Shown piece after piece: positions 1 to 64,000 of a DNA stretch of 64,000 nucleotides. This DNA comes from Sphingorhabdus sp. (GTDB lineage: Bacteria > Pseudomonadota > Alphaproteobacteria > Sphingomonadales > Sphingomonadaceae). Each line of letters begins with the position of its first letter. Position 1 is the first letter of the stretch. The stretch is taken from NCBI GenBank assembly GCA_023262005.1, contig JALREL010000174.1:1-64000 (forward strand). The letters run 5' to 3'. The position numbers and the translations under genes are program-made. The notes beneath the pieces were generated by a model that made no database searches, was not told the origin of the DNA, and saw only the letters and a list, made by a program, of their open reading frames with translations.

Positions 1-2
1 TG

Positions 3-173
3 TTTTGCGGCGCCGGCTGGCGCAGTGCCCTGGCCACCAAGACCCTGATGGACATGGGCATGCGCAATGTGGCCCACATCGATGGTGGCTTTGCCGCCTG
101 GAAGAAAGCCGAGGCGCCCATGGTCACGCTCGAGCAGCACAAGGCCGAGAGCGCCGCGCGCAAGGGCCGTTGA
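3..173 (+). CDS. Rhodanese-like domain protein, C-terminal fragment
   Basis: The reading frame enters from the left edge and ends in TGA. It starts with [11 protein letters not shown], which fits the active-site loop of a rhodanese domain (Cys then a short loop with Arg-Ser), followed by the typical final stretch with [12 protein letters not shown]. Rhodaneses carry sulfane sulfur on that cysteine. About 56 codons remain; the N-terminal part lies outside the window. It belongs with the next gene and, like it, looks betaproteobacterial, not like the sphingomonad genes that follow. Confidence 0.7.
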
Positions 174-175
174 GC

Positions 176-562
176 TTGGCCGACAAGGCCTGCCCCTGCG
201 GGCGTCTGGACGCCCGAGGCCGCGCACGGGCGTATGCCGCCTGTTGCGGCCTGGCCCACACAGGCGAGCAGCCGGCACCCGATGCCGAAACCTTGCTGCG
301 CTCGCGTTACAGCGCTTTTGTGCTGGGCGATGTGCCCTACCTGCTGCGCAGCTGGCACAGCAGCACCCGCCCGGCCACGCTCGATCTGGACGCCGGGACC
401 AAATGGCTGGGGCTGGAGATCAAACAGCACCGCAGCACCAGCGAAGACCGTGCCGAAGTCGAGTTTGTGGCGCGCTTTCGCGTGGCCGGGCGCGCGGTGC
501 GCCAGCTCGAGCGCAGCCGCTTTGTGCGCGAGGCTGGGCACTGGTTTTATGTGGACGGCGAT
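176..562 (+). CDS. YchJ-family (SEC-C motif) protein, 3' end replaced
   Basis: The frame begins at a TTG (170 or 176) just after the rhodanese stop. The N-terminus has a zinc-type CPCG followed by a later CCG pair, and the body ([13 protein letters not shown], then [17 protein letters not shown], ending GHWFYVDGD) matches the YchJ/UPF0225 family of small metal-binding proteins of unknown role. Family proteins end close to the YVDGD position. Here the frame runs on for about 16 residues of unrelated sequence, because at about 560 the DNA switches to another gene. The start is uncertain and the true 3' end is missing. Confidence 0.65.
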
Positions 563-570
563 GGAATATC
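555..570. other. Probable chimeric join between two unrelated genomes
   Basis: Left of this point a YchJ-family reading frame runs rightward. Right of it, in a different frame, an internal part of a Gfo/Idh/MocA dehydrogenase begins without its NAD-binding half. Neither gene is complete and no mobile element, direct repeat or integrase is seen. This fits an assembly join better than a biological fusion. Confidence 0.7.
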
Positions 571-1268
571 GCTACATGCCGCCCGCGGCCGAGTTCATCC
601 GCCAGGTGCATGACGGCCGCACCGGCAAGCTGCAGATGCTTTCGATCCGTGAGCATCGCTTCCCCTTCCTGCCCAAGGTTGGCGACTGGAACCGCTTTTC
701 GGAAAACACTGGCGGTACGATGGTCGAGAAATGCTGCCACTTCTTTGATCTGATGCGGTTGATTACCCAATCCGAAGCCGTCCGCGTCTATTGCTCAGGC
801 GCCATGGATGTGAACCATCTTGATGAAAGCTATGACGGCCGCCGTCCGGATATCATCGACAACAGCTACACCACGGTCGATTTTGCCAATGGCGTGCGCG
901 CCATGCTTGACCTTTCGATGTTTGCTGATGGCGCCGAGAACCAGGAAGAAATCACGGCCGTGGGTGACAAGGCCCGGCTCGACTGCCTGATCCCTGAAGG
1001 CAGCCTTGTCTATTCGCCGCGCGTCGGTTTCCGCCAGCCCAAGGCTGTCGAGCGCAGCCATGTCGCTGTGGACGAAACCGTGCTCAAGGCGGGGAGCCAT
1101 CATGGCTCAACCTATTATGAGCACCAGAAATTCTTTGCTGCTGTGTGCGGCGAGGGCCCAGTAGAAGTGACAGCACAGGACGGACTGATGGCTGTTGCCA
1201 TCGGGACCGCCGCCGAAATCAGTGCGCGCGAAAAGCGCGTCGTAGAGATGAGTGAATTGGGATTTTAA
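561..1268 (+). CDS. Gfo/Idh/MocA-family oxidoreductase, C-terminal part
   Basis: About 235 residues of the C-terminal half of a Gfo/Idh/MocA NAD(P)-dependent sugar dehydrogenase. Visible family features are [12 protein letters not shown] at the beginning, then EHRFPFL and [15 protein letters not shown], which carries the conserved HxxD-like substrate-side region. It closes with the usual [22 protein letters not shown] helix. The N-terminal Rossmann domain is absent because the contig switches at about 560. The next gene is a TonB-dependent receptor 34 bases downstream, so in the source genome this was probably part of a carbohydrate or cyclitol uptake operon. The exact substrate cannot be told. 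Confidence 0.8.
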
Positions 1269-1302
1269 CGCCCGGGGACAGGGCGAAGTAGGAGGACTAG
1301 TC

Positions 1303-3660
1303 ATGAAGAAATATTTGCTGGCAGGAAGTGCGCTCGCGCTGATCGCAACATCAGCCCCTGCATTTGCACAGGACGCTGCAGATGAAGGCGGCGTTGGTGC
1401 AGAAATCATCGTCACCGCGCAGAAGCGCGAGGAAAATCTGCAGGATGTGCCACTTGCGGTATCGGTAATCGGCGGCGAAGCGATCGCGAACAGCGGCGCA
1501 GTAACGCTCGAAAATGCCCAATATCTGGTTCCCAGTCTTAACTTCCGCAAATCGGGAACGACTTTGAACCAAGCGCTCTTCCTGCGCGGCGTTGGCACAA
1601 TCAACTTCTCGATCGCAGCCGAACCTTCGGTCGCCGCGGTTCTCGATGGCGTGGTACTGAGCCGCGCCGGCGAAGGTTTCACCGATCTTGCCGATGTCGA
1701 GCGTATTGAAGTGCTGCGTGGTCCGCAGGGTACATTGTTTGGCAAAAACGCCTCGGCAGGCGTTGTTTCAATCGTGACCAAGCGGCCATCCGACTCCCTT
1801 GAGGGCTCGGTCGAAGCCTCATACTTCACCAAAGAAGAATATCGCGGTCGGGCAACGATCAACCTGCCGTTAGGCGAAAACATCCGTTCGCGCTTCACTG
1901 GTTATTACAGCGAATATGATGGTAACATCCGGAATATTACGCTGGATCGCAAGGTGAACGGCTACAAGCACTACGGCTTCCGTGGCGCAATCGAGGCCGA
2001 TCTCGGCGACACCGTAACGCTGCTGTTGCGGGGTGATTGGCGCAAGGCCAAGGATGATTGCTGCGCGGAAATCATCGGCACCACGCCGACCAATGCCGCA
2101 GCTACGGCTCTGGCCGCTACCGGCATCGACGGCGATCGCACTCGCCGTATCGCACAGAATCTCGTGACGGCAACGAACGAGGAAAGCTGGGGCATCTCGT
2201 TGCAAGCTGATATCGAGCTCGGCGAGCATGTACTTACCTCGATCACCAGCTATCGCGGCTGGGACAACCAGGAAATTCGCGATGGCGACTGGCTAGACAG
2301 GCCTTATGTCGGGTTGAATCAGTTGCATGACGATGGCCCGCAAACCTCAAACACCTTCTCGCAGGAACTGCGCATCGCGTCGCCAACCGGCAATTTCCTC
2401 GAATATGTGCTTGGTGCCTATTACTCCAAGGCGGACTCGGATCGTACCTTTGCGCGTTCGGTAATCACCTGCTCGGCATCGACCCTTCCGGCAGTAGCAC
2501 CGGGCCTGACGCCTTGTTCGACTGCCCCCGGCGTTTCGACCATTACAACGCCTTACGGCATCGCTGACTTCGGATCGGTGTTCAAGAATTTCGCCGTTTT
2601 CGGACAAGCGACATTGAATCTGTCCGACGACATCCGTTTCATCGGCGGACTGCGCTGGACGCAGGACAAGCTCAACATCTACCACATTCGCCGCACCACA
2701 CTTGCTGGCCCGGGCGTTGGCGGCAGCTTTGACTCAGGCGTCTACAACAACGGCGCCCTTGTTCCGCCTCCCGGCACAGGTTTCCTGGCTGGCGCGCCAA
2801 ACGGGATTCCATTCACGGCCAATACCAAGAACGACAATGTATCGGGCAAGGCCGCAGTGCAGGTTGACCTGTCAGACAACAATATGGCCTATTTGAGCTA
2901 CACACGTGGCTATAAGGGCCCGGCCTACAATGTGTTCTACAACATGGCGACGGTGCACACCAACGTCATCGAACCTGAAACCGTCAATGCGTTCGAAGCG
3001 GGCTTGAAGAATACCTTCCTTGATGGCGCTTTAATCGTCAATCTGGCTGCCTATTACGCCAAGTATAAGAACTATCAGGCAAACAGCCCGGACTTCGTCA
3101 ACGGCGTTCGCACCACCCGACTGATCAACGCCGGTACCGTTTCGACACAGGGCTTTGAACTCGAACTGGTTGCAAATCCTGCGAGCAATTTTTCTGTCAA
3201 CGCCGGTCTTGCTTATAACAAGGCGCGGGTTGAGGAATTCAAGCTGCCCCCGGGTGCCGATGCATCGCAGCTGATCCCCAAGGGAACTCCGCTGGCTAAT
3301 GCACCTGAATGGAAGTTCGCTACCGGCTTTGATTGGAACATCGAAACAGGCGGATTTGCCAATATCGAAGTCAATGGACAGCTGTCGATGCAATCTGACC
3401 AAATCTATGAATTGTCGCCGAGTGCAGCAGTTCGCCGCGGTTCGACTGTTGACGGATATGCCATAGTGGACCTGTCCGCCGCACTGGTGGATCCGAACGA
3501 TGGCTGGCGTGTCGCTTTCCAGGTTAAGAACCTGTTCGACACGAGCTTTGCCTCATCGATCGTATCGGGCGGCCCTGGCGGCTCGTTCCGTTACATCATT
3601 CCGCGCGAAGCGGATCGTTACTTCGGCATAACTGCGCGCATCAATTTCGGCGCGAACTGA
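1303..3660 (+). CDS. TonB-dependent outer-membrane receptor
   Basis: A 785-residue receptor for energy-dependent uptake across the outer membrane. The ATG at 1303 is chosen because an AGGAGG lies at 1290-1295 and it begins a clear signal peptide (MKKYLLAGSALALIATSAPAFAQ). The mature N-terminus has a TonB-box-like EIIVTAQKRE (about residues 34-43). A plug domain follows with the VERIEVLRGPQGTLFGKNASAG signature, then a long beta-barrel. The length is normal for sphingomonad receptors of the FecA/BtuB-like type. Neighbours (Gfo/Idh dehydrogenase upstream, MFS transporter downstream) suggest an organic substrate such as a sugar derivative, but the ligand is not shown by the sequence. Confidence 0.93.
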   Translation: MKKYLLAGSALALIATSAPAFAQDAADEGGVGAEIIVTAQKREENLQDVPLAVSVIGGEAIANSGAVTLENAQYLVPSLNFRKSGTTLNQALFLRGVGTINFSIAAEPSVAAVLDGVVLSRAGEGFTDLADVERIEVLRGPQGTLFGKNASAGVVSIVTKRPSDSLEGSVEASYFTKEEYRGRATINLPLGENIRSRFTGYYSEYDGNIRNITLDRKVNGYKHYGFRGAIEADLGDTVTLLLRGDWRKAKDDCCAEIIGTTPTNAAATALAATGIDGDRTRRIAQNLVTATNEESWGISLQADIELGEHVLTSITSYRGWDNQEIRDGDWLDRPYVGLNQLHDDGPQTSNTFSQELRIASPTGNFLEYVLGAYYSKADSDRTFARSVITCSASTLPAVAPGLTPCSTAPGVSTITTPYGIADFGSVFKNFAVFGQATLNLSDDIRFIGGLRWTQDKLNIYHIRRTTLAGPGVGGSFDSGVYNNGALVPPPGTGFLAGAPNGIPFTANTKNDNVSGKAAVQVDLSDNNMAYLSYTRGYKGPAYNVFYNMATVHTNVIEPETVNAFEAGLKNTFLDGALIVNLAAYYAKYKNYQANSPDFVNGVRTTRLINAGTVSTQGFELELVANPASNFSVNAGLAYNKARVEEFKLPPGADASQLIPKGTPLANAPEWKFATGFDWNIETGGFANIEVNGQLSMQSDQIYELSPSAAVRRGSTVDGYAIVDLSAALVDPNDGWRVAFQVKNLFDTSFASSIVSGGPGGSFRYIIPREADRYFGITARINFGAN

Positions 3661-3687
3661 GGCCGATAGGGTCGCAACCAATCAAAT

Positions 3688-3711
3688 GGGCCGGGCAGCA
3701 ATTCCCGGCCC
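3688..3711 (+). terminator. Terminator-like GC hairpin after the TonB receptor
   Basis: GGGCCGGG and CCCGGCCC form an 8-bp perfect stem with an 8-base loop, 27 bases after the receptor stop. No U-tract follows, so termination may be weak or Rho-assisted. Confidence 0.5.
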
Positions 3712-3773
3712 ATATCGCTTTCAGGCCTGAAAAATAGCTGTAAACAGGCAGGCACATTCGGGGAGGCGTGGGC

Positions 3774-4997
3774 ATGAAAGTCATTACACCGCAATTGCGC
3801 TGGACGCTTTTCGGGCTGCTGTGCGTCGCCGGCATTTTCAACGCGATGGACCGGCCCGTCATCGCGATATTGAAGCCAGATATGTCCGCCGATTTTGGCT
3901 GGACCGATGAGGATTTCGGCAACCTCGCCTTTGTCACCCAAATGGCTGCGGCATTCTCCTTCCTGTTCACGGGTTGGCTGGTCGACAGGCTTGGGGTCTG
4001 GCGCTCGATGATCGCGGGTGTATCGACATGGAGCCTTGCGGCGATGGCACATGGCTGGGCGGTCGCTGCGTGGCAGGTGGTTGGCGCACGTATCGGGCTC
4101 GGCGCGACCGAAGCGGTGCAGACACCACTGACGATCAAGACCGTCGCAACGCTTTTCCCGCCTGATAAGCGCAGTTTTGCCTTTGGGGTGGGGACGGCGA
4201 TTGCCGGACTGGGCACGATCAGCATGCCCTTTTTCATTCCGATCCTTGCAGCCGAAATGGGCTGGCGTGGCGCGCTGGTTTTTGGCGGGGTGGCGGGTTT
4301 TGTGACGCTCGCGCTGTGGCTGTGGTTCGCCCGCGGCATCAGCTTTGATGATGGCGCAGAAGACGGGCAGCGCGATTTTTCCGACGATGGCGCGCCCTAT
4401 GGACCAATTCTGAAGGAACGCCGCACCTGGGCAATCGTGATCGCCAAGGCCATCTCTGACTCGACCTGGTGGCTGATGGGATTCTGGCTGGCCGATTTCT
4501 ATCGCAAAACCTTCAACCTCTCCACGCAAGAACTTGCCGTACCATTGGCAATCGCCTTTCTCGGCTCGGGCGCGGGTGCGTTGTTTGCCGGCTGGATTTC
4601 AACCCGGCTGCTCGAAAGCGGTTGGAGCGTGAACCGTGTGCGCAAAACAGTGATGCTGGTCTCTGCACTGATCGTCACGCCCCTGCCCTTCGTATTGCAG
4701 CTCAACAGCTTCTGGCCGGTGGCAGTCATGATGGGCGTGGTTATGGCTGGGCATCAGGGTTTCTCCCTGTCGATCTTCTCGACGATCACCGATGTCGTGC
4801 CGCGCACCAAGGTGGGGCGGGTGACCGCCTTTGGTGCTTTCATGGGGAATATCGGCGGCGCGCTTATCCAGCCGGTTACAGGGGCCATTTTGACAGCCGG
4901 TCTGGGCTTCATGCCGCTGTTCATTTTCGCTGCAATGTCTTACCTGCTCGCTCTCGCTTGGCTGCATTTGCTGTTGCCCGAGATTAAACGACACTGA
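3774..4997 (+). CDS. MFS transporter, ACS (hexuronate-type) subfamily
   Basis: A 407-residue inner-membrane major facilitator with about 12 hydrophobic segments. ATG 3774 is preferred over the GTG at 3768 because GGGAGG at 3761-3766 sits 7 bases before it. The N-terminus (FNAMDRPVIAILKPDM) and the loop-2/3 motif GWLVDRLGVWRS, with GATEAVQTPL in helix 4, resemble the anion:cation symporter (ExuT-like) group, which carries hexuronates, hexonates and related organic anions. It follows the TonB receptor, so the two could move the same substrate across the outer and inner membranes. Substrate assignment is inference. Confidence 0.85.
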   Translation: MKVITPQLRWTLFGLLCVAGIFNAMDRPVIAILKPDMSADFGWTDEDFGNLAFVTQMAAAFSFLFTGWLVDRLGVWRSMIAGVSTWSLAAMAHGWAVAAWQVVGARIGLGATEAVQTPLTIKTVATLFPPDKRSFAFGVGTAIAGLGTISMPFFIPILAAEMGWRGALVFGGVAGFVTLALWLWFARGISFDDGAEDGQRDFSDDGAPYGPILKERRTWAIVIAKAISDSTWWLMGFWLADFYRKTFNLSTQELAVPLAIAFLGSGAGALFAGWISTRLLESGWSVNRVRKTVMLVSALIVTPLPFVLQLNSFWPVAVMMGVVMAGHQGFSLSIFSTITDVVPRTKVGRVTAFGAFMGNIGGALIQPVTGAILTAGLGFMPLFIFAAMSYLLALAWLHLLLPEIKRH

Positions 4998-5009
4998 TTG
5001 CGGATCGCG

Positions 5010-6128
5010 ATGACCGAACCTTCCTCGATCGACCTTGATACGGCACCCAAAGCGCGGCCCGCTTGGGAAGCCATACCTTATGGTGGTGATCTTTTCGGCG
5101 AGATGCACCTTGCCGAACATCACGCGCAGGCGAATGCAGAGCGTGAAAAGGACAGCCTTTTTCCCGGCCTCGCTATCTGCGGCGTCGCCTCCGCAGCGGC
5201 GGCATGGCTGTCGGAACATTATCATTTCCCGATCATCTTGCTGGGTCTGCTGGTCGGCCTATCGCTGAGCTTTATCGCGCGTGACACACGCACCCACAAA
5301 GGCCTCGACTTTGCCTCGCGCACTTGCCTGCGCTGGGGCATCGTCATCCTCGGCCTGCAAGTGACCTTCATGCAGATCGGGGCCTTGGGGGCTGTGCCGT
5401 TTCTGGCGTTGGCGGTCGTTATGGGGCTGACGCTGTTCGCAGGAATTGCCGCGGCCCGAGTGGCAGGGCAATCAAGCTATGCCGGTCTGCTGGCGGGCGG
5501 GGCGACCGCTATTTGCGGGGCCAGCGCGGCCCTCGCGCTCTATGGCGTGATAGGCAAGGACCGGCTGTCGCAGGCGCAGTTCGCCTTGACGCTGGTCGGC
5601 ATTTCGATTGCCAGTGCGTTGGCCATGTCGGTTTATCCGATCCTTGCAGGCTATTTCGCATTGAGCGACCAACAAGCCGGCTTCTTGATCGGGGCATCGA
5701 TCCACGATGTCGCGCAAGCGATTGGCGGCGGCTATGCCTATTCCGATGAGGCGGGAAGCTATGCGACCATCGTCAAGCTTGCCCGTGTCGCGCTTCTGGC
5801 ACCAGTTGTCGCACTGGTGACCCTCGCCATCGGCTCTGCTGGTGCCAAACCCGGGCAAGCCAAGTGGCGGCGTCTGGCACTGCCCTGGTTCATCACCGCC
5901 TTCCTTGCGACCGTTGCCCTGAACTCGCTCGTCCAAATGCCCCCCTTGGTTGCCGACTATGCATTGTCAGCCTCAAAGGGCCTGCTCCTGCTGGCGGTCA
6001 CAGCTACTGCAATGCGCAGCCGGATGGACCTGTTGCTCGACATGGGGTGGCGGGCAACCTTGCCGGTGTTGAGCGCAACGATCGTCAGCTTCCTGTGTGC
6101 CCTGTTCTTTGTGCTGATGTTCCTCTGA
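5010..6128 (+). CDS. YeiH/PSE-family putative sulfate exporter
   Basis: A 372-residue protein with about 9-10 membrane segments and the family's conserved LLAGGATAICGASAALAL and GASIHDVAQAIGGGYAYS stretches. Both are diagnostic of the YeiH putative sulfate exporter (PSE) family. A TTG at 4998 directly after the MFS stop is in frame, but the ATG at 5010 is the more likely start. The ~80-residue N-terminal part before the first helix is cytoplasmic. Tight spacing to the MFS gene implies co-transcription. Export of sulfate or a related anion released during catabolism of sulfonated compounds is a family-level proposal only. Confidence 0.85.
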   Translation: MTEPSSIDLDTAPKARPAWEAIPYGGDLFGEMHLAEHHAQANAEREKDSLFPGLAICGVASAAAAWLSEHYHFPIILLGLLVGLSLSFIARDTRTHKGLDFASRTCLRWGIVILGLQVTFMQIGALGAVPFLALAVVMGLTLFAGIAAARVAGQSSYAGLLAGGATAICGASAALALYGVIGKDRLSQAQFALTLVGISIASALAMSVYPILAGYFALSDQQAGFLIGASIHDVAQAIGGGYAYSDEAGSYATIVKLARVALLAPVVALVTLAIGSAGAKPGQAKWRRLALPWFITAFLATVALNSLVQMPPLVADYALSASKGLLLLAVTATAMRSRMDLLLDMGWRATLPVLSATIVSFLCALFFVLMFL

Positions 6129-6192
6129 AGTTGACTAACCCGGCAAAGCCTTTCACCTCTCAACTACGTCCTCAACAGCGATAGGTTCATCC

Positions 6193-7104
6193 ATGTCCGG
6201 CATCATCCTGCACCAATATGACAGCTCCCCCTTTTCGGAGAAGGTGCGTGTGTGCCTAGGCATCAAGGGATTGGAATGGCAAGCCTGCGACCAGCCGGTA
6301 ATCATGCCCAAACCGGATTTGACGCCGCTGACTGGGGGGTATCGCCGAATCCCCGTACTGCAGATCGGGGCAGATATTTACTGCGACAGCGCGTTGATCG
6401 TTCGCGAGATTGATCGTCGCTTTCCCGAAATTTCGCTTTTCCCCACGGGCAATCGCGGCATGGCCAATGTCACCGAGTTGTGGGCGGACCGAACGCTTTT
6501 CCAATCGGCTGTAATGGCAATTTTCGGAACGCTGGGCGAGAATGTCGATCCGGCATTCATCAAGGACCGGGAGGCTTTGAGCGGACAGCCGTTCAACGTG
6601 CAGGCGATGAAAGCGCTCGTCCCCTTCGCGATAACGCAGATCAAGGCGCAGGCCGCTCTGCTGGCCGAGCAACTCGCCAATGGGCAACCCTTCCTCGAAG
6701 GCGACAAGCCCGGCCTCGCCGATGCCGCCGCTTATTATAATTTCTGGTTTATCCGCACGTTTTGCCCCGGGCTAGTCGACCGGTTCGACGACCTGCCCCA
6801 GCTTGACGCCTGGTATGATCGGGTGAAGGCGATTGGCCATGGTAAGCGATCGGAAACCAGCGCCGCCGATGCGCTGACCGTCGCCAAAGCGAGCACCCCG
6901 GCGGCGACCAGCATCCTGCCTTCGGACAGCGCCTTGGGCGGCAAGAAAGTTGCCGTCGCCGCCGCCGATTATGGGCGCGATCCGATTATCGGGATATTGG
7001 CGGGTTCTACCCACACATCGCTTACAATCGAACGCGAAGATGCATCACTGGGCACCATCAAGGTGCATGTTCCGCGATTAGGCTATTCACTCGCTTCCGT
7101 TTGA
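6193..7104 (+). CDS. Glutathione S-transferase family protein
   Basis: A 303-residue cytosolic protein. Residues 3-80 form the thioredoxin-like GST N-domain (LHQYDSSPFSEKVRVCLGIKG, then RRIPVLQIG and the DSALIVREID glutathione-contact region). Residues ~90-215 form the helical C-domain. It is longer than the usual 200-230 residues, with a ~75-residue extension after the helical domain (from about 228) that looks like a small beta-rich unit. GSTs with this tail are known in proteobacteria but its role is unclear. The gene stands alone: the next ~700 bases have no convincing gene. Confidence 0.85.
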   Translation: MSGIILHQYDSSPFSEKVRVCLGIKGLEWQACDQPVIMPKPDLTPLTGGYRRIPVLQIGADIYCDSALIVREIDRRFPEISLFPTGNRGMANVTELWADRTLFQSAVMAIFGTLGENVDPAFIKDREALSGQPFNVQAMKALVPFAITQIKAQAALLAEQLANGQPFLEGDKPGLADAAAYYNFWFIRTFCPGLVDRFDDLPQLDAWYDRVKAIGHGKRSETSAADALTVAKASTPAATSILPSDSALGGKKVAVAAADYGRDPIIGILAGSTHTSLTIEREDASLGTIKVHVPRLGYSLASV

Positions 7105-7202
7105 CGGCGGGCCGCTGCGCACCTTGTTCGGTTTTCTCCAAGGCTGCCAGAAGGTGCTGCAGGCCGGTGCCGCGATAAACATTCGGAGGAAGGTTGTCGA
7201 AC

Positions 7203-7245
7203 TCTGCACCAGCCGCCGGGGTAGTAGTCTGGCGACTGGTGCAGA
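7203..7245. repeat. 10-bp inverted repeat
   Basis: TCTGCACCAG (7203-7212) pairs exactly with CTGGTGCAGA (7236-7245), leaving a 23-base loop that contains further partial GC pairing. It lies about 100 bases beyond the GST stop. No T-run follows. Confidence 0.6.
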
Positions 7246-7522
7246 TTGGAAATGCAATCCCCGGGCAGATAAACCAACAGGAACAGTACTGTCGGGTAAC
7301 TGGATATCGCATTTCCGCCAGCATCTAATGGCAACATTCCAGCGAGCGACCAGTTTCATGCCGCATTCAATCGATTGCAGCTAGATATAGTAGCTGCCGA
7401 TAATCAACTACCCATATGTGCTACTGAGCACAGGGATTCGGGTTAATACCGTTAAGCGATGTTACGCAGTTAAAATGGGATCCGCCGACAAAAGGCTGCA
7501 ACTGGATTCGGAAAGGTTAAAG

Positions 7523-7566
7523 CTCTGCGTCGGCGCTGCAGGGCAGACATGCGCGCCGACGCAGAG
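7523..7566. repeat. 14-bp perfect inverted repeat (stable hairpin)
   Basis: CTCTGCGTCGGCGC (7523-7536) and GCGCCGACGCAGAG (7553-7566) are exact complements around a 16-base loop. There is no adjacent T-run, so an ordinary intrinsic terminator is unlikely. A structured RNA or a recombination or protein site is possible. Confidence 0.65.
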
Positions 7567-7762
7567 TGTGGAAACGAGATGTTATCCGCATGGCATGACG
7601 CAAGGACCAGTTGCGGCACCCATTTGAAGCGGCTCGCTTCGATAAGTCGGTTTTAGGCGATGAACACCAGCCAAAGGAGTGTTACACCGTTTTACCAGTC
7701 GGCATCACAAGATGTTGTGGCGTTAAGGGATGCCGCCCCATATTTTGTGGAATCAGCAGCAA

Positions 7763-7784
7763 TTGGTTAACAACAATTAACCAA
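7763..7784 (-). repeat. 8-bp AT-rich inverted repeat beyond the 609-aa gene
   Basis: TTGGTTAA (7763-7770) and TTAACCAA (7777-7784) flank a 6-base loop, 34 bases past the stop of the leftward gene. It may serve as a weak transcription end or a protein site. There is no clear U-tract. Confidence 0.45.
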
Positions 7785-7817
7785 AGTATCGTGAGCAAAT
7801 TGCCCATTTCACGGTGC

Positions 7818-9647
7818 TCAAGCGATAACGCCGCGATCCTGCAGCAATTCTATCACCAGTTTCCGAGTGTTGATCGAATTGATTGTGCCTTGCAGCAACT
7901 CATCCGGGGTCGCTCCACGCATTTTGCGCAACGCAACATAAGCGGCCCAATGGCGTTTACTGGCAGGTATGTCGTTGAAGTAAGCTGCGATCAGCGCTTC
8001 ACTTAGCTGTACCGCCGGATCTGTTTCTCCAGCCGCTCCGCTTGGCGCCGCGCCGATCGAAACCAAAATGTCCTTGCGATCATGGCGTAGGGCAAGAGTC
8101 ACCACCGAAAGCCGCAAGGTGCTATCGCCAGGCTCCATCGTGGCAAAAGCTCTCTCTATAAAGCGCTCTGCATCGGTATAGCCGCAGTCCTCAATATAGC
8201 TGGCCAGACCCATAAGAATTCCCTGGCCATAACCATTCAACTGGAGAGTGCGGGCTGCATAAGAGTTGCCCACTTCGCATTGCTGCTGGACATATTTCAG
8301 CAGCGCCATCGCATAATATCCAGTCGCCTCCGAAGGATCGGTCTCGATGGCCTGCTGTGCAAGATTTTCCCCTTTGATCAATGCCTGCCCACGTTCGGTC
8401 GGGGAGCTCGAGGTTATAGTCGCCAAGGCCTGTACGGAAAGGCGTACTGCTTCAAGCCGGCGTTGCTTCAACGGCTCGCTGATGCATTGCCGCACTTCAT
8501 CCGATTGGGGGAAGGTTTTTCCAGACAGCGTGCGGAAGGCTCCTAACAGGCAGCTATAATCATCGAGCTTGCGACCTTCGGCCTTTTCAAATTCACGCCG
8601 ACCAATGACGCCCAAGGGCCCAGCCATTTTCGAAAGTGCCAAGGCCAGTTGATCGCGCACGTCCTTTGTTTCGTCGATCGGGAAATTGCGCGACCAGATA
8701 GTCAGTTCTTCGGTTTCATCGGTGACCAAAATCTGCAGCGTGCGGCTGTTATTCCGGTTCTGGCTCAGCGCTGCAGAAACGGTATAACTACCCATGACCG
8801 CTTCTTCATGGTGATCGCCATGAACTTCTAGCGTGTTGAACGCCCACGACCTCGACAAGCCATCGATCATCGCATGCCGGATTTCCATGGCGAGGTCGAT
8901 TGATTGGGAGTCGCTGGGGGCTTCAACCTTGGCAACCAGCAAGGTCGGCGCCTCGTCGCGCGCTCTTCCGGCCAGTTCCGGTTTCCACATCGTTACATAG
9001 AGCAAAACCGCGGTTGCGGCGATGCCCACAAGGACGGCAAGGAGCAACAACCAAAGGCCGCGCCCTGATCCGCTGGTTTCCGCAGACGTTGATGGTGCGG
9101 CGTTTGAAGCCTCCCTCGCAACAGGAATAACATTGTCCTCAGGATAGGTCGGTGGCACTGAACGCGGAGCGACAGCGGCTGAGCCATCCGCATGCTGGAA
9201 CGAAGGCGCCAGCCGGCGCCGCGCGTCGCGCACGACGATATCCGGATATGCGATGGAAAATTTTGCCAGCCTTACCCGATAGCTTCCGGGCAGGATGTAG
9301 ATGCACATTTCATTGCGCGGTTCGTAGCGGGCATAGAATGAACCAAGAAAGTTGCGCAGGCGCATGACCTGGACCCGGGGGTAGCTATCGGCCTGTGCGT
9401 CGAAATCTGGATCGCGCCCCAGCCCCTCAACTGCAACCGTATAGCTTTTCAGCGCCTCGCCTTCGCCGCGCAACGTTGCGCCGACCAGGTAGGCGAGCAG
9501 TTGGGACAGCTTTGGCGATTTCCGGAATGTCTCGCTTGCGAGCAAATATTCCATTTCCTCGCGCAACGCGGTGTCGAAACTGCGTTCGCTTGCGTCAGGG
9601 ACCACGATCAGTGTCCCGTCCATGTGCGCGTCAGGTTCCAAGACCAT
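7818..9647 (-). CDS. Single-pass membrane protein with adenylate-cyclase-associated N-domain and helical repeats
   Basis: 609 residues. Residues ~25-130 form a domain seen in many alphaproteobacterial proteins annotated loosely as adenylate cyclase or TPR proteins: FRKSPKLSQLLAYLV, then a YTVAVEGLGRDPDFD segment, DSYPRVQVMRLRNFL and a closing PGSYRV. This domain often precedes a membrane segment. A single transmembrane helix lies at about 197-220, and the remaining ~390 residues are mostly helical and TPR-like (for example NLAQQAIETDPSEATGYYAMALL). No cyclase catalytic domain is present. The topology suggests a cytoplasmic sensor or DNA-binding-like domain joined to a periplasmic repeat domain. 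The function is unknown. It lies next to the H-NOX signalling genes. The start has no strong ribosome site. Confidence 0.7.
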   Translation of the reverse strand: MVLEPDAHMDGTLIVVPDASERSFDTALREEMEYLLASETFRKSPKLSQLLAYLVGATLRGEGEALKSYTVAVEGLGRDPDFDAQADSYPRVQVMRLRNFLGSFYARYEPRNEMCIYILPGSYRVRLAKFSIAYPDIVVRDARRRLAPSFQHADGSAAVAPRSVPPTYPEDNVIPVAREASNAAPSTSAETSGSGRGLWLLLLAVLVGIAATAVLLYVTMWKPELAGRARDEAPTLLVAKVEAPSDSQSIDLAMEIRHAMIDGLSRSWAFNTLEVHGDHHEEAVMGSYTVSAALSQNRNNSRTLQILVTDETEELTIWSRNFPIDETKDVRDQLALALSKMAGPLGVIGRREFEKAEGRKLDDYSCLLGAFRTLSGKTFPQSDEVRQCISEPLKQRRLEAVRLSVQALATITSSSPTERGQALIKGENLAQQAIETDPSEATGYYAMALLKYVQQQCEVGNSYAARTLQLNGYGQGILMGLASYIEDCGYTDAERFIERAFATMEPGDSTLRLSVVTLALRHDRKDILVSIGAAPSGAAGETDPAVQLSEALIAAYFNDIPASKRHWAAYVALRKMRGATPDELLQGTINSINTRKLVIELLQDRGVIA

Positions 9648-9849
9648 AAGGACACGCGTTCAATCGCGCGTGAATATTTGCCCCCATGACAACGTGCCCC
9701 TTTCCCTCTCTCTGCAGAAATGGCCGTAACGTCAGTTATACGTGTATTTACAGGTGTAACATTCCCCATACAACAGTAATTTATGGAAAATCGATTGCGT
9801 GAACCAACCGACTGTTTGCAATCAGAGATTAGGTCCGTGAATGCAGGAT

Positions 9850-9877
9850 ACCCCGTTACATGAAGTTTTAACGGGGT
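9850..9877. repeat. 8-bp inverted repeat upstream of the 609-aa gene
   Basis: ACCCCGTT (9850-9857) and AACGGGGT (9870-9877) are exact complements with a 12-base spacer, about 200 bases before the leftward 609-residue gene. It could be an operator or a transcribed hairpin. The surrounding 9648-10172 region has no convincing coding frame. Confidence 0.5.
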
Positions 9878-9969
9878 GTTGCGATACTGGTAACATGACG
9901 ATGCGGGCGCGGTTCCACCTGAATGTGTATCGTACGTTCCAGGCAAAAGTTTTTCTCCCGAGTGGCACG

Positions 9970-10009
9970 AAAAGCCCGGTGCCGCCTGACGGCGGCAACC
10001 GGGACTTTT
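9970..10009 (-). terminator. Strong bidirectional terminator-like hairpin
   Basis: AAAAG then CCCGGT-GCCGCC (up to 9986) pairs with GGCGGC-AACCGGG (from 9991) and ACTTTT (to 10009), giving a long GC stem with A/T tails on both sides around a 4-base loop. It lies ~165 bases after the stop of the leftward regulator gene, so it most likely ends that transcript. It could also end a small RNA coming from the other side. Confidence 0.65.
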
Positions 10010-10172
10010 GGCTCCAATTGTCCAAACCCGGTAAGTTTGGTTGCGACCCGAGGTGCTGTCATTTTTTCCCCGAGATGGGGTCAATTAGCGAGTAACCGCC
10101 GCCCAAGGCATAGTTATCGCCACCGATGCGGTGGCATATATTTTCATTTTGGCTGCGATAATGGCAGAAATA

Positions 10173-11003
10173 TCAGCAGGCGTGGATTTTCCAGCTGGTT
10201 TCGAGATACTTCTTCATCAGTTCGCTGGCTTCAGGAGCGAGTTCCAGCATCTTGCGCCGCTTGTCGCTTGGGTCGGTCCAACGCTTGACAAGGCCTGCCT
10301 CAACCAGGCTGTTCACATGGCGCAATGCAGTGCTGAGGGGCACTTGCGTTGAAGCGCAGACGCTCGAAGCAGCGACCGGCGTTCCACGGAAACTAGCCTC
10401 GGCAAGGTCGAGCAGAATATCCCAGGAAGGCCCGGAAAATACATCCGGATCGAAAAATTTGGCGCGGTTCTGCTGGTGCTTCAACAGCCGCCCGACAAAG
10501 GCCTGCAGCTCGGTTGATGACGGCACCGCAGGTTGCTCTTCATCGGCTGCTTCCTCATCATTCGCCGGATTCTTGGCCAGCTCTACAATCTGGAATTTTG
10601 TCGCCAACGCCGCCAGATTGGCGGATGCGCGCCGCAAAGCGGCAGCCAGCGTTTCAGCGGAAACCGGCTTTGACAGAAAATCGACCGCGTGCGACCGCAT
10701 CGCAAGCGTTGCGGCCTCCAGCGTCGGCACGGCCGTCAGTACCAGCGCCACAATCGGGCGCTGCGGCATGAAACGTAGCGACAATTCTTCCAAGAAGGTC
10801 AGGCCATCCATCCCCGGCATGTTTAGATCGGTCAGGACAATGCCGATGCTGGGGTCTTCCGCGATAATTTTCAGTGCGCCAAGCGCATCGGACGCCGTTT
10901 TGACTTCATAGCCAAGATTAGCCAGCGTCTCGCCGCATTCGTCAAGACATGCAAGGTCGTCTTCCACCAGCAACACGGCATTTGTATAGTCGTTGCCCCG
11001 CAT
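10173..11003 (-). CDS. Response regulator with receiver and MarR-like winged-helix domains
   Basis: 276 residues from ATG 11003, which has GGGGA just upstream; an in-frame TTG at 11033 is less likely. Residues 9-125 are a CheY-like receiver with acidic pocket Asp15/Asp16, phospho-acceptor Asp59 (VLTDLNMPG) and Lys112 (LSKPV). A linker follows, then from about 185 a winged-helix domain (PSWDILLDLAEASF, STALRHVNSLVEAGLVKR, DPSDKRRKMLEL) of the MarR-like type. It should act as a DNA-binding output of a phosphorelay. It is divergent from the DHp/H-NOX/kinase genes across a 140-base gap, which makes it the natural regulator partner. The same effector domain recurs at 32384-33301. Confidence 0.85.
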   Translation of the reverse strand: MRGNDYTNAVLLVEDDLACLDECGETLANLGYEVKTASDALGALKIIAEDPSIGIVLTDLNMPGMDGLTFLEELSLRFMPQRPIVALVLTAVPTLEAATLAMRSHAVDFLSKPVSAETLAAALRRASANLAALATKFQIVELAKNPANDEEAADEEQPAVPSSTELQAFVGRLLKHQQNRAKFFDPDVFSGPSWDILLDLAEASFRGTPVAASSVCASTQVPLSTALRHVNSLVEAGLVKRWTDPSDKRRKMLELAPEASELMKKYLETSWKIHAC

Positions 11004-11046
11004 AAGTCCCCTGTTGTGAGTGCCCCCTGGCAATCGCAGCGATAGT

Positions 11047-11078
11047 GAATGTAACTCGTCTGAACGTTTGCTACATTC
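11047..11078. promoter_or_regulatory. Inverted repeat in the divergent H-NOX island promoter region
   Basis: GAATGTA (11047-11053) and TACATTC (11072-11078) are exact complements 18 bases apart, centred in the 140-base gap between the divergent regulator and DHp-like genes. An adjoining GTTTACAT extends the second arm region. This is a candidate binding site for the winged-helix response regulator, by position only. Confidence 0.4.
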
Positions 11079-11143
11079 GTTTACATATATTATTCTCTAT
11101 CAATCCGTCAAATGGCGGTGGATGACTTTGACACCGGGTAACC

Positions 11144-11359
11144 ATGGATAATTTGGAAAATGGCGGAAGCAAGCTGCACCAGCTTATGCAACCACTTAAC
11201 ATCATTAGGCTAAGCTGCGGCAATATACGTGTTCGCATTGCCAAGGCACTGGATGAGGGTGACGCCGAATATCTTAACGCCAAACTGGATCGAATCGAGG
11301 AGCAGGTGACGCGCCTCAATCAACTGTTGCAGGAGCAAAAAACTGAACTTACCGAATAA
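11144..11359 (+). CDS. Free-standing DHp (HisKA-like) phosphoacceptor protein
   Basis: 71 residues, all helical. Residues 11-21 read LHQLMQPLNII, which matches the H-E-L-N-Q-P-L phospho-histidine box of HisKA domains. His12 is in the acceptor position and Pro17 sits where the helix kink is expected. The second helix (about 38-62, KLDRIEEQVTRLNQLLQ) fits the rest of the four-helix-bundle dimerisation domain. No ATP-binding domain follows; the frame ends in TAA 37 bases before the H-NOX start. It may be phosphorylated by the neighbouring hybrid kinase and pass the phosphate to the divergent response regulator, or it may titrate a kinase as an antagonist. Family resemblance is seen; the role is inferred. 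Confidence 0.7.
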   Translation: MDNLENGGSKLHQLMQPLNIIRLSCGNIRVRIAKALDEGDAEYLNAKLDRIEEQVTRLNQLLQEQKTELTE

Positions 11360-11396
11360 CTGTCAAAAATGAAAAAGTGTGTGGGGGGAGGGAATC

Positions 11397-11942
11397 ATGT
11401 ATGGCATGATTCATAAAGGTGTTCGCCAGATGGTTATCGACCAACTGGGGGACGAAGCTTGGCAAGCTACCGAGCGAAAGCTGGGTATCGGGCCGACCGA
11501 ATTGGTCACTGGCATGGTGTACGAAGACTCGCTCACCATCGAAATCATCGCAGAAGCTGCCGCGCGTCTCAATCTCGACATGGAAGACTGTCTCGTCGAA
11601 TTCGGGCGCTACTGGATCAAATTCGCCGAGCGTGGATCCTTTGGTTCATTCATGGACTTTACCGGGCAGGACTTTCCCAGCTTCATTGCCAATCTTGACC
11701 GTATGCACCTCGCCGTGGCGACAGCCATGCCCAAGGCACAGGTGCCTTCCTTCTCGCTGATTAAGAACAGTCCGGGGCGGATGGAAGTCGAGTATCGCTC
11801 GGATCGTGCCGGTCTCGAAAAATTCGTGATCGGCCTGTTCCAAGGGTTGCTGGATCGTTTCCAACGGCAGGGAACGGTGAACATTATCGGGGTAACGAAC
11901 CAGGCAACGATGTTCGAAATCCTGCACGACCATAAGGATTGA
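11397..11942 (+). CDS. H-NOX heme nitric-oxide/oxygen sensor
   Basis: 181 residues, normal for a stand-alone H-NOX domain. ATG 11397 follows a GGGGGGAGGG stretch. Family marks: N-terminal MYGMIHKGVRQMV, proximal heme ligand His104 in NLDRMHLAV, Pro117 near the heme (QVPSF), and the heme-propionate motif Tyr133-x-Ser135-x-Arg137 (EYRSDR). The residue five after that Arg, a Tyr that stabilises O2 in the Thermoanaerobacter protein, is Lys142 here, which points to an NO-selective sensor. Bacterial H-NOX proteins are usually encoded beside a kinase whose activity they control in the cytoplasm, and a hybrid kinase starts 3 bases downstream. Confidence 0.92.
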   Translation: MYGMIHKGVRQMVIDQLGDEAWQATERKLGIGPTELVTGMVYEDSLTIEIIAEAAARLNLDMEDCLVEFGRYWIKFAERGSFGSFMDFTGQDFPSFIANLDRMHLAVATAMPKAQVPSFSLIKNSPGRMEVEYRSDRAGLEKFVIGLFQGLLDRFQRQGTVNIIGVTNQATMFEILHDHKD

Positions 11943-11945
11943 GCA

Positions 11946-13520
11946 GTGGCCGTCACAATCGATAGAGAGCTGCTCGATCACCTGTTCCCGGCCAATCTTT
12001 TCCTGGACGAGCATCTCAAATTCTCGTCCATCAGCTCATCCCTGCGCAAACATTTTCCAGACATCGAGGTGGGATCACCACTATTCCATCATTTCGACCT
12101 GCCCGGAGGGAATGACTGGGCCTATTTCCACGCGCATGACGACAGGCTCAAGATCGTCCACCTGACATCCAAATGCACCAACTACAAATTGGCGGGGGCG
12201 ATCGTCCCGCAGGATGGCGGCTATTTCCTGGCGTTGCACCATGTGCCGACCGAAAAGGCATTCAAGGAAAACCGGTTCCAGATCAGCGAGTTTCCGCCTG
12301 GTGACCCGCGCGTCCAGGGACTGATGCTGATCAACTTGCAGCGCGCCTTGATCGAGGAATCGCAGGATACCGCGATCGAACTCGCCTACGAGCGCCAGCG
12401 CAGTGTCGAATTGCTTGATCGCATCAGCCGCATCGCGGGCTATATGGCGCACGATTTCAACAATTTCCTCTCGATCATAAAGCTGAATTGCGACCGCCTG
12501 ACGCGTGAGATCGGGCATGATGAGCGTATGGAGCGGCTTGTTTCCATCATCCGTGAAACTGCCGCGCGCGGATCGAGCATTACCAGTTCACTGATGAAGC
12601 TGTCGCATCAACGCACCGATACGCTGATGCCGATGGCGATCGACAAGCTGATCGAAGACAATACTGCGTTCCTGCGCACCGTTGTCGGATCGAATGTCAC
12701 CCTGACGGTCAATCTGGGCGGCGGCGAAGCCCAGTCGGTGATCAGCCATGTGCGATTGCTGAACTGCCTGACCAACCTGCTGATCAACTCGCGCGACGCG
12801 ATGCCCAATGGCGGCGAAATCACCATCACGACCGAACGGCGGATAGCGGCCCTTGATGGCGGGAAGAATGATCCATCGACGCCCTTGCGCGAGTATCTGG
12901 TGGTCGAAGTCGCCGATACCGGAAAAGGGATGACCGAGGCGGTATTGTCGCGGGCATTTGAACCGCTGTTCTCGACAAAGTCGAACGGCACTGGTTTCGG
13001 GCTTGCCTCGGCGCTCGAATTCGCGCGCGAAATGGGCGGCGACGCCAGCCTAGAATCCGCACCCGGCAAGGGCGCGCGGGTCTATATGTATTTTCCGACC
13101 GTCGGGCAGAATGTTTCCCGCGCCGAAATGTCAGCAGCGAATTTCGACACCGGCATGGGCCATGAAAAGATCCGGATCCTGCTGGTCGAGGATGAGCCCT
13201 ATGCGCTTGAGGCATTGATGGAGATGCTCGAGGCGGAAGGCTATGAAGTGACGCCTTGCGAAACCGGTGAAGCCGCGTTGCAGGCAAATGAACGCGAACG
13301 CTATGACGTGCTGCTTACCGATATCGTGATGCCCGGGCAGCGCGGCACCGAACTGGCACGTCTCGCCTGTGCCCAGCAACCGCAGCTGTCGGTGATATTG
13401 ATGAGCGGATATGTCCCCGATCCTTCAGATATCAAGCCCGGCTGGCTGTTCATCCGCAAACCGATGGACACAACTGAACTGCTTGGCCTGATCAAAGCTG
13501 CAACGCCGATCGCGGCCTGA
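11946..13520 (+). CDS. H-NOX-associated hybrid histidine kinase
   Basis: 524 residues from a GTG three bases after the H-NOX stop, with AAGGA upstream. Residues ~1-135 resemble the HNOBA domain that binds H-NOX (LFPANLFLDEHLKFSSIS at the start). A short coiled coil leads to the DHp domain with His169 (MAHDFNN). The ATPase domain has the N box (Asn281), DTGKGM (324-329), FEPLFSTK and GTGFGLA. A C-terminal receiver has Asp416, phospho-acceptor Asp459 (LLTDIVMPG) and Lys505. There is no membrane segment, so it is a soluble NO-responsive kinase. Phosphate probably moves His169 to Asp459, then perhaps through the 71-residue DHp protein to the divergent regulator. Confidence 0.92.
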   Translation: MAVTIDRELLDHLFPANLFLDEHLKFSSISSSLRKHFPDIEVGSPLFHHFDLPGGNDWAYFHAHDDRLKIVHLTSKCTNYKLAGAIVPQDGGYFLALHHVPTEKAFKENRFQISEFPPGDPRVQGLMLINLQRALIEESQDTAIELAYERQRSVELLDRISRIAGYMAHDFNNFLSIIKLNCDRLTREIGHDERMERLVSIIRETAARGSSITSSLMKLSHQRTDTLMPMAIDKLIEDNTAFLRTVVGSNVTLTVNLGGGEAQSVISHVRLLNCLTNLLINSRDAMPNGGEITITTERRIAALDGGKNDPSTPLREYLVVEVADTGKGMTEAVLSRAFEPLFSTKSNGTGFGLASALEFAREMGGDASLESAPGKGARVYMYFPTVGQNVSRAEMSAANFDTGMGHEKIRILLVEDEPYALEALMEMLEAEGYEVTPCETGEAALQANERERYDVLLTDIVMPGQRGTELARLACAQQPQLSVILMSGYVPDPSDIKPGWLFIRKPMDTTELLGLIKAATPIAA

Positions 13521-13618
13521 TCGTCAGAATCCGCTGGACATGCTCGCACGGCCCGCGAACAAATGCTGTTGCATCGTCGCGGTTCCAACGCCACGCTGCG
13601 CAAAACGGGAGAGGATGA

Positions 13619-14410
13619 ATGAGCCAGGACGTCACCTATGACGTATCGGAAGGCGTTGCGACGCTGACCTTGAACCGCCCTGAGCGGATGAACACCATTT
13701 CAGGTCCAATGCTCGACGAATTGACCCGCCTGTTGGTCAAGGCCGGCGAGGATCGCGAGGTCCGCGCTATCGTCCTGACCGGTACGGGGCGTGCATTCTG
13801 TGCAGGGCTCGATCTCAATTCGGCGCAGAAAGGGGAAGGCATCGGGTCATCCTCCGCTTCGTTCAGTGCGACGATCGACCTGCGCAATACACCGCCAACG
13901 GTGCTGCACGCATTGGACAAACCGGTTATCGCTGCGCTCAACGGTTCTGCCGCCGGCTATGGGATGGATCTCGCCCTTGGTTGCGACATTCGCGTTATGG
14001 CAGCCGATGCAAAGCTTGCTGCTGCATTCGTGAAACGCGGGGTGTTACCTGAATCCGGAGGAACATGGTTCCTGCCGCGCATGATCGGATGGGCCAAGGC
14101 CGCAGAGATCATCTTTACCGGACGCACGCTATCGGCGGACGACTGCCTGAAGGAAAGACTGGTCAACGAAGTCGTTCCTGCCGACCAGGTCGGCGCCCGC
14201 GCCCGTGAACTGGCGCTGGAGATTGCCAGCAACGCGCCCTTGGCTGTGCAAGGCGCCAAACGGTTGATGCGCATGGGGCTTGACGAGACGTTCGACACCC
14301 ATGTGCAGCATGTTTACCTCCAACTGCTCCCGCTTTTCCAAAGCGCGGACTTCAGGGAGGGGATGGCAAGCTTCCTCGAAAAACGTCAGGCGAATTTCAC
14401 CGGCAAATAG
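13619..14410 (+). CDS. Enoyl-CoA hydratase/isomerase family protein
   Basis: 263 residues of the crotonase fold. Conserved parts are TLNRPERMNTIS near the N-terminus, LTGTGRAFCAGLDL forming the oxyanion-hole region, then ALNGSAAGYGMDLALGCDIRV. The second catalytic stretch reads KRGVLPESGGTWFLPRMIG, with a glutamate in the usual hydratase position. It probably hydrates or isomerises 2-enoyl-CoA thioesters in fatty-acid or aromatic breakdown. It stands ~100 bases after the kinase gene with its own AGAGGA ribosome site, so it is not obviously part of the signalling operon. The substrate is unspecified. Confidence 0.88.
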   Translation: MSQDVTYDVSEGVATLTLNRPERMNTISGPMLDELTRLLVKAGEDREVRAIVLTGTGRAFCAGLDLNSAQKGEGIGSSSASFSATIDLRNTPPTVLHALDKPVIAALNGSAAGYGMDLALGCDIRVMAADAKLAAAFVKRGVLPESGGTWFLPRMIGWAKAAEIIFTGRTLSADDCLKERLVNEVVPADQVGARARELALEIASNAPLAVQGAKRLMRMGLDETFDTHVQHVYLQLLPLFQSADFREGMASFLEKRQANFTGK

Positions 14411-14461
14411 CGGCTGGAAAAGTTGCTGCTTCACTTTTCGAGGGTTGAGTCAGGGACTGTC

Positions 14462-14548
14462 TGGTGCGGTCAAGAAGACTCGAACTTCCACGGCCTTTCG
14501 GCCACAACGACCTCAACGTTGCGCGTCTACCAATTCCGCCATGACCGC
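14462..14548 (-). tRNA. tRNA-Leu (anticodon GAG)
   Basis: On the minus strand the acceptor stem GCGGTCA pairs with TGACCGC, followed by A and an encoded CCA. The anticodon arm CAACG-TTGAGGT-CGTTG carries GAG (plus-strand 14512-14514). A long variable arm (GTGGCCGAAAGGCCGT) and TTCGAGT T-loop are present, typical of tRNA-Leu. Confidence 0.95.
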
Positions 14549-14704
14549 ACTCGCCCTGACAGGTAGGAGCGCGCCCCTAGCAAATGGCTATGGGTCGTGC
14601 AACCGCAATTGCACGATAATGTCTGCAACCGAAACTGTCGCGATTTGGGGCAAGTGTCGACATCGCTCGAGCTTTTTGCGGGCAGGAGAGGATTTGTCTG
14701 CAGA

Positions 14705-14738
14705 TTAACCCTCTTTCGGGATTGCCGACGAGGGTTAA
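14705..14738. repeat. 9-bp inverted repeat before the small exported protein
   Basis: TTAACCCTC (14705-14713) and GAGGGTTAA (14730-14738) are exact complements with a 16-base spacer, ending 20 bases before the GTG at 14759. It could be an operator or a 5'-leader hairpin. Confidence 0.45.
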
Positions 14739-14758
14739 CAAATCGTTAAACACGGTCT

Positions 14759-14965
14759 GTGACTGGATGGATATCAGCCCTGACCGCTGCTGCGATTGCT
14801 GCAACCCCTGCCGTTCCTGTACGCGTTCAGGCGGTGGGCACAGCTACGGTCACGATCGTGCGGATGGAGGCTGTCGATCCCGCAAAGAGCGACCAGCGTG
14901 CTGAGCGCGGGACGGCGCGGCAAACAGGACGACGCGACGGCGCCCCGCAAATCGACTTTTTCTGA
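14759..14965 (+). CDS. Small putative exported protein
   Basis: 68 residues from GTG. The first ~27 residues are hydrophobic and alanine-rich (WISALTAAAIAATPAVPVRVQA), like a signal peptide or membrane anchor. A short beta-type segment TATVTIVRM follows, then a charged tail rich in Arg, Asp and Gln. The layout resembles small sphingomonad periplasmic proteins of unknown function, but no named family is recognised. The ribosome site is weak and the start is uncertain. The rest of the 420 bases between tRNA-Leu and the zinc-ribbon gene shows only the inverted repeat. Confidence 0.4.
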   Translation: MTGWISALTAAAIAATPAVPVRVQAVGTATVTIVRMEAVDPAKSDQRAERGTARQTGRRDGAPQIDFF

Positions 14966-14972
14966 AAACGGG

Positions 14973-15857
14973 TTAGCCGCCCAACGCCCAACCGACGCTG
15001 ATGCGCGAAGCGGCCAGCGGGACGTCGCGGCGAAGCTGGCTGAAATCGGCTTTGGCGCCAGGTGCCAATGTGCGGACCGGTGCCTTCATCGTCCAGCTAT
15101 AGACAGGACGTCCGCTGGCATCTTTCAGCGTCACCAGAAGTTCGGGAACGCGCTGTGTTTGTGCGGTTGGATTGACGATCGAGCCGCTGGCAATGAAATA
15201 GGGCGAACCGTCAGCATCGCGACCCAGTTCCAGATTGTCGTGCAGCACGATTTTGAGGTCAGGCTCACCAATCGATGAACCAAAACTGTTGTCGAGCCAG
15301 CCATAATACCATGTCGCCGCGCCAAGGCCCGTCACCAGTATCGCAAAGGCGATCGCGGCATAGGTCCACAGCTTTGCAGGATTGCTGCGCGGCCGGAACA
15401 GCGGTTCGCGCGCAAACTGGCTGCGCGTCTCTACCGGTTCAGGATCGGCGTAGACCACGGGTTCATGCACCGGCGCTGGTGCAGGCGTGGTGAAACGCTG
15501 GGGAAGCTCTGGCGCCTCTTTGGCTGTCACAGCCGGTTCGTCTGCGAAGGATGCGAATCCGGGGGCAGCGTCTGCCTCTGCCGGTACATCTTCCTGCATC
15601 GGCTCGGCCGCAGCTGCGACTGAGGGGGCCACCGATGGGCTTTCGTCGGTTTCGTTGGAAACGGCGTCATCTTGCGCCGGCTCCGCTGCTGTGGGTGGGG
15701 CCACGATCGAAGGTGCCGGGGGCGCTGGCGGGCTTTCAACGCCATCCTGGAACCAGCTATGCCGGCAATTCGCGCAGCGCACCTGCCTGCCATTTGCACC
15801 AATGGCGCTGTCGGGAACGACATATCGGGTCCGACATTCCGGGCAGATCAGCAGCAT
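14973..15857 (-). CDS. Zinc-ribbon (MJ0042-type) membrane protein, DUF3426-like
   Basis: 294 residues. The N-terminus is a zinc ribbon with CPEC (Cys5, Cys8) and CANC (Cys28, Cys31) and the RYVVPDSAIGANGRQVRC spacing of the MJ0042 motif. Residues ~40-150 are low-complexity, Pro/Ala/Glu-rich. One membrane helix lies near 162-188 (YAAIAFAILVTGLGAATWYY). The C-terminal ~100 residues form a DUF3426-like beta domain (IASGSIVNPTAQTQRVP). Such proteins are widespread in proteobacteria, with a cytoplasmic zinc ribbon and a periplasmic beta domain; their job is unknown. It is divergent from ftsE. Confidence 0.85.
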   Translation of the reverse strand: MLLICPECRTRYVVPDSAIGANGRQVRCANCRHSWFQDGVESPPAPPAPSIVAPPTAAEPAQDDAVSNETDESPSVAPSVAAAAEPMQEDVPAEADAAPGFASFADEPAVTAKEAPELPQRFTTPAPAPVHEPVVYADPEPVETRSQFAREPLFRPRSNPAKLWTYAAIAFAILVTGLGAATWYYGWLDNSFGSSIGEPDLKIVLHDNLELGRDADGSPYFIASGSIVNPTAQTQRVPELLVTLKDASGRPVYSWTMKAPVRTLAPGAKADFSQLRRDVPLAASRISVGWALGG

Positions 15858-16005
15858 GGTCTAGTCATAGACACCAGCGATTCGCCGATGCAAGCATATC
15901 TGGCGATTATGCTGTGGACGGAGCGCGTTTTATCGCCATCGACGGGCATCCTGCCGTGCAACAAGCCTTTGCGAAGCCGCAACGAATATGCGATGCGGTT
16001 GCGCG

Positions 16006-16719
16006 ATGCAAAGCGTTGCCGAATTCGATAATGTGGGCCTGCGGTACGGCACCGGAGCGGAGACACTGACCGATGTCAGCTTCAAGCTGTTTCCGGGCAG
16101 TTTCTACTTCCTCACTGGGGCATCCGGTGCGGGCAAGACGTCGCTGCTCAAGCTGCTCTATCTGGCACATCGCCCCAGCCGCGGGGCTATTCGCATGTTC
16201 GGTGAAGATCTGGTTGCGATGCCGCGTAGCCGTTTGCCCGGATTCCGCCGCAGGATCGGCGTGGTGTTTCAGGATTTCCGGCTGGTCCAGCATTTGAGTG
16301 CGTTTGACAATATCGCCCTGCCTTTGCGCATCGCCGGAATATCTGAGCGCGACCTTGTGGGCCCGGTGAACGAAATGCTCGACTGGATCGGATTAACCGA
16401 ACGCTCCTCTGCCCGGCCCGCTACGCTTTCGGGGGGTGAGCAGCAACGGGTGGCGATTGCCCGCGCGGTCATCGGCAGGCCCGAAATGCTGGTTGCCGAC
16501 GAACCTACCGGTAACGTTGATCCCGACATGGCGCTGCGCCTGCTCAAGCTATTCGCTGCATTGAACCGATTGGGTACAACGGTCGTGGTCGCCACCCATG
16601 ACATCCACCTGCTGCAAGAAATAGAGGGTGCGCAGATGATGCGGCTGGACAAAGGACGCCTCTCTGACCCCACCGGTTCGCTCCGGCATCCACCGCGCCC
16701 TCTGGTTTTGCGGAACTAG
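16006..16719 (+). CDS. ftsE: Cell-division ABC transporter ATP-binding protein FtsE
   Basis: 237-residue ATPase of the FtsEX complex, which couples the divisome to periplasmic peptidoglycan hydrolases. Walker A GASGAGKT (38-45), Q-loop VVFQDFRLV, signature LSGGEQQ (142-148), Walker B MLVADEP (162-168) and the H-switch VVVATHD (His199) are all present. ATG 16006 is chosen because upstream frame sequence is not protein-like. It is followed 8 bases later by ftsX, as usual. Confidence 0.93.
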   Translation: MQSVAEFDNVGLRYGTGAETLTDVSFKLFPGSFYFLTGASGAGKTSLLKLLYLAHRPSRGAIRMFGEDLVAMPRSRLPGFRRRIGVVFQDFRLVQHLSAFDNIALPLRIAGISERDLVGPVNEMLDWIGLTERSSARPATLSGGEQQRVAIARAVIGRPEMLVADEPTGNVDPDMALRLLKLFAALNRLGTTVVVATHDIHLLQEIEGAQMMRLDKGRLSDPTGSLRHPPRPLVLRN

Positions 16720-16727
16720 GTGCAGCC

Positions 16728-17624
16728 ATGAGATTGCCCTTCACCGCCAATCCGCATGAGCGACAATTGATCCCCGACGGGCGCTTCACCGGCCCGATGC
16801 CCTGGGTGATGGCTATCATGCTGTTTCTGTCTTTGATTGCAGCGGCCGCGGCACTATCGCTGGCACAGTCGGCGAGGCAGGGCAGCGAGTCCCTGTCGCG
16901 TCAGGCAACGGTGCAGATATTGGAGACCGACGCCGATGCGCGGGTCGCGCAGCAACGCGAAGTCGCGGCACAATTGCGCAGGCAGGCGGGTGTCAAATCG
17001 GCAACTATCGTTCCTGAAAGCGAGGCGCGCGCGTTGCTCGAGCCCTGGCTGGGCGATGTCGCGGCGGATAGCGGTATTCCCGTTCCCGCACTTGTAGATA
17101 TCGAATTCAGCACCGCGCCCGATGCAGCGCGGCTGGCAACGATAGAGCGTGAACTTTCGCGCATTGCACCATCGGTGCGCATCGATGGCAATGCCCAATG
17201 GCTGAAGCCGTGGTTCGATCTGATTGCTTCGATGCTCTGGCTGGCGCTTGCCATTGTGTTGCTGCTGCTTTTTGCGACCGGCGCAACCGTCGCCTTGGCG
17301 GTGCGTGGCGCGCTCAACACGCACAAGGGCACGATCGAAATCATGCATATGATGGGGGGCACCGACCTGCAGGTGGCGCGCTTGTTCCAGCGGCGAGTGG
17401 CGCTCGATTCGCTTTTTGGCGGCGCGCTGGGGCTTGGCTTGGCGGTGATCGTGATCCTTTTGCTTGGCGAGCGTGTGGCGGCGCTTGAACCCGGATTGCT
17501 CGCTGGTGCTTCGGTTCCGCTTTATGGATGGCTTCTCTTGCTGTTCATACCAGTCGCGGTTACGGGTCTTTCAATGGCGATGGCCCGCTGGACGGTGCTA
17601 TCAACGCTCAAGAAGATGCTATGA
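16728..17624 (+). CDS. ftsX: Cell-division protein FtsX
   Basis: 298-residue inner-membrane partner of FtsE. One membrane helix lies near residues 22-44, then a periplasmic loop (VQILETDADARVAQQREVA, with the ECD-like stretch up to the WLKPWFD segment). Three further helices follow, near 165-190, 218-245 and 270-290. The MHMMGGTDLQVARLFQRR loop is typical of FtsX/MacB-type permeases. It overlaps the next gene by ATGA, indicating translational coupling. Confidence 0.92.
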   Translation: MRLPFTANPHERQLIPDGRFTGPMPWVMAIMLFLSLIAAAAALSLAQSARQGSESLSRQATVQILETDADARVAQQREVAAQLRRQAGVKSATIVPESEARALLEPWLGDVAADSGIPVPALVDIEFSTAPDAARLATIERELSRIAPSVRIDGNAQWLKPWFDLIASMLWLALAIVLLLLFATGATVALAVRGALNTHKGTIEIMHMMGGTDLQVARLFQRRVALDSLFGGALGLGLAVIVILLLGERVAALEPGLLAGASVPLYGWLLLLFIPVAVTGLSMAMARWTVLSTLKKML

Positions 17625-18151
17625 TCCGACGCTTCCTCTCTTCGATCCTGCTCATATGGATGCTGGGCTTCATGTGGTTTGCGATCTTTTTGCCGCAACC
17701 GGCCGAGCTCGAGCAGACCGATGGCGTGGTGGTGCTGACCGGTGGTCCGAAGCGGATCGACCGCGGGCTTGAGGTGATGGAAAAGCGCAAGGCCCGCCGG
17801 ATGCTGATTTCGGGAGTCGATCTGGACGTGAAACCGGGGGAGCTTGCCGCTGAATATAAGCGCCCGATGAAGCTGTTTAATTGCTGCATCGACCTTGGCT
17901 TCCGCGCGGTGGATACGCGATCCAATGCCCTTGAAACCGCCCGCTGGGTGGCACGCAACAAAATCACCACTTTGCGCGTTGTAACGCATGACTGGCACAT
18001 GCGCCGGGGGCTTTTGGAACTGGAGATTGCCTTGCCTGACGATGTCGAAATCGTTGCAGACGCCGTTCCGACGCGCCCGAGCTTCTACATATTGTTCCGG
18101 GAATATAACAAATTCTGGCTGCGCGGCGCGGCGGCAATTGCCGGCGTTTGA
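17621..18151 (+). CDS. YdcF/DUF218-family membrane-anchored protein
   Basis: 176 residues. The ATG overlaps the ftsX stop (ATGA). An N-terminal helix (about 5-25, SSILLIWMLGFMWFAIFL) anchors a DUF218 domain: ADGVVVLTGG-like start (TDGVVVLTGGPKR), then RMLISGVD, TRSNALETARWV and VVTHDWHMRRG, the conserved strand-and-loop motifs of the YdcF/SanA group. Members are linked to envelope integrity and vancomycin exclusion, but the enzyme activity is unknown. Position between ftsX and plsC in one operon supports an envelope role. Confidence 0.88.
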   Translation: MIRRFLSSILLIWMLGFMWFAIFLPQPAELEQTDGVVVLTGGPKRIDRGLEVMEKRKARRMLISGVDLDVKPGELAAEYKRPMKLFNCCIDLGFRAVDTRSNALETARWVARNKITTLRVVTHDWHMRRGLLELEIALPDDVEIVADAVPTRPSFYILFREYNKFWLRGAAAIAGV

Positions 18152-18156
18152 AACCC

Positions 18157-18843
18157 ATGTTCCTGCTGCGCTCATTGCTCTTTGGCATCATTTTCTATGT
18201 CGGATCGGTGCCCTATGTTTTGAGTGCACTGCTCGGCTCACGCATTTCGACGCCCTTGCTGCGCAAATCGGTGCATGGCTGGAGCCGATTCCACCATGGC
18301 TGTGCCCGGTGGCTGCTGGGCATCAAGACCGTGGTCGATGGCACTTTGCCGCAGGAACCTGTGCTGTTTGCGATCAAGCATGAGGCGATGTTCGAAACGA
18401 TCGACATGCCGCGCATGTTTCGCCTGCCGGCGGTGATCACCAAGCGGGAACTGTTTGACATTCCCGGTTGGGGCCCGGCCGCAAAGGCCTATGGCATGAT
18501 ACCCGTTGACCGGCAGGCCGGGGCAAGCGGCCTGCGCGCTATGCTGGCGCTGGCGCGGCAGATGCAGGCAGAGGGGCGGCCCATCGTGATATTTCCGGAA
18601 GGAACGCGCGTTCCGCATGGCGAGAGGCCGCCATTGCAATCGGGTTTCGCCGGACTCTACAAGCTTCTCGGGATGCCGGTTGTTCCGATCGCCGTCGACA
18701 GCGGGAAGCTGACGCCGAAGAATAAGCCTTGGTGGCATAGCGGGACAATGACGTACAAGGTCGGGGAAACCATCCCGGCTGGCCTGCCGCGCGAAGAGGT
18801 GGAAGCGCGCGTGCATGCAGCGATCAATGCGCTGAACGATTAG
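18157..18843 (+). CDS. plsC: 1-acyl-sn-glycerol-3-phosphate acyltransferase (PlsC family)
   Basis: 228 residues. It transfers an acyl group to lysophosphatidic acid in the inner membrane to form phosphatidic acid. The N-terminal helix (LLRSLLFGIIFYVGSVPYVL) precedes the LPLAT domain. The catalytic block reads KHEAMFETID: the His is kept but the acidic residue of the usual H-x4-D motif is Glu, a substitution found in several alphaproteobacterial members. Block III FPEGTR is intact. An in-frame TTG at 18148 overlaps the previous stop, but ATG 18157 is preferred. Homologues of this type may also act on other lipid acceptors. Confidence 0.88.
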   Translation: MFLLRSLLFGIIFYVGSVPYVLSALLGSRISTPLLRKSVHGWSRFHHGCARWLLGIKTVVDGTLPQEPVLFAIKHEAMFETIDMPRMFRLPAVITKRELFDIPGWGPAAKAYGMIPVDRQAGASGLRAMLALARQMQAEGRPIVIFPEGTRVPHGERPPLQSGFAGLYKLLGMPVVPIAVDSGKLTPKNKPWWHSGTMTYKVGETIPAGLPREEVEARVHAAINALND

Positions 18844-18858
18844 CCGCTTAGCCCGACC

Positions 18859-19764
18859 TCAGTGCTTGCGCCCGAAATCAGGGGCATCGTCATCCTGCCC
18901 CTGTTCGACGATCGAACGGCGGATATCGCGGGTGCGGGCAAAGAGCGCCTCAAGTTCGTCACCCTTGCCATAGCGGATCGCGCGTTGCAGCGCTGTCAGG
19001 TCTTCGCTGAAACGCTGCAGCATTTCGAGCACGGCTTCCTTGTTGTTGAGGAAGACATCGCGCCACATCACCGGATCGGACGCGGCAATGCGGGTGAAAT
19101 CACGGAAACCGCCGGCGGAATATTTGATCACTTCGCTCTGTGTCACTTCACCAAGATCATCGGCAGTGCCAACGATGGTGTAGGCAATCAGGTGCGGCAG
19201 GTGGCTGGTAACGGCGAGCACCAAATCGTGGTGCCGCGCATCCATGATTTCGACATCGGCACCAAGGCGTTGCCAGAAGCTGGAGAGCGCCTCAACCGCA
19301 GCCTCGGGTGCATCGGCAGGCGGGGTGAGGATACACCAGCGGCCCTTGAACAATGTAGCAAAGCCGGCGTCGGGGCCGCTTTTTTCGGTACCGGCAACCG
19401 GATGCGCCGGGATGATGGTCGCTTGCGGCAGCGCAGCAGCCAAGGCCTCTGCCACGCTTTGCTTGCAACTGCCCACGTCGCTGACAATGGCGTCGGCCGG
19501 AAGATCGTCGGCTATCAGTTCGGCGACGGGTCCCATCGCGCCAACAGGGACGCACAAGACCACCAGCCCCGCATCGATGACTGCGGTACCGGCGATGTCG
19601 GCAATATCGTCGCAAAAGCCCAATGCGCGAGCGCGTTCGCGCACGTCTGGATCAGCGTCAAAACCGTTCACCCGAACATCGGGCATGTTCGCCTTGATCG
19701 CACGCGCCATCGAGGAGCCGATAAGGCCCAGCCCGATGATCGAGACGCGCGCAAAGGGCAGCAT
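18859..19764 (-). CDS. tyrA: Prephenate/arogenate dehydrogenase
   Basis: 301 residues. Oxidative decarboxylation of prephenate (or arogenate) in tyrosine synthesis, using NAD(P)+. The N-terminus holds the dinucleotide loop IGLGLIGSS (residues 10-18). SDVGSCKQSV and IIPAHPVAGTEKSGP, with the substrate-binding His, are diagnostic. VTSHLPHLIAYTIV and SAGGFRDFTRIAASDPVMWRD follow in the helical dimer domain. Its ATG shares a base with the hisC stop (TGATG), so the two are translationally coupled; this pairing is common because HisC-type enzymes also supply aromatic transamination. Confidence 0.93.
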   Translation of the reverse strand: MLPFARVSIIGLGLIGSSMARAIKANMPDVRVNGFDADPDVRERARALGFCDDIADIAGTAVIDAGLVVLCVPVGAMGPVAELIADDLPADAIVSDVGSCKQSVAEALAAALPQATIIPAHPVAGTEKSGPDAGFATLFKGRWCILTPPADAPEAAVEALSSFWQRLGADVEIMDARHHDLVLAVTSHLPHLIAYTIVGTADDLGEVTQSEVIKYSAGGFRDFTRIAASDPVMWRDVFLNNKEAVLEMLQRFSEDLTALQRAIRYGKGDELEALFARTRDIRRSIVEQGQDDDAPDFGRKH

Positions 19765-20873
19765 CAACCGTGCCGTTCCAATATCTTGCGCATCGCTGCC
19801 ATCACACCGAGATTTTCCTCTTCGCTGCCGATGGTGATGCGCAGGCCGTTGGCAAGCCCCTGCCCCGGCAGCCAGCGGACGATATAGCCTTCGTCCATCA
19901 GATCCTTGTAGACCGTCTCGGCGCTGACCTTGCCTTCAAAGATCACCATCAGGAAGTTTGCCCAGCTCGGGATCGCGCGAAGCCCATGGTTTGACAACGC
20001 GGAAATCTCCCCCGCCATCCAATCGCGCCAGTGCAGGTTATGCTTGCGGCTGTGCGCGACAAAATCGGTATCGGCGAGCGCGGCGATGGCCGCTGCCTGC
20101 CCAGCGCTGGTGACGTTGAACGGCGCGCGGATACGGTTCAGCGTAGCGATCAGGCCCGGTTGGCCATAGGCCCAGCCGATGCGCTCGGCAGCCAAGCCAT
20201 AGATTTTCGAGAAAGTGCGGGTGATGAGGACATTGGCATGCTTGCGCGCCAGATCGAACGACGCGGGGCCATCATCTTCCAGATATTCGCCATAGGCCTG
20301 ATCGAGAACGAGCACGCAATCCGAAGGCAATCCGGCATGGAGTCGCGCGATTTCGGCATCGTCGCTATAGGTGCCCGTGGGATTGTTGGGATTGGCGATG
20401 AAGACCACGCGGGTCTTTTCATTGACCAGCGCGAGCAGCGCATCAACGTCGGTGCCATAATCCTTGTCGGGAGCAACAACCACCGTTGCGGCGCATTTGC
20501 GCGCAGCGATATCGTATACCGAAAAGCCATAGCGAACATAGATGATCTCATCGCCTGCGCCGGCATAGCCCATCGCGATCAGGTTGAGCAGTTCGTCCGA
20601 TCCGGTGCCGCAAACGATCTGGTCGGCTTCCAATCCATAAGCCTGGCCCAGCGCCTCACGCAGCGCGTTCGAAGCCGGGTCGGGATAGCGAGCGAGCGTC
20701 GAACGCGCTTCCACCAACGCCGCCGTCGCCTGCTCACTGCAGCCAAGAGGGTTTTCGTTGGCCGATAATTTGATCAGCACGCGGCCGTCATCGCTCTTCG
20801 CCTTGCCAGGCGTGTAGGCGTGAATGGCGTTGATCCAGGGTTTGGCTTCAGGCTGTGTCATGGCGCGCGCCAT
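19764..20873 (-). CDS. hisC: Histidinol-phosphate aminotransferase
   Basis: 369 residues. PLP-dependent class II aminotransferase converting imidazole-acetol phosphate to histidinol phosphate, often also acting on aromatic amino acids. Key parts: [12 protein letters not shown] near the start, [36 protein letters not shown] and the Schiff-base lysine in [18 protein letters not shown]. Two starts are possible (20873 and 20861); the first is given because of a GGGGCAAGG stretch just before it. It is divergent from metX across about 55 bases. Confidence 0.93.
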
Positions 20874-20928
20874 AGCCTTGCCCCGCCGCCCGTGCAACCA
20901 AGCTATTGTTTTAACCGCCTTGCCTGAT

Positions 20929-22062
20929 ATGGCGCAAACCATGGGTGAAGACGGTCGCTTTGGCCTCGACAGGCGGACGAAACTGCTGGGGCCGGTACGG
21001 CTCGACAGCGGCGTGCAATTTGCGCCCGTCGAATTCGCCTATGAAACCTATGGCGAACTCAACGCCGACAAATCGAATGCGATCCTGGTCTGCCATGCGC
21101 TGACCGGTGACCAATATGTCGCCTCAACCCATCCGGTGACGGGCAAGCCCGGCTGGTGGACGCGCTTGGTGGGGGAAGGCAAACCAGTCGATCCATCGCG
21201 CCACTGCATCATCTGCATCAATGTGCTCGGCAGCTGCATGGGCAGTTCCGGCCCGGCCAGTTTCGACCCCGGCACCGGGCAGCCCTATGCGATGGACTTT
21301 CCCGTTATCACCATTGCCGACATGGTGCGCGCGCAAGCGATATTGCTCGACCATCTGGGCATCGAGCGCCTCGCATGCGTCATCGGCGGATCGATGGGCG
21401 GGATGCAGGCGCTCACCTGGGCCTCGCTATTTCCGGATCGGGTGCAGTCGGCGATCGTCATCGCCTCTACCGCGCGGCACAGCGCGCAGAATATCGCGTT
21501 CCACGAAGTGGGGCGGCAGGCGATCATGGCAGATCCCAACTGGCAAGGCGGAAATTACTACGGCTCGGTCGACCAGCCCGATGCCGGCCTTGCGGTCGCG
21601 CGCATGGCGGCGCACATCACCTATCTGTCCGAAGCGGGGCTGACCGAGAAGTTCGGCCGCCAATTGCAGGACCGCGAAACGAAGACCTTCGGTTTCGACG
21701 CTGATTTCCAGGTCGAAAGCTATTTGCGTTATCAGGGATTGAGCTTTGTCGAGCGTTTCGATGCCAACTCCTATCTCTATATCACCCGCGCAATGGATTA
21801 TTACGACCTTGCTGAGGAGCATGGCGGCGTACTCGCCAAGGCCTTCCAGGGCACGCGTACCCGTTTCTGCCTGGTCAGTTTTGACAGCGACTGGCTTTAC
21901 CCGACCATCGAATCGAAACGCATCGTGCAGGCGCTTAACGCGGCCGGAGCGGCGGCGAGTTTTGTCGAGCTATCGAGCCCGTTCGGGCATGATGCTTTCC
22001 TGCTCGACGCGCCCGAAATGAACCGCATCATCGACGGTTTCCTGAAGGCAGGCGGGCTATGA
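20929..22062 (+). CDS. metX: Homoserine O-acetyltransferase
   Basis: 377 residues from ATG 20929 (ATG 20941 is an alternative). An alpha/beta hydrolase that activates homoserine with acetyl-CoA or succinyl-CoA in methionine synthesis. The opening [13 protein letters not shown] is a family signature. The nucleophile elbow is [13 protein letters not shown], the acidic residue lies in [11 protein letters not shown] and the catalytic His in [12 protein letters not shown]. metW overlaps its stop by ATGA, the usual metX-metW pairing. In alphaproteobacteria MetX-MetW complexes often prefer succinyl-CoA, which the sequence alone does not settle. Confidence 0.94.
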
Positions 22063-22649
22063 CGGCACTGCGCCCCGACCTTGCGGTTATCGCCGAAACC
22101 ATCCCCACGGGCGCGCGCGTGCTCGATGTCGGCTGCGGCGATGGCGCGTTGATGGCGGCGCTGCGCGATTCCAAAGGCATCGACGCACGCGGCATGGAAA
22201 TCGATCCGGTGAATGTTGCCAATGCTGTGACGCGCGGATTGGCAGTGGTCCAGGGCGATGCCGATACCGACCTTGCCGACTATCCCGACGACTCGTTCGA
22301 CTATGCCGTGCTCAGCCAGACATTGCAGACCACGAGGCGGCCCGATCTTGTGCTCGACCAGTTGCTGCGCATTGGCAAACAGGCCTTTGTCTCATTCCCC
22401 AATTTCGCGCAGTGGAAGATCCGTTTCGCGCATATGTTTGGCGGGCGGATGCCGGTGACCAAGCAGTTGCCGCACCGCTGGTATGATACGCCCAACATCC
22501 ACCATGTGACGATCGATGATTTCAAAAGCTTCGTTGAGGATCGCGGCTATAGCATCGAAGGCGAATGGTATCTGTCTGGTGAGAAACGGCGCGGTGCGGG
22601 GCTTGCCAACCTGCTCGCCGAACATGCCGTGTTCCTGCTGAAACGGTAA
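22059..22649 (+). CDS. metW: Methionine biosynthesis protein MetW
   Basis: 196 residues with a class I methyltransferase fold: [15 protein letters not shown] is the SAM-binding glycine motif, GMEID the acidic end of strand 2, and [15 protein letters not shown] the motif post-II region. The C-terminal [34 protein letters not shown]-type region is characteristic of MetW. It is required with MetX for homoserine acylation in proteobacteria; coupling by a 4-base overlap supports complex formation. Confidence 0.93.
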
Positions 22650-22651
22650 GT

Positions 22652-23170
22652 TTAGTTCAGCGTCATCCGGTCGCCTTCGATCGCGACATTATCGACGCGG
22701 GCAAGGAAGGACTGACCGAGAAGCGATACATCAAGCCCCTTGGGGATGATCACCGCCTCGACATCGTCGGCCTGCAAATCGCCGACCGTCACGCTGGCGA
22801 GCTTCACCGGCTTTCCGAACACATCGCCATTCACCCCGCGGCCGACATGCTGGAGCTCATCCTCGCTCCAGCTGAGGCCGAGTGCTTCGGCATCTTCGCC
22901 GTTGAGCGCAATCATGCTCGCACCGGTATCGATAAGGAAACGGATGCCCGTGCCGTCCACCTCTGCCTCGGCATAGAAATGTCCGTCCGGCTGCCGCTCC
23001 AGCTCAACCGCATCATAAACGCCCGAACCGACATTTTCGGCCTTGTCGGTCTTGGTAATGACAAAATGATTGGTCTCGCCTGTCGCTTCCTGCGGGGCAA
23101 GGTCGCGCGGGAAGAACCAGCCAATCGCAAGGGCCAGCGCAAAGATCGGCGCGAGCAATTTCCAATACAT
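22652..23170 (-). CDS. Membrane-anchored retropepsin-like aspartic protease
   Basis: 172 residues. An N-terminal helix (WKLLAPIFALALAIGWFF) anchors the protein, with the rest in the periplasm. The pepsin/retropepsin active site FLIDTGASMIALN lies near residues 78-90. The family (clan AA, TIGR02281-type) forms homodimers in which each chain supplies one Asp. Substrates are unknown. It lies tail to tail with metW, 2 bases apart. Confidence 0.85.
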   Translation of the reverse strand: MYWKLLAPIFALALAIGWFFPRDLAPQEATGETNHFVITKTDKAENVGSGVYDAVELERQPDGHFYAEAEVDGTGIRFLIDTGASMIALNGEDAEALGLSWSEDELQHVGRGVNGDVFGKPVKLASVTVGDLQADDVEAVIIPKGLDVSLLGQSFLARVDNVAIEGDRMTLN

Positions 23171-23193
23171 CGCCCCGCTTTAGCTGCGTTGGT

Positions 23194-23712
23194 TTAACCG
23201 GCGGTAAACTCTGCAAAATAGCTATAAACCGCATCCTCATCGCGGCTGGCGGCGTTGCGCCAGCTTGCGGCGTCTTTCTTGCTGTTGAGCAACTTGCCTT
23301 GCGGCGACACCACCAGCACCGTGGGCGTGCCTTTCACCTTCTTGATGCCAAAGCGTTTGGCGATTTCGAGGTTGCGGCCATTGCCGGTTTGCGGAACACC
23401 GACATCGACGAACAGCACCTCGTAATTCTGGGTGATCATGCCAACAAAGCGCGGGGAATCGATCAGGTTCGCGAGTGCGGCACTGTCATGGCACCAGTTG
23501 CCGCCCATGATGATGAGCAGTTTCTTGCCCGAAATCGCCGCACCTTTCTGCGCGAATTCCAGTTCGGATGCGGCATCCGCGGTGGGATCAAAAGCGATGG
23601 TCGAAAAACGGTCGTCGGGCTGCGCCTCGCGATAGGGTGGAGGTGCGGGGGCGGGCGTTGGCGTGGTTGAGGCTGCGGTCGCCGCCAGCGCAAACAGGAT
23701 CGCGTGCATCAT
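23194..23712 (-). CDS. Secreted thioredoxin-fold protein with a CxxS site
   Basis: 172 residues. The ATG at 23712 overlaps the preceding GNAT stop. A short signal peptide (MMHAILFALAATAAS) is followed by a Pro/Ala-rich linker and a thioredoxin fold starting near KKLLIIMGGNWCHDS. The active site is WCHDS, a CxxS instead of the usual CxxC, which favours isomerase-like or non-redox binding roles. The cis-proline loop is KGTPTVLVV. It is predicted periplasmic; the partner is unknown. Confidence 0.8.
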   Translation of the reverse strand: MMHAILFALAATAASTTPTPAPAPPPYREAQPDDRFSTIAFDPTADAASELEFAQKGAAISGKKLLIIMGGNWCHDSAALANLIDSPRFVGMITQNYEVLFVDVGVPQTGNGRNLEIAKRFGIKKVKGTPTVLVVSPQGKLLNSKKDAASWRNAASRDEDAVYSYFAEFTAG

Positions 23713-24191
23713 CCGCCTTTCGCCAATTCGCCCAATGCACCGCCATCGACCCGATAGATTGTCCATTCGTCCATCGCCTTGGCGCCCAGGCCCAGATAGA
23801 ATTGGATCGAAGGTTCGTTCCAATCAAGCACCGACCATTCGAGCCGTGCACAATCGCGCTCGACCGCCAGCGCGGCGAGCCGCTTGAGCAATGCCTTGCC
23901 GAGTCCCGAACCGCGCGCTTCGGGGCGCACGAACAGATCTTCAAGATAGATTCCCGGCTTCCCCTCAAAGGTCGAGAAATTGTGGAAGAAGAGTGCAAAG
24001 CCCTGCGGTTCGCCATCAATCTCACCAATCAGCACCTCGGCATAAGGGCGCGGGCCAAACAGTTTTGCCTGCAGCACCGCCTCGTCAAAACGCACCTCGT
24101 GCGCCAACCGTTCATATTCCGCGAGGTCGCGGATGAATTGCGCGATGATGGGTATGTCCTCTGCGCGGGCAGATCGTATCGAAAGCGTCAT
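23709..24191 (-). CDS. GNAT-family N-acetyltransferase
   Basis: 160 residues. ATG 24191 overlaps the preceding transporter stop by ATGA. It has the full GNAT core: IRSARAEDIPIIAQFIRDLAEYE at the N-terminus, IYLEDLFVRPEARGSGLGKALLKRLAALA (strand 4 and the acetyl-CoA loop R-x-x-G-x-G-x-A-like) and LEWSVLDWNEPSIQFYLGLGA. This resembles the thialysine/spermidine acetyltransferase subgroup. The substrate is not shown. Confidence 0.85.
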   Translation of the reverse strand: MTLSIRSARAEDIPIIAQFIRDLAEYERLAHEVRFDEAVLQAKLFGPRPYAEVLIGEIDGEPQGFALFFHNFSTFEGKPGIYLEDLFVRPEARGSGLGKALLKRLAALAVERDCARLEWSVLDWNEPSIQFYLGLGAKAMDEWTIYRVDGGALGELAKGG

Positions 24192-25081
24192 TTTCCCATT
24201 CCCTGTCTGATCCGCGGCCATAGCATGCCGACCGAAAGCCCCGCCATCACCAATGCGAAAGCGATCAACTTCCACGATTGCAAGGGCTCACCCAGTAACA
24301 GCGCCGATGCACCCATTCCGAACACCGGCACCATCAGCGCCATCGGCGCCACAACACCGGCGGGGTGGCGGTTGAGCAGCCAGCCCCAGGCCGCATAGCC
24401 AAACATGGTGTTGCCCACCGATTGCCACAACACCGCAGCCCAGGTTGCGCCATCGGCGGCTTCGATTCCGGCAATCATCGCTTGCGGCCCTTCAAGCAGC
24501 AGCGCGAACAGCAACAGCGGCGGTACGGCGAAGATGCTCGACCATACGACATAGGCGAGCATATTCTGTGGCGCCGCCTGCCGCGCGACCATATTCCCGC
24601 TCGATCAGCTGAACGCGGCCAGCAGCACCAGCCCAAGGCCCAGCGGCGTTGCGCTGCCATCGGTATGGAAGGCGATTACCGCAAGCCCGCTGCTCGCCAG
24701 CAGAAGCGCGACCAACTGGTACAGCCCGACCTTCTCCCCCGTCAGCCGCATCGACAGGAATATTGTGAAAAAGACCTGCGTCTGAACCACCAGCGAAGCA
24801 AGGCCGGGGGTGATGTCCGCCCGCATTGCGGTGAACAAAATGCCGAACTGCCCTGCCCCGATCAGCACGCCATAGGCGGCAAGGTTGGCCAAGCCGACTT
24901 TTGGTCTGGGGAGGAAGAGGGCGAGCGGGAAAAAGGCGAGCGTGAACCGCAGAAGCGCCAAGGTCAGCGGCGGCAGATGCTCCAGCGCAAATTTGATGAC
25001 GACAAAGTTCGTGCCCCACACTGCCATGATGGCCACCGCCAGCAGCAAGTGCATGGGCGGAAGCCCGTGGCGGGTCGGCAT
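24188..25081 (-). pseudogene. EamA/DMT transporter interrupted by an in-frame TGA
   Basis: Read through, the frame encodes a normal-length (297-residue) ten-helix EamA-family exporter. It starts MPTRHGLPPMHLLLAVAIM with WGTNFVVIKFALE. The first half ends in LLAAFS, then a TGA at 24607-24605 (minus strand). The same frame continues at once with SSGNMVARQAAPQN and the second five-helix repeat to the normal end. EamA proteins carry a Trp at that point (AxFWAxGN), so TGG has become TGA. This is either a real nonsense mutation or a single-base sequence error. Elsewhere TGA is used as a genuine stop, so recoding is unlikely. It is coupled to the downstream GNAT gene. Confidence 0.8.
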
Positions 25082-25101
25082 TACCCTGCCCCCGGTCGCG
25101 C

Positions 25102-26241
25102 TCAGGCAGCCTTGCCGTGCAGCGTATCCATGCTGACTGCGGTGCCGGCTTCGATCTCGGCAGCCTTGGCTTCGACCAGTTTGACGATGTGGCCGATCAT
25201 GTCGGCATCCTCGACATGGTGATCGGTAACGCCCGAGAGATAGACCATATGCTTGCCATTACCGCCGCCGGTAATGCCGATATCGGTCTCGCGCGCTTCG
25301 CCCGGGCCGTTGACCACGCAGCCAAGCACCGAAAGCGACATCGGCGTCTTGATATGCTGGAGCGCGTCTTCGAGTTTCTGCACCGTGCGGATAACATCAA
25401 AGCCCTGCCGCGCGCAGGATGGGCAGGAGACAACGCGGACGCCGCGGGTACGCAGGCCGAGCGTCTTAAGGATTTCATAGCCGACGCGCACTTCCTCTTC
25501 GGGCTCTGCCGAGAGGCTGACGCGGATGGTGTCACCAATCCCGGCCCAGAGGAGGTTGCCGATGCCGAGCGCCGACTTCACCGTTCCGCCGATTAGCCCG
25601 CCTGCTTCGGTGATACCCAGATGGAGTGGGCAATCGACCGCGTCGGCGAGGCCCATATAGGCCGATACCGCGAGGAACACGTCGGACGCCTTCACTGCGA
25701 CCTTATATTCGTGAAAATCGCGATCCTGCAGCAGCTTGATATGGTCGAGAGCAGATTCAATGAGCGCCTCGGGGCAGGGTTCGCCATATTTTTCGAGAAG
25801 GTCTTTCTCCAAACTGCCGGCATTCACGCCGATGCGGATCGCGCAGCCATTGGCCTTGGCTGCATTGACCACCTCGTTCACCCGTTCGGCGCTGCCGATG
25901 TTGCCGGGGTTGATGCGCAGGCACGCCGCACCCGCATCCGCGGCCTCAAGTGCCCGCTTATAATGGAAATGAATGTCGGCAACGACCGGCACACGCGCCG
26001 CGCGAACGATCTGCTTGAGTGCTGCAGTGCTTTCGACATCGGGGCAGGATACGCGGATGATGTCTACGCCCGCATCTTCGCAGCGGCGAATCTGGTCGAT
26101 CGTCGACTTGGCATCCGAGGTCAGCGTGTTTGTCATGGTCTGCACCGAAATCGGGGCATCACCCCCAACGGGCACTTTGCCGACCATGATCTGGCGGGAT
26201 TTACGTCGCGCGATATCGCGCCAAGGGCGTACGGAAGACAT
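25102..26241 (-). CDS. ispG: (E)-4-hydroxy-3-methylbut-2-enyl-diphosphate synthase
   Basis: 379 residues from ATG 26241 ([10 protein letters not shown]). An iron-sulfur enzyme of the MEP isoprenoid route, converting MEcPP to HMBPP. The N-terminal TIM-barrel part has [25 protein letters not shown] and [15 protein letters not shown]. The C-terminal part has the [4Fe-4S] ligands in [11 protein letters not shown] and [15 protein letters not shown]. The length is typical. It is followed by the interrupted transporter 20 bases downstream. Confidence 0.95.
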
Positions 26242-26480
26242 GCGATGCGATATAGGGCGGCTTGCCGCGCGGGGCAATGCGGAGCTTCACCTCTCACAGC
26301 GCCCGATCCAGCGCCTCAACTTTAAGCCTATACCTTTGTTAATAGGTGTATTTTACATTTGACTCTGGTTTACAATAGGCGCAGCGTCCGCGCTCCTTGT
26401 CCTCAACCGGATACTTGGGTCGCCCGAATGGCGACAAGGTGGGGGCTCCGTATTTCGGGGCAAATAAGAGGAGGAAAGTC

Positions 26481-26924
26481 ATGCGTAAACTGATGTTTGC
26501 GGCACTCGTCGCCGCTCCCTTTGTGCTGTCTGCTGCTTCGCCAGCTGCAGCGCAAAATTCGCCTTTCACGCCGGGTGATTATGAAGATGTCGGCATGATC
26601 GACGTCAGCGATGGCGGTGGATTCGAATATGCAACATTCCTCGCCAACACATGGCGGAAGAACCAGGAATTTGCCAAATCCAAGGGTTGGATCACTGGCT
26701 ATCAGGTGCTGGCCAATGTCCATGCGCGCCCGGGAGAGCCGGACATCTATCTGGTGACATCCTTCTCTACCTTGCCGGATGCCGCTGAAGAGGAAAAGCG
26801 CGCCACAGCCTATCGCGAGTTCATGAAGCAGACCGATGCGCAAATGGAGGCCGCATCTGGTGACCGTGCCAAATATCGCACGGTGATGGGTTCGTTCCTG
26901 CTGCGGCAACTCAACTTCAAATGA
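26481..26924 (+). CDS. Small secreted protein of unknown function
   Basis: 147 residues. A GAGGAGGAAAG site precedes the ATG, and the signal peptide (LMFAALVAAPFVLSAASPAAAQ) ends at an Ala-x-Ala site. The mature part is compact and helical/beta (YATFLANTWRKNQEFAKSKGWITGYQVLANVHAR, then EPDIYLVTSFSTLPDAAEEEKR), resembling ligand-binding ferredoxin-like folds of secreted sphingomonad proteins. No named family is recognised. It has its own strong terminator. The 239 bases upstream hold no gene. Confidence 0.75.
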   Translation: MRKLMFAALVAAPFVLSAASPAAAQNSPFTPGDYEDVGMIDVSDGGGFEYATFLANTWRKNQEFAKSKGWITGYQVLANVHARPGEPDIYLVTSFSTLPDAAEEEKRATAYREFMKQTDAQMEAASGDRAKYRTVMGSFLLRQLNFK

Positions 26925-26932
26925 AAACAACT

Positions 26933-26961
26933 GGCGGGCGCGCTTGCAGCGCCCGCCTTTT
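26933..26961 (+). terminator. Intrinsic terminator
   Basis: GGCGGGCGC (26933-26941) pairs with GCGCCCGCC (26949-26957) around a 7-base loop, followed by TTTT. It sits 9 bases after the secreted-protein stop and 19 bases before the carboxylase start. Confidence 0.85.
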
Positions 26962-26979
26962 ACCCGCTATGCGAATCGC

Positions 26980-28503
26980 ATGAGCTGGGAGAGAGAGATT
27001 GAGCATCTGCGCGAGCGTGAAGCGCTGGCGGAGAAAATGGGGGGCGAGGAGAAGCTCGCAAGGCAGCACGGGCAGGGCAAGCTCGATGCGCGCGAACGGT
27101 TGAAGCGCCTGCTTGATCCCGACAGTTTCCGGGAGATCGGCAAGATCGCCGGCAAGGGCAGCTACGATGAACATGGCGACCTCGCCGAGTTCAGCCCATC
27201 CAACTTCATTTTCGGGCGGGGCCGGATCGATGGCCGCCCTGTTGTCGCCAGCGCGGATGACTTCACCGTTCGCGGCGGCGCAGCCGATGCAGCGCTGCAC
27301 CGCAAATTCGTTCAGTGCGAAAAGATGGCGCACACCATGGGCCTGCCGCTGATTCGCATGATTGACGGCACGGGTGGCGGTGGCTCGGTCAAGACGCTTG
27401 AGGATACCGGCTACACCTATGTGCCGGTGACGCCGAGCTGGGAAGACATCATCAAGAATCTGGAAACGGTGCCGGTAGTCGCACTGGCACTGGGCCCTAC
27501 GGCAGGAATGGGTGCGGCGCGCACGGTCGCCAGCCATTATTCGATCATGGTGAAAGGCCTAAGCCAGCTCTTCGCCGCTGGGCCAGTGGTTGCGGCGCAG
27601 ATTGGCGATGAACTGTCGAAGGAAGAATTGGGCGGCAGCGAAATCCATGCCCGCAACGGCGTGGTCGATGAGGAAGTGGCGAGCGAGGATGAGGCCTTTG
27701 CCTATGCCCGCGCCTTCCTATCCTATCTGCCATCGTCAGTGGGTAAATTCGCCGCGCGCGCGACGCCGCACGATCCGGTTGATCGCCGCGATGAAAAGCT
27801 ACTCTCAATCGTTCCGCGTGAAGACAAGCAAGTCTATTCAATGCGCGCGGTTATGACGTCGGTATTTGACAAAGGCAGCGTGTTCGAGATGGGTCGCCGT
27901 TGGGGGCGGGCTGCGATCACGGCCTTTGCGCGGCTCGATGGCTGGCCGGTTGCAGTGCTCGCCAGCGATCCTACCTATCTGGGAGGATCGTGGGAAGCGC
28001 TGACCAGCCAGAAGGTGAAGCGCTTTGTCGAAATGGCAGAGCAGTTTCGTCTGCCCGTCGTGCACCTGGTCGACAATCCCGGCTTCATGGTCGGGCTGGA
28101 GGCCGAACGTACCGGAACGATCCGTTATGGCGTCGAGGCGATGAACGCGGTGTACAAGGCAACCGTGCCTTGGGCCTCGGTCATTGTCCGCCGCGCCTAT
28201 GGCATTGCCGGCAGCGCAATGTCGAATGGCGAACGCTTCCAATATCGCTTCGCCTGGCCATCAGGCGATTGGGGCAGCCTGCCGATCGCGGGCGGGCTGG
28301 AAGCGGCGTACAAATCGGAGATTGCGGCTGCGGATGATCCGGCGGCGAAACTGGAAGAGATCAAGGCGCGGCTGAACGCCGTAACCTCCCCCTTCCGCAC
28401 TGCCGAGAAGTTCAATGTCGAGGATATTATCGACCCGCGCGATACCCGGCCGTTGCTGTGCGAATATGCCAATCTGGCTTGGGCGAAGCTGGGGGCGGCC
28501 TAG
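26980..28503 (+). CDS. Acyl-CoA carboxylase, beta (carboxyltransferase) subunit
   Basis: 507 residues of the biotin-dependent carboxyltransferase fold with two crotonase-like halves. The first has GRGRIDGRPVVASADDFTVRGG and IDGTGGGGSVKTLE, the second has DKGSVFEMGRRWGRAAITAFARLDGWPVAVLASDP and LVDNPGFMVGLEAE. The length and pattern fit propionyl-CoA or a related short-chain acyl-CoA carboxylase. No alpha (biotin carboxylase) gene is adjacent, which is common. ATG 26980 is the likely start; earlier in-frame codons run into the terminator. Confidence 0.88.
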   Translation: MSWEREIEHLREREALAEKMGGEEKLARQHGQGKLDARERLKRLLDPDSFREIGKIAGKGSYDEHGDLAEFSPSNFIFGRGRIDGRPVVASADDFTVRGGAADAALHRKFVQCEKMAHTMGLPLIRMIDGTGGGGSVKTLEDTGYTYVPVTPSWEDIIKNLETVPVVALALGPTAGMGAARTVASHYSIMVKGLSQLFAAGPVVAAQIGDELSKEELGGSEIHARNGVVDEEVASEDEAFAYARAFLSYLPSSVGKFAARATPHDPVDRRDEKLLSIVPREDKQVYSMRAVMTSVFDKGSVFEMGRRWGRAAITAFARLDGWPVAVLASDPTYLGGSWEALTSQKVKRFVEMAEQFRLPVVHLVDNPGFMVGLEAERTGTIRYGVEAMNAVYKATVPWASVIVRRAYGIAGSAMSNGERFQYRFAWPSGDWGSLPIAGGLEAAYKSEIAAADDPAAKLEEIKARLNAVTSPFRTAEKFNVEDIIDPRDTRPLLCEYANLAWAKLGAA

Positions 28504-28751
28504 TCCCCCCAGCGCCAACGCCAGCCGCCCTCGGTCTTGGCGGCATAGATGGGAAGCGGTGCAAAGCCTGCAAACAGCAGCAGCGGCAGCGCCACTTCGG
28601 GTCAATCACCGATGCTGATGCCGAGCCCCACTATGAGTGCTATATGCGCGAGCATCAGCACCCAACCCTGCCATTTTATCGGCAACCCCGCGCCATAACC
28701 ATAGCGTTTGGCGCGAAACCAAGGTTGCTTGTCGAAAAACAAGTGTAACAT
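28500..28751 (-). pseudogene. Small two-helix membrane protein interrupted by TGA
   Basis: From ATG 28751 the frame reads LFFDKQPWFRAKRYGYGAGLPIKW and a membrane helix (QGWVLMLAHIALIVGLGISIG), then meets TGA at codon 50 (28604-28602). The same frame continues PEVALPLLLFAGFAPLPIYAAK and ends EGGWRWRWGD-TAG, 83 codons in all. Small sphingomonad membrane proteins with this KRYGYGAGLP start and GGWRWRWG end exist as uninterrupted chains, so the stop looks secondary. It is either a nonsense mutation or a sequence error. It converges with the carboxylase gene, sharing 3 bases. Confidence 0.65.
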
Positions 28752-28776
28752 TTCAAAACTCCTTTCGGGCCGATTG

Positions 28777-28992
28777 CTATTCGTAGCCCGAACCTTCCTT
28801 TGTCGGCGGGCGGCCACGACGCGGTGCTTCGGTTACGCCAACCTTTACCCCGCGCCGGTCGAGTGCTTCGCGCAGAAGCACTTCAACCTCTGCATTCACG
28901 CTGCGAAAGTCGGCCGCAGCCGCCCGCTCGATCGCCGCGTACAAAGCGGGATCGAGGCGGAGCGGAAAGGCTTTCTTGAGCGGCACGGCCAT
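28777..28992 (-). CDS. Ribbon-helix-helix (Arc-like) DNA-binding protein
   Basis: 71 residues. FPLRLDPALYAAIERAAAADFRSVNAEVEVLLREAL fits an Arc/MetJ-type ribbon-helix-helix, with the strand KAFPLRL contacting DNA and two helices for dimerisation. The basic tail is RRGRPPTKEG. It starts 8 bases after the SPFH gene stop and is in the same operon. An 18-bp palindrome upstream of that operon is a likely operator for it (autoregulation inferred). Confidence 0.85.
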   Translation of the reverse strand: MAVPLKKAFPLRLDPALYAAIERAAAADFRSVNAEVEVLLREALDRRGVKVGVTEAPRRGRPPTKEGSGYE

Positions 28993-29000
28993 GGTTCAGC

Positions 29001-29894
29001 TCATTGATACAGCGTGCCGGTATTCACGACAGGCTGGGTGTCGCGCTCTCCGCACAGCACCACCATCAGGTTCGAAACCATTGCCGCCTTACGCTCGTCA
29101 TCCAGATGGACGACATCCTTTTCGGAAAGCTGGTGCAGCGCCATTTCCACCATCGTGACGGCACCCTCGACCAGCTTCTTGCGCGCCGCAATAACCGCCT
29201 CTGCCTGCTGGCGGCGCAACATGGCACCGGCAATTTCCTGCGCATAGGCAAGATGGGTGAGGCCGCATTCGTCAACGGTGATGCCTGCAACTGCCAACCG
29301 TTCCATCAGCGCGGTGCGCAGCTCAGCCGACACCTCATCATGGTTTCCGCGCAGCGTGACTTCCTTATGCTCGATATCATCATAGGGGTAGCGCGAGCCG
29401 ATGGTGCGCACCGCTGCCTCGATCTGCGCGAGAACGAACGCTTTGTAATCATCGACATCGAACAGCGCCTGCGCGGTATCGGTAACGCGCCAGACCACCT
29501 GTGCCGCAATCTCGATCGGGTTGCCGCGTAGGTCGTTCACCTTGATCTTTTCCGAGATCAGGTTGTTCGCACGCAGCGAAACCTTGGACTTGCCGATCCA
29601 CGGCCAAATCCAGCGCAGCCCTTCGTTGCGATCGGTGCCTTTATACGCCCCGAACAATGTCAGCGCGACGCCCTGGTTCGGCTGGATCATGTAAAAGCCG
29701 CACGAAACGAAAAGAAAGACGGTGATGCTGAGAGCCATGCCGACAAAATCGGCATCGGCCCGATCCGCGACGATGCCCATCATCGCCCAGGCAAACCAGC
29801 CGACGCTCAAAAGCATCAGCAAAAGCATCAGATAGCCATTGAAACTGCGCGCTGCCGTTTCCTGGCTGGCATTCAAGGATTTCGAATCGGTCAT
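29001..29894 (-). CDS. SPFH/Band 7 (prohibitin-like) membrane protein
   Basis: 297 residues from ATG 29894, preceded by GGAGGG. Two membrane helices lie near 20-42 and 50-70, followed by the SPFH domain: [44 protein letters not shown] and [39 protein letters not shown] proteins form large membrane-associated ring assemblies and organise membrane quality control. A coiled-coil tail with Glu/Lys follows. It is co-transcribed with the RHH regulator. Confidence 0.9.
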
Positions 29895-29908
29895 GTTGCC
29901 CTCCACTT

Positions 29909-29926
29909 AAATATGATATCATATTT
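29909..29926. promoter_or_regulatory. 18-bp perfect palindrome before the SPFH-RHH operon
   Basis: AAATATGATATCATATTT is identical to its reverse complement and lies 14 bases before the SPFH start codon, so a bound protein would block transcription. Ribbon-helix-helix repressors use such palindromes, making the operon's own 71-residue RHH protein the first candidate. Confidence 0.7.
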
Positions 29927-30001
29927 ATATCAACTGTGAGCGGGCGCAAGTAAAATCGGATGCGCTTTCGGGCAGGCTTGCCATCGCAGGCCGATAATCG
30001 A

Positions 30002-30028
30002 AAAGGGCGGGGTGTTTCCCCGCCCTTT
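30002..30028 (-). terminator. Intrinsic terminator of the M3 peptidase gene
   Basis: AAAGGGCGGGG (30002-30012) pairs with CCCCGCCCTTT (30018-30028) around 5 bases, just beyond the leftward peptidase stop, with TTTT on the minus strand after the stem. Confidence 0.8.
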
Positions 30029-30034
30029 CGTTAT

Positions 30035-32185
30035 TCACTTTTGCGTTTCGCCGGGAACCGGGAAACCGCGCTTCTTCATGATATATTTGACGTCCGGATC
30101 GCGACCACGGAAGGCGCGATAGGCTTCGATACGGTCGGATTCGTTGCCGGTGGAAAGCAGCATCGAGCGGAAACGCTCTGCGGTTTCCTTGTCCCAGACA
30201 TCGCCTTTTTCGGTGAAGGCAGCCCAGGTGTCCGCATCCATGGTTTCGGACCAGAGGTAGCTGTAATAGCCTGCCGAATAGCCGTCATCGGCGAACAGGT
30301 GGTTGAACTGCGGCAGGCGGTGCCGCATCACCATTTCCTTGGGCATGCCGATCTTGGCGAGCGCCTCTTTCTCAAAGGCGCGCGGATCGGTGACCGGCTC
30401 GCTGCGGTTGTGCAGCATCATGTCGAGGATCGCGCTCGACAGATATTCAACCGTGGCAAAGCCCTGGTTGAAGGTGTCGCTCGCCTTGATCTTTTCAACC
30501 AGCGCCGCCGGGATCGGTTCACCCGTTTCGGCATGCTTGGCATAGGTGTTGAGGATATAGGGCGTCAGCAACCAGTTCTCGTTCACCTGGCTGGGGAACT
30601 CCACAAAATCACGCGGCGTGTTGCCGAGGCCCGGCCAGGTGATGTCGTAGTTGAGATAATGGATGGCGTGGCCAAATTCGTGGAACAGCGTCGAGGCATC
30701 GTCGATGCTGATCAGCGTCGGCTTGCCGCCCGCGCCTTTCACGAAATTGTTGTTGTTCGATGCGAGCACGATGTCGTTGTCGCCAGTCAAGCGGTTCTGG
30801 CTACGATAGGTCGTCATCCACGCGCCCGAGCGCTTGCCGGGGCGGGCGAAGTTATCGAGGTAAAACAGCCCGATTACTTTGCCATCGCGCTTCACCTCAA
30901 AGGTGCGGACTTCGGGTTCGAAAACCGGAACCGTGCCGGTATTTTCGGTGAAGCTCATACCGTACAACCGGCCGGCGGCATCGAACATTGCCGAGACCAT
31001 GTTATCGAGCTGGAAGTAAGGTTTCAGCTCATTCTGGTCGAGGTCATACTTCGCCTTGCGAACCTTCTCCGCATAGTAACGGTAATCCCAAGGTTCGATG
31101 GTGATGCCGGCTTTTTCCTTATCGGCAATCGCCTGCATGTCGGCGACCTCTTCCTTCACCCGGGCAACCGCAGCGGGCCAAACCTTCATCATCAGGTCCA
31201 TCGCCTTTTCCGGATCTTTAGCCATGGTGTCGGCCATGCGATAATGCGCATGCGTCTTGAAGCCGAGCAGTTCGGCACGCTGCTGGCGCAGTTTCAGGAT
31301 TTCGGCGATTGTCGCGTTGGTGTCATTGGCATCGCCATTGTCCCCGCGCATCACAAACGCGCGCCACACCTTTTCGCGCAAATCGCGGCGCGGCGAGTTT
31401 TCTAGGAAAGGCTGGATCGCCGAACGGGTGTTGGCAACGGCCCAGCCTTGCTTGCCCTTGGATTCGGCCGCCGCCCTCAACGAGGCGACAAAGCTCTCAG
31501 GCAGGCCCGACACATCAGCGGGATCGGTCAGCAGGATGTAAGTTTCTTCATCCGCGAGCACCTTGTTCTGGAACTCGGAGAATTTCTTCGAGATTTCGGT
31601 TTCGATGCCAATCAGCTTGGCCTTCTGTTCGGCGTTGAGCAGCGCGCCATTGCGGACGAGGCCGTCATAGGTCCGCTCAAGCAGGCGCATCTGCGCCTTG
31701 TCGAGCCCGAGATTCTCGCGTTCCTGGTGCAGATATTGCACGCGCTGGAACCAGCGGGCATCGAGCTGCAATTCGTTGAAGAAGGCGCTGATCTTCGGTT
31801 CCCATTCGGCCTGGATCTTGCGAATCTCTGGGTTCGAAAGATTCGAACTGTGAACGCCCCAAATCGCGAACAGGCGGTTCACCGACTCGCCCGAAAGTTC
31901 GCTGGCCTTGATCGTGTTATCGAATGTGACCGGAGCCGGATTGGTGAGAATGGCCTCAAACTCGGCCTTGGTCTGCTTCATCGCCGAATCGAATGCGGCA
32001 GGGAAATCGGCAGGCTTCACCTTGTCCCAAGGCGGCACGCCATCATAGGGGCCGGTCCATGGATCGAGAATCGGGTTGGCTGCGACCGGCGCAGCAGCCG
32101 GCTTTGTTGATTCAGCCAGAGCGGGCATTGCAGTTCCCGCCATCAACAAGATCGATAAGGGCCATGATTTATATCCTTTGATCAC
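30035..32185 (-). CDS. dcp: M3-family zinc metallopeptidase (peptidyl-dipeptidase Dcp-like)
   Basis: 716 residues, the usual Dcp length. A signal peptide (WPLSILLMAGTAMPALAES) sends it to the periplasm. The zinc site is FHEFGHAIHYL (HExxH) with the downstream Glu in the DFVEFPSQVNENWLL stretch. GLFYLDNFARPGKRSGAW and the C-terminal ETMDADTWAAF match the M3A group. It removes dipeptides from the C-termini of oligopeptides. It has its own terminator and stands alone. Specificity for dipeptides rather than oligopeptide cleavage is inferred from family similarity. Confidence 0.92.
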   Translation of the reverse strand: MIKGYKSWPLSILLMAGTAMPALAESTKPAAAPVAANPILDPWTGPYDGVPPWDKVKPADFPAAFDSAMKQTKAEFEAILTNPAPVTFDNTIKASELSGESVNRLFAIWGVHSSNLSNPEIRKIQAEWEPKISAFFNELQLDARWFQRVQYLHQERENLGLDKAQMRLLERTYDGLVRNGALLNAEQKAKLIGIETEISKKFSEFQNKVLADEETYILLTDPADVSGLPESFVASLRAAAESKGKQGWAVANTRSAIQPFLENSPRRDLREKVWRAFVMRGDNGDANDTNATIAEILKLRQQRAELLGFKTHAHYRMADTMAKDPEKAMDLMMKVWPAAVARVKEEVADMQAIADKEKAGITIEPWDYRYYAEKVRKAKYDLDQNELKPYFQLDNMVSAMFDAAGRLYGMSFTENTGTVPVFEPEVRTFEVKRDGKVIGLFYLDNFARPGKRSGAWMTTYRSQNRLTGDNDIVLASNNNNFVKGAGGKPTLISIDDASTLFHEFGHAIHYLNYDITWPGLGNTPRDFVEFPSQVNENWLLTPYILNTYAKHAETGEPIPAALVEKIKASDTFNQGFATVEYLSSAILDMMLHNRSEPVTDPRAFEKEALAKIGMPKEMVMRHRLPQFNHLFADDGYSAGYYSYLWSETMDADTWAAFTEKGDVWDKETAERFRSMLLSTGNESDRIEAYRAFRGRDPDVKYIMKKRGFPVPGETQK

Positions 32186-32383
32186 ATTCGCACTCCTGAA
32201 ATGGGTGGCGCATCCCGGCCATCAAGGTCCGAAATCGCAATGAGGCCTTGCTTAGCGATAGCCTGCACCAAGGCAAAGCCGGATTCGGGATGGACAATTG
32301 AATCCATTATGGAGAAATGTGGTCTGGGTGGTGGAAAACAACGGGTCGGCTCTATGTCCGGCCTGTCTATGTGGACCATCGAC

Positions 32384-33301
32384 ATGCAATATCCTGAAAA
32401 CAACCAGCCTATATTTTCGGCAGCCATTCTTGCGCCTTCGGCCGCACGGCGAGCCGCTTTAACGGCCCTTGCCGCGGAATGCGGATGCCAAATTCGAAAT
32501 CCCGAAGAACGGGCCGATTTCCTGCTTGTCGATTTTTGCTCCAAATCAGAGGAAGCCTTTGGAGAATCTGTTGAATTTGAAAGCTATATTGAGCGCGATG
32601 TAACCGAAATCCTGGTTTGGGCGCCATTGGACTATGTCGATACAGCATATGCAATGCTATGGCAGCATGATTGCCATTTTATCGTGGAGGCCGGCGATTG
32701 GCCGGCAGTACCAATCCTGTCAGGGGCGTTTCGCCAAGTGACGGCAAGGCTGGTCCATGAGAGGGCCCGCGATGGCGAAATGGGCGCACTCAACCGCATC
32801 AGCAACGAACTGGCAGATTTCGCGCGAACGCTGGCCCGCATTGCCGAACAGGATCGCGATACGAACAACAATGTCCAGGACAAGCCGATAGGCTTTCGGC
32901 ACGCCAGCCCGGATAGTTTCCGGCCCATAATCCAGCCAACCGGTCGCAATACAACATTCGAAGCCCGCCATGTGCGCGAGCTGATCAAGCTGCGTCGCAT
33001 GCGCGACCGATTGCTGGGAGCAGACCTGTTCGCCGATCCGGGCTGGGATATCCTGCTCGACCTGTTTGCCGCGCAAGAGGAGGGGCAGCAGGTTTCGGTT
33101 TCCAGCCTGTGCATTGCCGCAGCCGTCCCGCCTACCACCGCCCTGCGCTGGATCACCAACATGACCGAGGCGGGCTATTTGGTGCGGCGACAGGATCCCA
33201 ACGACGCCCGTCGCGTCTATATCGAATTGTCAGACCTGATGTCGGCAAAGCTGCGCGACTATTTTGAAACGATAGCCGACAGGGCCATCATGCCGATATG
33301 A
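32384..33301 (+). CDS. Winged-helix regulator with degenerate receiver-like N-domain
   Basis: 305 residues from ATG 32384; ATGs at 32369 and 32306 are in frame and none has a strong ribosome site. Residues ~10-125 look like a receiver fold (FSAAILAPSAARRAALTALAAE, ADFLLVDF, EILVWAP) but lack the clear acidic pocket and Lys. Residues ~205-295 (DPGWDILLDLFAAQ, TTALRWITNMTEAGYLVRR, DPNDARRVYIELS) match closely the winged-helix end of the response regulator at 10173-11003. It is probably a DNA-binding paralogue that no longer needs phosphorylation. It is divergent from the M3 peptidase gene. Confidence 0.75.
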   Translation: MQYPENNQPIFSAAILAPSAARRAALTALAAECGCQIRNPEERADFLLVDFCSKSEEAFGESVEFESYIERDVTEILVWAPLDYVDTAYAMLWQHDCHFIVEAGDWPAVPILSGAFRQVTARLVHERARDGEMGALNRISNELADFARTLARIAEQDRDTNNNVQDKPIGFRHASPDSFRPIIQPTGRNTTFEARHVRELIKLRRMRDRLLGADLFADPGWDILLDLFAAQEEGQQVSVSSLCIAAAVPPTTALRWITNMTEAGYLVRRQDPNDARRVYIELSDLMSAKLRDYFETIADRAIMPI

Positions 33302-33350
33302 CTTGCCTTACCGGCAGAGCTTTGGCAAAGGCGGCGCTTGTCCTGCGTGC

Positions 33351-33426
33351 GGGCGCTTAGCTCAGTTGGTAGAGCATCTCGTTTACACCGAGAGGGTCAG
33401 CGGTTCGAGCCCGTTAGCGCCCACCA
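33351..33426 (+). tRNA. tRNA-Val (anticodon TAC)
   Basis: Acceptor GGGCGCT pairs with AGCGCCC, followed by encoded ACCA. The D-loop TTAGCTCAGTTGGTAGAGC and T-loop GGTTCGAGCCC are standard. The anticodon arm TCTCG-TTTACAC-CGAGA gives TAC (valine). 76 nt. Confidence 0.96.
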
Positions 33427-33485
33427 GGACGGACTTCGCATAGTCGTTCATCTTGCAGCAAGCATTGGAAACGCATTCTGTGGCG

Positions 33486-33743
33486 ATGGTAGGGATCAGC
33501 TTCAAATCAGCGGTTGGCGCAGCTTTGCTGGCGGCGTTGTTGGGCAGCCCCGCGCACGCCACGTTGAGCGTTTCACCATTCAATGCCAAAAAAGCACCGG
33601 CAGCCATTTTGCTGAAATCCAAAAGCCAACGCGAATCAGCGGACTCGCGCCAGCAAAATTGCAAACCATCGGTCCGCTCGATGACCGAAGGCCAACCAAG
33701 CCGCAATTGCAACTGTCCCAAACCGCGCCCCATCCTGATGTGA
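33486..33743 (+). CDS. Small putative exported protein
   Basis: 85 residues. The N-terminus MVGISFKSAVGAALLAALLGSPAHA is a convincing signal peptide with an Ala-x-Ala cut site. The remaining ~60 residues are polar, with two cysteines near the end (NCKPS and NCNCP). No family is recognised and the ribosome site is weak. It runs toward the leftward tlpA-like gene, ending 7 bases before its stop. Without comparison it could be chance. Confidence 0.4.
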   Translation: MVGISFKSAVGAALLAALLGSPAHATLSVSPFNAKKAPAAILLKSKSQRESADSRQQNCKPSVRSMTEGQPSRNCNCPKPRPILM

Positions 33744-33750
33744 GCTGGCG

Positions 33751-34338
33751 CTAGGCTGCTTCGTCGAGCAGCTTTGCTATTTCGGCATCGTCCCACTCGA
33801 CCCCGCCGATGATCCGCCACACTTCCTTGCCCTGACTATTGTACAGGATCGTTGTTGGCAGCGCGACCGTTCCCCCCACGGCTGAGGATAGGGCATTATC
33901 GGGATCGGTATATGGCTCCAGATTGGCGATTCGGGCCGAATCGAAAAAGGCGCGCACCGGCTTCGCCCCTTGCAAGTCCTGCGACACCGCAATCACCGAT
34001 ATTTCACCCTCTTCGAGCACAGCGAGATTGTCCAAAGTCGGCATTTCCGCTTTGCACGGGGCGCACCATGTTGCCCACAAATTGACGAGCAGCGGGCGTC
34101 CGGCAAAGTCACTGAGCGATACCTCGCGGCCATCGGCACCGGTGAAGGTGGCATCAGGTGCAGGGCGCCCGGCGAAACGGTAACTGAGTTCGGCCTTCAA
34201 CCCGCTCTTGCTTTCAAGACCAAATCCCTGCTTGGCTGACTCTGCGCCAGTGGCGGGTTCCGCTTGCCCCGATGGCGCAGTTTCCCTATCGCAGGCCGCC
34301 AGAAACAGCGGCCCGGCCAAGAGAAGGAACAGGATCAT
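33751..34338 (-). CDS. TlpA-family thioredoxin-like lipoprotein
   Basis: 195 residues from ATG 34338 (ATG 34368 is in frame but overlaps the argH start). The lipobox FLAAC near residue 16 predicts attachment to the membrane on the periplasmic side. The thioredoxin-type domain has [18 protein letters not shown] with active-site Cys pair CAPC, and cis-Pro in VALPTTILY. Likely a periplasmic disulfide reductase. The place beside argH, divergent, is a conserved alphaproteobacterial arrangement. Confidence 0.9.
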
Positions 34339-34366
34339 TACCCGCGGCACATCAAACTCCAGCAGC

Positions 34367-35737
34367 ATGTGGGGCGGCCGGTTTGGCGCTGGCCCAGCAG
34401 ATGTCATGCGCGAGATAAACGCCTCCATCCCGGTCGACAAGCGGCTTTGGCGGCAGGATATCGCTGGCAGCAAGGCACATGCACAGATGCTGGGCGCACA
34501 GGGCATCCTTGATGCCACCGATGTCGAGGCCATCCTTGGCGGGTTGGAAGCCATCGAGCTCGAATATGAAGAGCAAGGCGTGCCCGAGCATATCGAGCTC
34601 GAAGATATCCATATGCAGGTCGAAAGCCGCCTTCGCGAACTGATCGGCGATGCGGCAGGGCGGCTGCACACCGCACGTTCACGCAATGACCAGGTGGCCA
34701 CCGATTTCCGTCTTTGGGTGCGCGGCGCCTGTGCCGAAGTCGATAAGGCGCTGGCAGGATTGCAAGCTGCTCTGGTGGAGCGTGCCGGCGAGCATGCGGA
34801 AAGCATCATGCCCGGCTTCACCCATTTGCAGGTCGCCCAGCCGGTAACGCTCGGACATCATCTGATGGCCTATTACGAAATGGCCAAGCGCGATCGCAGC
34901 CGTTTCGCCGATTGCGCGCGGCGGATGAACCAATCGCCTTTGGGTTCGGCTGCTCTGGCAGGAACATCCTTCCCCATTGACCGGCATGCGGCTGCACGCG
35001 CGCTCGATTTCGATGTGCCCACCGCCAACAGCATGGACGGGGTATCCGACCGCGACTTTGCGGTCGAATATCTCGCCTGCGCCGCGCAAACGGCAATCCA
35101 TCTTTCACGCCTTGCTGAAGAGATGATCCTTTGGGCCTCGCAGCCCTTTGGTTTCGTCAAACTTCCCGATGCCTGGTCGACCGGAAGTTCGATCATGCCG
35201 CAAAAGCGCAATCCCGATGCCGCCGAGTTGGTCCGCGGGCATGCGGGGCGCATCATCGGGGCATTCACCAGCCTGATGGTCACCATGAAGGGCTTGCCGC
35301 TTACTTATTCCAAGGACATGCAGGACGACAAAGCACCGTTGTTCGAGGCGCATGACCTGCTCGACCTGTGCCTTGCGGCGATGACCGGAATGGTAGGCAG
35401 CGTCACGTTCGATGCTGCGCGGATGCGCGCGGTTGCCGCCAGCGGCTTTTCGACTGCGACCGATCTCGCGGACTGGCTGGTGCGCGAGCATGGCATTCCC
35501 TTCCGCGAAGCACATCACATCACCGGCAGCGCGGTAAAGCTGTGCGAGGCACGCGGAGGCGAGTTGGAACTGCTGACGGCAGAGGATCTTGCGACCATAG
35601 ATTCACGGCTTGCGGGAACCAGCCTGCCCGATCTTTCGGTCGAGGGATCGGTGCGCAGCCGCACCAGCGCTGGCGGGACGTCCCCGGTTCGGGTAAAGGA
35701 AGCCGTAGAGGCGGCCCGAAAGGAACTCGGATCATGA
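34367..35737 (+). CDS. argH: Argininosuccinate lyase
   Basis: 456 residues from ATG 34367 ([14 protein letters not shown]), the usual N-terminus. It splits argininosuccinate into arginine and fumarate, the last step of arginine synthesis. [17 protein letters not shown] holds the catalytic His-containing region, [18 protein letters not shown] the second, and [19 protein letters not shown] the superfamily signature with the catalytic Ser loop. Its stop overlaps the lipoprotein start by ATGA. Confidence 0.95.
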
Positions 35738-36045
35738 TGCCGACGCGCAAATGGATAGCGGCAGCTGCATTTACAATCCTGCTCGCGGCATGCGGCAAGG
35801 TTGGCGATTTGCAACCGAAAGCGGGCCAGTCCATGCCCGCCAAGGCTTATGGCCAAGCGGAGGCACCCGGCTCGGAAGAGCTGATGACGCCCGATGTCCA
35901 GACCCGCCCCGGACGGAGCGATGAACTGATGCGTCGTTCAGAGCGACGCCGCGATGATCCTTTTGACCTTGCGCCCGGCGCAGAAGCGGATAATGGCGAC
36001 GCGCCCGCGGAATCAACCGCACAAGATCCGAAGAAGCCCGGCTGA
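35734..36045 (+). CDS. LptM-like small lipoprotein
   Basis: 103 residues. The lipobox TILLAACGK predicts a lipid-modified Cys near residue 20, and the following GKVGDLQPK matches the LptM/YifL group of small outer-membrane lipoproteins found before lysA. In E. coli LptM helps oxidative maturation of the LPS translocon protein LptD. The rest (about 40-103) is disordered, rich in Arg, Asp and Pro, and longer than the E. coli version. Coupled to argH and lysA. Confidence 0.8.
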
Positions 36046-36055
36046 AATCCATCCC

Positions 36056-37324
36056 ATGGACCATTTCCAACTGATTGATGGCGTGATGCACGCCGAAAAC
36101 GTTCCACTGACGCGAATTGCCGATGAGGTCGGTTCGCCTGTCTATGTCTATTCGCAAGCAACGCTGGTGCGCCACGCGCAGGTGTTTCGCGAAGCGCTGA
36201 CCAAGGCTGGAATCGAAAACCCGCATATCGCCTTTGCGATCAAGGCGAATCCCAATCTGGCCGTGCTGAAGGTGCTGGCGGGTGAAGGCTATGGGGCCGA
36301 TGTCGTTTCGGCTGGCGAGATGAATCGCGCACTGGCCGCCGGCGTGCCTGCAAAGGACATTGTCTTTTCAGGCGTCGGCAAAAGCGCGGACGAGATGCTC
36401 GCCGCGTTGAAGGCGGGCATCGGCCAGTTCAATATCGAATCCGAAGAAGAAGGCCGCGAACTCGCCGCCATTGCAGAAACGCTAGGCTATCGCGCGGATG
36501 CGGTGCTGCGCATCAACCCCGATGTCGACGCGCAAACCAACGCTAAGATTTCGACCGGCAAGGCGGAAAACAAATTCGGCCTGGGCCTGCACCAGGCGCA
36601 AGGCATTTATGCGCGGCTTGCTGCTTTGCCCGGGCTCAACATGCGCGGAGTCGCACTGCACATCGGCAGCCAGCTGCTCAACCTTGAACCGCTCGAAACC
36701 GCTTTTGGAAAGATCGGCAAGCTTATCGCCGACCTGCGCAATTCAGGCCACAGCATAACCCATGTCGATCTGGGTGGCGGCCTTGGTGTGCGCTACAAGG
36801 AAGGTGACAATCCGCCGCATCCCGATGAATATGGCGAGATGGTTGCCCGCGCGACCAAAGGCTGGAATGTCCAGCTGATGTTCGAACCCGGCCGGGTCAT
36901 TTGCGGCAATGCCGGCGTGCTTGTTACCAAAGTAATTCGCGTGAAACCCGGATCGGGCAATGTTCCGTTCGTCATCGTCGATGCGGCAATGAACGATCTT
37001 GCCCGCCCTGCGCTCTACGATGCCTGGCATGATTTCGAAGCGGTCGAGCCCGATGGCAACCGCTTTACCGCGAACATCGTCGGCCCGGTTTGCGAAACCG
37101 GTGATACCTTTGCGATGGCGCGCGAAATCGATACTGTTCAGGCTGGCGATCTGGCGCTGTTCCGCACCTGCGGTGCCTATGGCGCAACCATGGCGAGCAC
37201 TTACAACAGCCGTGGGCTGGTGCCCGAAGTGTTGGTCAGCGGGGATCGCTATGCTGTCGTTGCCGAAAGGATCGTTCCGGCAACAATCCTCGACGCCGAA
37301 CATGTCCCCGATTGGTTGGCCTGA
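36056..37324 (+). CDS. lysA: Diaminopimelate decarboxylase
   Basis: 422 residues from ATG 36056. PLP-dependent fold III decarboxylase, the last step of lysine synthesis. Schiff-base Lys63 in AFAIKANPNLAVL; GVALHIGSQLLNLEP carries the conserved His/Ser; DLGGGLGVRY and EPGRVICGNAG bind the PLP phosphate; CETGDTFA supplies the substrate-contacting Cys. In alphaproteobacteria the gene is often just behind an LptM-like gene, as here. Confidence 0.95.
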   Translation: MDHFQLIDGVMHAENVPLTRIADEVGSPVYVYSQATLVRHAQVFREALTKAGIENPHIAFAIKANPNLAVLKVLAGEGYGADVVSAGEMNRALAAGVPAKDIVFSGVGKSADEMLAALKAGIGQFNIESEEEGRELAAIAETLGYRADAVLRINPDVDAQTNAKISTGKAENKFGLGLHQAQGIYARLAALPGLNMRGVALHIGSQLLNLEPLETAFGKIGKLIADLRNSGHSITHVDLGGGLGVRYKEGDNPPHPDEYGEMVARATKGWNVQLMFEPGRVICGNAGVLVTKVIRVKPGSGNVPFVIVDAAMNDLARPALYDAWHDFEAVEPDGNRFTANIVGPVCETGDTFAMAREIDTVQAGDLALFRTCGAYGATMASTYNSRGLVPEVLVSGDRYAVVAERIVPATILDAEHVPDWLA

Positions 37325-37330
37325 GCAACG

Positions 37331-38116
37331 ATGAACCAACTGCCGCTTTTCGTCACGATCCGCGGCAAGCCTGTCATCCTGCTTGGTGAAGGCGATGCAG
37401 CCGACGCCAAGAGACGCCTGATCGAACGGGCTGGCGGTGTTTGTGTTGATGAAAGCGATCCGGAAGCACGCTTGGCATTTGTCGCGATCGAAGACACCGA
37501 AGAAGCCGCTATTGTGGCGGCCCACCTGAAGAAACGCGGGCGACTGGTCAATGTCGTCGACCAGCCTGAACTGTGTGATTTCACCACCCCAGCTATAGTG
37601 GACCGCGATCCGTTGCTGATCGCGGTGGGGACGGGCGGCGCCTCGGCAGGACTCGCAAAAATGGTGCGGCAGGCGATTGAACGAATTCTACCGGCACGGC
37701 TCGGCGAGCTTGCCCTGAGGCTGCAATCAGCGCGCAACCAGATGCGCGCGCGATGGTCTGACGGGCCGACACGACGCCGCCAATTGGATACCGCGCTTGC
37801 GCCCGGTGGGTTGCTCGATCCACTCGATCCGGACAGCGCGGACCGGGTGAACGAATGGCTTGAAGCTGCAGAACAAACTCCAGCCTCCGGCGTCGTTCTC
37901 GTCGAACTTTCATCGCCCGATCCCGAAGAACTGACCCTGCGCACAGCCCGTTTGCTGGGTCAGGCAGACCATGTCTATGTCGATGGTCCGATTAGTGACG
38001 ATCTGGTCAACCGCGCGCGTGCCGATGCCGTTCGGCATTCGGGCGCCCCCGAAACGGAAATTCCATCCGGGCTTGTCATCCATTTGCGACTGCGTCACGG
38101 ATCGGTGCATGACTGA
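37331..38116 (+). CDS. Siroheme-synthase-like protein (precorrin-2 dehydrogenase part plus methyltransferase fragment)
   Basis: 261 residues. Residues ~1-115 match the precorrin-2 dehydrogenase/ferrochelatase domain of CysG: LPLFVTIRGKPVILLGEGDAADAKRRLIERAG, NVVDQPELCDFTTPAIVDRDPLLIAVGTGGASAGLAK. A middle helical part (~115-190) follows. The end, ELSSPDPEELTLRTARLLGQADHVYVDGPIS, looks like the first ~50 residues of the SUMT uroporphyrinogen methyltransferase (GPGDPELLTL type) and then stops. It should make siroheme from precorrin-2 for sulfite or nitrite reductase, without the methylation step. The fragment may be a family feature of sphingomonads. Confidence 0.75.
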   Translation: MNQLPLFVTIRGKPVILLGEGDAADAKRRLIERAGGVCVDESDPEARLAFVAIEDTEEAAIVAAHLKKRGRLVNVVDQPELCDFTTPAIVDRDPLLIAVGTGGASAGLAKMVRQAIERILPARLGELALRLQSARNQMRARWSDGPTRRRQLDTALAPGGLLDPLDPDSADRVNEWLEAAEQTPASGVVLVELSSPDPEELTLRTARLLGQADHVYVDGPISDDLVNRARADAVRHSGAPETEIPSGLVIHLRLRHGSVHD

Positions 38117-38912
38117 AATCTCGCGCGACAATCCCCTGCTTTTCTTCGGCTGCGGCAATATGGGCCGAGCGATGCTCGACGGCTGGATTGCGGCTGGAAT
38201 TGATCCCGGAGCATTTATAGTGGTCGACCCGATGGCGCAGGCGCTGCCAGAGGGCGTCGGACACTTTGCCGACGCGTCGATGGCAGGGTCCAAAGCCAAA
38301 ATCGCGCTTGTCGCGGTGAAACCGCAAGTCTTCCCACAGATATCGAATGAACTTGCTGACGTACTTGCGGGCGACGCCATTGTCATTTCGGTCATGGCCG
38401 GGGTGCGGGTGGAAACATTGCGGTCCGCGCTTCCAGGGCGGAAGATACTGCGGCTGATGCCCAACCTTGCGGCCAGCCTCGGCAAGTCACCGCTTGGCCT
38501 GTTCGAACCCGGTGGCGATGCGCAACTGCGCGCTGGAATCGAAAACTGTCTAGCGCCACTGGGCACACCGGTGTGGATTAACGAAGAAGCTTTGATGGAT
38601 GCCGTTACCGCACTTGCCGGATCGGGCCCTGCATTCGTCTATCGGTTTATCGATGCGCTGGCCAAAGCAGGCGAGTCATTAGGCCTCAACCCTGCAGTTT
38701 CCGCGACACTTGCCAAAGCCACGGTCGACGGTGCCGTTGATCTTGCCATCGCGTCCGACGCTAGCCCCGAAGAATTGGCGCGCCGCGTTACCAGCCCTGG
38801 TGGGACAACCGCGGCAGGGCTGGAGGTACTCGATGGCGGATTGCAGCAACTGATCGATGCAACGCTGAAAGCCGCCCGCGATCGCGGCGTCGAATTGTCC
38901 AAATCCGATTGA
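38109..38912 (+). CDS. proC: Pyrroline-5-carboxylate reductase
   Basis: 267 residues; the ATG lies 8 bases inside the preceding gene's 3' end, a coupled arrangement. NADPH-dependent last step of proline synthesis. N-terminal FFGCGNMGRAMLDGWIAAG is the dinucleotide fold; IVISVMAGV and ILRLMPNLAA follow; the C-terminal signature is VTSPGGTTAAGLEVLDGGLQ. The length is usual. Confidence 0.93.
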   Translation: MTEISRDNPLLFFGCGNMGRAMLDGWIAAGIDPGAFIVVDPMAQALPEGVGHFADASMAGSKAKIALVAVKPQVFPQISNELADVLAGDAIVISVMAGVRVETLRSALPGRKILRLMPNLAASLGKSPLGLFEPGGDAQLRAGIENCLAPLGTPVWINEEALMDAVTALAGSGPAFVYRFIDALAKAGESLGLNPAVSATLAKATVDGAVDLAIASDASPEELARRVTSPGGTTAAGLEVLDGGLQQLIDATLKAARDRGVELSKSD

Positions 38913-38920
38913 ACAATAAA

Positions 38921-38949
38921 AAAGCCGCCCCGAAAACCGGGACGGCTTT
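38921..38949 (+). terminator. Bidirectional terminator between proC and the cell-wall hydrolase
   Basis: AAAGCCG-CCC pairs with GGG-A-CGGCTTT (one bulged A), with an A-run before and T's after. It sits between two converging genes, so it can end both. Confidence 0.75.
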
Positions 38950-38971
38950 GCGTATCCGTTGGGTAATCGGA

Positions 38972-39679
38972 TCAGCGATAGAAGATATGGTTGTCGATCG
39001 AACCGAGGCGCTTCAGGCGCCAGCCGGGCGATACATGGCGCGCATGAAAGAACAGCGCGCCTTCAACGGGGCTTTTCCAGCTATCGTTAAGCGCGATCTG
39101 GGTGATCGCAACAGCGTTGCGCCAGTGCAGGCTGCTCGTGTTTATCGAGGGCATCTTGCCACCGCGAATGAAGGAAAACTGGCTTTTCTGATGAACAACA
39201 CCGCAAAGCGAGGTGGGAAAGCGGCCGGATTTGGCGCGCGCCATAACGACGCGAGCAACGGCCAACTGGCCTTCGAGCGATTCACCCTTGGCCTCAAAAT
39301 AGACGGCGCCGGCAAGGCAGCGCGCCTCGGCATCGAGATCTTCGGCTTCACCTTGTGCACGAACCAAGTCGGCAAGACTTTCGGCCTTGCCCACATCGTC
39401 CGTTGAACTGATTTCTGCGGCAGCCGCGGACGTACCCGTGCCAGGAGTGAAAACGATATCGCCATTTTCGAGGGTGGTTACCGAAACTGTGTCGGTGGAT
39501 GCCGAATTGAGTTCAGCTTGGTCGGCGGCAAGTATGACAGGATCAACACTGATCGTCTGGGCCGACAATTTTTCGCCATTGGATGCGCCGAATGCAAAGC
39601 CAGCGTCCGAATAAGCAGCTCCGCCAAGTAGCGTGAGCGAAACAACCGCAGCAGGTGCGGTCTTGAGGAGGAATTTCAT
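38972..39679 (-). CDS. Cell wall hydrolase, SleB family
   Basis: 235 residues. The N-terminal signal (FLLKTAPAAVVSLTLLGGAAYSDA) is followed by a low-complexity spacer to ~115. The SleB/Hydrolase_2 lytic domain begins near CLAGAVYFEAKGESLEGQLAVARVVMAR, with the catalytic Glu in YFEAKGE, then CGVVHQKSQFSFI and ALFFHARHVSPGW. It acts on peptidoglycan in the periplasm, probably in wall turnover. It converges with proC over a shared terminator. No regulatory site is evident in the 168 bases upstream. Confidence 0.9.
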   Translation of the reverse strand: MKFLLKTAPAAVVSLTLLGGAAYSDAGFAFGASNGEKLSAQTISVDPVILAADQAELNSASTDTVSVTTLENGDIVFTPGTGTSAAAAEISSTDDVGKAESLADLVRAQGEAEDLDAEARCLAGAVYFEAKGESLEGQLAVARVVMARAKSGRFPTSLCGVVHQKSQFSFIRGGKMPSINTSSLHWRNAVAITQIALNDSWKSPVEGALFFHARHVSPGWRLKRLGSIDNHIFYR

Positions 39680-39847
39680 TATAACTGTTCATTGTGCGGC
39701 CGTGTCGCCAATGACGCCAGGTTGGTACTTTGCTTATTGCGGCGTCAAATCTTCCACTTCCGACTCGCGTGTTTGCCCTGTCCTACCCCAGAACGTCTGG
39801 GCAACCTTCGCTGTCTGGCCGCGCATCTATTGTGCGGCGCAACAATG

Positions 39848-40192
39848 TCAATTCAACGCGGTAACAATGTCGGTGAACCGTTGCTCAAACGGGACGTCCA
39901 GTTCCAAAATCCAGATATCGGGGTCGCGAACCACTCTTCGTTCCAAATATTCGGAAATTTTTTGTTCTTTTTCAGCATCTTCTATGGTTACTTCGGACCA
40001 GACAGGCGAACCGTCGATGCTGGGAAAACGCTCAAAAAGGGTGGGATTCTGCCCTTTTTCACGCCTCAACAGCAATATCGAACCTGCAGTCCGGTCGCCC
40101 TTGCGAAGCACGACCGCAAAAGCATTCTGCGCCTCCGCCGTGCGGATCAGCGCCGAAACAATGATATGTGAGGCGAGCCGCGGCTCGATCAT
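39848..40192 (-). CDS. DUF1491-family protein
   Basis: 114 residues. PRLASHIIVSALIRTAEAQNAFAVVLRKGDRTAGSILLLRR with RVVRDPDIWILELD is the pattern of DUF1491, small proteins restricted to alphaproteobacteria, of unknown role. Probably cytoplasmic: no signal or membrane segment. It lies in the leftward gene series beside ptsN. Confidence 0.85.
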   Translation of the reverse strand: MIEPRLASHIIVSALIRTAEAQNAFAVVLRKGDRTAGSILLLRREKGQNPTLFERFPSIDGSPVWSEVTIEDAEKEQKISEYLERRVVRDPDIWILELDVPFEQRFTDIVTALN

Positions 40193-40213
40193 CGAATGCT
40201 GCGACCGCTGCGG

Positions 40214-40681
40214 TCAGGCAGCATCGCGCTCCTCGATCGGGCTCAACAGGGCAAACAAAGCCCCGGCATCCTTGGCGCCGCGCAATTGCGCGCAACTCGC
40301 TTCGTCCCGAAACATCCGCGACACCTCTGCCAAGGCCTTGAGATGCGATGCCCCGTCATGGACAGGTGAGAAAAGCGCAAATGCGAGATCAACCGGCTCG
40401 TCATCGACCGCACCATAATCCACGGGCTTGGCGAGGCGGACAAAAACGCCTGCCGGTGCATCAAGACCATCGACCTTGCAGTGGGGAATCGCGGTGCCGC
40501 CACCAAATCCTGTGGGCCCAAGACGTTCACGTTCCATCAGCCCTTCGTGGACCGCAGACGCATCAACACCATAATTTTGGGCCGCCAGTTTTGAAACGGT
40601 ATCCAGCAGGCAATTTTTATCGGCGCATTCGATGTCAGCGATTATCGCGCCATCGACCAACCGAGTTGTTATACGAATCAT
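40214..40681 (-). CDS. ptsN: PTS IIA-like nitrogen regulatory protein PtsN
   Basis: 155 residues. A EIIA-fold phosphocarrier with phospho-acceptor His67 in GTAIPHCKV. Other family parts are EGLMERERLGPTGFGGG and VDLAFALFSP. In proteobacteria it takes phosphate from NPr and regulates nitrogen and potassium functions. ATG 40681 is the likely start; the in-frame upstream part is not protein-like. It follows the hpf gene, as in many proteobacteria. Confidence 0.92.
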   Translation of the reverse strand: MIRITTRLVDGAIIADIECADKNCLLDTVSKLAAQNYGVDASAVHEGLMERERLGPTGFGGGTAIPHCKVDGLDAPAGVFVRLAKPVDYGAVDDEPVDLAFALFSPVHDGASHLKALAEVSRMFRDEASCAQLRGAKDAGALFALLSPIEERDAA

Positions 40682-40771
40682 CACACTACCCCATTGCCCC
40701 GGTGAAATGCACCGAAGCAATACTCAAATTATTGATCCCTAAAGTGAATATGCTCTGACTGTGGTCGCTTT

Positions 40772-41347
40772 TCAGGTTGCGGATCTAGGTTCAACCCACC
40801 CGATCGTGCCATCTTCGCGGCGGTAAACCATATTATGGCGTCCAGTTCCAGCATTTTTGAAGAGCAGTGCCGGTGTGTTACGTAAATCCATCAACATGAC
40901 CGCATCGGAAACGCTTGATTCCGGGATGTCGACGCTCATTTCCGCGACGATGACCGGGGCTTCGGGCGGAGGCGATTCCGTTTCGACGTCGCCCGCATCG
41001 AATACGGTATAGGCCGCCTCTTCCTGGCGCAGGGCATGGGCGGTTTGCGAATGCCTGTCCTGCAGCCTGCGCATGTAACGGCGCAATTGCTTTTCGATTT
41101 TTTCGGATGCGCCATCAAAGGCGGTTCGGGCGTCGGATGCTTCGCCGCGGCCTTTCAGGATCAGGCCTTGCATCACATGGACAATGATATCGCAGGAGAA
41201 TTTGTCGTGCGGCGCACGTCCGAAAGTCGCCTGCGCAGAGAGTGCCTTGGAAAAATATTTGTCGGCGATCGCCCCAAGGCGGGTTTCGACATGGGTTCGC
41301 AGCGCTTCGCCGGTTTCCAACTGATGCCCCGAGACCCTTACATCCAT
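40772..41347 (-). CDS. hpf: Ribosome hibernation-promoting factor, long form
   Basis: 191 residues, the long type with an N-terminal ribosome-binding domain (MDVRVSGHQLETGEALRTHVETRLG) and a C-terminal dimerisation domain (LMDLRNTPALLFKNAGTGRHNMVYRREDGTIGWVEP). It joins two 70S ribosomes into inactive 100S particles in stationary phase. AAGGAGAAGAACC precedes the ATG. A variable charged linker lies between the domains. Confidence 0.94.
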   Translation of the reverse strand: MDVRVSGHQLETGEALRTHVETRLGAIADKYFSKALSAQATFGRAPHDKFSCDIIVHVMQGLILKGRGEASDARTAFDGASEKIEKQLRRYMRRLQDRHSQTAHALRQEEAAYTVFDAGDVETESPPPEAPVIVAEMSVDIPESSVSDAVMLMDLRNTPALLFKNAGTGRHNMVYRREDGTIGWVEPRSAT

Positions 41348-41388
41348 GGTTCTTCTCCTTGTTTATGCCCTCGGTTTATCGAAGGCGG

Positions 41389-42111
41389 TCAATCACTCGG
41401 CGCCAGTGCGCGCCGCTCCTCTTCGGTCCACAGCGCATCCTTGATCGTACCAACAAATGCGCGGTGGCGTTCGAGTTCTTCAGGCAAAGGTTGGTGCGGA
41501 CGCGGCGTGCGGAATGGACGATCGGTACGGACCAGCGAAATGCGGGTCGTTTCGATCTCTACACTGACGGCCAGCGAATCCCCAAAGCCAAGTCCGATCT
41601 GCCGCCCACCGGTCAGTTCAATGTAAAGCTGTGCGAGTAATTCGGCATCGAGCAGCGCGCCATGCTTGGTGCGGTGGCTGCGATCAATTCCATAGCGGGT
41701 GCACAGCGCGTCGAGCGAGAGTTTCGCGCCCGGGTGCCGGGTGCGCGCGATCGCAATGGTATCAACCATCCGGCCCATATCGATGGCTGGGCGGCCGCAC
41801 CGTTCGAGTTCCATATTGAGGAAGCCGAAATCGAAACTGGCATTATGTGCAACAAGCGGGCTGTCGCCCAAAAATTCGAGCAGCGCGTCAGCCTGGCTTG
41901 CAAAGAGCGGTTTGTCGGAGAGGAATTTGTCCGAAAGTCCGTGCACAGCTTCAGCAGCTGGGGGCATCGCACGTTCAGGATTGAAATAACAGTGGAAGGT
42001 GGCGCCAGTCATCACCCTTCCGACCATTTCGATGCACCCGATCTCGACCATCCTGTCTCCGGTGAGCGGGTCGAAACCTGTGGTTTCGGTGTCGAAAATA
42101 ATCTCGCGCAT
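41389..42111 (-). CDS. dnaQ: DNA polymerase III epsilon subunit (proofreading exonuclease)
   Basis: 240 residues of a DEDDh 3'-5' exonuclease. ExoI motif FDTETTGFDPLTGDR (Asp7, Glu9), ExoII LVAHNASFDFGFLN and ExoIII HGALLDAELLAQLYIEL are present. The C-terminal tail (from ~180) binds the polymerase alpha subunit. Its position in the leftward arm near the origin with coaE, aroE and maf is conserved. Confidence 0.95.
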   Translation of the reverse strand: MREIIFDTETTGFDPLTGDRMVEIGCIEMVGRVMTGATFHCYFNPERAMPPAAEAVHGLSDKFLSDKPLFASQADALLEFLGDSPLVAHNASFDFGFLNMELERCGRPAIDMGRMVDTIAIARTRHPGAKLSLDALCTRYGIDRSHRTKHGALLDAELLAQLYIELTGGRQIGLGFGDSLAVSVEIETTRISLVRTDRPFRTPRPHQPLPEELERHRAFVGTIKDALWTEEERRALAPSD

Positions 42112-42130
42112 TCTATCGATTCATATCGGC

Positions 42131-42754
42131 CTATTTCGCTGAGTCTGCAAGGCTCGCGCGCAAATTTTTAATGAGTGCGCGCACTTGCTCTCGCGTGTCG
42201 GCGATGCTGGTGCCGGTATCGATGACGAAATCGGCGCGTTTGCGTTTTTCCGCATCGGGCATTTGCAACGACAGGATGTGCTCGAACTTCTCGATCGTCA
42301 TTCCCTCACGCGCCAATGCCCGGCGGCGTTGCTGTTCGGCGGGCGCAGACACCACCAATATCTTGTCGACTCCCTGATGGCCGCCTTTTTCAAATAGTAG
42401 CGGTATATCGAACAAGACCATTGGCGCATCCCGATGCGCCTCGAGAAATTCGGCGCGCAGCTTGCCCACCGCTGGATGGATGATTCCCTCCAGCTGCGCC
42501 AATTTCTCCTTGTCACTCAAAACAATCGGCCCAAGCTTCAATCGGTCGACGCCGTGTGGACCAGTTGTTCCGGGAAAAGCCGCCTCGATTTCCGCTACCA
42601 GCGCGCCACCAGGACCTTGCAGTTTATGTACAGCGGCATCGGCATCGAAATGGGGGATGTCCTCATCGACAAACATCTGTGAGACGGTCGATTTTCCCAT
42701 CGCGATCGATCCGGTGAGGCCGATGATGAGCGGGCGTTTTTGTGTGTCGGTCAT
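42131..42754 (-). CDS. coaE: Dephospho-CoA kinase
   Basis: 207 residues. The last step of coenzyme A synthesis. P-loop GSIAMGKS (residues 15-22), FDADAAVHKL for substrate and DIPLLFEKGG are the family signatures; the LID part has QRRRALAREGMTIEKFEHILSLQMP. It overlaps aroE by 4 bases (ATGA). Confidence 0.95.
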   Translation of the reverse strand: MTDTQKRPLIIGLTGSIAMGKSTVSQMFVDEDIPHFDADAAVHKLQGPGGALVAEIEAAFPGTTGPHGVDRLKLGPIVLSDKEKLAQLEGIIHPAVGKLRAEFLEAHRDAPMVLFDIPLLFEKGGHQGVDKILVVSAPAEQQRRRALAREGMTIEKFEHILSLQMPDAEKRKRADFVIDTGTSIADTREQVRALIKNLRASLADSAK

Positions 42755-43584
42755 TTGAGCAGCAGCGCCCGCAACTCGTCTTCACAGTCAGCAGGTGGTG
42801 CCTGTCCAAAGAAGAGTTCAAATGCAAAAGCCGCCTGGCCTATCAGCATATCGAGGCCGTCAACGGTATCAAGTCCAAGATTTCGGGCTTGCGCCAAAAG
42901 CTGCGTTTCAAGCGGGCTGTAGACAATATCATAGACGACCGCATTTTCTGGGAGCGGCGACAGATCTATCTCCAGCAGTGGTTGGCCAGTCATCCCCAGC
43001 GGACTCGAATTCACCAGCAGCTCGGCTGGCGGTAATGGCGCATCCATCTTGAGCACCTGCCCTTTCAAGCCAAAATGGCTTAACAAGGCGGCGGCCTTGA
43101 GCGGGCTGCGCGCCAATATCGTCACCGATCCGATATCGGCCTGTGCCAGGGCAAAGAGAATCGCCCGCGCCGCTCCGCCGGCACCGATGACAATGGCATC
43201 GCGGTGTGCCCATTCATCTTCGGATATCGGTGCGAAGAATCCGGCAGCATCGGTGTTGGTGCCAACCAGCGCTCCCTTTTCGTCGCGGAACACGGTGTTG
43301 ATTGCCCCTATGGAGGAACGGATGCCTCCCGGATCGGTAACATGGTCGAGCGCCGCAATTTTGTGCGGAATCGTGATGTTGCATCCGCGCCAGTTCGGAT
43401 CGTTCCGCCGGGTTTCAAAATAGTCGGCCAAACCTTCGGCAAGGACGTGCTGCGTGCGATAATCACCCAGAATTCCCAGTTTCTTGAGCCAAAACCCGTG
43501 GATAAGCGGTGATTTGCTGTGCTTTATCGGATCACCAATGACCTCGGCATAAGCCTGTCCCATGCCTGGCTGGAAAGACGTCAT
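42751..43584 (-). CDS. aroE: Shikimate dehydrogenase
   Basis: 277 residues. NADPH-dependent reduction of 3-dehydroshikimate. The shikimate-binding SKSPLIHGFWL, NITIPHKIAALDHV with the catalytic Lys, GTNTDAAGFFAPI and the NADPH motif IGAGGAARAILFAL are all intact. Overlap with coaE and maf shows an operon. Confidence 0.95.
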   Translation of the reverse strand: MTSFQPGMGQAYAEVIGDPIKHSKSPLIHGFWLKKLGILGDYRTQHVLAEGLADYFETRRNDPNWRGCNITIPHKIAALDHVTDPGGIRSSIGAINTVFRDEKGALVGTNTDAAGFFAPISEDEWAHRDAIVIGAGGAARAILFALAQADIGSVTILARSPLKAAALLSHFGLKGQVLKMDAPLPPAELLVNSSPLGMTGQPLLEIDLSPLPENAVVYDIVYSPLETQLLAQARNLGLDTVDGLDMLIGQAAFAFELFFGQAPPADCEDELRALLLK

Positions 43585-44180
43585 GACGCGATTTCCTTTC
43601 GTTCGCGCAAAAATGCCAGCAGCGGCAGTAATGGCATACCCATGGTGTCGAAATGATCCCCCTCAATCTTCGTGAAAAGTTGCGCGCCTTCGCCCTCGAT
43701 CTGGTAACAACCGACACAATATCGGATCTGATCCCAGTTCCGGTCGACATACTCGTCGATAAATGCGTCGGACAGCGGCCTAACAAGCAGCCTGACGACG
43801 CCAACATGGCGCCAGACTGGAACCCCTGCCGCTGCGGCTACCAGCGCACTGAACAAACGGTGGCTTTTGCCCGACAACATCCTCAGCTGTTCGCGCGCCT
43901 GCTCCGGGCTTTCTGCTTTGCTGAGCAGCTGTCCATCGTCGATGGCAAGGACCTGGTCTGCGCCCAATACCAAGGCGGTCGGATGCTTGGCGGAAATTTT
44001 AAGCGCCTTTGCTTCTGCCAGCGCATCGGCAAGATCGCGTGGGGAAAGATTTTCCTGCTCCAGCCCAAGCTTCAGCGCCTCTTCGTCGACCATCGGCGCC
44101 ATGGCGTCAAAGCTTAAGCCTGCATTTTCAAGAATTTGCCTTCGCGCACTGCTTGTCGAAGCAAGTATGATGTGGCTCAA
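43581..44180 (-). CDS. maf: Maf-family nucleotide pyrophosphatase
   Basis: 199 residues. A house-cleaning enzyme that hydrolyses non-standard or modified nucleotides such as dTTP or UTP derivatives. N-terminal ILASTSSARRQILENAGLSFD is the signature; LVLGADQVLAIDDG has the metal-binding Asp. The C-terminal YCVGCYQIEGEGAQLFTKIEG fits the group. Substrate preference is not shown. Confidence 0.9.
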   Translation of the reverse strand: MSHIILASTSSARRQILENAGLSFDAMAPMVDEEALKLGLEQENLSPRDLADALAEAKALKISAKHPTALVLGADQVLAIDDGQLLSKAESPEQAREQLRMLSGKSHRLFSALVAAAAGVPVWRHVGVVRLLVRPLSDAFIDEYVDRNWDQIRYCVGCYQIEGEGAQLFTKIEGDHFDTMGMPLLPLLAFLRERKEIAS

Positions 44181-45022
44181 GATTCGCCCTCCATCGCCTT
44201 GGCCTGCCCTTGGCTGTTACGTTCATTGAACAGGTTGATGATGGCCGCCGCGCTCTCTTCGATCGAGCGGCGTGTTACATCGATGACCGGCCAGCCATTG
44301 TCGGCAAAGATTCGGCGAGCGAAGGCGATTTCCGCTTTCACCTTGTCTTCGGCAACATAGTCCGTGTCGGGTGCCTGGTTGAGCGAGAGCAAGCGATTGC
44401 GTCGAACCTGCACCAGACGGTCGGCGCTGGTGACAAGGCCAACAACCATGGGATGCTTCAAGGTATAGAGCGCAGCCGGTGGGGGCGATTCAGGAACCAG
44501 CGGAATGTTCGCGGTCTTGTACCCTCGATTGGCAAGGTAGATGCTCGTCGGGGTCTTCGATGTGCGCGAAACACCAGCGAGGACGATATCGGCTTCCTCC
44601 CATTCATGATGGTTGAGCCCATCATCATGCGCGATGGTATATTGGATCGCTTCGACACGGGCGAAATAGGCGGCGTCGAGCGCGTGCTGCCGCCCTGGCC
44701 GGGCCTTTGCCTGCTGGCCCAAAATACCAGAAAGCGCATCGGTTACCGCATCGAGTGCAGCAACGGTGGGCAGCCCCAAGGAACGACACCGTTCCTCCAG
44801 CTTTTGCCGCATCGCCAAATTGACGAGGGTGAAAAGCACCAAACCCGGATTGGCAGCGACATCGACAAGGATGCGTTCGAGATGCGCTTCGGACCGAACC
44901 ATCGGCCAGAAATGCTTGACCACATCAACCTCGTCAAACTGCGCGAGCGCCGCCTTGGCAATATTCTCCAGCGTTTCGCCAGTTGAGTCCGATAACAGGT
45001 GGAGATGGATGCGGTTTTGCAA
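44177..45022 (-). CDS. Pyruvate, phosphate dikinase regulatory protein (PPDK kinase/phosphotransferase)
   Basis: 281 residues. It phosphorylates and dephosphorylates PPDK (or PEP synthase), using ADP and inorganic phosphate. HLHLLSDSTGETLENIAKAAL at the start and the P-loop-like GVSRTSKTPTSIYLANRG are diagnostic; IHDR-like SAEERNSQG closes the chain. In alphaproteobacteria this gene flanks the chromosomal origin opposite hemE, and so it does here. Confidence 0.93.
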   Translation of the reverse strand: MQNRIHLHLLSDSTGETLENIAKAALAQFDEVDVVKHFWPMVRSEAHLERILVDVAANPGLVLFTLVNLAMRQKLEERCRSLGLPTVAALDAVTDALSGILGQQAKARPGRQHALDAAYFARVEAIQYTIAHDDGLNHHEWEEADIVLAGVSRTSKTPTSIYLANRGYKTANIPLVPESPPPAALYTLKHPMVVGLVTSADRLVQVRRNRLLSLNQAPDTDYVAEDKVKAEIAFARRIFADNGWPVIDVTRRSIEESAAAIINLFNERNSQGQAKAMEGES

Positions 45023-45331
45023 AAGATTTATCCCTTACGCACAGCTTTGTGGGCTGCTTGGGGATAAATCAAGGGATGAAAATGGGGATGGCTTTTATGC
45101 CGGATGCATCCTGACTCTCTCTCGGATTCGGGCACAGTTCATCCACAGCCGGAAAGCCTGTTCCACAGCCTGTGAATAACGGGGAAAGTCAGAACCGAAT
45201 CGTGCCAATCCAAGCCAGCCAAAGAGTCAATATGTTGGCAAAAGATAGATATGTGCCTAAGGGCCACACTTGCCCACAGCGCATCATATTTCATCATCCT
45301 TATATCTATTATTTGTTTATTGGATTCCTGC
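45023..45331. other. Chromosomal replication origin (oriC) candidate
   Basis: The 309-bp gap between the divergent PPDK-regulator and hemE genes is the place of the Caulobacter origin. DnaA-box-like sites (consensus TTATCCACA) at one mismatch: 45059-45067 (TGGGGATAA, minus), 45139-45147 (TCATCCACA, plus) and 45171-45179 (TGTGAATAA, minus). Weaker ones lie at 45028-45036, 45159-45167 and 45270-45278. An AT-rich stretch at about 45285-45325 could unwind. Five GANTC methylation sites lie at 45113-45117, 45125-45129, 45197-45201, 45224-45228 and 45323-45327. No TTAA-N7-TTAA CtrA site is seen. Flanking genes diverge as expected for leading-strand transcription. Confidence 0.8.
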
Positions 45332-46366
45332 ATGGCGACCAAACAGCCCGTCCGTAAATTGCTCGCTGTCCTGCGTGGGGAAAAGCTTGCAGTGCCGCCC
45401 ATGTGGCTGATGCGCCAGGCTGGACGCTATCTTCCCGAATATCGTGAGCTTCGCGCGCAAAAGGGTGGATTCCTTGAGCTGGCCTATGACAGCGATGCCG
45501 CTTGTGAAATCACTTTGCAACCGATCCGCCGTTTCGGTTTCGATGGCGCGATCCTGTTTTCGGATATCCTCGTTGTCCCGCATGCCATGGGGCAGGATCT
45601 GTGGTTCGAAACCGGAGAAGGGCCGCGACTGGCACCCAAGCTCGCCGAATATGATTGGCAAAAACTGGTACCCGCGCCCGAGCGCCTGAATCCGGTATAT
45701 GAAACGGTTCGCAAGGTCCGTGCCGCCTTGCCAGCCGAAACCACCTTCTTGGGCTTTGCAGGCAGCCCCTGGACCGTGGCAACCTATATGGTCGCCGGAC
45801 AGGGCAGCAAGGACCATGCAGAGACGCGCAGCCTTGCCTATGCGGACCCGGTGAAGTTTGGCGAGCTGATTGATGCCATAACTGCAACCACCATCGATTA
45901 TCTGTCGAAGCAGATCGAAGCGGGTGTCGATGCGGTGCAATTGTTCGACAGTTGGGCTGGTTCGCTCTCCCCGGCGCAATTCGAACGCTGGGTCATTGCG
46001 CCCAATGCTGCGATCGTATCTGCATTGCGTGCGCGCCATCCCGACACGCCGATCATCGGTTTCCCCAAAGGTGCAGGGGGCAAGCTTCCTGCTTATGCCC
46101 GTGAAGTATGCCCTGATGCGTTGGGCCTGGATGAAACTGTCGATCCGCTATGGGCACATGCCTCGCTGCCCGAAAATCTTCCGGTGCAGGGCAATCTTGA
46201 TCCGCTGGCACTGATGGCGGGTGGGGAAGCGCTTGAGTCAGCGGTTGCGCATATCCTCAAGGCGTTTGAATCGCGGCCGCATATTTTCAATCTCGGCCCC
46301 GGCATTTTGCAGCACACCCCCATTGCGCATGTCGAAAAGCTGCTTAATTTGGTCCGCGGGGGATAA
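45332..46366 (+). CDS. hemE: Uroporphyrinogen decarboxylase
   Basis: 344 residues from ATG 45332. Cofactor-free decarboxylation of uroporphyrinogen III to coproporphyrinogen III. N-terminal PPMWLMRQAGRYLPEYRELR is the signature; LFSDILVVPHAMGQDLWF, GFAGSPWTVATYMV and QLFDSWAGSLSP follow. It borders the origin and starts a gene series running away from it, with hemJ next. Confidence 0.95.
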   Translation: MATKQPVRKLLAVLRGEKLAVPPMWLMRQAGRYLPEYRELRAQKGGFLELAYDSDAACEITLQPIRRFGFDGAILFSDILVVPHAMGQDLWFETGEGPRLAPKLAEYDWQKLVPAPERLNPVYETVRKVRAALPAETTFLGFAGSPWTVATYMVAGQGSKDHAETRSLAYADPVKFGELIDAITATTIDYLSKQIEAGVDAVQLFDSWAGSLSPAQFERWVIAPNAAIVSALRARHPDTPIIGFPKGAGGKLPAYAREVCPDALGLDETVDPLWAHASLPENLPVQGNLDPLALMAGGEALESAVAHILKAFESRPHIFNLGPGILQHTPIAHVEKLLNLVRGG

Positions 46367-46383
46367 CCAAGGCGGATTCCCGA

Positions 46384-46827
46384 ATGACGGAAACCATCGC
46401 ATTGCTCTATTTCTGGCTCAAATCGGCGCACATCATTTTCGTCATCTTCTGGATGGCGGGGCTTTTCATGCTTCCGCGCTTCTTTGTGTACCACCAGGAA
46501 AGCCTGCAAGGTTCTGAAGAAGAGTCACGCTGGGTGGAGCGTGAGCGGCGGTTGGTCCGCATCATCCTGAACCCGGCGATGATCATTGTCTGGATCGTTG
46601 GTTTATTACTCACCTGGCATATCGGGGCGTTCAGCGAAGGCTGGTTCCATCTGAAGCTCCTCGCTGTGTTGGGTCTTTCCGCCTATCATGGCTGGATGGT
46701 CGGTTATTCCAAGAAGCTGGCCGCAGGCGAGCGGCCATTGGAGGGCAAGAAACTGCGCATCCTCAATGAAGTTCCCGGCATTGCTGCGGCGGTTATTGTG
46801 ATACTCGTCGTCGCCAAGCCGTTTTGA
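46384..46827 (+). CDS. hemJ: Protoporphyrinogen oxidase HemJ
   Basis: 147 residues with four membrane helices. Conserved residues of the HemJ family include His in LKSAHIIFVIFWMAGLFMLPRFFVYH and Lys/His in LKLLAVLGLSAYHGWM. It makes protoporphyrin IX for heme. It follows hemE by 17 bases, a fixed pairing near alphaproteobacterial origins. Confidence 0.92.
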   Translation: MTETIALLYFWLKSAHIIFVIFWMAGLFMLPRFFVYHQESLQGSEEESRWVERERRLVRIILNPAMIIVWIVGLLLTWHIGAFSEGWFHLKLLAVLGLSAYHGWMVGYSKKLAAGERPLEGKKLRILNEVPGIAAAVIVILVVAKPF

Positions 46828-46986
46828 CCGGCATTGACTAATCGGGCCTGAAAGCTTAATTGAAAAGCCAAGCCCGTCCTGGGCGTGAGGCGCATTCCTC
46901 TTTCCAACGACAACGCGCCATCGAACTTTCCATATATTCCGGCAGCTCTTTACGCCGGTAATCCAATTTCCAGCGGAACCACGCAC

Positions 46987-48243
46987 ATGCATTTGAAAGA
47001 CCTCAAGAACAAGAAACCCGCCGAACTCGTCTCGATGGCTGAAGAGCTGGAGATTGAGGGCGCATCAACGCTGCGCAAGCAGGATCTGATGTTCGCGATC
47101 TTGAAAGAGATGGCAGAGGATGGTGAGCAGATCATCGGCGAAGGCACGATTGAGGTACTCCCCGACAGCTTCGGCTTCCTGCGTTCGCCTGAGGCAAACT
47201 ATCTCGCCGGACCTGACGACATTTATGTCTCGCCCAACATGGTGCGCCAATATGGCCTGCGCACCGGCGACACCGTTGAAGGTGAAATCCGCGCGCCCAA
47301 GGATGGCGAGCGTTATTTTGCGCTCACCAAGGTGCTCAAGGTCAATTTCGACGATCCCGATGCTGTCCGCCACCGGGTCAATTTCGATAACCTGACTCCG
47401 CTTTATCCGGATCAGAAGCTAACGCTCGATACGCTTGATCCCACCGTCAAGGACAAGTCGGCGCGCGTCATCGATATCATCAGCCCGCAGGGCAAGGGCC
47501 AGCGCGCCCTGATCGTCGCACCGCCGCGTACCGGTAAAACCGTGTTGCTGCAGAATATAGCCAAGGCGATTACCGACAACCATCCCGAAGTCTTCCTGAT
47601 CGTTCTGCTCATCGACGAACGCCCCGAGGAAGTCACCGACATGCAGCGCAGCGTGAAGGGTGAGGTCGTCTCCTCGACCTTTGACGAGCCTGCAACCCGC
47701 CACGTCCAGGTCGCCGAAATGGTGATCGAAAAGGCGAAGCGCCTCGTGGAGCACAAGCATGACGTCGTCATCCTGCTCGACTCGATTACCCGCCTTGGTC
47801 GCGCCTACAACACCGTTGTCCCTTCATCGGGCAAGGTGTTGACCGGTGGTGTCGATGCTAACGCATTGCAACGTCCTAAGCGCTTCTTCGGCGCCGCGCG
47901 TAATATCGAGGAAGGCGGTTCGCTCTCGATTATCGCCACCGCGCTGATCGATACTGGTAGCCGCATGGACGAAGTGATCTTCGAGGAATTCAAAGGCACG
48001 GGTAACTCCGAAATCGTCCTTGATCGCAAGGTCGCTGACAAGCGCATCTTCCCGGCGCTCGATGTCGGTAAATCGGGCACGCGCAAGGAAGAACTGCTGG
48101 TCGAGAAGGACAAGCTCACCAAGATGTGGGTGCTGCGCCGTATCCTGATGCAGATGGGCACCGTCGACGCGATGGAATTCCTGCTCGACAAGATGAAGGA
48201 TTCGAAGACCAACGAAGACTTCTTCGATTCGATGAACCAATAA
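46987..48243 (+). CDS. rho: Transcription termination factor Rho
   Basis: 418 residues. An RNA-dependent ATPase hexamer. N-terminal [22 protein letters not shown] and a cold-shock-type RNA-binding domain ([25 protein letters not shown]) precede the motor: P-loop [41 protein letters not shown] and the R-loop [13 protein letters not shown]. An upstream in-frame ATG-less extension is not needed; ATG 46987 gives the standard length. Confidence 0.96.
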
Positions 48244-48256
48244 TAGGGTTCCGCCG

Positions 48257-48757
48257 ATGCCAAAGGTTATCCTTGTCGTCGGCTGCACCGGTGCGGGCAA
48301 AACAACCTATGCCCGCAAATTGGCGGACGAGCTGGGCGCGCTGCGCTTTTCGATCGATGAATGGATGGTGCCGCTTTTCGGCCCCGACCAACCTGATCCG
48401 ATCCGTTTTGACTGGATGATCGAGCGGGTGAATCGGTGCGAAGCGATGATTTTCGCGATGGTGCAGCAGGCTGCGACGTGCGGACTTCCTTCGGTGCTCG
48501 ACCTGGGATTTACCCAGAAGCAGCATCGCGAGAAATTCCGGCAACTTTGCGCAGATGCTGGGCTGGATGCCGTGGTGCACTTCGTCGATGTACCGCGCGA
48601 AACGCGCTGGCAACGCGTTCAGGATCGCAACATCCGGCAGGGTGAAACCTACGCGATGCAGGTTGATCGTTCGATGTTTGATTTTATGGAGCAGATGTGG
48701 GAACCGCCCACGCAAGACGAATGGGAAACAGGCGGCGGTTGCCGCATTGCCTTCTGA
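48257..48757 (+). CDS. P-loop kinase-like ATP-binding protein
   Basis: 166 residues. P-loop GCTGAGKTTYARKLA and switch region RFSIDEWMVPLFG with a DxW motif point to an AAA/zeta-like small-molecule kinase fold (similar to gluconate/chloramphenicol kinases). FVDVPRETRWQRVQDRN is the typical lid with Arg-Arg. Neighbour to rho. Substrate unknown. Confidence 0.82.
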   Translation: MPKVILVVGCTGAGKTTYARKLADELGALRFSIDEWMVPLFGPDQPDPIRFDWMIERVNRCEAMIFAMVQQAATCGLPSVLDLGFTQKQHREKFRQLCADAGLDAVVHFVDVPRETRWQRVQDRNIRQGETYAMQVDRSMFDFMEQMWEPPTQDEWETGGGCRIAF

Positions 48758-48784
48758 GCCGCCACAGCTACAAATAGGAACAAG

Positions 48785-49540
48785 ATGCTAGACCTGATCA
48801 CATTGGCCAGCCACGTTGCTGCGACGACTGCACCCTCGCTGGGTGGCCCCGCCGAAATCTGGGCGGCGATCGTCAAGGATTTCTCCAATATCACCAGCCC
48901 GTCGGCGTTCAGCGCCTTCCTGCAGGTGTTGATGATCGACATCGTGCTGGCGGGGGATAATGCCATCGTTGTTGGCGCGCTTGCGGCCGGCCTTCCGGCA
49001 GACCAGCGCAAGAAGGTGATCGCAATTGGTGTGATTGCGGCTTTGGTACTGCGCATCGTCTTCGCACTGATGGTGACATGGCTGCTGGGCATTGTCGGCC
49101 TGATCTTTGCCGGCGGGGTGCTGTTGCTGTGGGTCGCCTGGCGCATGTACCGCGATATCGCGGTCGATCATGCGACCGATTCCCCAGGTTCGCCTGAAAT
49201 CGAAGGCGACGAGGATTCGGGCATCAAGCCGGCGAAAAGCTTTGTCGGTGCGGCGTGGGCCGTTGCCTTGGCCGACGTTTCGATGAGCCTCGACAATGTG
49301 CTGGCGGTTGCCGGTGCCGCAAAGGACCATCCGGGTATCCTGATCGTCGGCCTGATCTTTGCGGTCGCGCTGATGGGTGTGGCCGCCAATATCATCGCCA
49401 AATATATCGAGCGCTACAAATGGATCGCGTGGATCGGTCTTGCGGTCATCGTCTATGTTGCGATCAAGATGATCTATGACGGTTGGGTTGATCCGCAGCT
49501 TGGCCTTGGAAAATTTGTTGCCCCGTTGATCGGCGGTTGA
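48785..49540 (+). CDS. TerC-family integral membrane protein
   Basis: 251 residues with about seven helices. VLMIDIVLAGDNAIVVGALAAGLP carries the family's conserved Asp-Asn pair, repeated in LADVSMSLDNVLAVAGAA. TerC homologues are linked to metal (Mn) export or tellurite resistance; here a housekeeping-type copy. The loop of 190-205 is acidic. Confidence 0.87.
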   Translation: MLDLITLASHVAATTAPSLGGPAEIWAAIVKDFSNITSPSAFSAFLQVLMIDIVLAGDNAIVVGALAAGLPADQRKKVIAIGVIAALVLRIVFALMVTWLLGIVGLIFAGGVLLLWVAWRMYRDIAVDHATDSPGSPEIEGDEDSGIKPAKSFVGAAWAVALADVSMSLDNVLAVAGAAKDHPGILIVGLIFAVALMGVAANIIAKYIERYKWIAWIGLAVIVYVAIKMIYDGWVDPQLGLGKFVAPLIGG

Positions 49541-49551
49541 GCTTAAAGGTT

Positions 49552-50145
49552 ATGGCGAGCCTCTGGACCGAACAACCGGAACTGGAGGGTCGCCATGTCC
49601 TGCTGCGGCCAATGGTCCGCAGCGACGGGCCGGCAATCGTCGATGCGGCGAGCGATGGCAGGTTGTGGGAGCTATTCTATACTTCGGTTCCTGATGCGGA
49701 CGGTATCGAAACCTATCTCGACACCGCCTTGGCCGAAAAGGGTTTTGGCCGGGCGATGCCGTTTGTCGTTATCGAGAAAGCCAGTGGTAAAATCATTGGT
49801 GCCACCCGTTATCTGCGCATGAACGAAGATGCCCTGCGGCTGGAAATAGGCGCGACCTTCTACGCCAAACGGACACAACGAACCGCAATCAACAGCGAGA
49901 CCAAGCTGCTTTTGCTTCAACACGCGTTTGAAGCGCTGAATTGCCAATGCGTCCAGATCAGGACCGATGCCTTTAACTTCCAATCGCAAAGAGCGATTGA
50001 GCGCTTGGGTGCGAAGAAAGATGGAATTCTTCGCAACCATGCATATCTCAAAGGGCGTTTACGTGATCTGGTCGTTTACTCGATAATCGCCAACGAATGG
50101 GAAGGCGTGAAGCGTAACCTGCAGATTAGGTTGGCGCGCGGCTGA
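49552..50145 (+). CDS. GNAT-family N-acetyltransferase
   Basis: 197 residues from ATG 49552 (TTG 49537 overlaps the terC stop, less likely). It matches the RimJ/RimL group: EGRHVLLRPMVRSDGPAIVDAA, then IGATRYLRMNEDALRLEIGATFYAK with the characteristic RTAINSETKLLLLQHAFEAL, and NFQSQRAIERLGAKKDGILRNH. Probably acetylates protein N-termini or a small amine; the target is unknown. Confidence 0.87.
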   Translation: MASLWTEQPELEGRHVLLRPMVRSDGPAIVDAASDGRLWELFYTSVPDADGIETYLDTALAEKGFGRAMPFVVIEKASGKIIGATRYLRMNEDALRLEIGATFYAKRTQRTAINSETKLLLLQHAFEALNCQCVQIRTDAFNFQSQRAIERLGAKKDGILRNHAYLKGRLRDLVVYSIIANEWEGVKRNLQIRLARG

Positions 50146-50148
50146 CGC

Positions 50149-50859
50149 CTAACCAAGATGCTCGTGGAAAAACGCAACCGTTCGTGAATCGGCGAGCTGC
50201 GCGCCTTCTTCATTGCGGCGATTGCCCATTTCCGCTGCAAATCCATGATCAAGACCAACATAGTCGTGCAAGACGACTTTGGGGTGCTTGTCGAGCTCGG
50301 CATGGATTGCGGCTTGCGCTTCAGGCCCGACAAAATGGTCTGCAGTCGGGATGTGGAGCATCAGCGGGTTGGCAATGGCGTGGCTTTCATTGAGCATCGT
50401 ATCAATCATGACGCCATAATATCCAACCGACGCGTCGATGTCGGTGCGCGCCGCAGCCATATAGGCGAGGCGACCGCCTAGGCAGTAACCGACGCAACCG
50501 ACTTTCTGCACCGCGGGCGCACCCAGTTCGCCGCGGCGAATCGCGTGGATGGCGGCTTCGATGTCCTTCACCCCGTCATTGGGCTCATATTGTCCGAAAT
50601 AGCCAAAAGCTTCCTGAAGCTGTTCTTCAATATCGGGATTAAGTTCGACCCCGGGTGCAAAACGCCAGAATATATCGATGGCAACCGCCAGATAGCCAGC
50701 CTCAGCCCATTTGTCGCACTTTTGCCGGATGCCTGGATTCACGCCGAAAATTTCGGGGATCACGATCATCGCAGCTTTGGCTTCGCCGGCGGGTTTGGCG
50801 ACATAGGCACCGAACATGGCGTCTTCATCGAAAGCACGAATCTTGGTCATCTCGCCCAT
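50149..50859 (-). CDS. Dienelactone hydrolase family protein
   Basis: 236 residues, alpha/beta hydrolase. AGGAG lies 7 bases before ATG 50859. The nucleophile elbow is VGYCLGGRLA, with Cys in place of Ser as in dienelactone hydrolase. The acidic residue is in IPTADHFVG and the His in LDHGFAAEMG. It opens lactones or esters; the real substrate is unknown. Faces away from the DUF6489 gene. Confidence 0.88.
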   Translation of the reverse strand: MGEMTKIRAFDEDAMFGAYVAKPAGEAKAAMIVIPEIFGVNPGIRQKCDKWAEAGYLAVAIDIFWRFAPGVELNPDIEEQLQEAFGYFGQYEPNDGVKDIEAAIHAIRRGELGAPAVQKVGCVGYCLGGRLAYMAAARTDIDASVGYYGVMIDTMLNESHAIANPLMLHIPTADHFVGPEAQAAIHAELDKHPKVVLHDYVGLDHGFAAEMGNRRNEEGAQLADSRTVAFFHEHLG

Positions 50860-50955
50860 GATCATTCTCCTGAAATCAAAAAATTGCCCCTGTCGCTTAT
50901 GCCACTATAGTGTGGCGGACAATGCCGGAATATCGCCTGCGGGCAGGGAGGTAGC

Positions 50956-51207
50956 ATGAAATTCAACATCGAAGTCGATACGACTCCTGAAGAGGTACGG
51001 CGCCTGATGGGCCTGCCCGATCTTTCCGAAGTTCATGAAGTCTATCTCGAAAAGCTCAAGACTGTCGCCGACAAGGGGCTGACGCCGGACATGGTGCAGA
51101 ACATGATCCGCAACTGGGTTCCGATGGGCGACCAAAGCATGGATTTCATTAAGGGCCTGATGGGCGGCCTTGCGGGTGGCGGCCTCGCCGGCAAGGACAA
51201 GAAATAG
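50956..51207 (+). CDS. DUF6489-family small protein
   Basis: 83 residues. MKFNIEVDTTPEEVRRLMGLPDLSEVHEVYLEKL matches the DUF6489 group. Helical with a Gly-rich tail. Its role is unknown. It lies 9 bases before mnmE, in the same operon. Confidence 0.85.
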   Translation: MKFNIEVDTTPEEVRRLMGLPDLSEVHEVYLEKLKTVADKGLTPDMVQNMIRNWVPMGDQSMDFIKGLMGGLAGGGLAGKDKK

Positions 51208-51216
51208 AGTTTAACG

Positions 51217-52509
51217 ATGGACAGCGTTGATACGATCTTCGCGCTGTCCAGCGGCGCACCACCTTCGGCCATCGGGGTGATGCGGATCAGCGGGCCTCGC
51301 GCGTTCGATGCTGTGAAGGCGCTGGCGGGAACATTGCCCCCGGCGCGCAAGGCATCGCTGCGGAAATTGCACGATCCGGAAAATGGCAGCCTTCTCGACG
51401 AGGCATTGGTGCTGGTCTTTCCCGGCCCGGCCACCGCCACGGGAGAGGATCTTGCCGAATTGCATCTGCATGGCGGACGCGCGGTTGTGCGCGGGATCGA
51501 AAACGCACTTGCCCATATCCAGGGGCTCCGCCGCGCTGAGGCAGGTGAGTTTACCCGCAGGGCCTTTGCCAATGGCCGCATCGATCTCAACGAGGCTGAA
51601 GGGCTCGCTGACCTTTTGGCAGCCGAAACCGAATGGCAACGACGCTCCGCCGCTGCCATGGCGGGCGGCGCATTCAGTGCCCAAGTGGAACAATGGCGAG
51701 AGGCACTTTTGCGCTTGGCTGCGATGCTCGAGGCCGAGCTTGATTTTTCCGATGAAGATGATGTTGGAGAACAAGATTACTCAAATATTTCAAATGGATG
51801 CATCGAACTTCATGACGCCATTTCAGGGCATTTGAATTATCCGGCAGCGGAAAAGTTGCGCGACGGCTTGCGTGTGGTGCTTGCCGGTCCGCCCAACAGC
51901 GGCAAATCCACTTTGCTCAATGCCCTTGTGTCGCGCGAAGCCGCGATAGTGTCGGATATTGCGGGGACGACCCGCGACCTCATTGAAGTGCCGGTATCGT
52001 TGGAAGGTATTCCCTTCCTTTTCACCGACACAGCCGGTTTGCGCGATGAAAGCGGGGATGTAATCGAGCTGATCGGTATGGAGCGGGCCGAACGAGCGAT
52101 GGCCGAGGCGGACATGCTATTGTGGTTGGGGCCCCAAGGCGACGCGCCAAAGCATACGGCGCTTGTCCAAATCGAAGCCAAGGCGGATCTTGCGGACCAT
52201 ACCAGAAAGTCCGATGCGATTATCGTTTCCGCACGAACCGGGCAGGGGATGCCCGAGCTTGTTGCCTTTCTCGTAAAACATGCCCGCGACATGCTTCCGC
52301 CCCCTGATGCCTTTGCGCTCAATCAAAGGCAGCGGCATTTGCTGCGCGATACCGCGCTCTTCCTCTCACATGCATCCAGGGCGCATGATCCGCTGATCAT
52401 GGCAGAGGAACTTCGCCAAGCCCGGCTCGCTCTCGACGCCTTGACCGGCAGGGCGAGCACCGAAGATATGCTCGATGCACTGTTCGGGCGATTCTGCATC
52501 GGGAAATAG
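51217..52509 (+). CDS. mnmE: tRNA modification GTPase MnmE
   Basis: 430 residues. With MnmG it makes 5-carboxymethylaminomethyluridine at tRNA wobble position 34. N-terminal folate-binding part (DTIFALSSGAPPSAIGVMRISG), central G domain with GPPNSGKSTLLN (P-loop), DIAGTTRD and DTAGLRDE, and the C-terminal FCIGK end. The usual NKxD is weakened (EAKADL). Gap to mnmG holds a parS site. Confidence 0.95.
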   Translation: MDSVDTIFALSSGAPPSAIGVMRISGPRAFDAVKALAGTLPPARKASLRKLHDPENGSLLDEALVLVFPGPATATGEDLAELHLHGGRAVVRGIENALAHIQGLRRAEAGEFTRRAFANGRIDLNEAEGLADLLAAETEWQRRSAAAMAGGAFSAQVEQWREALLRLAAMLEAELDFSDEDDVGEQDYSNISNGCIELHDAISGHLNYPAAEKLRDGLRVVLAGPPNSGKSTLLNALVSREAAIVSDIAGTTRDLIEVPVSLEGIPFLFTDTAGLRDESGDVIELIGMERAERAMAEADMLLWLGPQGDAPKHTALVQIEAKADLADHTRKSDAIIVSARTGQGMPELVAFLVKHARDMLPPPDAFALNQRQRHLLRDTALFLSHASRAHDPLIMAEELRQARLALDALTGRASTEDMLDALFGRFCIGK

Positions 52510-52513
52510 GCAC

Positions 52514-52529
52514 TGTTCCACGTGGAACA
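52514..52529. promoter_or_regulatory. parS site 1 (variant)
   Basis: TGTTCCACGTGGAACA is a 16-bp perfect palindrome, differing from the TGTTTCACGTGAAACA parS consensus at one symmetric pair. It is 4 bases past the mnmE stop and is a likely ParB-loading site. Confidence 0.88.
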
Positions 52530-52578
52530 TCCCGACTCATTTTGACCCTTTCCCCATGGTGCGCTATGCGCGCGAACA

Positions 52579-54486
52579 ATGAGCAATCGTGCAGACACAG
52601 ATTTCGACGTTGTCGTTGTCGGCGGCGGACATGCAGGCGTGGAAGCAGCCACTGCTGCTGCCCGCATGGGTGTGCGCACGGCACTGGTCAGTTTCGCGCG
52701 CGACACAATCGGGGCAATGTCTTGCAACCCAGCCATAGGCGGGTTGGGCAAGGGGCACCTCGTCAAGGAAGTAGATGCCTTTGACGGCCTGATCGCCCGC
52801 GCGGCTGATGATGCGGCGATCCATTACCGGATGCTCAATGCCTCAAAAGGCGCGGCCGTGCAGGGTCCGCGTATTCAGGCAGACCGCAAGTTGTTCAAGG
52901 CATCGATCCACCGGCAGGTGGCAGCGACCGAAAATCTGACCATCATTGAAGGCGAGGCCGCCGCAATGCGTTTCGCATCGGGCGCTGAACGCAAGGTCAA
53001 CGGCCTGGAGCTTGCTGATGGCACGATACTGGGTGCCAATGCAGTGATCCTGTGCACCGGCACATTTCTGGGCGGAACCTTGTTCCGCGGGGAAGAGCGG
53101 CTGACCGGCGGCCGGATCGGAGAGCAAAGCGCGATGAAGCTCGCGCAGCAGATTCGTGGGGCGGCCTTGCCCATGGCGCGCCTGAAGACGGGGACACCTC
53201 CCAGGTTGGATGGTCGGACGATCAATTGGGCGGTGCTGGAAGAGCAGCCATCTGATGGCGGAAGCTGGACCATGTCCGCTATGACGCCTGCCCGCCACGT
53301 GCCGCAGCTCTTTTGCGCGATAACCCGCACCAACGCGCAGACACATGAAATCATCCGTGGTGGCCTTGATCGCTCCCCGCTATTTGGCGGAGCAATTCAG
53401 GGGCAGGGGCCGCGCTATTGCCCATCGATCGAAGACAAGATTTTCCGCTTTGGTGACCGCGAAGGTCACCAGGTTTTTCTTGAGCCCGAAGGGCTGGATA
53501 GCCACCTCATTTATCCCAATGGTATCTCGACATCGTTGCCAACCGACGTGCAGCTTGCGATGGTTCGTTCGATGCCGGGGCTCGAAGCTGTGGAGATGGT
53601 GGTTCCTGGTTACGCTGTCGAGTATGACTATATCGATCCGCGCGCCCTCGATCGCACATTGAAAGTACGGGAGTTGGAGGGGCTATACTGCGCCGGACAG
53701 ATCAATGGCACCACGGGTTATGAAGAAGCGGCGGCCCAAGGGCTGGTAGCAGGAATGGGCGCCGCCAGTGCCATTCTCGGCCAGGAAATGCCCGCACTCG
53801 ATCGATCGAACAGCTACATTGCCGTGATGGTTGATGACCTTGTCTTGCACGGGGTGACCGAACCCTATCGCATGCTGACCGCGCGCGCCGAATACCGTCT
53901 CCGCCTGCGGGCGGACAATGCCGCAACTCGGCTGACGCCTTTGGGCATTGCTGCAAATGTTGTAGGCGCTGAACGGCGTAAGCATTTCGAAGCCAAGGCA
54001 GCCGAAAAGGCTGCGTTACTCGACGCCATCCAGCATGCAGCAACCGCGGAGCAGTTGATCCGGGCAGGCGTTCCGGTGAAGCGCGATTCAGGAAAAATGG
54101 CGCTGATTGAATGGTTGCGTTTCCCCGACGTCCAACTGGCCGACCTGCTCGACTTGATTCCCACCGAATCTGTTTCACGTGAAACAAGAGGCGAATGGTC
54201 GACCGATGTTGTTGCAGAGGCTGAGCAAGACGGTCGTTATGCGCCTTATGTCGACCGGCAGGCCGCCGAACTGCGCGATCTCGCCGCAAATGAGCAGATC
54301 CGTATTCCCGACGCGTTGGATTATCGAAGAATAGCTGGACTCTCTAACGAGATGGTCGAGCGCCTCGATAGCGCACGGCCAGAGACACTTGCCGCAGCTA
54401 GTCGAATCAGGGGTATCACTCCGGCTGCACTGGCCGCCATACTCGTCCATGCCAAGCGCGCCCGTGGCGACAAGCAGGCGGCATGA
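52579..54486 (+). CDS. mnmG: tRNA uridine-34 carboxymethylaminomethyl synthase MnmG
   Basis: 635 residues, normal. FAD-binding [21 protein letters not shown], then [28 protein letters not shown] and [13 protein letters not shown]-terminal helical tail [12 protein letters not shown]-type. Works with MnmE. A perfect parS lies inside the 3' half of the gene (54171-54186). Stop overlaps rsmG by ATGA. Confidence 0.95.
54171..54186. promoter_or_regulatory. parS site 2 (perfect consensus)
   Basis: TGTTTCACGTGAAACA lies inside mnmG, coding as SVSRET. It is an exact match to the parS sequence bound by ParB. Confidence 0.95.
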
Positions 54487-55163
54487 CCGAAGATGATGCG
54501 CAAAAATGGCTGGCAGAGCATTTCGATGTTTCACGTGAAACATGGTCAAAGCTCGAAGCCTTTATCGAGTTCCTCAAAGCCGAAGCGCAGCAGCAGAACC
54601 TGATCTCGGCTTCGACAATGGAACATGTCTGGACGCGGCATATCGTCGACAGCGCGCAATTGTTACAATTTGCGCCATCCGAGCCTGCAAATTGGATCGA
54701 CCTTGGCTCAGGCGCGGGCTTTCCGGGATTGGTTATCGCGTTACTCAGCGACTGGCACGTCACGCTTGTCGAATCGCGCGCCAAGCGAATCGACTATCTG
54801 AACCGCGCCATCGCACAGTTGCGCCTCGAATCCCGCGTAAACGTCGCTGGAATGCCGGTTGAGCGTGTCGAGACGCAGAAATTTGCGGTCATTAGCGCGC
54901 GTGCGTTCGCACCTCTCCCCAAATTGCTCGACTTATCCGCGCGATTTTCCACAGATAAGACAATATGGCTGCTGCCAAAGGGTCGAAATGCGGTTAATGA
55001 ACTTGAGGAAGCCCGCAAGGCATGGGAACTTGATTTTTCGGTCCAACCTAGCGTGACCGACCCTGAAGCAGGGATTTTGACAGGCACTGTGCGCGAACCC
55101 AGGCAAATTCCGCCCAAAAAGGCGAAATCCAGGGTGTTGGCGAAAGGACGGCGGAAGAAATGA
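54483..55163 (+). CDS. rsmG: 16S rRNA (guanine-527-N7)-methyltransferase RsmG
   Basis: 226 residues. Methylates 16S rRNA G527. SAM motif [18 protein letters not shown] and [18 protein letters not shown], then [17 protein letters not shown] parS site falls in the start of the gene. ATGA overlaps link it to mnmG and parA. Confidence 0.94.
54527..54542. promoter_or_regulatory. parS site 3 (perfect consensus)
   Basis: TGTTTCACGTGAAACA within the 5' end of rsmG, with one further matching base on each side (18-bp palindrome). 340 bases from site 2. Confidence 0.95.
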
Positions 55164-55939
55164 TTCGGATCGCCATAGCGAACCAGAAAGGCGGCGTCGG
55201 AAAGACGACGACGGCCATTAACCTTGCCACCGCGCTCGCCGCCTGCGGCCGCCGCTGCCTGCTGATCGACCTCGACCCGCAGGGAAACGCATCGACCGGG
55301 CTTGGCGTGAAAACCGCAGACCGCGAATATAGCAGTTATGATCTGCTGATGGGCGATGCGAAACTCGTAGATGCCGTCTCTGGAACGATGATTCCTGGCC
55401 TCGATATCCTGCCTGCAACCGTAGACCTGTCGGGTGCGGAGGTCGAGCTGGTTGATCATGCTGATCGCGCCCACAAGCTTCAAAAGGCTCTGGCCGAAGA
55501 GGAGGCACGCTGGGATGTGTGCCTGATCGATTGTCCGCCATCGCTGGGCATGCTGACGATCAACGCGCTGGTTGCTGCGGATTCTATCCTCGTGCCCTTG
55601 CAATGTGAATTTTTCGCGTTGGAAGGATTAAGTCAGCTTTTACAAACAGTTGAACGCATCCAGAACCGTTTCAATCCGTCCCTCTCGATCCTGGGCGTGG
55701 CTTTGACGATGTTCGACCGGCGTAACCGCCTGACCGACCAGGTGGCGGAAGATGTTCGCTCTTGCCTTGGGAATTTGGTGTTCGAAACGGTTATTCCCCG
55801 CAATGTTCGCTTGTCCGAGGCTCCCAGCCACGGACTGCCGGCCTTGATTTATGATCATCGCTGCAGCGGTTCCGAAGCCTATATGAACCTCGCGCGCGAG
55901 TTGCTTGCGCGGTTGCCCGCACGGGAGATGGCGGCATGA
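55160..55939 (+). CDS. parA: Chromosome-partitioning ATPase ParA
   Basis: 259 residues. Deviant Walker A NQKGGVGKTTTAINLA at residues 8-23, Walker A' LIDLDPQGNAS, and Walker B VCLIDCPPSLGMLT. ATP-dependent DNA-bound ParA pulls ParB-parS complexes. No N-terminal helix-turn-helix, the chromosomal (type Ib-like) form. Overlaps rsmG and parB by ATGA. Confidence 0.96.
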   Translation: MIRIAIANQKGGVGKTTTAINLATALAACGRRCLLIDLDPQGNASTGLGVKTADREYSSYDLLMGDAKLVDAVSGTMIPGLDILPATVDLSGAEVELVDHADRAHKLQKALAEEEARWDVCLIDCPPSLGMLTINALVAADSILVPLQCEFFALEGLSQLLQTVERIQNRFNPSLSILGVALTMFDRRNRLTDQVAEDVRSCLGNLVFETVIPRNVRLSEAPSHGLPALIYDHRCSGSEAYMNLARELLARLPAREMAA

Positions 55940-56877
55940 GCGAAGGTGACAAGCCGCAACGCAAGAAAATGGGGTTGGGCAGGGGGCTTGATGCCTTGCT
56001 GGGCGAAGTGTCGCTTGATCGCTCGGCCAGTCGAGTGGCCGGTGGTGGCGAGGCGCCTTCAAGCGCGGCTTCATCATCGTCCGAAGGTGTGGTGTCGATC
56101 GCGATTGCCGACATCCACCCCAACCCGGCACAGCCGCGCCGGCATTTCAGCGAGGAATCGCTCCAGGAACTCGCCGCCAGCCTCAAACGGCATGGTCTGA
56201 TCCAACCGATTCTGGTCCGCCCGCATGGCGGCGGCTATCAAATCGTAGCAGGTGAACGGCGCTGGCGCGCTGCGCAGCGGGCGCAATTGCACCAGGTCAA
56301 GGCTATCGTTCGCGAGCTGTCGGACGAGGAAACGCTCGAAATTGCGCTGATTGAGAATATCCAGCGTCAGGATCTAAACCCGATCGAAGAGGCAGAGGCC
56401 TATCGCAAGCTGTGCGATGATTTCGGCCACAGCCAAAGCGAGTTGGCCGCCATCGTCGAGAAATCGCGCAGCCATGTGGCTAATATGATGCGCCTGCTCG
56501 AATTGCCGCTTCTGGTTCGCGAGATGGTGATCGAAGGCAAATTGTCGATGGGCCATGCTCGCGCCTTGCTGGGCAGCGACGACAGCGCGCGTTTGGCCGC
56601 AGTCGTTGTCAAGCAAGGCCTTTCCGTCCGCCAAACCGAAGCTCTTGTTCGCCGGTCGCGTGTAGAGGAGGGCAAGGCACCGAAGCCGCGCGTGACCGAA
56701 GCGACAGCGAGTGACGCCGATATTCGTGCTGTCGAACAGCACCTGGGGGACCTGTTGGGCCTGCGGGTAAAGATAGCACATAAAGGTGCTGGAGGCGCAG
56801 GAGCGGTTACCTTTGAGTATCGCAGCCTCGACCAGCTGGACATGCTGTGCCAGCGTCTAACCGGCGAGCAGTTCTAA
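55936..56877 (+). CDS. parB: Chromosome-partitioning protein ParB
   Basis: 313 residues. Starts GLGRGLDALLGE (ParA-contact region); CTPase domain with IHPNPAQPRRHFSEESLQELAAS and GERRWRAAQRA (C-motif with GxxR); ENIQRQDLNPIEEAEAYRKL and the helix-turn-helix GHSQSELAAIVEKSRSHVANMMRLLELP for parS; C-terminal dimer end. Binds the three parS sites seen upstream. Operon end. Confidence 0.96.
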   Translation: MSEGDKPQRKKMGLGRGLDALLGEVSLDRSASRVAGGGEAPSSAASSSSEGVVSIAIADIHPNPAQPRRHFSEESLQELAASLKRHGLIQPILVRPHGGGYQIVAGERRWRAAQRAQLHQVKAIVRELSDEETLEIALIENIQRQDLNPIEEAEAYRKLCDDFGHSQSELAAIVEKSRSHVANMMRLLELPLLVREMVIEGKLSMGHARALLGSDDSARLAAVVVKQGLSVRQTEALVRRSRVEEGKAPKPRVTEATASDADIRAVEQHLGDLLGLRVKIAHKGAGGAGAVTFEYRSLDQLDMLCQRLTGEQF

Positions 56878-56892
56878 TCTTTTTCATGGTTT

Positions 56893-56919
56893 TACAATTA
56901 CTTCCGTAAGTAAATTGTA
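56893..56919. repeat. Imperfect AT-rich inverted repeat after parB
   Basis: TACAATT-ACTT and AAGT-A-AATTGTA pair around CCGT with one bulged A, 15 bases past the parB stop. A weak transcription end or an operator for the DUF4402 gene are both possible. The 207-bp gap holds no other feature. Confidence 0.4.
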
Positions 56920-57084
56920 GGAAGTTAACAGGCTAAATCACGCAATATCAAATATTTGACAGGTAAATGCCTTGTTTGGCGTTAACCATAAGTTGCAGCG
57001 TGATCTTATGAAATTCCCGCCATAAGCGGCAATGAATGCAGTGGGGCATTCCGAATTTATATGTCGCAATAAGGGACCAGATAC

Positions 57085-57588
57085 ATGATCAACAAGATGA
57101 AGCTTGCGCTTGCTGGCGCAGTTATCGCTACCGGCATGGTTTCGAATGCCGCTTACGCTGCCACTGAACAGGCTGACGCAACCGTCCAGGTTCTTGCAGC
57201 TGTCCAGCTTTCGGCTGTTACCGACTTGAACTTCGGCGTTGTCGCTGCCTCGGCTGCCGGTGGCACTGTAACTTTGGGTGCTGCATCGGGCGCAACCCCG
57301 TCGGCTACCGGTGTTATCGCCATCAGCGGCGGTGCTCCAGCCAGCTTCCAGGTAACGCAGGCAACCACGGGCGAAGTGATCGCGCTTTCGGTCGGCAACC
57401 CGACCCCGCTGTCGAACGGCGTTGGTGCCGATATCGCACTGTCGGGCCTGACGCTGTCGAACAGCTCCATCACCTTCAACTCGGCCTCGTTGCAGACCGT
57501 GTATGTTGGTGGCACGATCTCGCTCAACCCGAACCAGGCAGCGGGCACCTATACCGGTACCTTCGACGTTACCGCTGAATATCAATAA
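57085..57588 (+). CDS. DUF4402 secreted fibre-subunit-like protein
   Basis: 167 residues. AAGGGA precedes the ATG; signal peptide (LALAGAVIATGMVSNAAYA) ends in AYA. The mature part is one beta-sandwich typical of DUF4402 (TVQVLAAVQLSAVTDLNFGVVAA ... GTYTGTFDVTAEYQ at the end), with Ala, Thr and Ser abundant and no cysteine. DUF4402 proteins are pilin-like subunits found with PapD-type chaperones. Here a terminator follows, then a chaperone and an usher-like gene, so it may be the main subunit of a surface fibre. Confidence 0.88.
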   Translation: MINKMKLALAGAVIATGMVSNAAYAATEQADATVQVLAAVQLSAVTDLNFGVVAASAAGGTVTLGAASGATPSATGVIAISGGAPASFQVTQATTGEVIALSVGNPTPLSNGVGADIALSGLTLSNSSITFNSASLQTVYVGGTISLNPNQAAGTYTGTFDVTAEYQ

Positions 57589-57629
57589 GGACCAGTTCGC
57601 AGCTTTTACGCTGCTGTTGCACGGATTAA

Positions 57630-57659
57630 CCTCGGTGGCCCAGTGCCACCGGGGTTTTT
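57630..57659 (+). terminator. Intrinsic terminator after the DUF4402 gene
   Basis: CCTCGGTGGC and GCCACCGGGG form a 10-bp stem (one G-T pair) around 5 bases, followed by TTTTT. It would make the subunit transcript more abundant than the chaperone and usher genes downstream. Confidence 0.88.
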
Positions 57660-57761
57660 CTATACTCGCGATGCTATCGTTAGCAGCTTGGTAACCATGT
57701 CCTGTTAGTCCGAAATGGAGGGGTAGCCCTCCAAATTGGACCAGACAAGACAGGTATTGTG

Positions 57762-58592
57762 ATGAAAATTCTTCGGAATTTGGCGACCGCCATTGTGGGC
57801 GGGTTGGTCGCGATTTCGGCAGTTTGTGGCAGTGCCGCACATGCCGCAGGCGATCTGCTCGTAGCTCCGACACGAGTCATCCTCGATGGCAAACGCGGTA
57901 CACAGGTAATCCTCAACAATGTTGGTGCCGAGGAGATGACATATCGCATCTCGTTGGAAATCAAGCGCATGGGTCCGGATGGCCGGCTGGAGGATATCGA
58001 TCCTGCATCAACCACCGATGCCGAAAAGTCGGCTTTGTCGCTGGTGCGCTATGCGCCGCGCCGCGTTACCCTGCCGCCCAACCAGCCGCAGTCGATCCGG
58101 ATCGGGTTGAACCCGGCTGACAGCCTTCCCGGCGGCGAATATCGCGTCCACATGCTGTTTCGCGCGATACCCAAGACACAGGGAGTCGGCGAAGAAACCA
58201 ACGCTAACGACCTGAAGATCCAGCTCATCCCGCTTTATGGCATCACAATCCCGATCATCGTTCGCAAAGGCAATCTGACCGCCACGGCAGCGTTGGCCAA
58301 TGCGCGGTTGGGACGCGATGAGGACGGCCCGGTTCTGGAAATCGATGCCACGCGAAAAGGCAACCGATCGGTCTATGGCGAGTTTCGCATTACCAAAGCC
58401 GGTCAGTCGCAACCTGTGATCGTGCAGAAAGGCATTGCGATTTACCCCGAGGTTGAAAAGCGCAAGGTGGAACTGGCGCTGAGCGACGCGGAAGCGGCAA
58501 CCATTCGCGGCAGCGAAGTGGTGATTGCCTATCACGAGTCACCGGAAAATGGCGGCGGGTTGATCGCCGAGCTTCGTACTGTGGTGCGCTGA
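57762..58592 (+). CDS. PapD-like periplasmic fimbrial chaperone
   Basis: 276 residues. ATG 57762 has CAGG 7-8 bases upstream. Signal peptide (ATAIVGGLVAISAVCGSAAHA), then an Ig-like domain: DLLVAPTRVILDGKRGTQVILNNVGAEEMTYRISL, ALSLVRYAPRRVTLPPNQPQSIRIGL and YRVHMLFRAIP, the PapD G1-strand pattern. A second Ig-like domain follows from ~150. It should hold DUF4402 subunits by strand complementation before export by the usher-like protein. Confidence 0.87.
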   Translation: MKILRNLATAIVGGLVAISAVCGSAAHAAGDLLVAPTRVILDGKRGTQVILNNVGAEEMTYRISLEIKRMGPDGRLEDIDPASTTDAEKSALSLVRYAPRRVTLPPNQPQSIRIGLNPADSLPGGEYRVHMLFRAIPKTQGVGEETNANDLKIQLIPLYGITIPIIVRKGNLTATAALANARLGRDEDGPVLEIDATRKGNRSVYGEFRITKAGQSQPVIVQKGIAIYPEVEKRKVELALSDAEAATIRGSEVVIAYHESPENGGGLIAELRTVVR

Positions 58593-58624
58593 GCAGGATA
58601 GCGCAGAGCCAAGCGGCAACCACG

Positions 58625-61312
58625 ATGAAGTCGATACTTTCCAAATTCTGCCAGGGCTTTGTTGCTCTTGCACTTGCCACCGGTGCCTTGCTGGCCCCGG
58701 TGGTTCCTGCATTTGCGCAGGCCGCCTGGAAAGCAAATGACGACGACCAACTGCTGCTTGATGTCAGAGCCGGTCGTTACCGTGTGGGTGATGGCGTGCG
58801 CGGATATCAGACCAATACTGGCGTGTGCATCGATTTTGCCGATTTGATCATCGCGCTCGACCTTCCCGTCCGCCTTGACAAAAAGTCGCGCCGCGCAACT
58901 GGCTGGTTGTTCGAAGAAAGCCGCACCTTCACCCTCGACCGCGAAGCTGGTAGAGTACAAATCATGAACAAAAGTTCGGCGCTTTCAGCGTCGGACGTAT
59001 ATGACACGCCGGAAGGCTGGTGCGTCGACACCAAAGCCTTGTCGCGTTGGCTCGATGTAACATTGGCGCCAGAGCTTTCCGAAGCCCTGCTCGTGATCAA
59101 GGCAGATCGCAAACTTCCCTTTGAACTGGCCGAGGAGCGTAAGGAGCGCGCGGCCAAATCGCGGCCGATAGCGACCTTTGACCTGCGCAACCTGCCCCAG
59201 GCCAAGGATGCCTATCGTTTCTGGCGCACGCCCTCGGTCGACGTCGTGGCGTCAACCGGGATTAGTCGCGAAAGCAACGGCCGGGCCAAGGCCAATGCGA
59301 GTTATGACCTGTTCGCCAGCGGAGAAATTGCAGGGGCATCGTTCGATGCGCGCCTCACGTCCAACGAACGCGGCGTCCCGGAAAGTTTCCGCGTGCGCGC
59401 CTATCGGACAAGCGCAGAAGGTGAATTGCTGGGCCCATTCAAGGCTACGCATTTCGGAATTGGCGATGTCAGCCTGCCCGCTTCGTTCGTGGGCAGCCAA
59501 TCGACGCCCGGTCGCGGGCTTTTCGTCACCAATCGGCCTTTATCGCGTCCCGACAATTTTGATCGCACCAGCTTCCGCGGTGAACTTCCCGAAGGCTGGG
59601 ATGCCGAACTCTATCGTAACGACCAGCTGATCGGCTACTTTCAGAGCCGCGGCGATGGCCGTTACGAATTCCTCGATGTTCCGCTGCTTTACGGGCAGAA
59701 CCGGATCGAGGTCGTGCTTTATGGACCACAAGGGCAGATCCGCCGCGATGTGCGGATGATACCCGTTGGCGCGAATTCGATACCGCCGAGGGAAACCTAT
59801 TATTGGGCCGGGGTCCAGGACGCCGGGCGCGACCTGTTCAACTTCGGCGACAGCGACGATCGGCCTTATAACGGTTTACGCGGTGGTTTTGGAATCGAGC
59901 GCGGGCTTGATGCCAAGACGTCAATCGGCGCCGCGGTTATCAGCGCGATCTATGAAGGGGCACGTCAAAGCTATGCCGAGGCAATGATCCGTCGCGCCAT
60001 GGGCCCGACACTGGTCGAAGTGGCGGGTGCGGCAGATATTGATGGTGGTTATGCGGTCCGCGGCCAGATGCTGGGCCAGTTCGGAGATGCAATGGTGGGT
60101 GCACAAACGCTTTGGCTGTTCGGGGGCTTCCGCAGCGAGCAATATGTTGCCGGTTTGCGTGCCGAACATGCAATCTCCATCGATCACAGCCTGAAAATCG
60201 GTACGAAGAGCGTGCCTTATGGCGTGAGCGCGACCTATCGCAAATGGCTCAACGGCAATAGCTCGGTCGAAGCCAAGGCGCGATTATCATTTAATATCAA
60301 TAACATAACTGCATCCACAGACCTGATCTGGGAACAGATGAAATTCGCATTTGGCAGCGATCCTCCACACAAGCTGGATGCACAGTTGCGGCTTAGCGGA
60401 CGTGTGGGCGGATTGCGCCTGCGCGGCGAGGCGCGCTTTGGCATCATGGGTGATAAGGGTTTCAAGGAATCGCGCATCACCGGTGAATGGCGTGCAGATG
60501 AAAAGGCAAATTGGCGAGCTGAACTCGGCTATGATGCGCTCAACAAGCGTGGCCGGGCGACTTTTGGCTATACCCGCCATTTCGAGAAATTTGCCCTTTC
60601 GGGGCAAGTGATGGGGGCGACCGACGGTGCGGTTGCCGCGCAACTGAGTGTTGCCTTCAGCATGGGCCCCAACCCGCATGGCAAGGGTTTCCACATGTCG
60701 TCGCAAAAGCTTGCATCGAGCGGACAGGCAGCCGTACTCGTCTACCAGGATCTGAACGCAGATGGCATCCGGCAGCCCAATGAACCTGTTGAAAAATCAG
60801 TGGAAATTACCGCTGGGTTGAATGGCCGCGGCAAAGCGACCGATGAACGCGGGCAAACCGTCATTGGCGGGCTTGAGCCCTATGTGCCGATCCTGATCGG
60901 CATCGATGCGGGCAGCCTTCCCGATCCGTTCGTGCAACCTGCTACAAGTGGAGTGGTGGTTACCCCGCGGCCGGGTATTCCTATGATTGTCGAACTGCCG
61001 CTCGTCTCGGCCGGTGAAATCAGCGGTTACCTCATCAAAGAAGGTGGCCGGGCATTAACCGGGGTCGATATCGAACTCCTCGACAAGGCTGGCCGTGTCG
61101 TAAAGACCACGCGCGCCGAATATGACGGCTTCTTCCTGTTCGAAAGCGTGCCTTACGGCCAATATCGTATGCGCCTAAGTGCCGTTGCTGCCGGCATTGT
61201 CGGTGTGCAGCCGGATGTAAGCGTCGCCGCATCGCTTGATCGCAAGAACCCGACGGTCGATCTGGGGCAAATTGTGCTCAAACCTTCGCAGCGGATCGCC
61301 GCAAGCAACTAG
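58625..61312 (+). CDS. Usher-like outer-membrane protein with C-terminal Ig-like repeats
   Basis: 895 residues. Signal peptide to about residue 32. An N-terminal domain (~35-170) not recognised as the usual usher N-domain. A long barrel-type region (~190-680); its part PEGWDAELYRNDQLIGYFQSRG-type, then YEFLDVPLLYGQNRIEVVLYGPQGQ, resembles the plug-adjacent stretch of chaperone-usher proteins. The end (~690-895) has an SdrD/carboxypeptidase-regulatory-like Ig unit (VYQDLNADGIRQPNEP, then GYLIKEGGRALTGVDIELLDKAGR). It should form the export pore for the DUF4402 fibre. Non-classical usher; family placement is inferred. Confidence 0.72.
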   Translation: MKSILSKFCQGFVALALATGALLAPVVPAFAQAAWKANDDDQLLLDVRAGRYRVGDGVRGYQTNTGVCIDFADLIIALDLPVRLDKKSRRATGWLFEESRTFTLDREAGRVQIMNKSSALSASDVYDTPEGWCVDTKALSRWLDVTLAPELSEALLVIKADRKLPFELAEERKERAAKSRPIATFDLRNLPQAKDAYRFWRTPSVDVVASTGISRESNGRAKANASYDLFASGEIAGASFDARLTSNERGVPESFRVRAYRTSAEGELLGPFKATHFGIGDVSLPASFVGSQSTPGRGLFVTNRPLSRPDNFDRTSFRGELPEGWDAELYRNDQLIGYFQSRGDGRYEFLDVPLLYGQNRIEVVLYGPQGQIRRDVRMIPVGANSIPPRETYYWAGVQDAGRDLFNFGDSDDRPYNGLRGGFGIERGLDAKTSIGAAVISAIYEGARQSYAEAMIRRAMGPTLVEVAGAADIDGGYAVRGQMLGQFGDAMVGAQTLWLFGGFRSEQYVAGLRAEHAISIDHSLKIGTKSVPYGVSATYRKWLNGNSSVEAKARLSFNINNITASTDLIWEQMKFAFGSDPPHKLDAQLRLSGRVGGLRLRGEARFGIMGDKGFKESRITGEWRADEKANWRAELGYDALNKRGRATFGYTRHFEKFALSGQVMGATDGAVAAQLSVAFSMGPNPHGKGFHMSSQKLASSGQAAVLVYQDLNADGIRQPNEPVEKSVEITAGLNGRGKATDERGQTVIGGLEPYVPILIGIDAGSLPDPFVQPATSGVVVTPRPGIPMIVELPLVSAGEISGYLIKEGGRALTGVDIELLDKAGRVVKTTRAEYDGFFLFESVPYGQYRMRLSAVAAGIVGVQPDVSVAASLDRKNPTVDLGQIVLKPSQRIAASN

Positions 61313-61348
61313 CTTGACCTGCCTGCCACAACGCGCTTTGGCAGGGGC

Positions 61349-62191
61349 ATGACAATCGAGACACTATCGACCAATCGCAGCTTCGGCGGAACGCAGGGCG
61401 TCTACGCCCATGATTCTTCCGAAACCGGCACGCGCATGACTTTTTCGGTTTTCGTGCCGGATCACGCACCGGGCGCCAAGTTGCCTGTGATCTGGTATCT
61501 TTCGGGGCTGACCTGCACCCATGCCAATGTCACCGAAAAAGGTGAGTTCCGCCGGGCATGTGCCGAACTCGGCCTGATTTTTGTTGCGCCCGACACCTCT
61601 CCCCGCGGAGCGGATGTGCCCGATGATCCTGCTGGTGCGTATGATTTCGGTTTGGGTGCGGGTTTTTATGTAGATGCAACACAGCCGCCTTTCGCCAAGC
61701 ATTACCGTATGCGCAGCTACATCGAGCATGAGCTGCCGGAATTGGTGGCCGGCAACTTCCCGGTGGATATGGCGCGGCAGGGTATCATGGGCCATTCGAT
61801 GGGCGGCCATGGCGCGCTGACCATTTCGTTGCGCAATCCCGGGCGGTTCCGCTCGACATCCGCCTTCGCCCCGATCGTCGCACCCTCGCAAGTTCCATGG
61901 GGGCATAAAGCGCTCGACGGTTACCTTGGTACGGATCAAGCGGCGTGGCAGGAATATGATGCCTGCGCCTTGATCGATGGCGGTGCGCGGCTACCCGACC
62001 TTCTGGTTGACCAGGGGGACGCAGACAATTTCCTCACCGAGCAGTTGAAAACCCATTTGCTTGAGGAAGCTTGCACCCGTGCCGGGCAGAAGGCGACCAT
62101 CCGGATGCAGCCGGGCTATGATCATAGCTATTATTTCATCTCTACCTTCATGGCCGAACATCTTGCCTGGCACGCTGATCGGCTGAAATGA
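61349..62191 (+). CDS. fghA: S-formylglutathione hydrolase
   Basis: 280 residues. Serine hydrolase of formaldehyde detoxification, splitting S-formylglutathione into formate and glutathione. Nucleophile Ser150 in MGHSMGGHGAL; YLSGLTCTHANVTEKGEFRRA is the substrate-side signature with the conserved Cys; the His is in GYDHSYYFI and Asp in DQGDADNFL. A 7-bp hairpin (CCTGCCA/TGGCAGG) lies just before the start. No glutathione-dependent formaldehyde dehydrogenase is in view. Confidence 0.94.
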   Translation: MTIETLSTNRSFGGTQGVYAHDSSETGTRMTFSVFVPDHAPGAKLPVIWYLSGLTCTHANVTEKGEFRRACAELGLIFVAPDTSPRGADVPDDPAGAYDFGLGAGFYVDATQPPFAKHYRMRSYIEHELPELVAGNFPVDMARQGIMGHSMGGHGALTISLRNPGRFRSTSAFAPIVAPSQVPWGHKALDGYLGTDQAAWQEYDACALIDGGARLPDLLVDQGDADNFLTEQLKTHLLEEACTRAGQKATIRMQPGYDHSYYFISTFMAEHLAWHADRLK

Positions 62192-62201
62192 GGCTGCGCT
62201 T

Positions 62202-62711
62202 ATGAGAGTTTTGGGCGCGATCCTCGCCGGCGGGCAATCGCGCCGTTTTGGATCGGACAAGGCCAGTGCGTTGTTAGACGGTAAGCCGCTGCTAGATCAT
62301 GTAGCGGACGCGCTGCGCGGGCAGACCAAGGCATTGGTGGTTGCAGGAAGGGCGTGGCCGGGCATCGAAAGCGTGGCCGACTTGCCAAGCCCCGGCTTCG
62401 GACCATTGGCCGGATTAGCGGGTGCACTCGATCATGCATGGCGTCATGATTTTGATGCCGTGCTCAGCAGCGGTTGTGATGTGATCGGCTTGCCCGGAAA
62501 TCTGGCAGAGCAACTGGGGACCGCTCCGTCCATCGCCTCTGACCTGCCTATCATCGGGCTTTGGCCCGTTGCGCTCCGCACATCACTGCTTGAATGGTTG
62601 GCAAACCCGCAAAACCGTTCGGTCTATGCCTTCGCCGCGCACATCGGCGCCCGCAAGGTCGATCTCAAGGCTGCGCTCAGGAACGTTAATCGGCCCGAAG
62701 ACCTTGCATGA
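62202..62711 (+). CDS. mobA: Molybdenum cofactor guanylyltransferase
   Basis: 169 residues. Adds GMP to molybdopterin. LGAILAGGQSRRFGSDKASALLDGKPLLDHV is the NTP-binding start, with later GFGPLAGLAGALDHA and LSSGCDVIGLP. Somewhat short compared with ~190-residue homologues but the core is intact. Follows fghA by 10 bases. Confidence 0.9.
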   Translation: MRVLGAILAGGQSRRFGSDKASALLDGKPLLDHVADALRGQTKALVVAGRAWPGIESVADLPSPGFGPLAGLAGALDHAWRHDFDAVLSSGCDVIGLPGNLAEQLGTAPSIASDLPIIGLWPVALRTSLLEWLANPQNRSVYAFAAHIGARKVDLKAALRNVNRPEDLA

Positions 62712-62759
62712 CAGGCTGGCATTGGCTGCCATGCACGCTTATCTAGTCAACCGAATCGT

Positions 62760-62833
62760 GCGGGTGTAGCTCAATGGTAGAGCAGCAGCTTCCCAAGCTG
62801 ACGACGGGGGTTCGATTCCCCTCACCCGCTCCA
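62760..62833 (+). tRNA. tRNA-Gly (anticodon CCC)
   Basis: Acceptor GCGGGTG pairs with CACCCGC, then T and encoded CCA. The anticodon loop TTCCCAA gives CCC. D-arm GCTCAATGGTAGAGC and T-loop GGGTTCGATTCCC are standard. 74 nt. Confidence 0.95.
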
Positions 62834-62884
62834 TCCCCGCCGCAAAGCTTTTCCAAAACGCCAAAGCCGTTATAGGCTTGCGCG

Positions 62885-64000
62885 ATGATTGACTGCTCTG
62901 CGCCTTTTGTCTTGCTTGACGATGCTCGGCGCAGCGATGCGTCTCCGGCGCGGTTATATTGCAAGCCTCGGCAGATCATCTGCGCCAATGACCAAAGCGA
63001 GATTGAGAAGGCACTTGATGCCGTCGCGGATGCGCAACGCGGCAGCCTGCATGCAGCAGGTTTCATAGCCTATGAAGCCGGCTTCGCCATCGAACCACGA
63101 TTGGCAGCGCAGCTCACCGACCATGCATTGCCGACCCCGCTGTTGTGGTTTGGCCTTTTTGACGGGTTTGAGGAAATCGCGGCACACCATGTAGCAGACA
63201 TGCTCCCCGATCCGGAAGGGTGCTGGCTCGGGCCCGTCTGGCCATCGATTACGCGGACCGAATATGAACGCGCGTTTTTGGCGGTGGAAAATTACATCGA
63301 GGCAGGCGACATCTATCAGGCCAACCTGACTTTCCGGGCGAACGCTGCCTATGCCGGTAATCCGCTGGCGCTTTATGCAGCGATCCGCCCGCGCGCCGCT
63401 GCAGGTTATGGCGGCGTGATCTGGACGGGGAAGGATTGGTTCCTCTCCTTTTCGCCAGAGCTATTCTTCGCTTTGCGCGCGGGCCGTGTGACAGCAAAGC
63501 CGATGAAGGGAACTGCGCTGCGAAATGCTGACGCAGCCATCGATGCGGGCCTGGCCGATGAACTGCGCACCGATCCCAAACAACGTGCAGAAAATTTGAT
63601 GATTGTCGATCTTCTGCGCAACGATCTGTCGCGCGTTGCCAAGCCGGCATCGGTCGAGGTGCCGCAACTGTTCGATATCGAAAGCTATCCGACGGTGCAT
63701 CAGATGACATCGACCGTCACCGCAGAGTTGGCGGACGGGAAAAATGTCATCGATTTGCTGCGTGCCATATATCCCTGCGGCTCGATTACCGGTGCGCCCA
63801 AAATCCGGGCCATGCAGATCATCGATGAACTCGAAACCGCGCCGCGCGGCATTTATTGCGGTTCCTTCGGCAGGATCGATCCCAATGGCGATGCGGCGTT
63901 CAACGTGGCCATTCGAACATTTCACTTGAATGAAACGACCAAGCAGGCAAGCTTGGGGCTTGGTTCAGGCGTGGTTGCGGATTCAGAAGCGGCAACCGAA
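62885..64000 (+). CDS. pabB: Aminodeoxychorismate synthase component I, 3' end beyond window
   Basis: 372 residues are visible and the frame is open at the right edge. It makes 4-amino-4-deoxychorismate for folate. Conserved chorismate-binding parts are YIEAGDIYQANLTFR, FSPELFFALRAGRVTAKPMKGT, DLLRNDLSRVA, VHQMTSTV and YPCGSITGAPKIRAMQIIDELE. In many alphaproteobacteria it is fused to a PabC-like lyase domain beyond this point, which cannot be seen. Confidence 0.93.
   Translation, partial: MIDCSAPFVLLDDARRSDASPARLYCKPRQIICANDQSEIEKALDAVADAQRGSLHAAGFIAYEAGFAIEPRLAAQLTDHALPTPLLWFGLFDGFEEIAAHHVADMLPDPEGCWLGPVWPSITRTEYERAFLAVENYIEAGDIYQANLTFRANAAYAGNPLALYAAIRPRAAAGYGGVIWTGKDWFLSFSPELFFALRAGRVTAKPMKGTALRNADAAIDAGLADELRTDPKQRAENLMIVDLLRNDLSRVAKPASVEVPQLFDIESYPTVHQMTSTVTAELADGKNVIDLLRAIYPCGSITGAPKIRAMQIIDELETAPRGIYCGSFGRIDPNGDAAFNVAIRTFHLNETTKQASLGLGSGVVADSEAATE

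Follow-up and report, generated by a model that had tools for sequence, protein, structure and literature searches.

What kind of machinery is encoded by three adjacent genes for a DUF4402 protein, a PapD-like chaperone and an 895-residue protein with an SdrD-like end? This question is raised by a cluster near the right end of a 64,000-nt stretch of DNA from Sphingorhabdus sp. (hereafter, the window). The DUF4402 subunit gene, the terminator, the PapD-like chaperone gene and the usher-like gene were all found where the original prediction had placed them (Table 1). No Rfam match falls within the cluster, and a search for a sigma-70-like promoter at the cluster found none. Our search of a literature collection with few subscription journals listed neither a description of this system nor a function for DUF4402 (PF14352). 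Our analyses suggest that the cluster quite probably represents the assembly core of a deep-branching chaperone-usher pilus, which would be built from DUF4402 pilins with dispersed subunit genes.

Table 1. Features of the cluster in window coordinates (residue numbers refer to the usher).
Feature	Position	Strand	Basis or remark
Class A DUF4402 subunit, presumed main pilin, 167 aa	57085..57588	+	Pfam PF14352, E = 6.8e-19
C-terminal 14-residue strand, GTYTGTFDVTAEYQ	57544..57585	+	Gly at -14, Tyr at -2, as in FimA/F/G/H
Intrinsic terminator	57628..57666	+	Stem-loop and T-run at 57628-57656; 12-pair stem, -21.3 kcal/mol
Periplasmic chaperone, 277 aa	57759..58592	+	GTG start; ATG at 57762 equally likely
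Usher, 895 aa	58625..61312	+	hhalign 99.3% to archaic-type ushers; AF2; Foldseek
Usher N-terminal domain, residues 36-166, two similar halves	58730..59122	+	hhalign between halves
Predicted barrel strands 1-6, residues 200-302	59222..59530	+	AF2/DSSP
Predicted plug domain, residues 314-381, motif DGRYEFLDVPLLYGQN...LYGPQGQ	59564..59767	+	AF2/DSSP, confidence below that of the barrel
Predicted barrel strands 7-24, residues 391-682, 18 strands	59795..60670	+	AF2/DSSP, VIA-align
Usher C-domain 1, residues ~690-794	60692..61006	+	C-part profile comparison
D-x-N-x-D-G...E loop, residues 709-720, calcium-site-like insert	60749..60784	+	Conservation among 57 sequences
Usher C-domain 2, residues ~795-886, SdrD_B/CarboxypepD_reg part	61007..61282	+	Pfam, profile alignment

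Predicted usher architecture of the 895-residue protein

The Pfam and NCBIfam libraries recognise the 895-residue protein at most by its C-terminal end (SdrD_B over the cut-off; CarboxypepD_reg below it). Pfam gave no match to Usher (PF00577; none at E ≤ 10), PapC_C or TcfC (PF16967), and the last of these families is also without a match in the protein's own genome. Searches of PDB sequences with the usher or the chaperone, alone or as profiles, returned SdrD-like and other weak matches and no usher or pilus chaperone. Single-sequence comparisons were weak (FimD, 1.0%; EcpC, 24.8% over 501 columns) and are superseded by profiles. The usher profile aligned over 726 collinear columns with 15 archaic-type ushers (99.3%; E = 1e-20; hhalign), which were provisionally labelled archaic from their low PF00577 scores, with further backing from an SCPU match to a hand-picked neighbouring frame in 4 of 10 loci. 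The corresponding values were 97.6% for alternative and 97.0% for classical ushers, against 5.2% for the LptD barrel and 1.2, 9.4 and 5.2% for three reversed controls. The C-terminal part alone was aligned with archaic-type ushers as well (96.0%; E = 4e-9; classical, 64.6%; alternative, 50.3%; LptD, 0.2%). By these profiles the SdrD/carboxypeptidase-like end is the usher C-domain, which the original prediction had considered not evident.

Known ushers form a 24-strand barrel with a plug after strand 6, as in FimD. A single-sequence AlphaFold model was unusable (pLDDT 33.8), and the prediction was repeated with an alignment of 57 sequences (pLDDT 83.2; pTM 0.64). The resulting model presents 6 + 18 = 24 barrel strands with the plug after strand 6, and the plug aligns with its counterpart in archaic-type ushers. 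All 18 top-ranking PDB matches of the model were ushers (FimD/PapC; FimD, E = 1e-28; Foldseek), and its residues 202-680 were superposed on the FimD pore (Z = 20.0; 381 aligned residues; VIA-align), with a VIA Z of 20.5 for an usher and 15.2 for the first non-usher. The barrel and plug for which the original prediction had proposed to look are thus predicted, and this fold supports its notion of a poorly described chaperone-usher branch. Taken together, the predicted barrel, plug and C-domains indicate that the protein is an usher by architecture.

The N-domain of known ushers receives chaperone-subunit complexes. Here, this domain consists of two halves that resemble each other (75.8%; E = 2.3e-5; 33 columns; hhalign) and, in line with the earlier observation that a classical N-domain is not evident, it has no sequence match among known usher N-domains (≤9.1% by profile, a comparison in which alternative and classical N-domains likewise score just 0.3% against each other). 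No relative of the domain was found in the PDB. An identity with Cu_amine_oxidN1 (PF07833) was not retained, as it matched 1 of 35 members (E = 0.0026), and a domain of this kind is possible and remains a lead; another weak family, Dehyd-heme_bind, matched four of the 35 (best E = 0.038). At the other end of the protein, the calcium-site-like loop of C-domain 1 is conserved among the 57 sequences (D709 in 57, N711 in 47, D713 in 44, G714 in 52 and E720 in 51) and may constitute a metal-binding site.

A chaperone with an archaic-type first domain and pilin-like subunits

The profile of the 277-residue protein was aligned with 13 archaic-type chaperones (98.2%; E = 3e-14; reversed control, 0.2%), which places the first domain of the protein with the archaic-type chaperones. 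These references were chosen from archaic-type loci by position and rank with our own profile: PapD_N was over the cut-off in 12 of the 14 best ORFs (of the other two, L144 was below it and L138 unmatched), and Pfam confirms 11 of the 13 that were used. In the family itself, PapD_N was matched in 7 of 21 members (best E = 1.6e-5), the window protein falling below the cut-off. Residues N54, P100, Y128-R129 and P165 lie on conserved columns of archaic-type chaperones. P100, the superfamily proline, is present in all 21 members and in 13/13 archaic-type chaperones; R129 (20/21 members) aligns with their YR column (R in 12/13). Domain 2 did not align with the archaic-type domain 2, such that R199 (21/21) and Y229 (20/21) are only candidates for the CsuC anchors Arg174 and Tyr196. 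Single sequences again gave weak comparisons that the profiles supersede (FimC, 4.5%; EcpB, 0.3%; EcpE, 46%). In the weak FimC alignment R39 stands opposite Arg8; the alignment ends before K112, the chaperone lysine of FimC/PapD, whose position corresponds by eye to the invariant P165.

The class A subunit presents a signal peptide followed by a strand-like N-terminus (ATEQADATVQVLAAVQLS). The combination of Gly at -14 and an aromatic residue at -2, the chaperone-recognition motif of the pilin C-terminal strand, was found (as Gly and Tyr or Phe) in 104 of 110 distinct DUF4402-like C-termini, relative to 18 of the remaining 3863 mechanical ORFs in these loci. Across 21 relative loci, DUF4402 matched the subunit in 19 and spore-coat-U (SCPU) in two (best E = 0.37).

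Could the system represent a fast-evolving archaic (sigma) system, with DUF4402 as a drifted SCPU pilin and nothing new in kind? Archaic-type proteins are the closest for both usher and chaperone, the chaperone retains the archaic/alternative arginine, and SCPU covers the full window subunit, yet at E = 0.37. We nevertheless consider this rather unlikely: the usher-to-archaic profile score (188) equals that of alternative to archaic ushers (185; archaic to classical, 400), PF00577 is unmatched, SCPU is scarce among the subunits, and the subunit C-terminus has the Gly/Tyr spacing of FimA/F/G/H. The best reading of these profiles is a deep, unnamed chaperone-usher branch whose distance from archaic ushers is similar to that of the alternative branch.

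Of 16 relative loci, which by eye reduce to about 11 distinct ones, all but L036 have a strong terminator (≤ -21 kcal/mol) 28-50 nt past the stop codon of the subunit gene (15/16), relative to 0/80 shuffles, 4/95 windows inside usher genes and 0/16 chaperone/usher junctions. Counted across the region as a whole, terminator-like sites are no more frequent than expected by chance (4 observed; 5.2 expected). This recurrence fits the earlier proposal that the terminator allows subunit excess: because it separates the class A gene from the chaperone and usher genes, the class A subunit would be made in excess.

Candidate subunit genes are dispersed and follow the usher

The subunit, chaperone and usher genes are adjacent in 21 relative loci (one scan), with a class A DUF4402 gene upstream of the chaperone in 20 by phmmer and in the last (L047) by profile. 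No second subunit gene adjoins the window cluster, one per cluster being detected in Sphingorhabdus-type loci, and no two-domain adhesin was seen among the loci inspected. The claim that there is no separate adhesin or minor subunit therefore holds next to the cluster and fails for the genome, where three more DUF4402 genes lie on two other contigs. Nor is the system minimal, as had been proposed: all 19 usher-bearing genomes of the genus contain at least three DUF4402 matches (3-6 each), and another, compact lineage has three subunit genes directly before chaperone and usher (SUB-SUB-SUB-CHAP-USH; 4/4 regions). In that lineage, the first operon gene was evaluated as a two-domain adhesin and rejected, since its frames of 276-280 aa are measured stop-to-stop and a DUF4402 domain fills the part past the likely start.

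Within the genus, the subunit classes are largely orthologous and occupy three unlinked fixed addresses (parB, ABC/TldD and HolA/MsrB); L264 and L266, two of 14 regions taken for dispersed genes, show none of the known addresses. Among usher-negative genomes of the genus, one of 18 (G023) has any DUF4402 match over the cut-off. This genome is 86% complete and also lacks the parB ortholog that should adjoin the usher, so we count this exception as explained. The class C site is empty (HolA beside MsrB) in 16/16 readable usher-negative genomes, G023 excluded. These usher-negative congeners may reflect few loss events.

The same coupling was observed across 296 genomes of the order: DUF4402 is over the cut-off in 88 of 89 usher-positive genomes (median of 4 genes; just one in four genomes and none in G167) and in 0 of 207 usher-negative genomes, counting as usher-negative seven genomes with C-end matches below 27 bits and as DUF4402-negative G008, whose 24-residue match is below the cut-off. 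Both states occur inside at least eight genera. DUF4402 proteins are phyletic partners of the usher and carry a pilin-like C-terminal strand.

Caf1-type systems build a one-subunit fibre from three genes. A similar fibre here, with the remaining DUF4402 genes as unrelated paralogues, would agree with the single subunit gene per Sphingorhabdus-type cluster, but it is improbable: apart from the explained exception, the other DUF4402 genes are missing where the usher is missing, and they are orthologous, syntenic and, in the compact lineage, part of the same gene cluster.

A proposed assembly pathway

We propose that Sec exports the DUF4402 proteins, that the chaperone holds them by donor-strand complementation, and that, once passed to the usher, they are linked into a fibre on the cell surface by donor-strand exchange. 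Class A would be the main pilin, produced in excess owing to the terminator, and B1, B2 and C, the classes with unlinked genes, would supply minor subunits to this fibre (tip, adaptor or base). Of these, class C is perhaps a terminal subunit because the hydrophobic first half of its N-terminal strand is missing. The calcium-like loop may couple assembly to divalent cations. It is very unlikely that the usher exports free secreted or surface-bound DUF4402 proteins with no polymer, an idea left room by its unusual N-domain and by the fibre being our inference, since each usher has several subunit classes and the pilin-type C-terminal strand and dedicated chaperone point to an incomplete fold completed in trans.

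If the pilus reading is correct, DUF4402 would acquire a function, as would a protein that family libraries barely see, a well-studied secretion pathway would gain a deep branch, and this surface fibre would be encoded by roughly 30% of the genomes sampled from the order (89/296). Dispersed subunit genes gained and lost with one usher would also make it possible to test cleanly how a single machine is maintained when its genes are unlinked.

Comparison with known chaperone-usher systems

More tentatively, and with some doubt on our part, the system might rank with the classical, alternative and archaic pathways as a fourth major class. Such a class would be marked by an usher N-domain that is duplicated and unrelated, a C-domain that responds to calcium, a chaperone and pilins in which archaic and classical traits mix, and subunit genes at three conserved chromosomal addresses, which would let separate promoters set the composition of the fibre.

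The closest usher and chaperone profiles are those of the archaic (sigma) pathway, to which Csu pili belong (PMC4654587, PMC9452303). The window chaperone has a proline and an arginine of the kind reported for CsuC and EcpB (PMC4654587), the arginine being Arg89 of domain 1 in CsuC. In contrast to archaic systems, the usher is unseen by PF00577 and has another N-domain and its own D-x-N-x-D-G loop, DUF4402 replaces SCPU subunits, subunit genes are dispersed and no two-domain adhesin was seen in the loci inspected. The alternative (alpha) pathway shares the weak collinearity with EcpC, the usher profile match and the EcpE similarity given above; relative to this pathway (EcpC/EcpB/EcpE, CFA-type), the window usher has no TcfC domain and the subunit C-terminus is unlike that of EcpA. 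Finally, the window usher matches neither the Usher nor the PapC_C family of the classical pathway (FimD/PapC; type 1 and P pili), but it has in common with classical ushers the predicted barrel, the plug after strand 6 and the C-domains, and the system further shares the Gly-14/Tyr-2 subunit C-terminus and, in a weak alignment, R39 opposite FimC Arg8.

Ushers of a divergent family

By computation, from sequence profiles and a predicted structure, the cluster is a genuine, divergent chaperone-usher system and would work like one. Neither Pfam nor NCBIfam detects an usher in its 895-aa protein. A profile of 57 aligned relatives (alignment A2) was compared with three usher sets collected with PF00577 and PF16967 (TcfC). 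This profile matched archaic-type ushers at 99.3% (E 1.1e-20; 726 columns; query 117-897 to 102-847), alternative ushers at 97.6% and classical ushers at 97.0%, against 5.2% for 24 LptD control proteins; the reversed controls gave 1.2%, 5.2% and 9.4%, respectively. The middle and C parts each match the reference ushers on their own. In a search of the phylum, weak matches were obtained to frames of 842-864 aa in four genomes of another family, and the two inspected are PF00577 ushers.

The structure predicted by AlphaFold with A2 (pLDDT 83.2; pTM 0.64) points in the same direction. DSSP assigned six and eighteen strands on the two sides of a plug of six strands modelled at lower confidence, in agreement with the 24-strand barrel and plug proposed as a check in the original prediction. 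Foldseek ranked FimD or PapC chains first to eighteenth (best E 1.0e-28), and VIA-align gave Z 20.5 against FimD (rmsd 8.7, 553 aligned) and 20.0 against the FimD pore alone (rmsd 5.2, 381 aligned), relative to 15.2 for the top non-usher. All 15 usher rows begin at residue 179-203, such that the fold match covers the region after the N-domain.

The N part did not match the reference ushers (0.1-0.4%), and no link was found between the N-domain and those of known branches. This is a weak test, since alternative and classical N-domains compared with each other give just 0.3%. Its halves resemble each other (75.8%, E 2.3e-5 over 33 columns, with a split point set by hand), and one of 35 members matches Cu_amine_oxidN1 (E 0.0026). 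The supposed lack of a classical C-domain was not borne out: the SdrD_B and CarboxypepD_reg matches fall in the very region that aligns with usher C-domains. C-domain 1 contains a conserved D-x-N-x-D-G...E loop, with D709 found in 57/57 sequences, where the archaic-type usher alignment has a gap. SdrD-like repeats have calcium sites of similar appearance, and the loop may be a calcium-site-like element.

Several relatives present unusual usher genes. The C-terminus is longer in the distant members L083, L024 and L047; L083 carries a SPOR-like stretch (20.7 bits, below the cut-off of 21.0) which, if true, would connect an usher with peptidoglycan, and no such match was reported in L024 and L047. 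The usher match of L261 (genome G171) spans just profile positions 28-561 and lies within a reported 3607-aa open frame, for which no Pfam match was found in the 2058 aa examined; this gene is broken or fused. An in-frame TAG interrupts the usher gene of L068 (G238), and that of L041, a MAG locus, is split into two adjacent frames.

Coordinates of the features discussed
Feature	Sequence	Position	Strand
Presumed mnmG-gidB-parA-parB	window	52579-56877	
DUF4402 subunit (class A)	window	57085-57588	+
Chaperone (277 aa)	window	57759-58592	+
Usher (895 aa)	window	58625-61312	+
N-domain	usher residues	36-166	
Six barrel strands	usher residues	200-302	
Plug	usher residues	314-381	
Eighteen barrel strands	usher residues	391-682	
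Usher gene	L083	943-4527	
Usher frame	L261	5326-11499	
Interrupted usher gene	L041	6899-9661	
DUF4402-like genes	L043	4512-5671, 14876-16197	

Chaperone and gene order

The window chaperone scores 0.023 against PapD_N, below the cut-off, and 7 of 21 family members match at E<=1 (best 1.6e-5). The frames ranked highest by the chaperone profile are those next to archaic-type ushers; among the best 14, 12 exceed the PapD_N cut-off, L144 falls below it and L138 has no match. Compared with 13 of these frames, the profile gave 98.2% (E 3e-14; reversed, 0.2%) over domain 1 only, which supports the predicted PapD-like chaperone. P100 (21/21) and R129 (20/21) coincide with the P and YR columns conserved among archaic-type chaperones. 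In a very weak alignment with EcpB, both residues fall on positions taken as Pro60 and Arg89; PMC4654587 describes this arginine as the trait most typical of the archaic and alternative chaperones. R39, present in 21/21, aligns weakly with what we take to be FimC Arg8. The chaperone may therefore, judging from these residues, blend traits of different branches.

The window's genome belongs to the Sphingorhabdus group: the usher shares 86-89% identity with named relatives, which are Sphingorhabdus or Sphingomonadaceae MAGs. Within the 21 loci found in genome_contigs, the usher frame always adjoins the chaperone frame; phmmer places a DUF4402 gene upstream of them in 20, and a profile search does so in L047. 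Genes that we take to be gidB, parA and parB flank the window cluster on one side and an esterase gene on the other; homologues of gidB, parA and parB are nearby in 18/21 loci, parB alone on the short contig of L029, and none within reach in L043 and L047, both from outside the order. The cluster follows presumed mnmG, gidB, parA and parB genes, which often lie close to the replication origin, so that gene dosage may be high for the main subunit. L043 (Roseospirillum) possesses two DUF4402-like genes upstream of the chaperone-usher pair and another two downstream, at a distance of about 5 kb.

The strong terminator predicted behind the DUF4402 gene recurs: in 15/16 loci tested, the subunit stop is followed after 28-50 nt by a strong stem (<=-21 kcal/mol) and its T-run, against 0/80 mononucleotide shuffles, 4/95 windows within usher genes and 0/16 chaperone/usher junctions. 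The stem sequences vary from locus to locus.

Dispersed subunit genes

A minimal system without minor subunits had been suggested, but the window's genome (G000; unfinished, 2.55 Mb in 234 contigs) encodes four DUF4402 genes for one usher. Across 37 genomes of the genus, all 19 with an usher present 3-6 DUF4402 matches, whereas DUF4402 genes exceed the cut-off in a single one of the 18 without, G023. This genome, 86% complete, has no parB ortholog, and its class C gene is at the usual place. The other 17 possess parB; the stretch fetched around it, up to 1.5 kb per side, is free of genes for subunit, chaperone and usher. HolA adjoins MsrB at their class C site in 16/16 readable cases, leaving out G010, whose fetched locus carried a different MsrB. 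Three of them (G008, G015, G024) present a sub-cut-off match to the last 24 positions of DUF4402 in 31-aa frames (L195, L196, L197), possibly remnants or chance. Over the 296 genomes of the order, 88 have both usher and DUF4402, 207 neither, one the usher only (G167) and none DUF4402 only, and Fisher values on these counts ignore the relatedness of genomes. Usher-bearing genomes have a median of four DUF4402 genes (>=3 in 81/89; one in 4). Both usher states occur inside at least 8 genera (g1, g23, g24, g25, g28, g36, g37 and g39), where DUF4402 tracks the usher every time except in G167 (g39).

A tree of 75 sequences of the genus separates 19 cluster genes (class A), the tandem pair B1/B2 and 17 class C genes, besides a partial frame and three additional genes standing singly; not all genomes contribute the full B pair or a fetched class C gene. 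A homologue of an ABC transporter adjoins 20/20 B loci and TldD 10/20 (short flanks), and homologues of HolA, LptE and/or MsrB adjoin 17/17 C loci, all presumed names. As measured in three single-contig genomes, 37-632 kb separate the dispersed DUF4402 genes from the usher. In 14 regions of other genera with dispersed genes, the ABC homologue was found in 11 (with TldD in 9) and MsrB in one (L274); L264 and L266 showed none of the three. In the g25, g28 and g44 lineage, where usher frames reach at least 1,206 aa, three DUF4402 genes directly precede chaperone and usher in 4/4 fetched regions. That genes of this kind stand side by side in one lineage but are dispersed in another is the best indication that they act in a single machine.

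In the 26 sequences viewed, classes A and B present a strand-like segment right behind the signal peptide. Class C starts with charged residues, often with CxxC, and misses the first hydrophobic half; we infer that it may be a terminal subunit. CxxC (CLLC, CRLC) directly follows the signal peptide in many class C subunits (L203-L222, L264, L274), and is absent from those of G000 and G001.

Comparison with known branches

Profile scores were 400 for archaic-classical, 188 for archaic-window usher family, 185 for archaic-alternative and 116 for alternative-classical; these are rough distances only, because scores vary with alignment depth and the reference sets are small (15, 11, 11). A cellular role in adhesion or biofilm is presumed from the pathway. 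Gly(-14) with Tyr/Phe(-2) was found in 104/110 distinct DUF4402-like C-termini versus 18/3863 among the remaining mechanical ORFs from these loci, a good part of which do not correspond to real genes. FimA, FimF, FimG and FimH share this Gly(-14)/Tyr(-2) ending, whereas EcpA lacks the pair. Because the cluster lacks a tested defining feature of each branch, we do not assign it to the archaic, alternative or classical systems.
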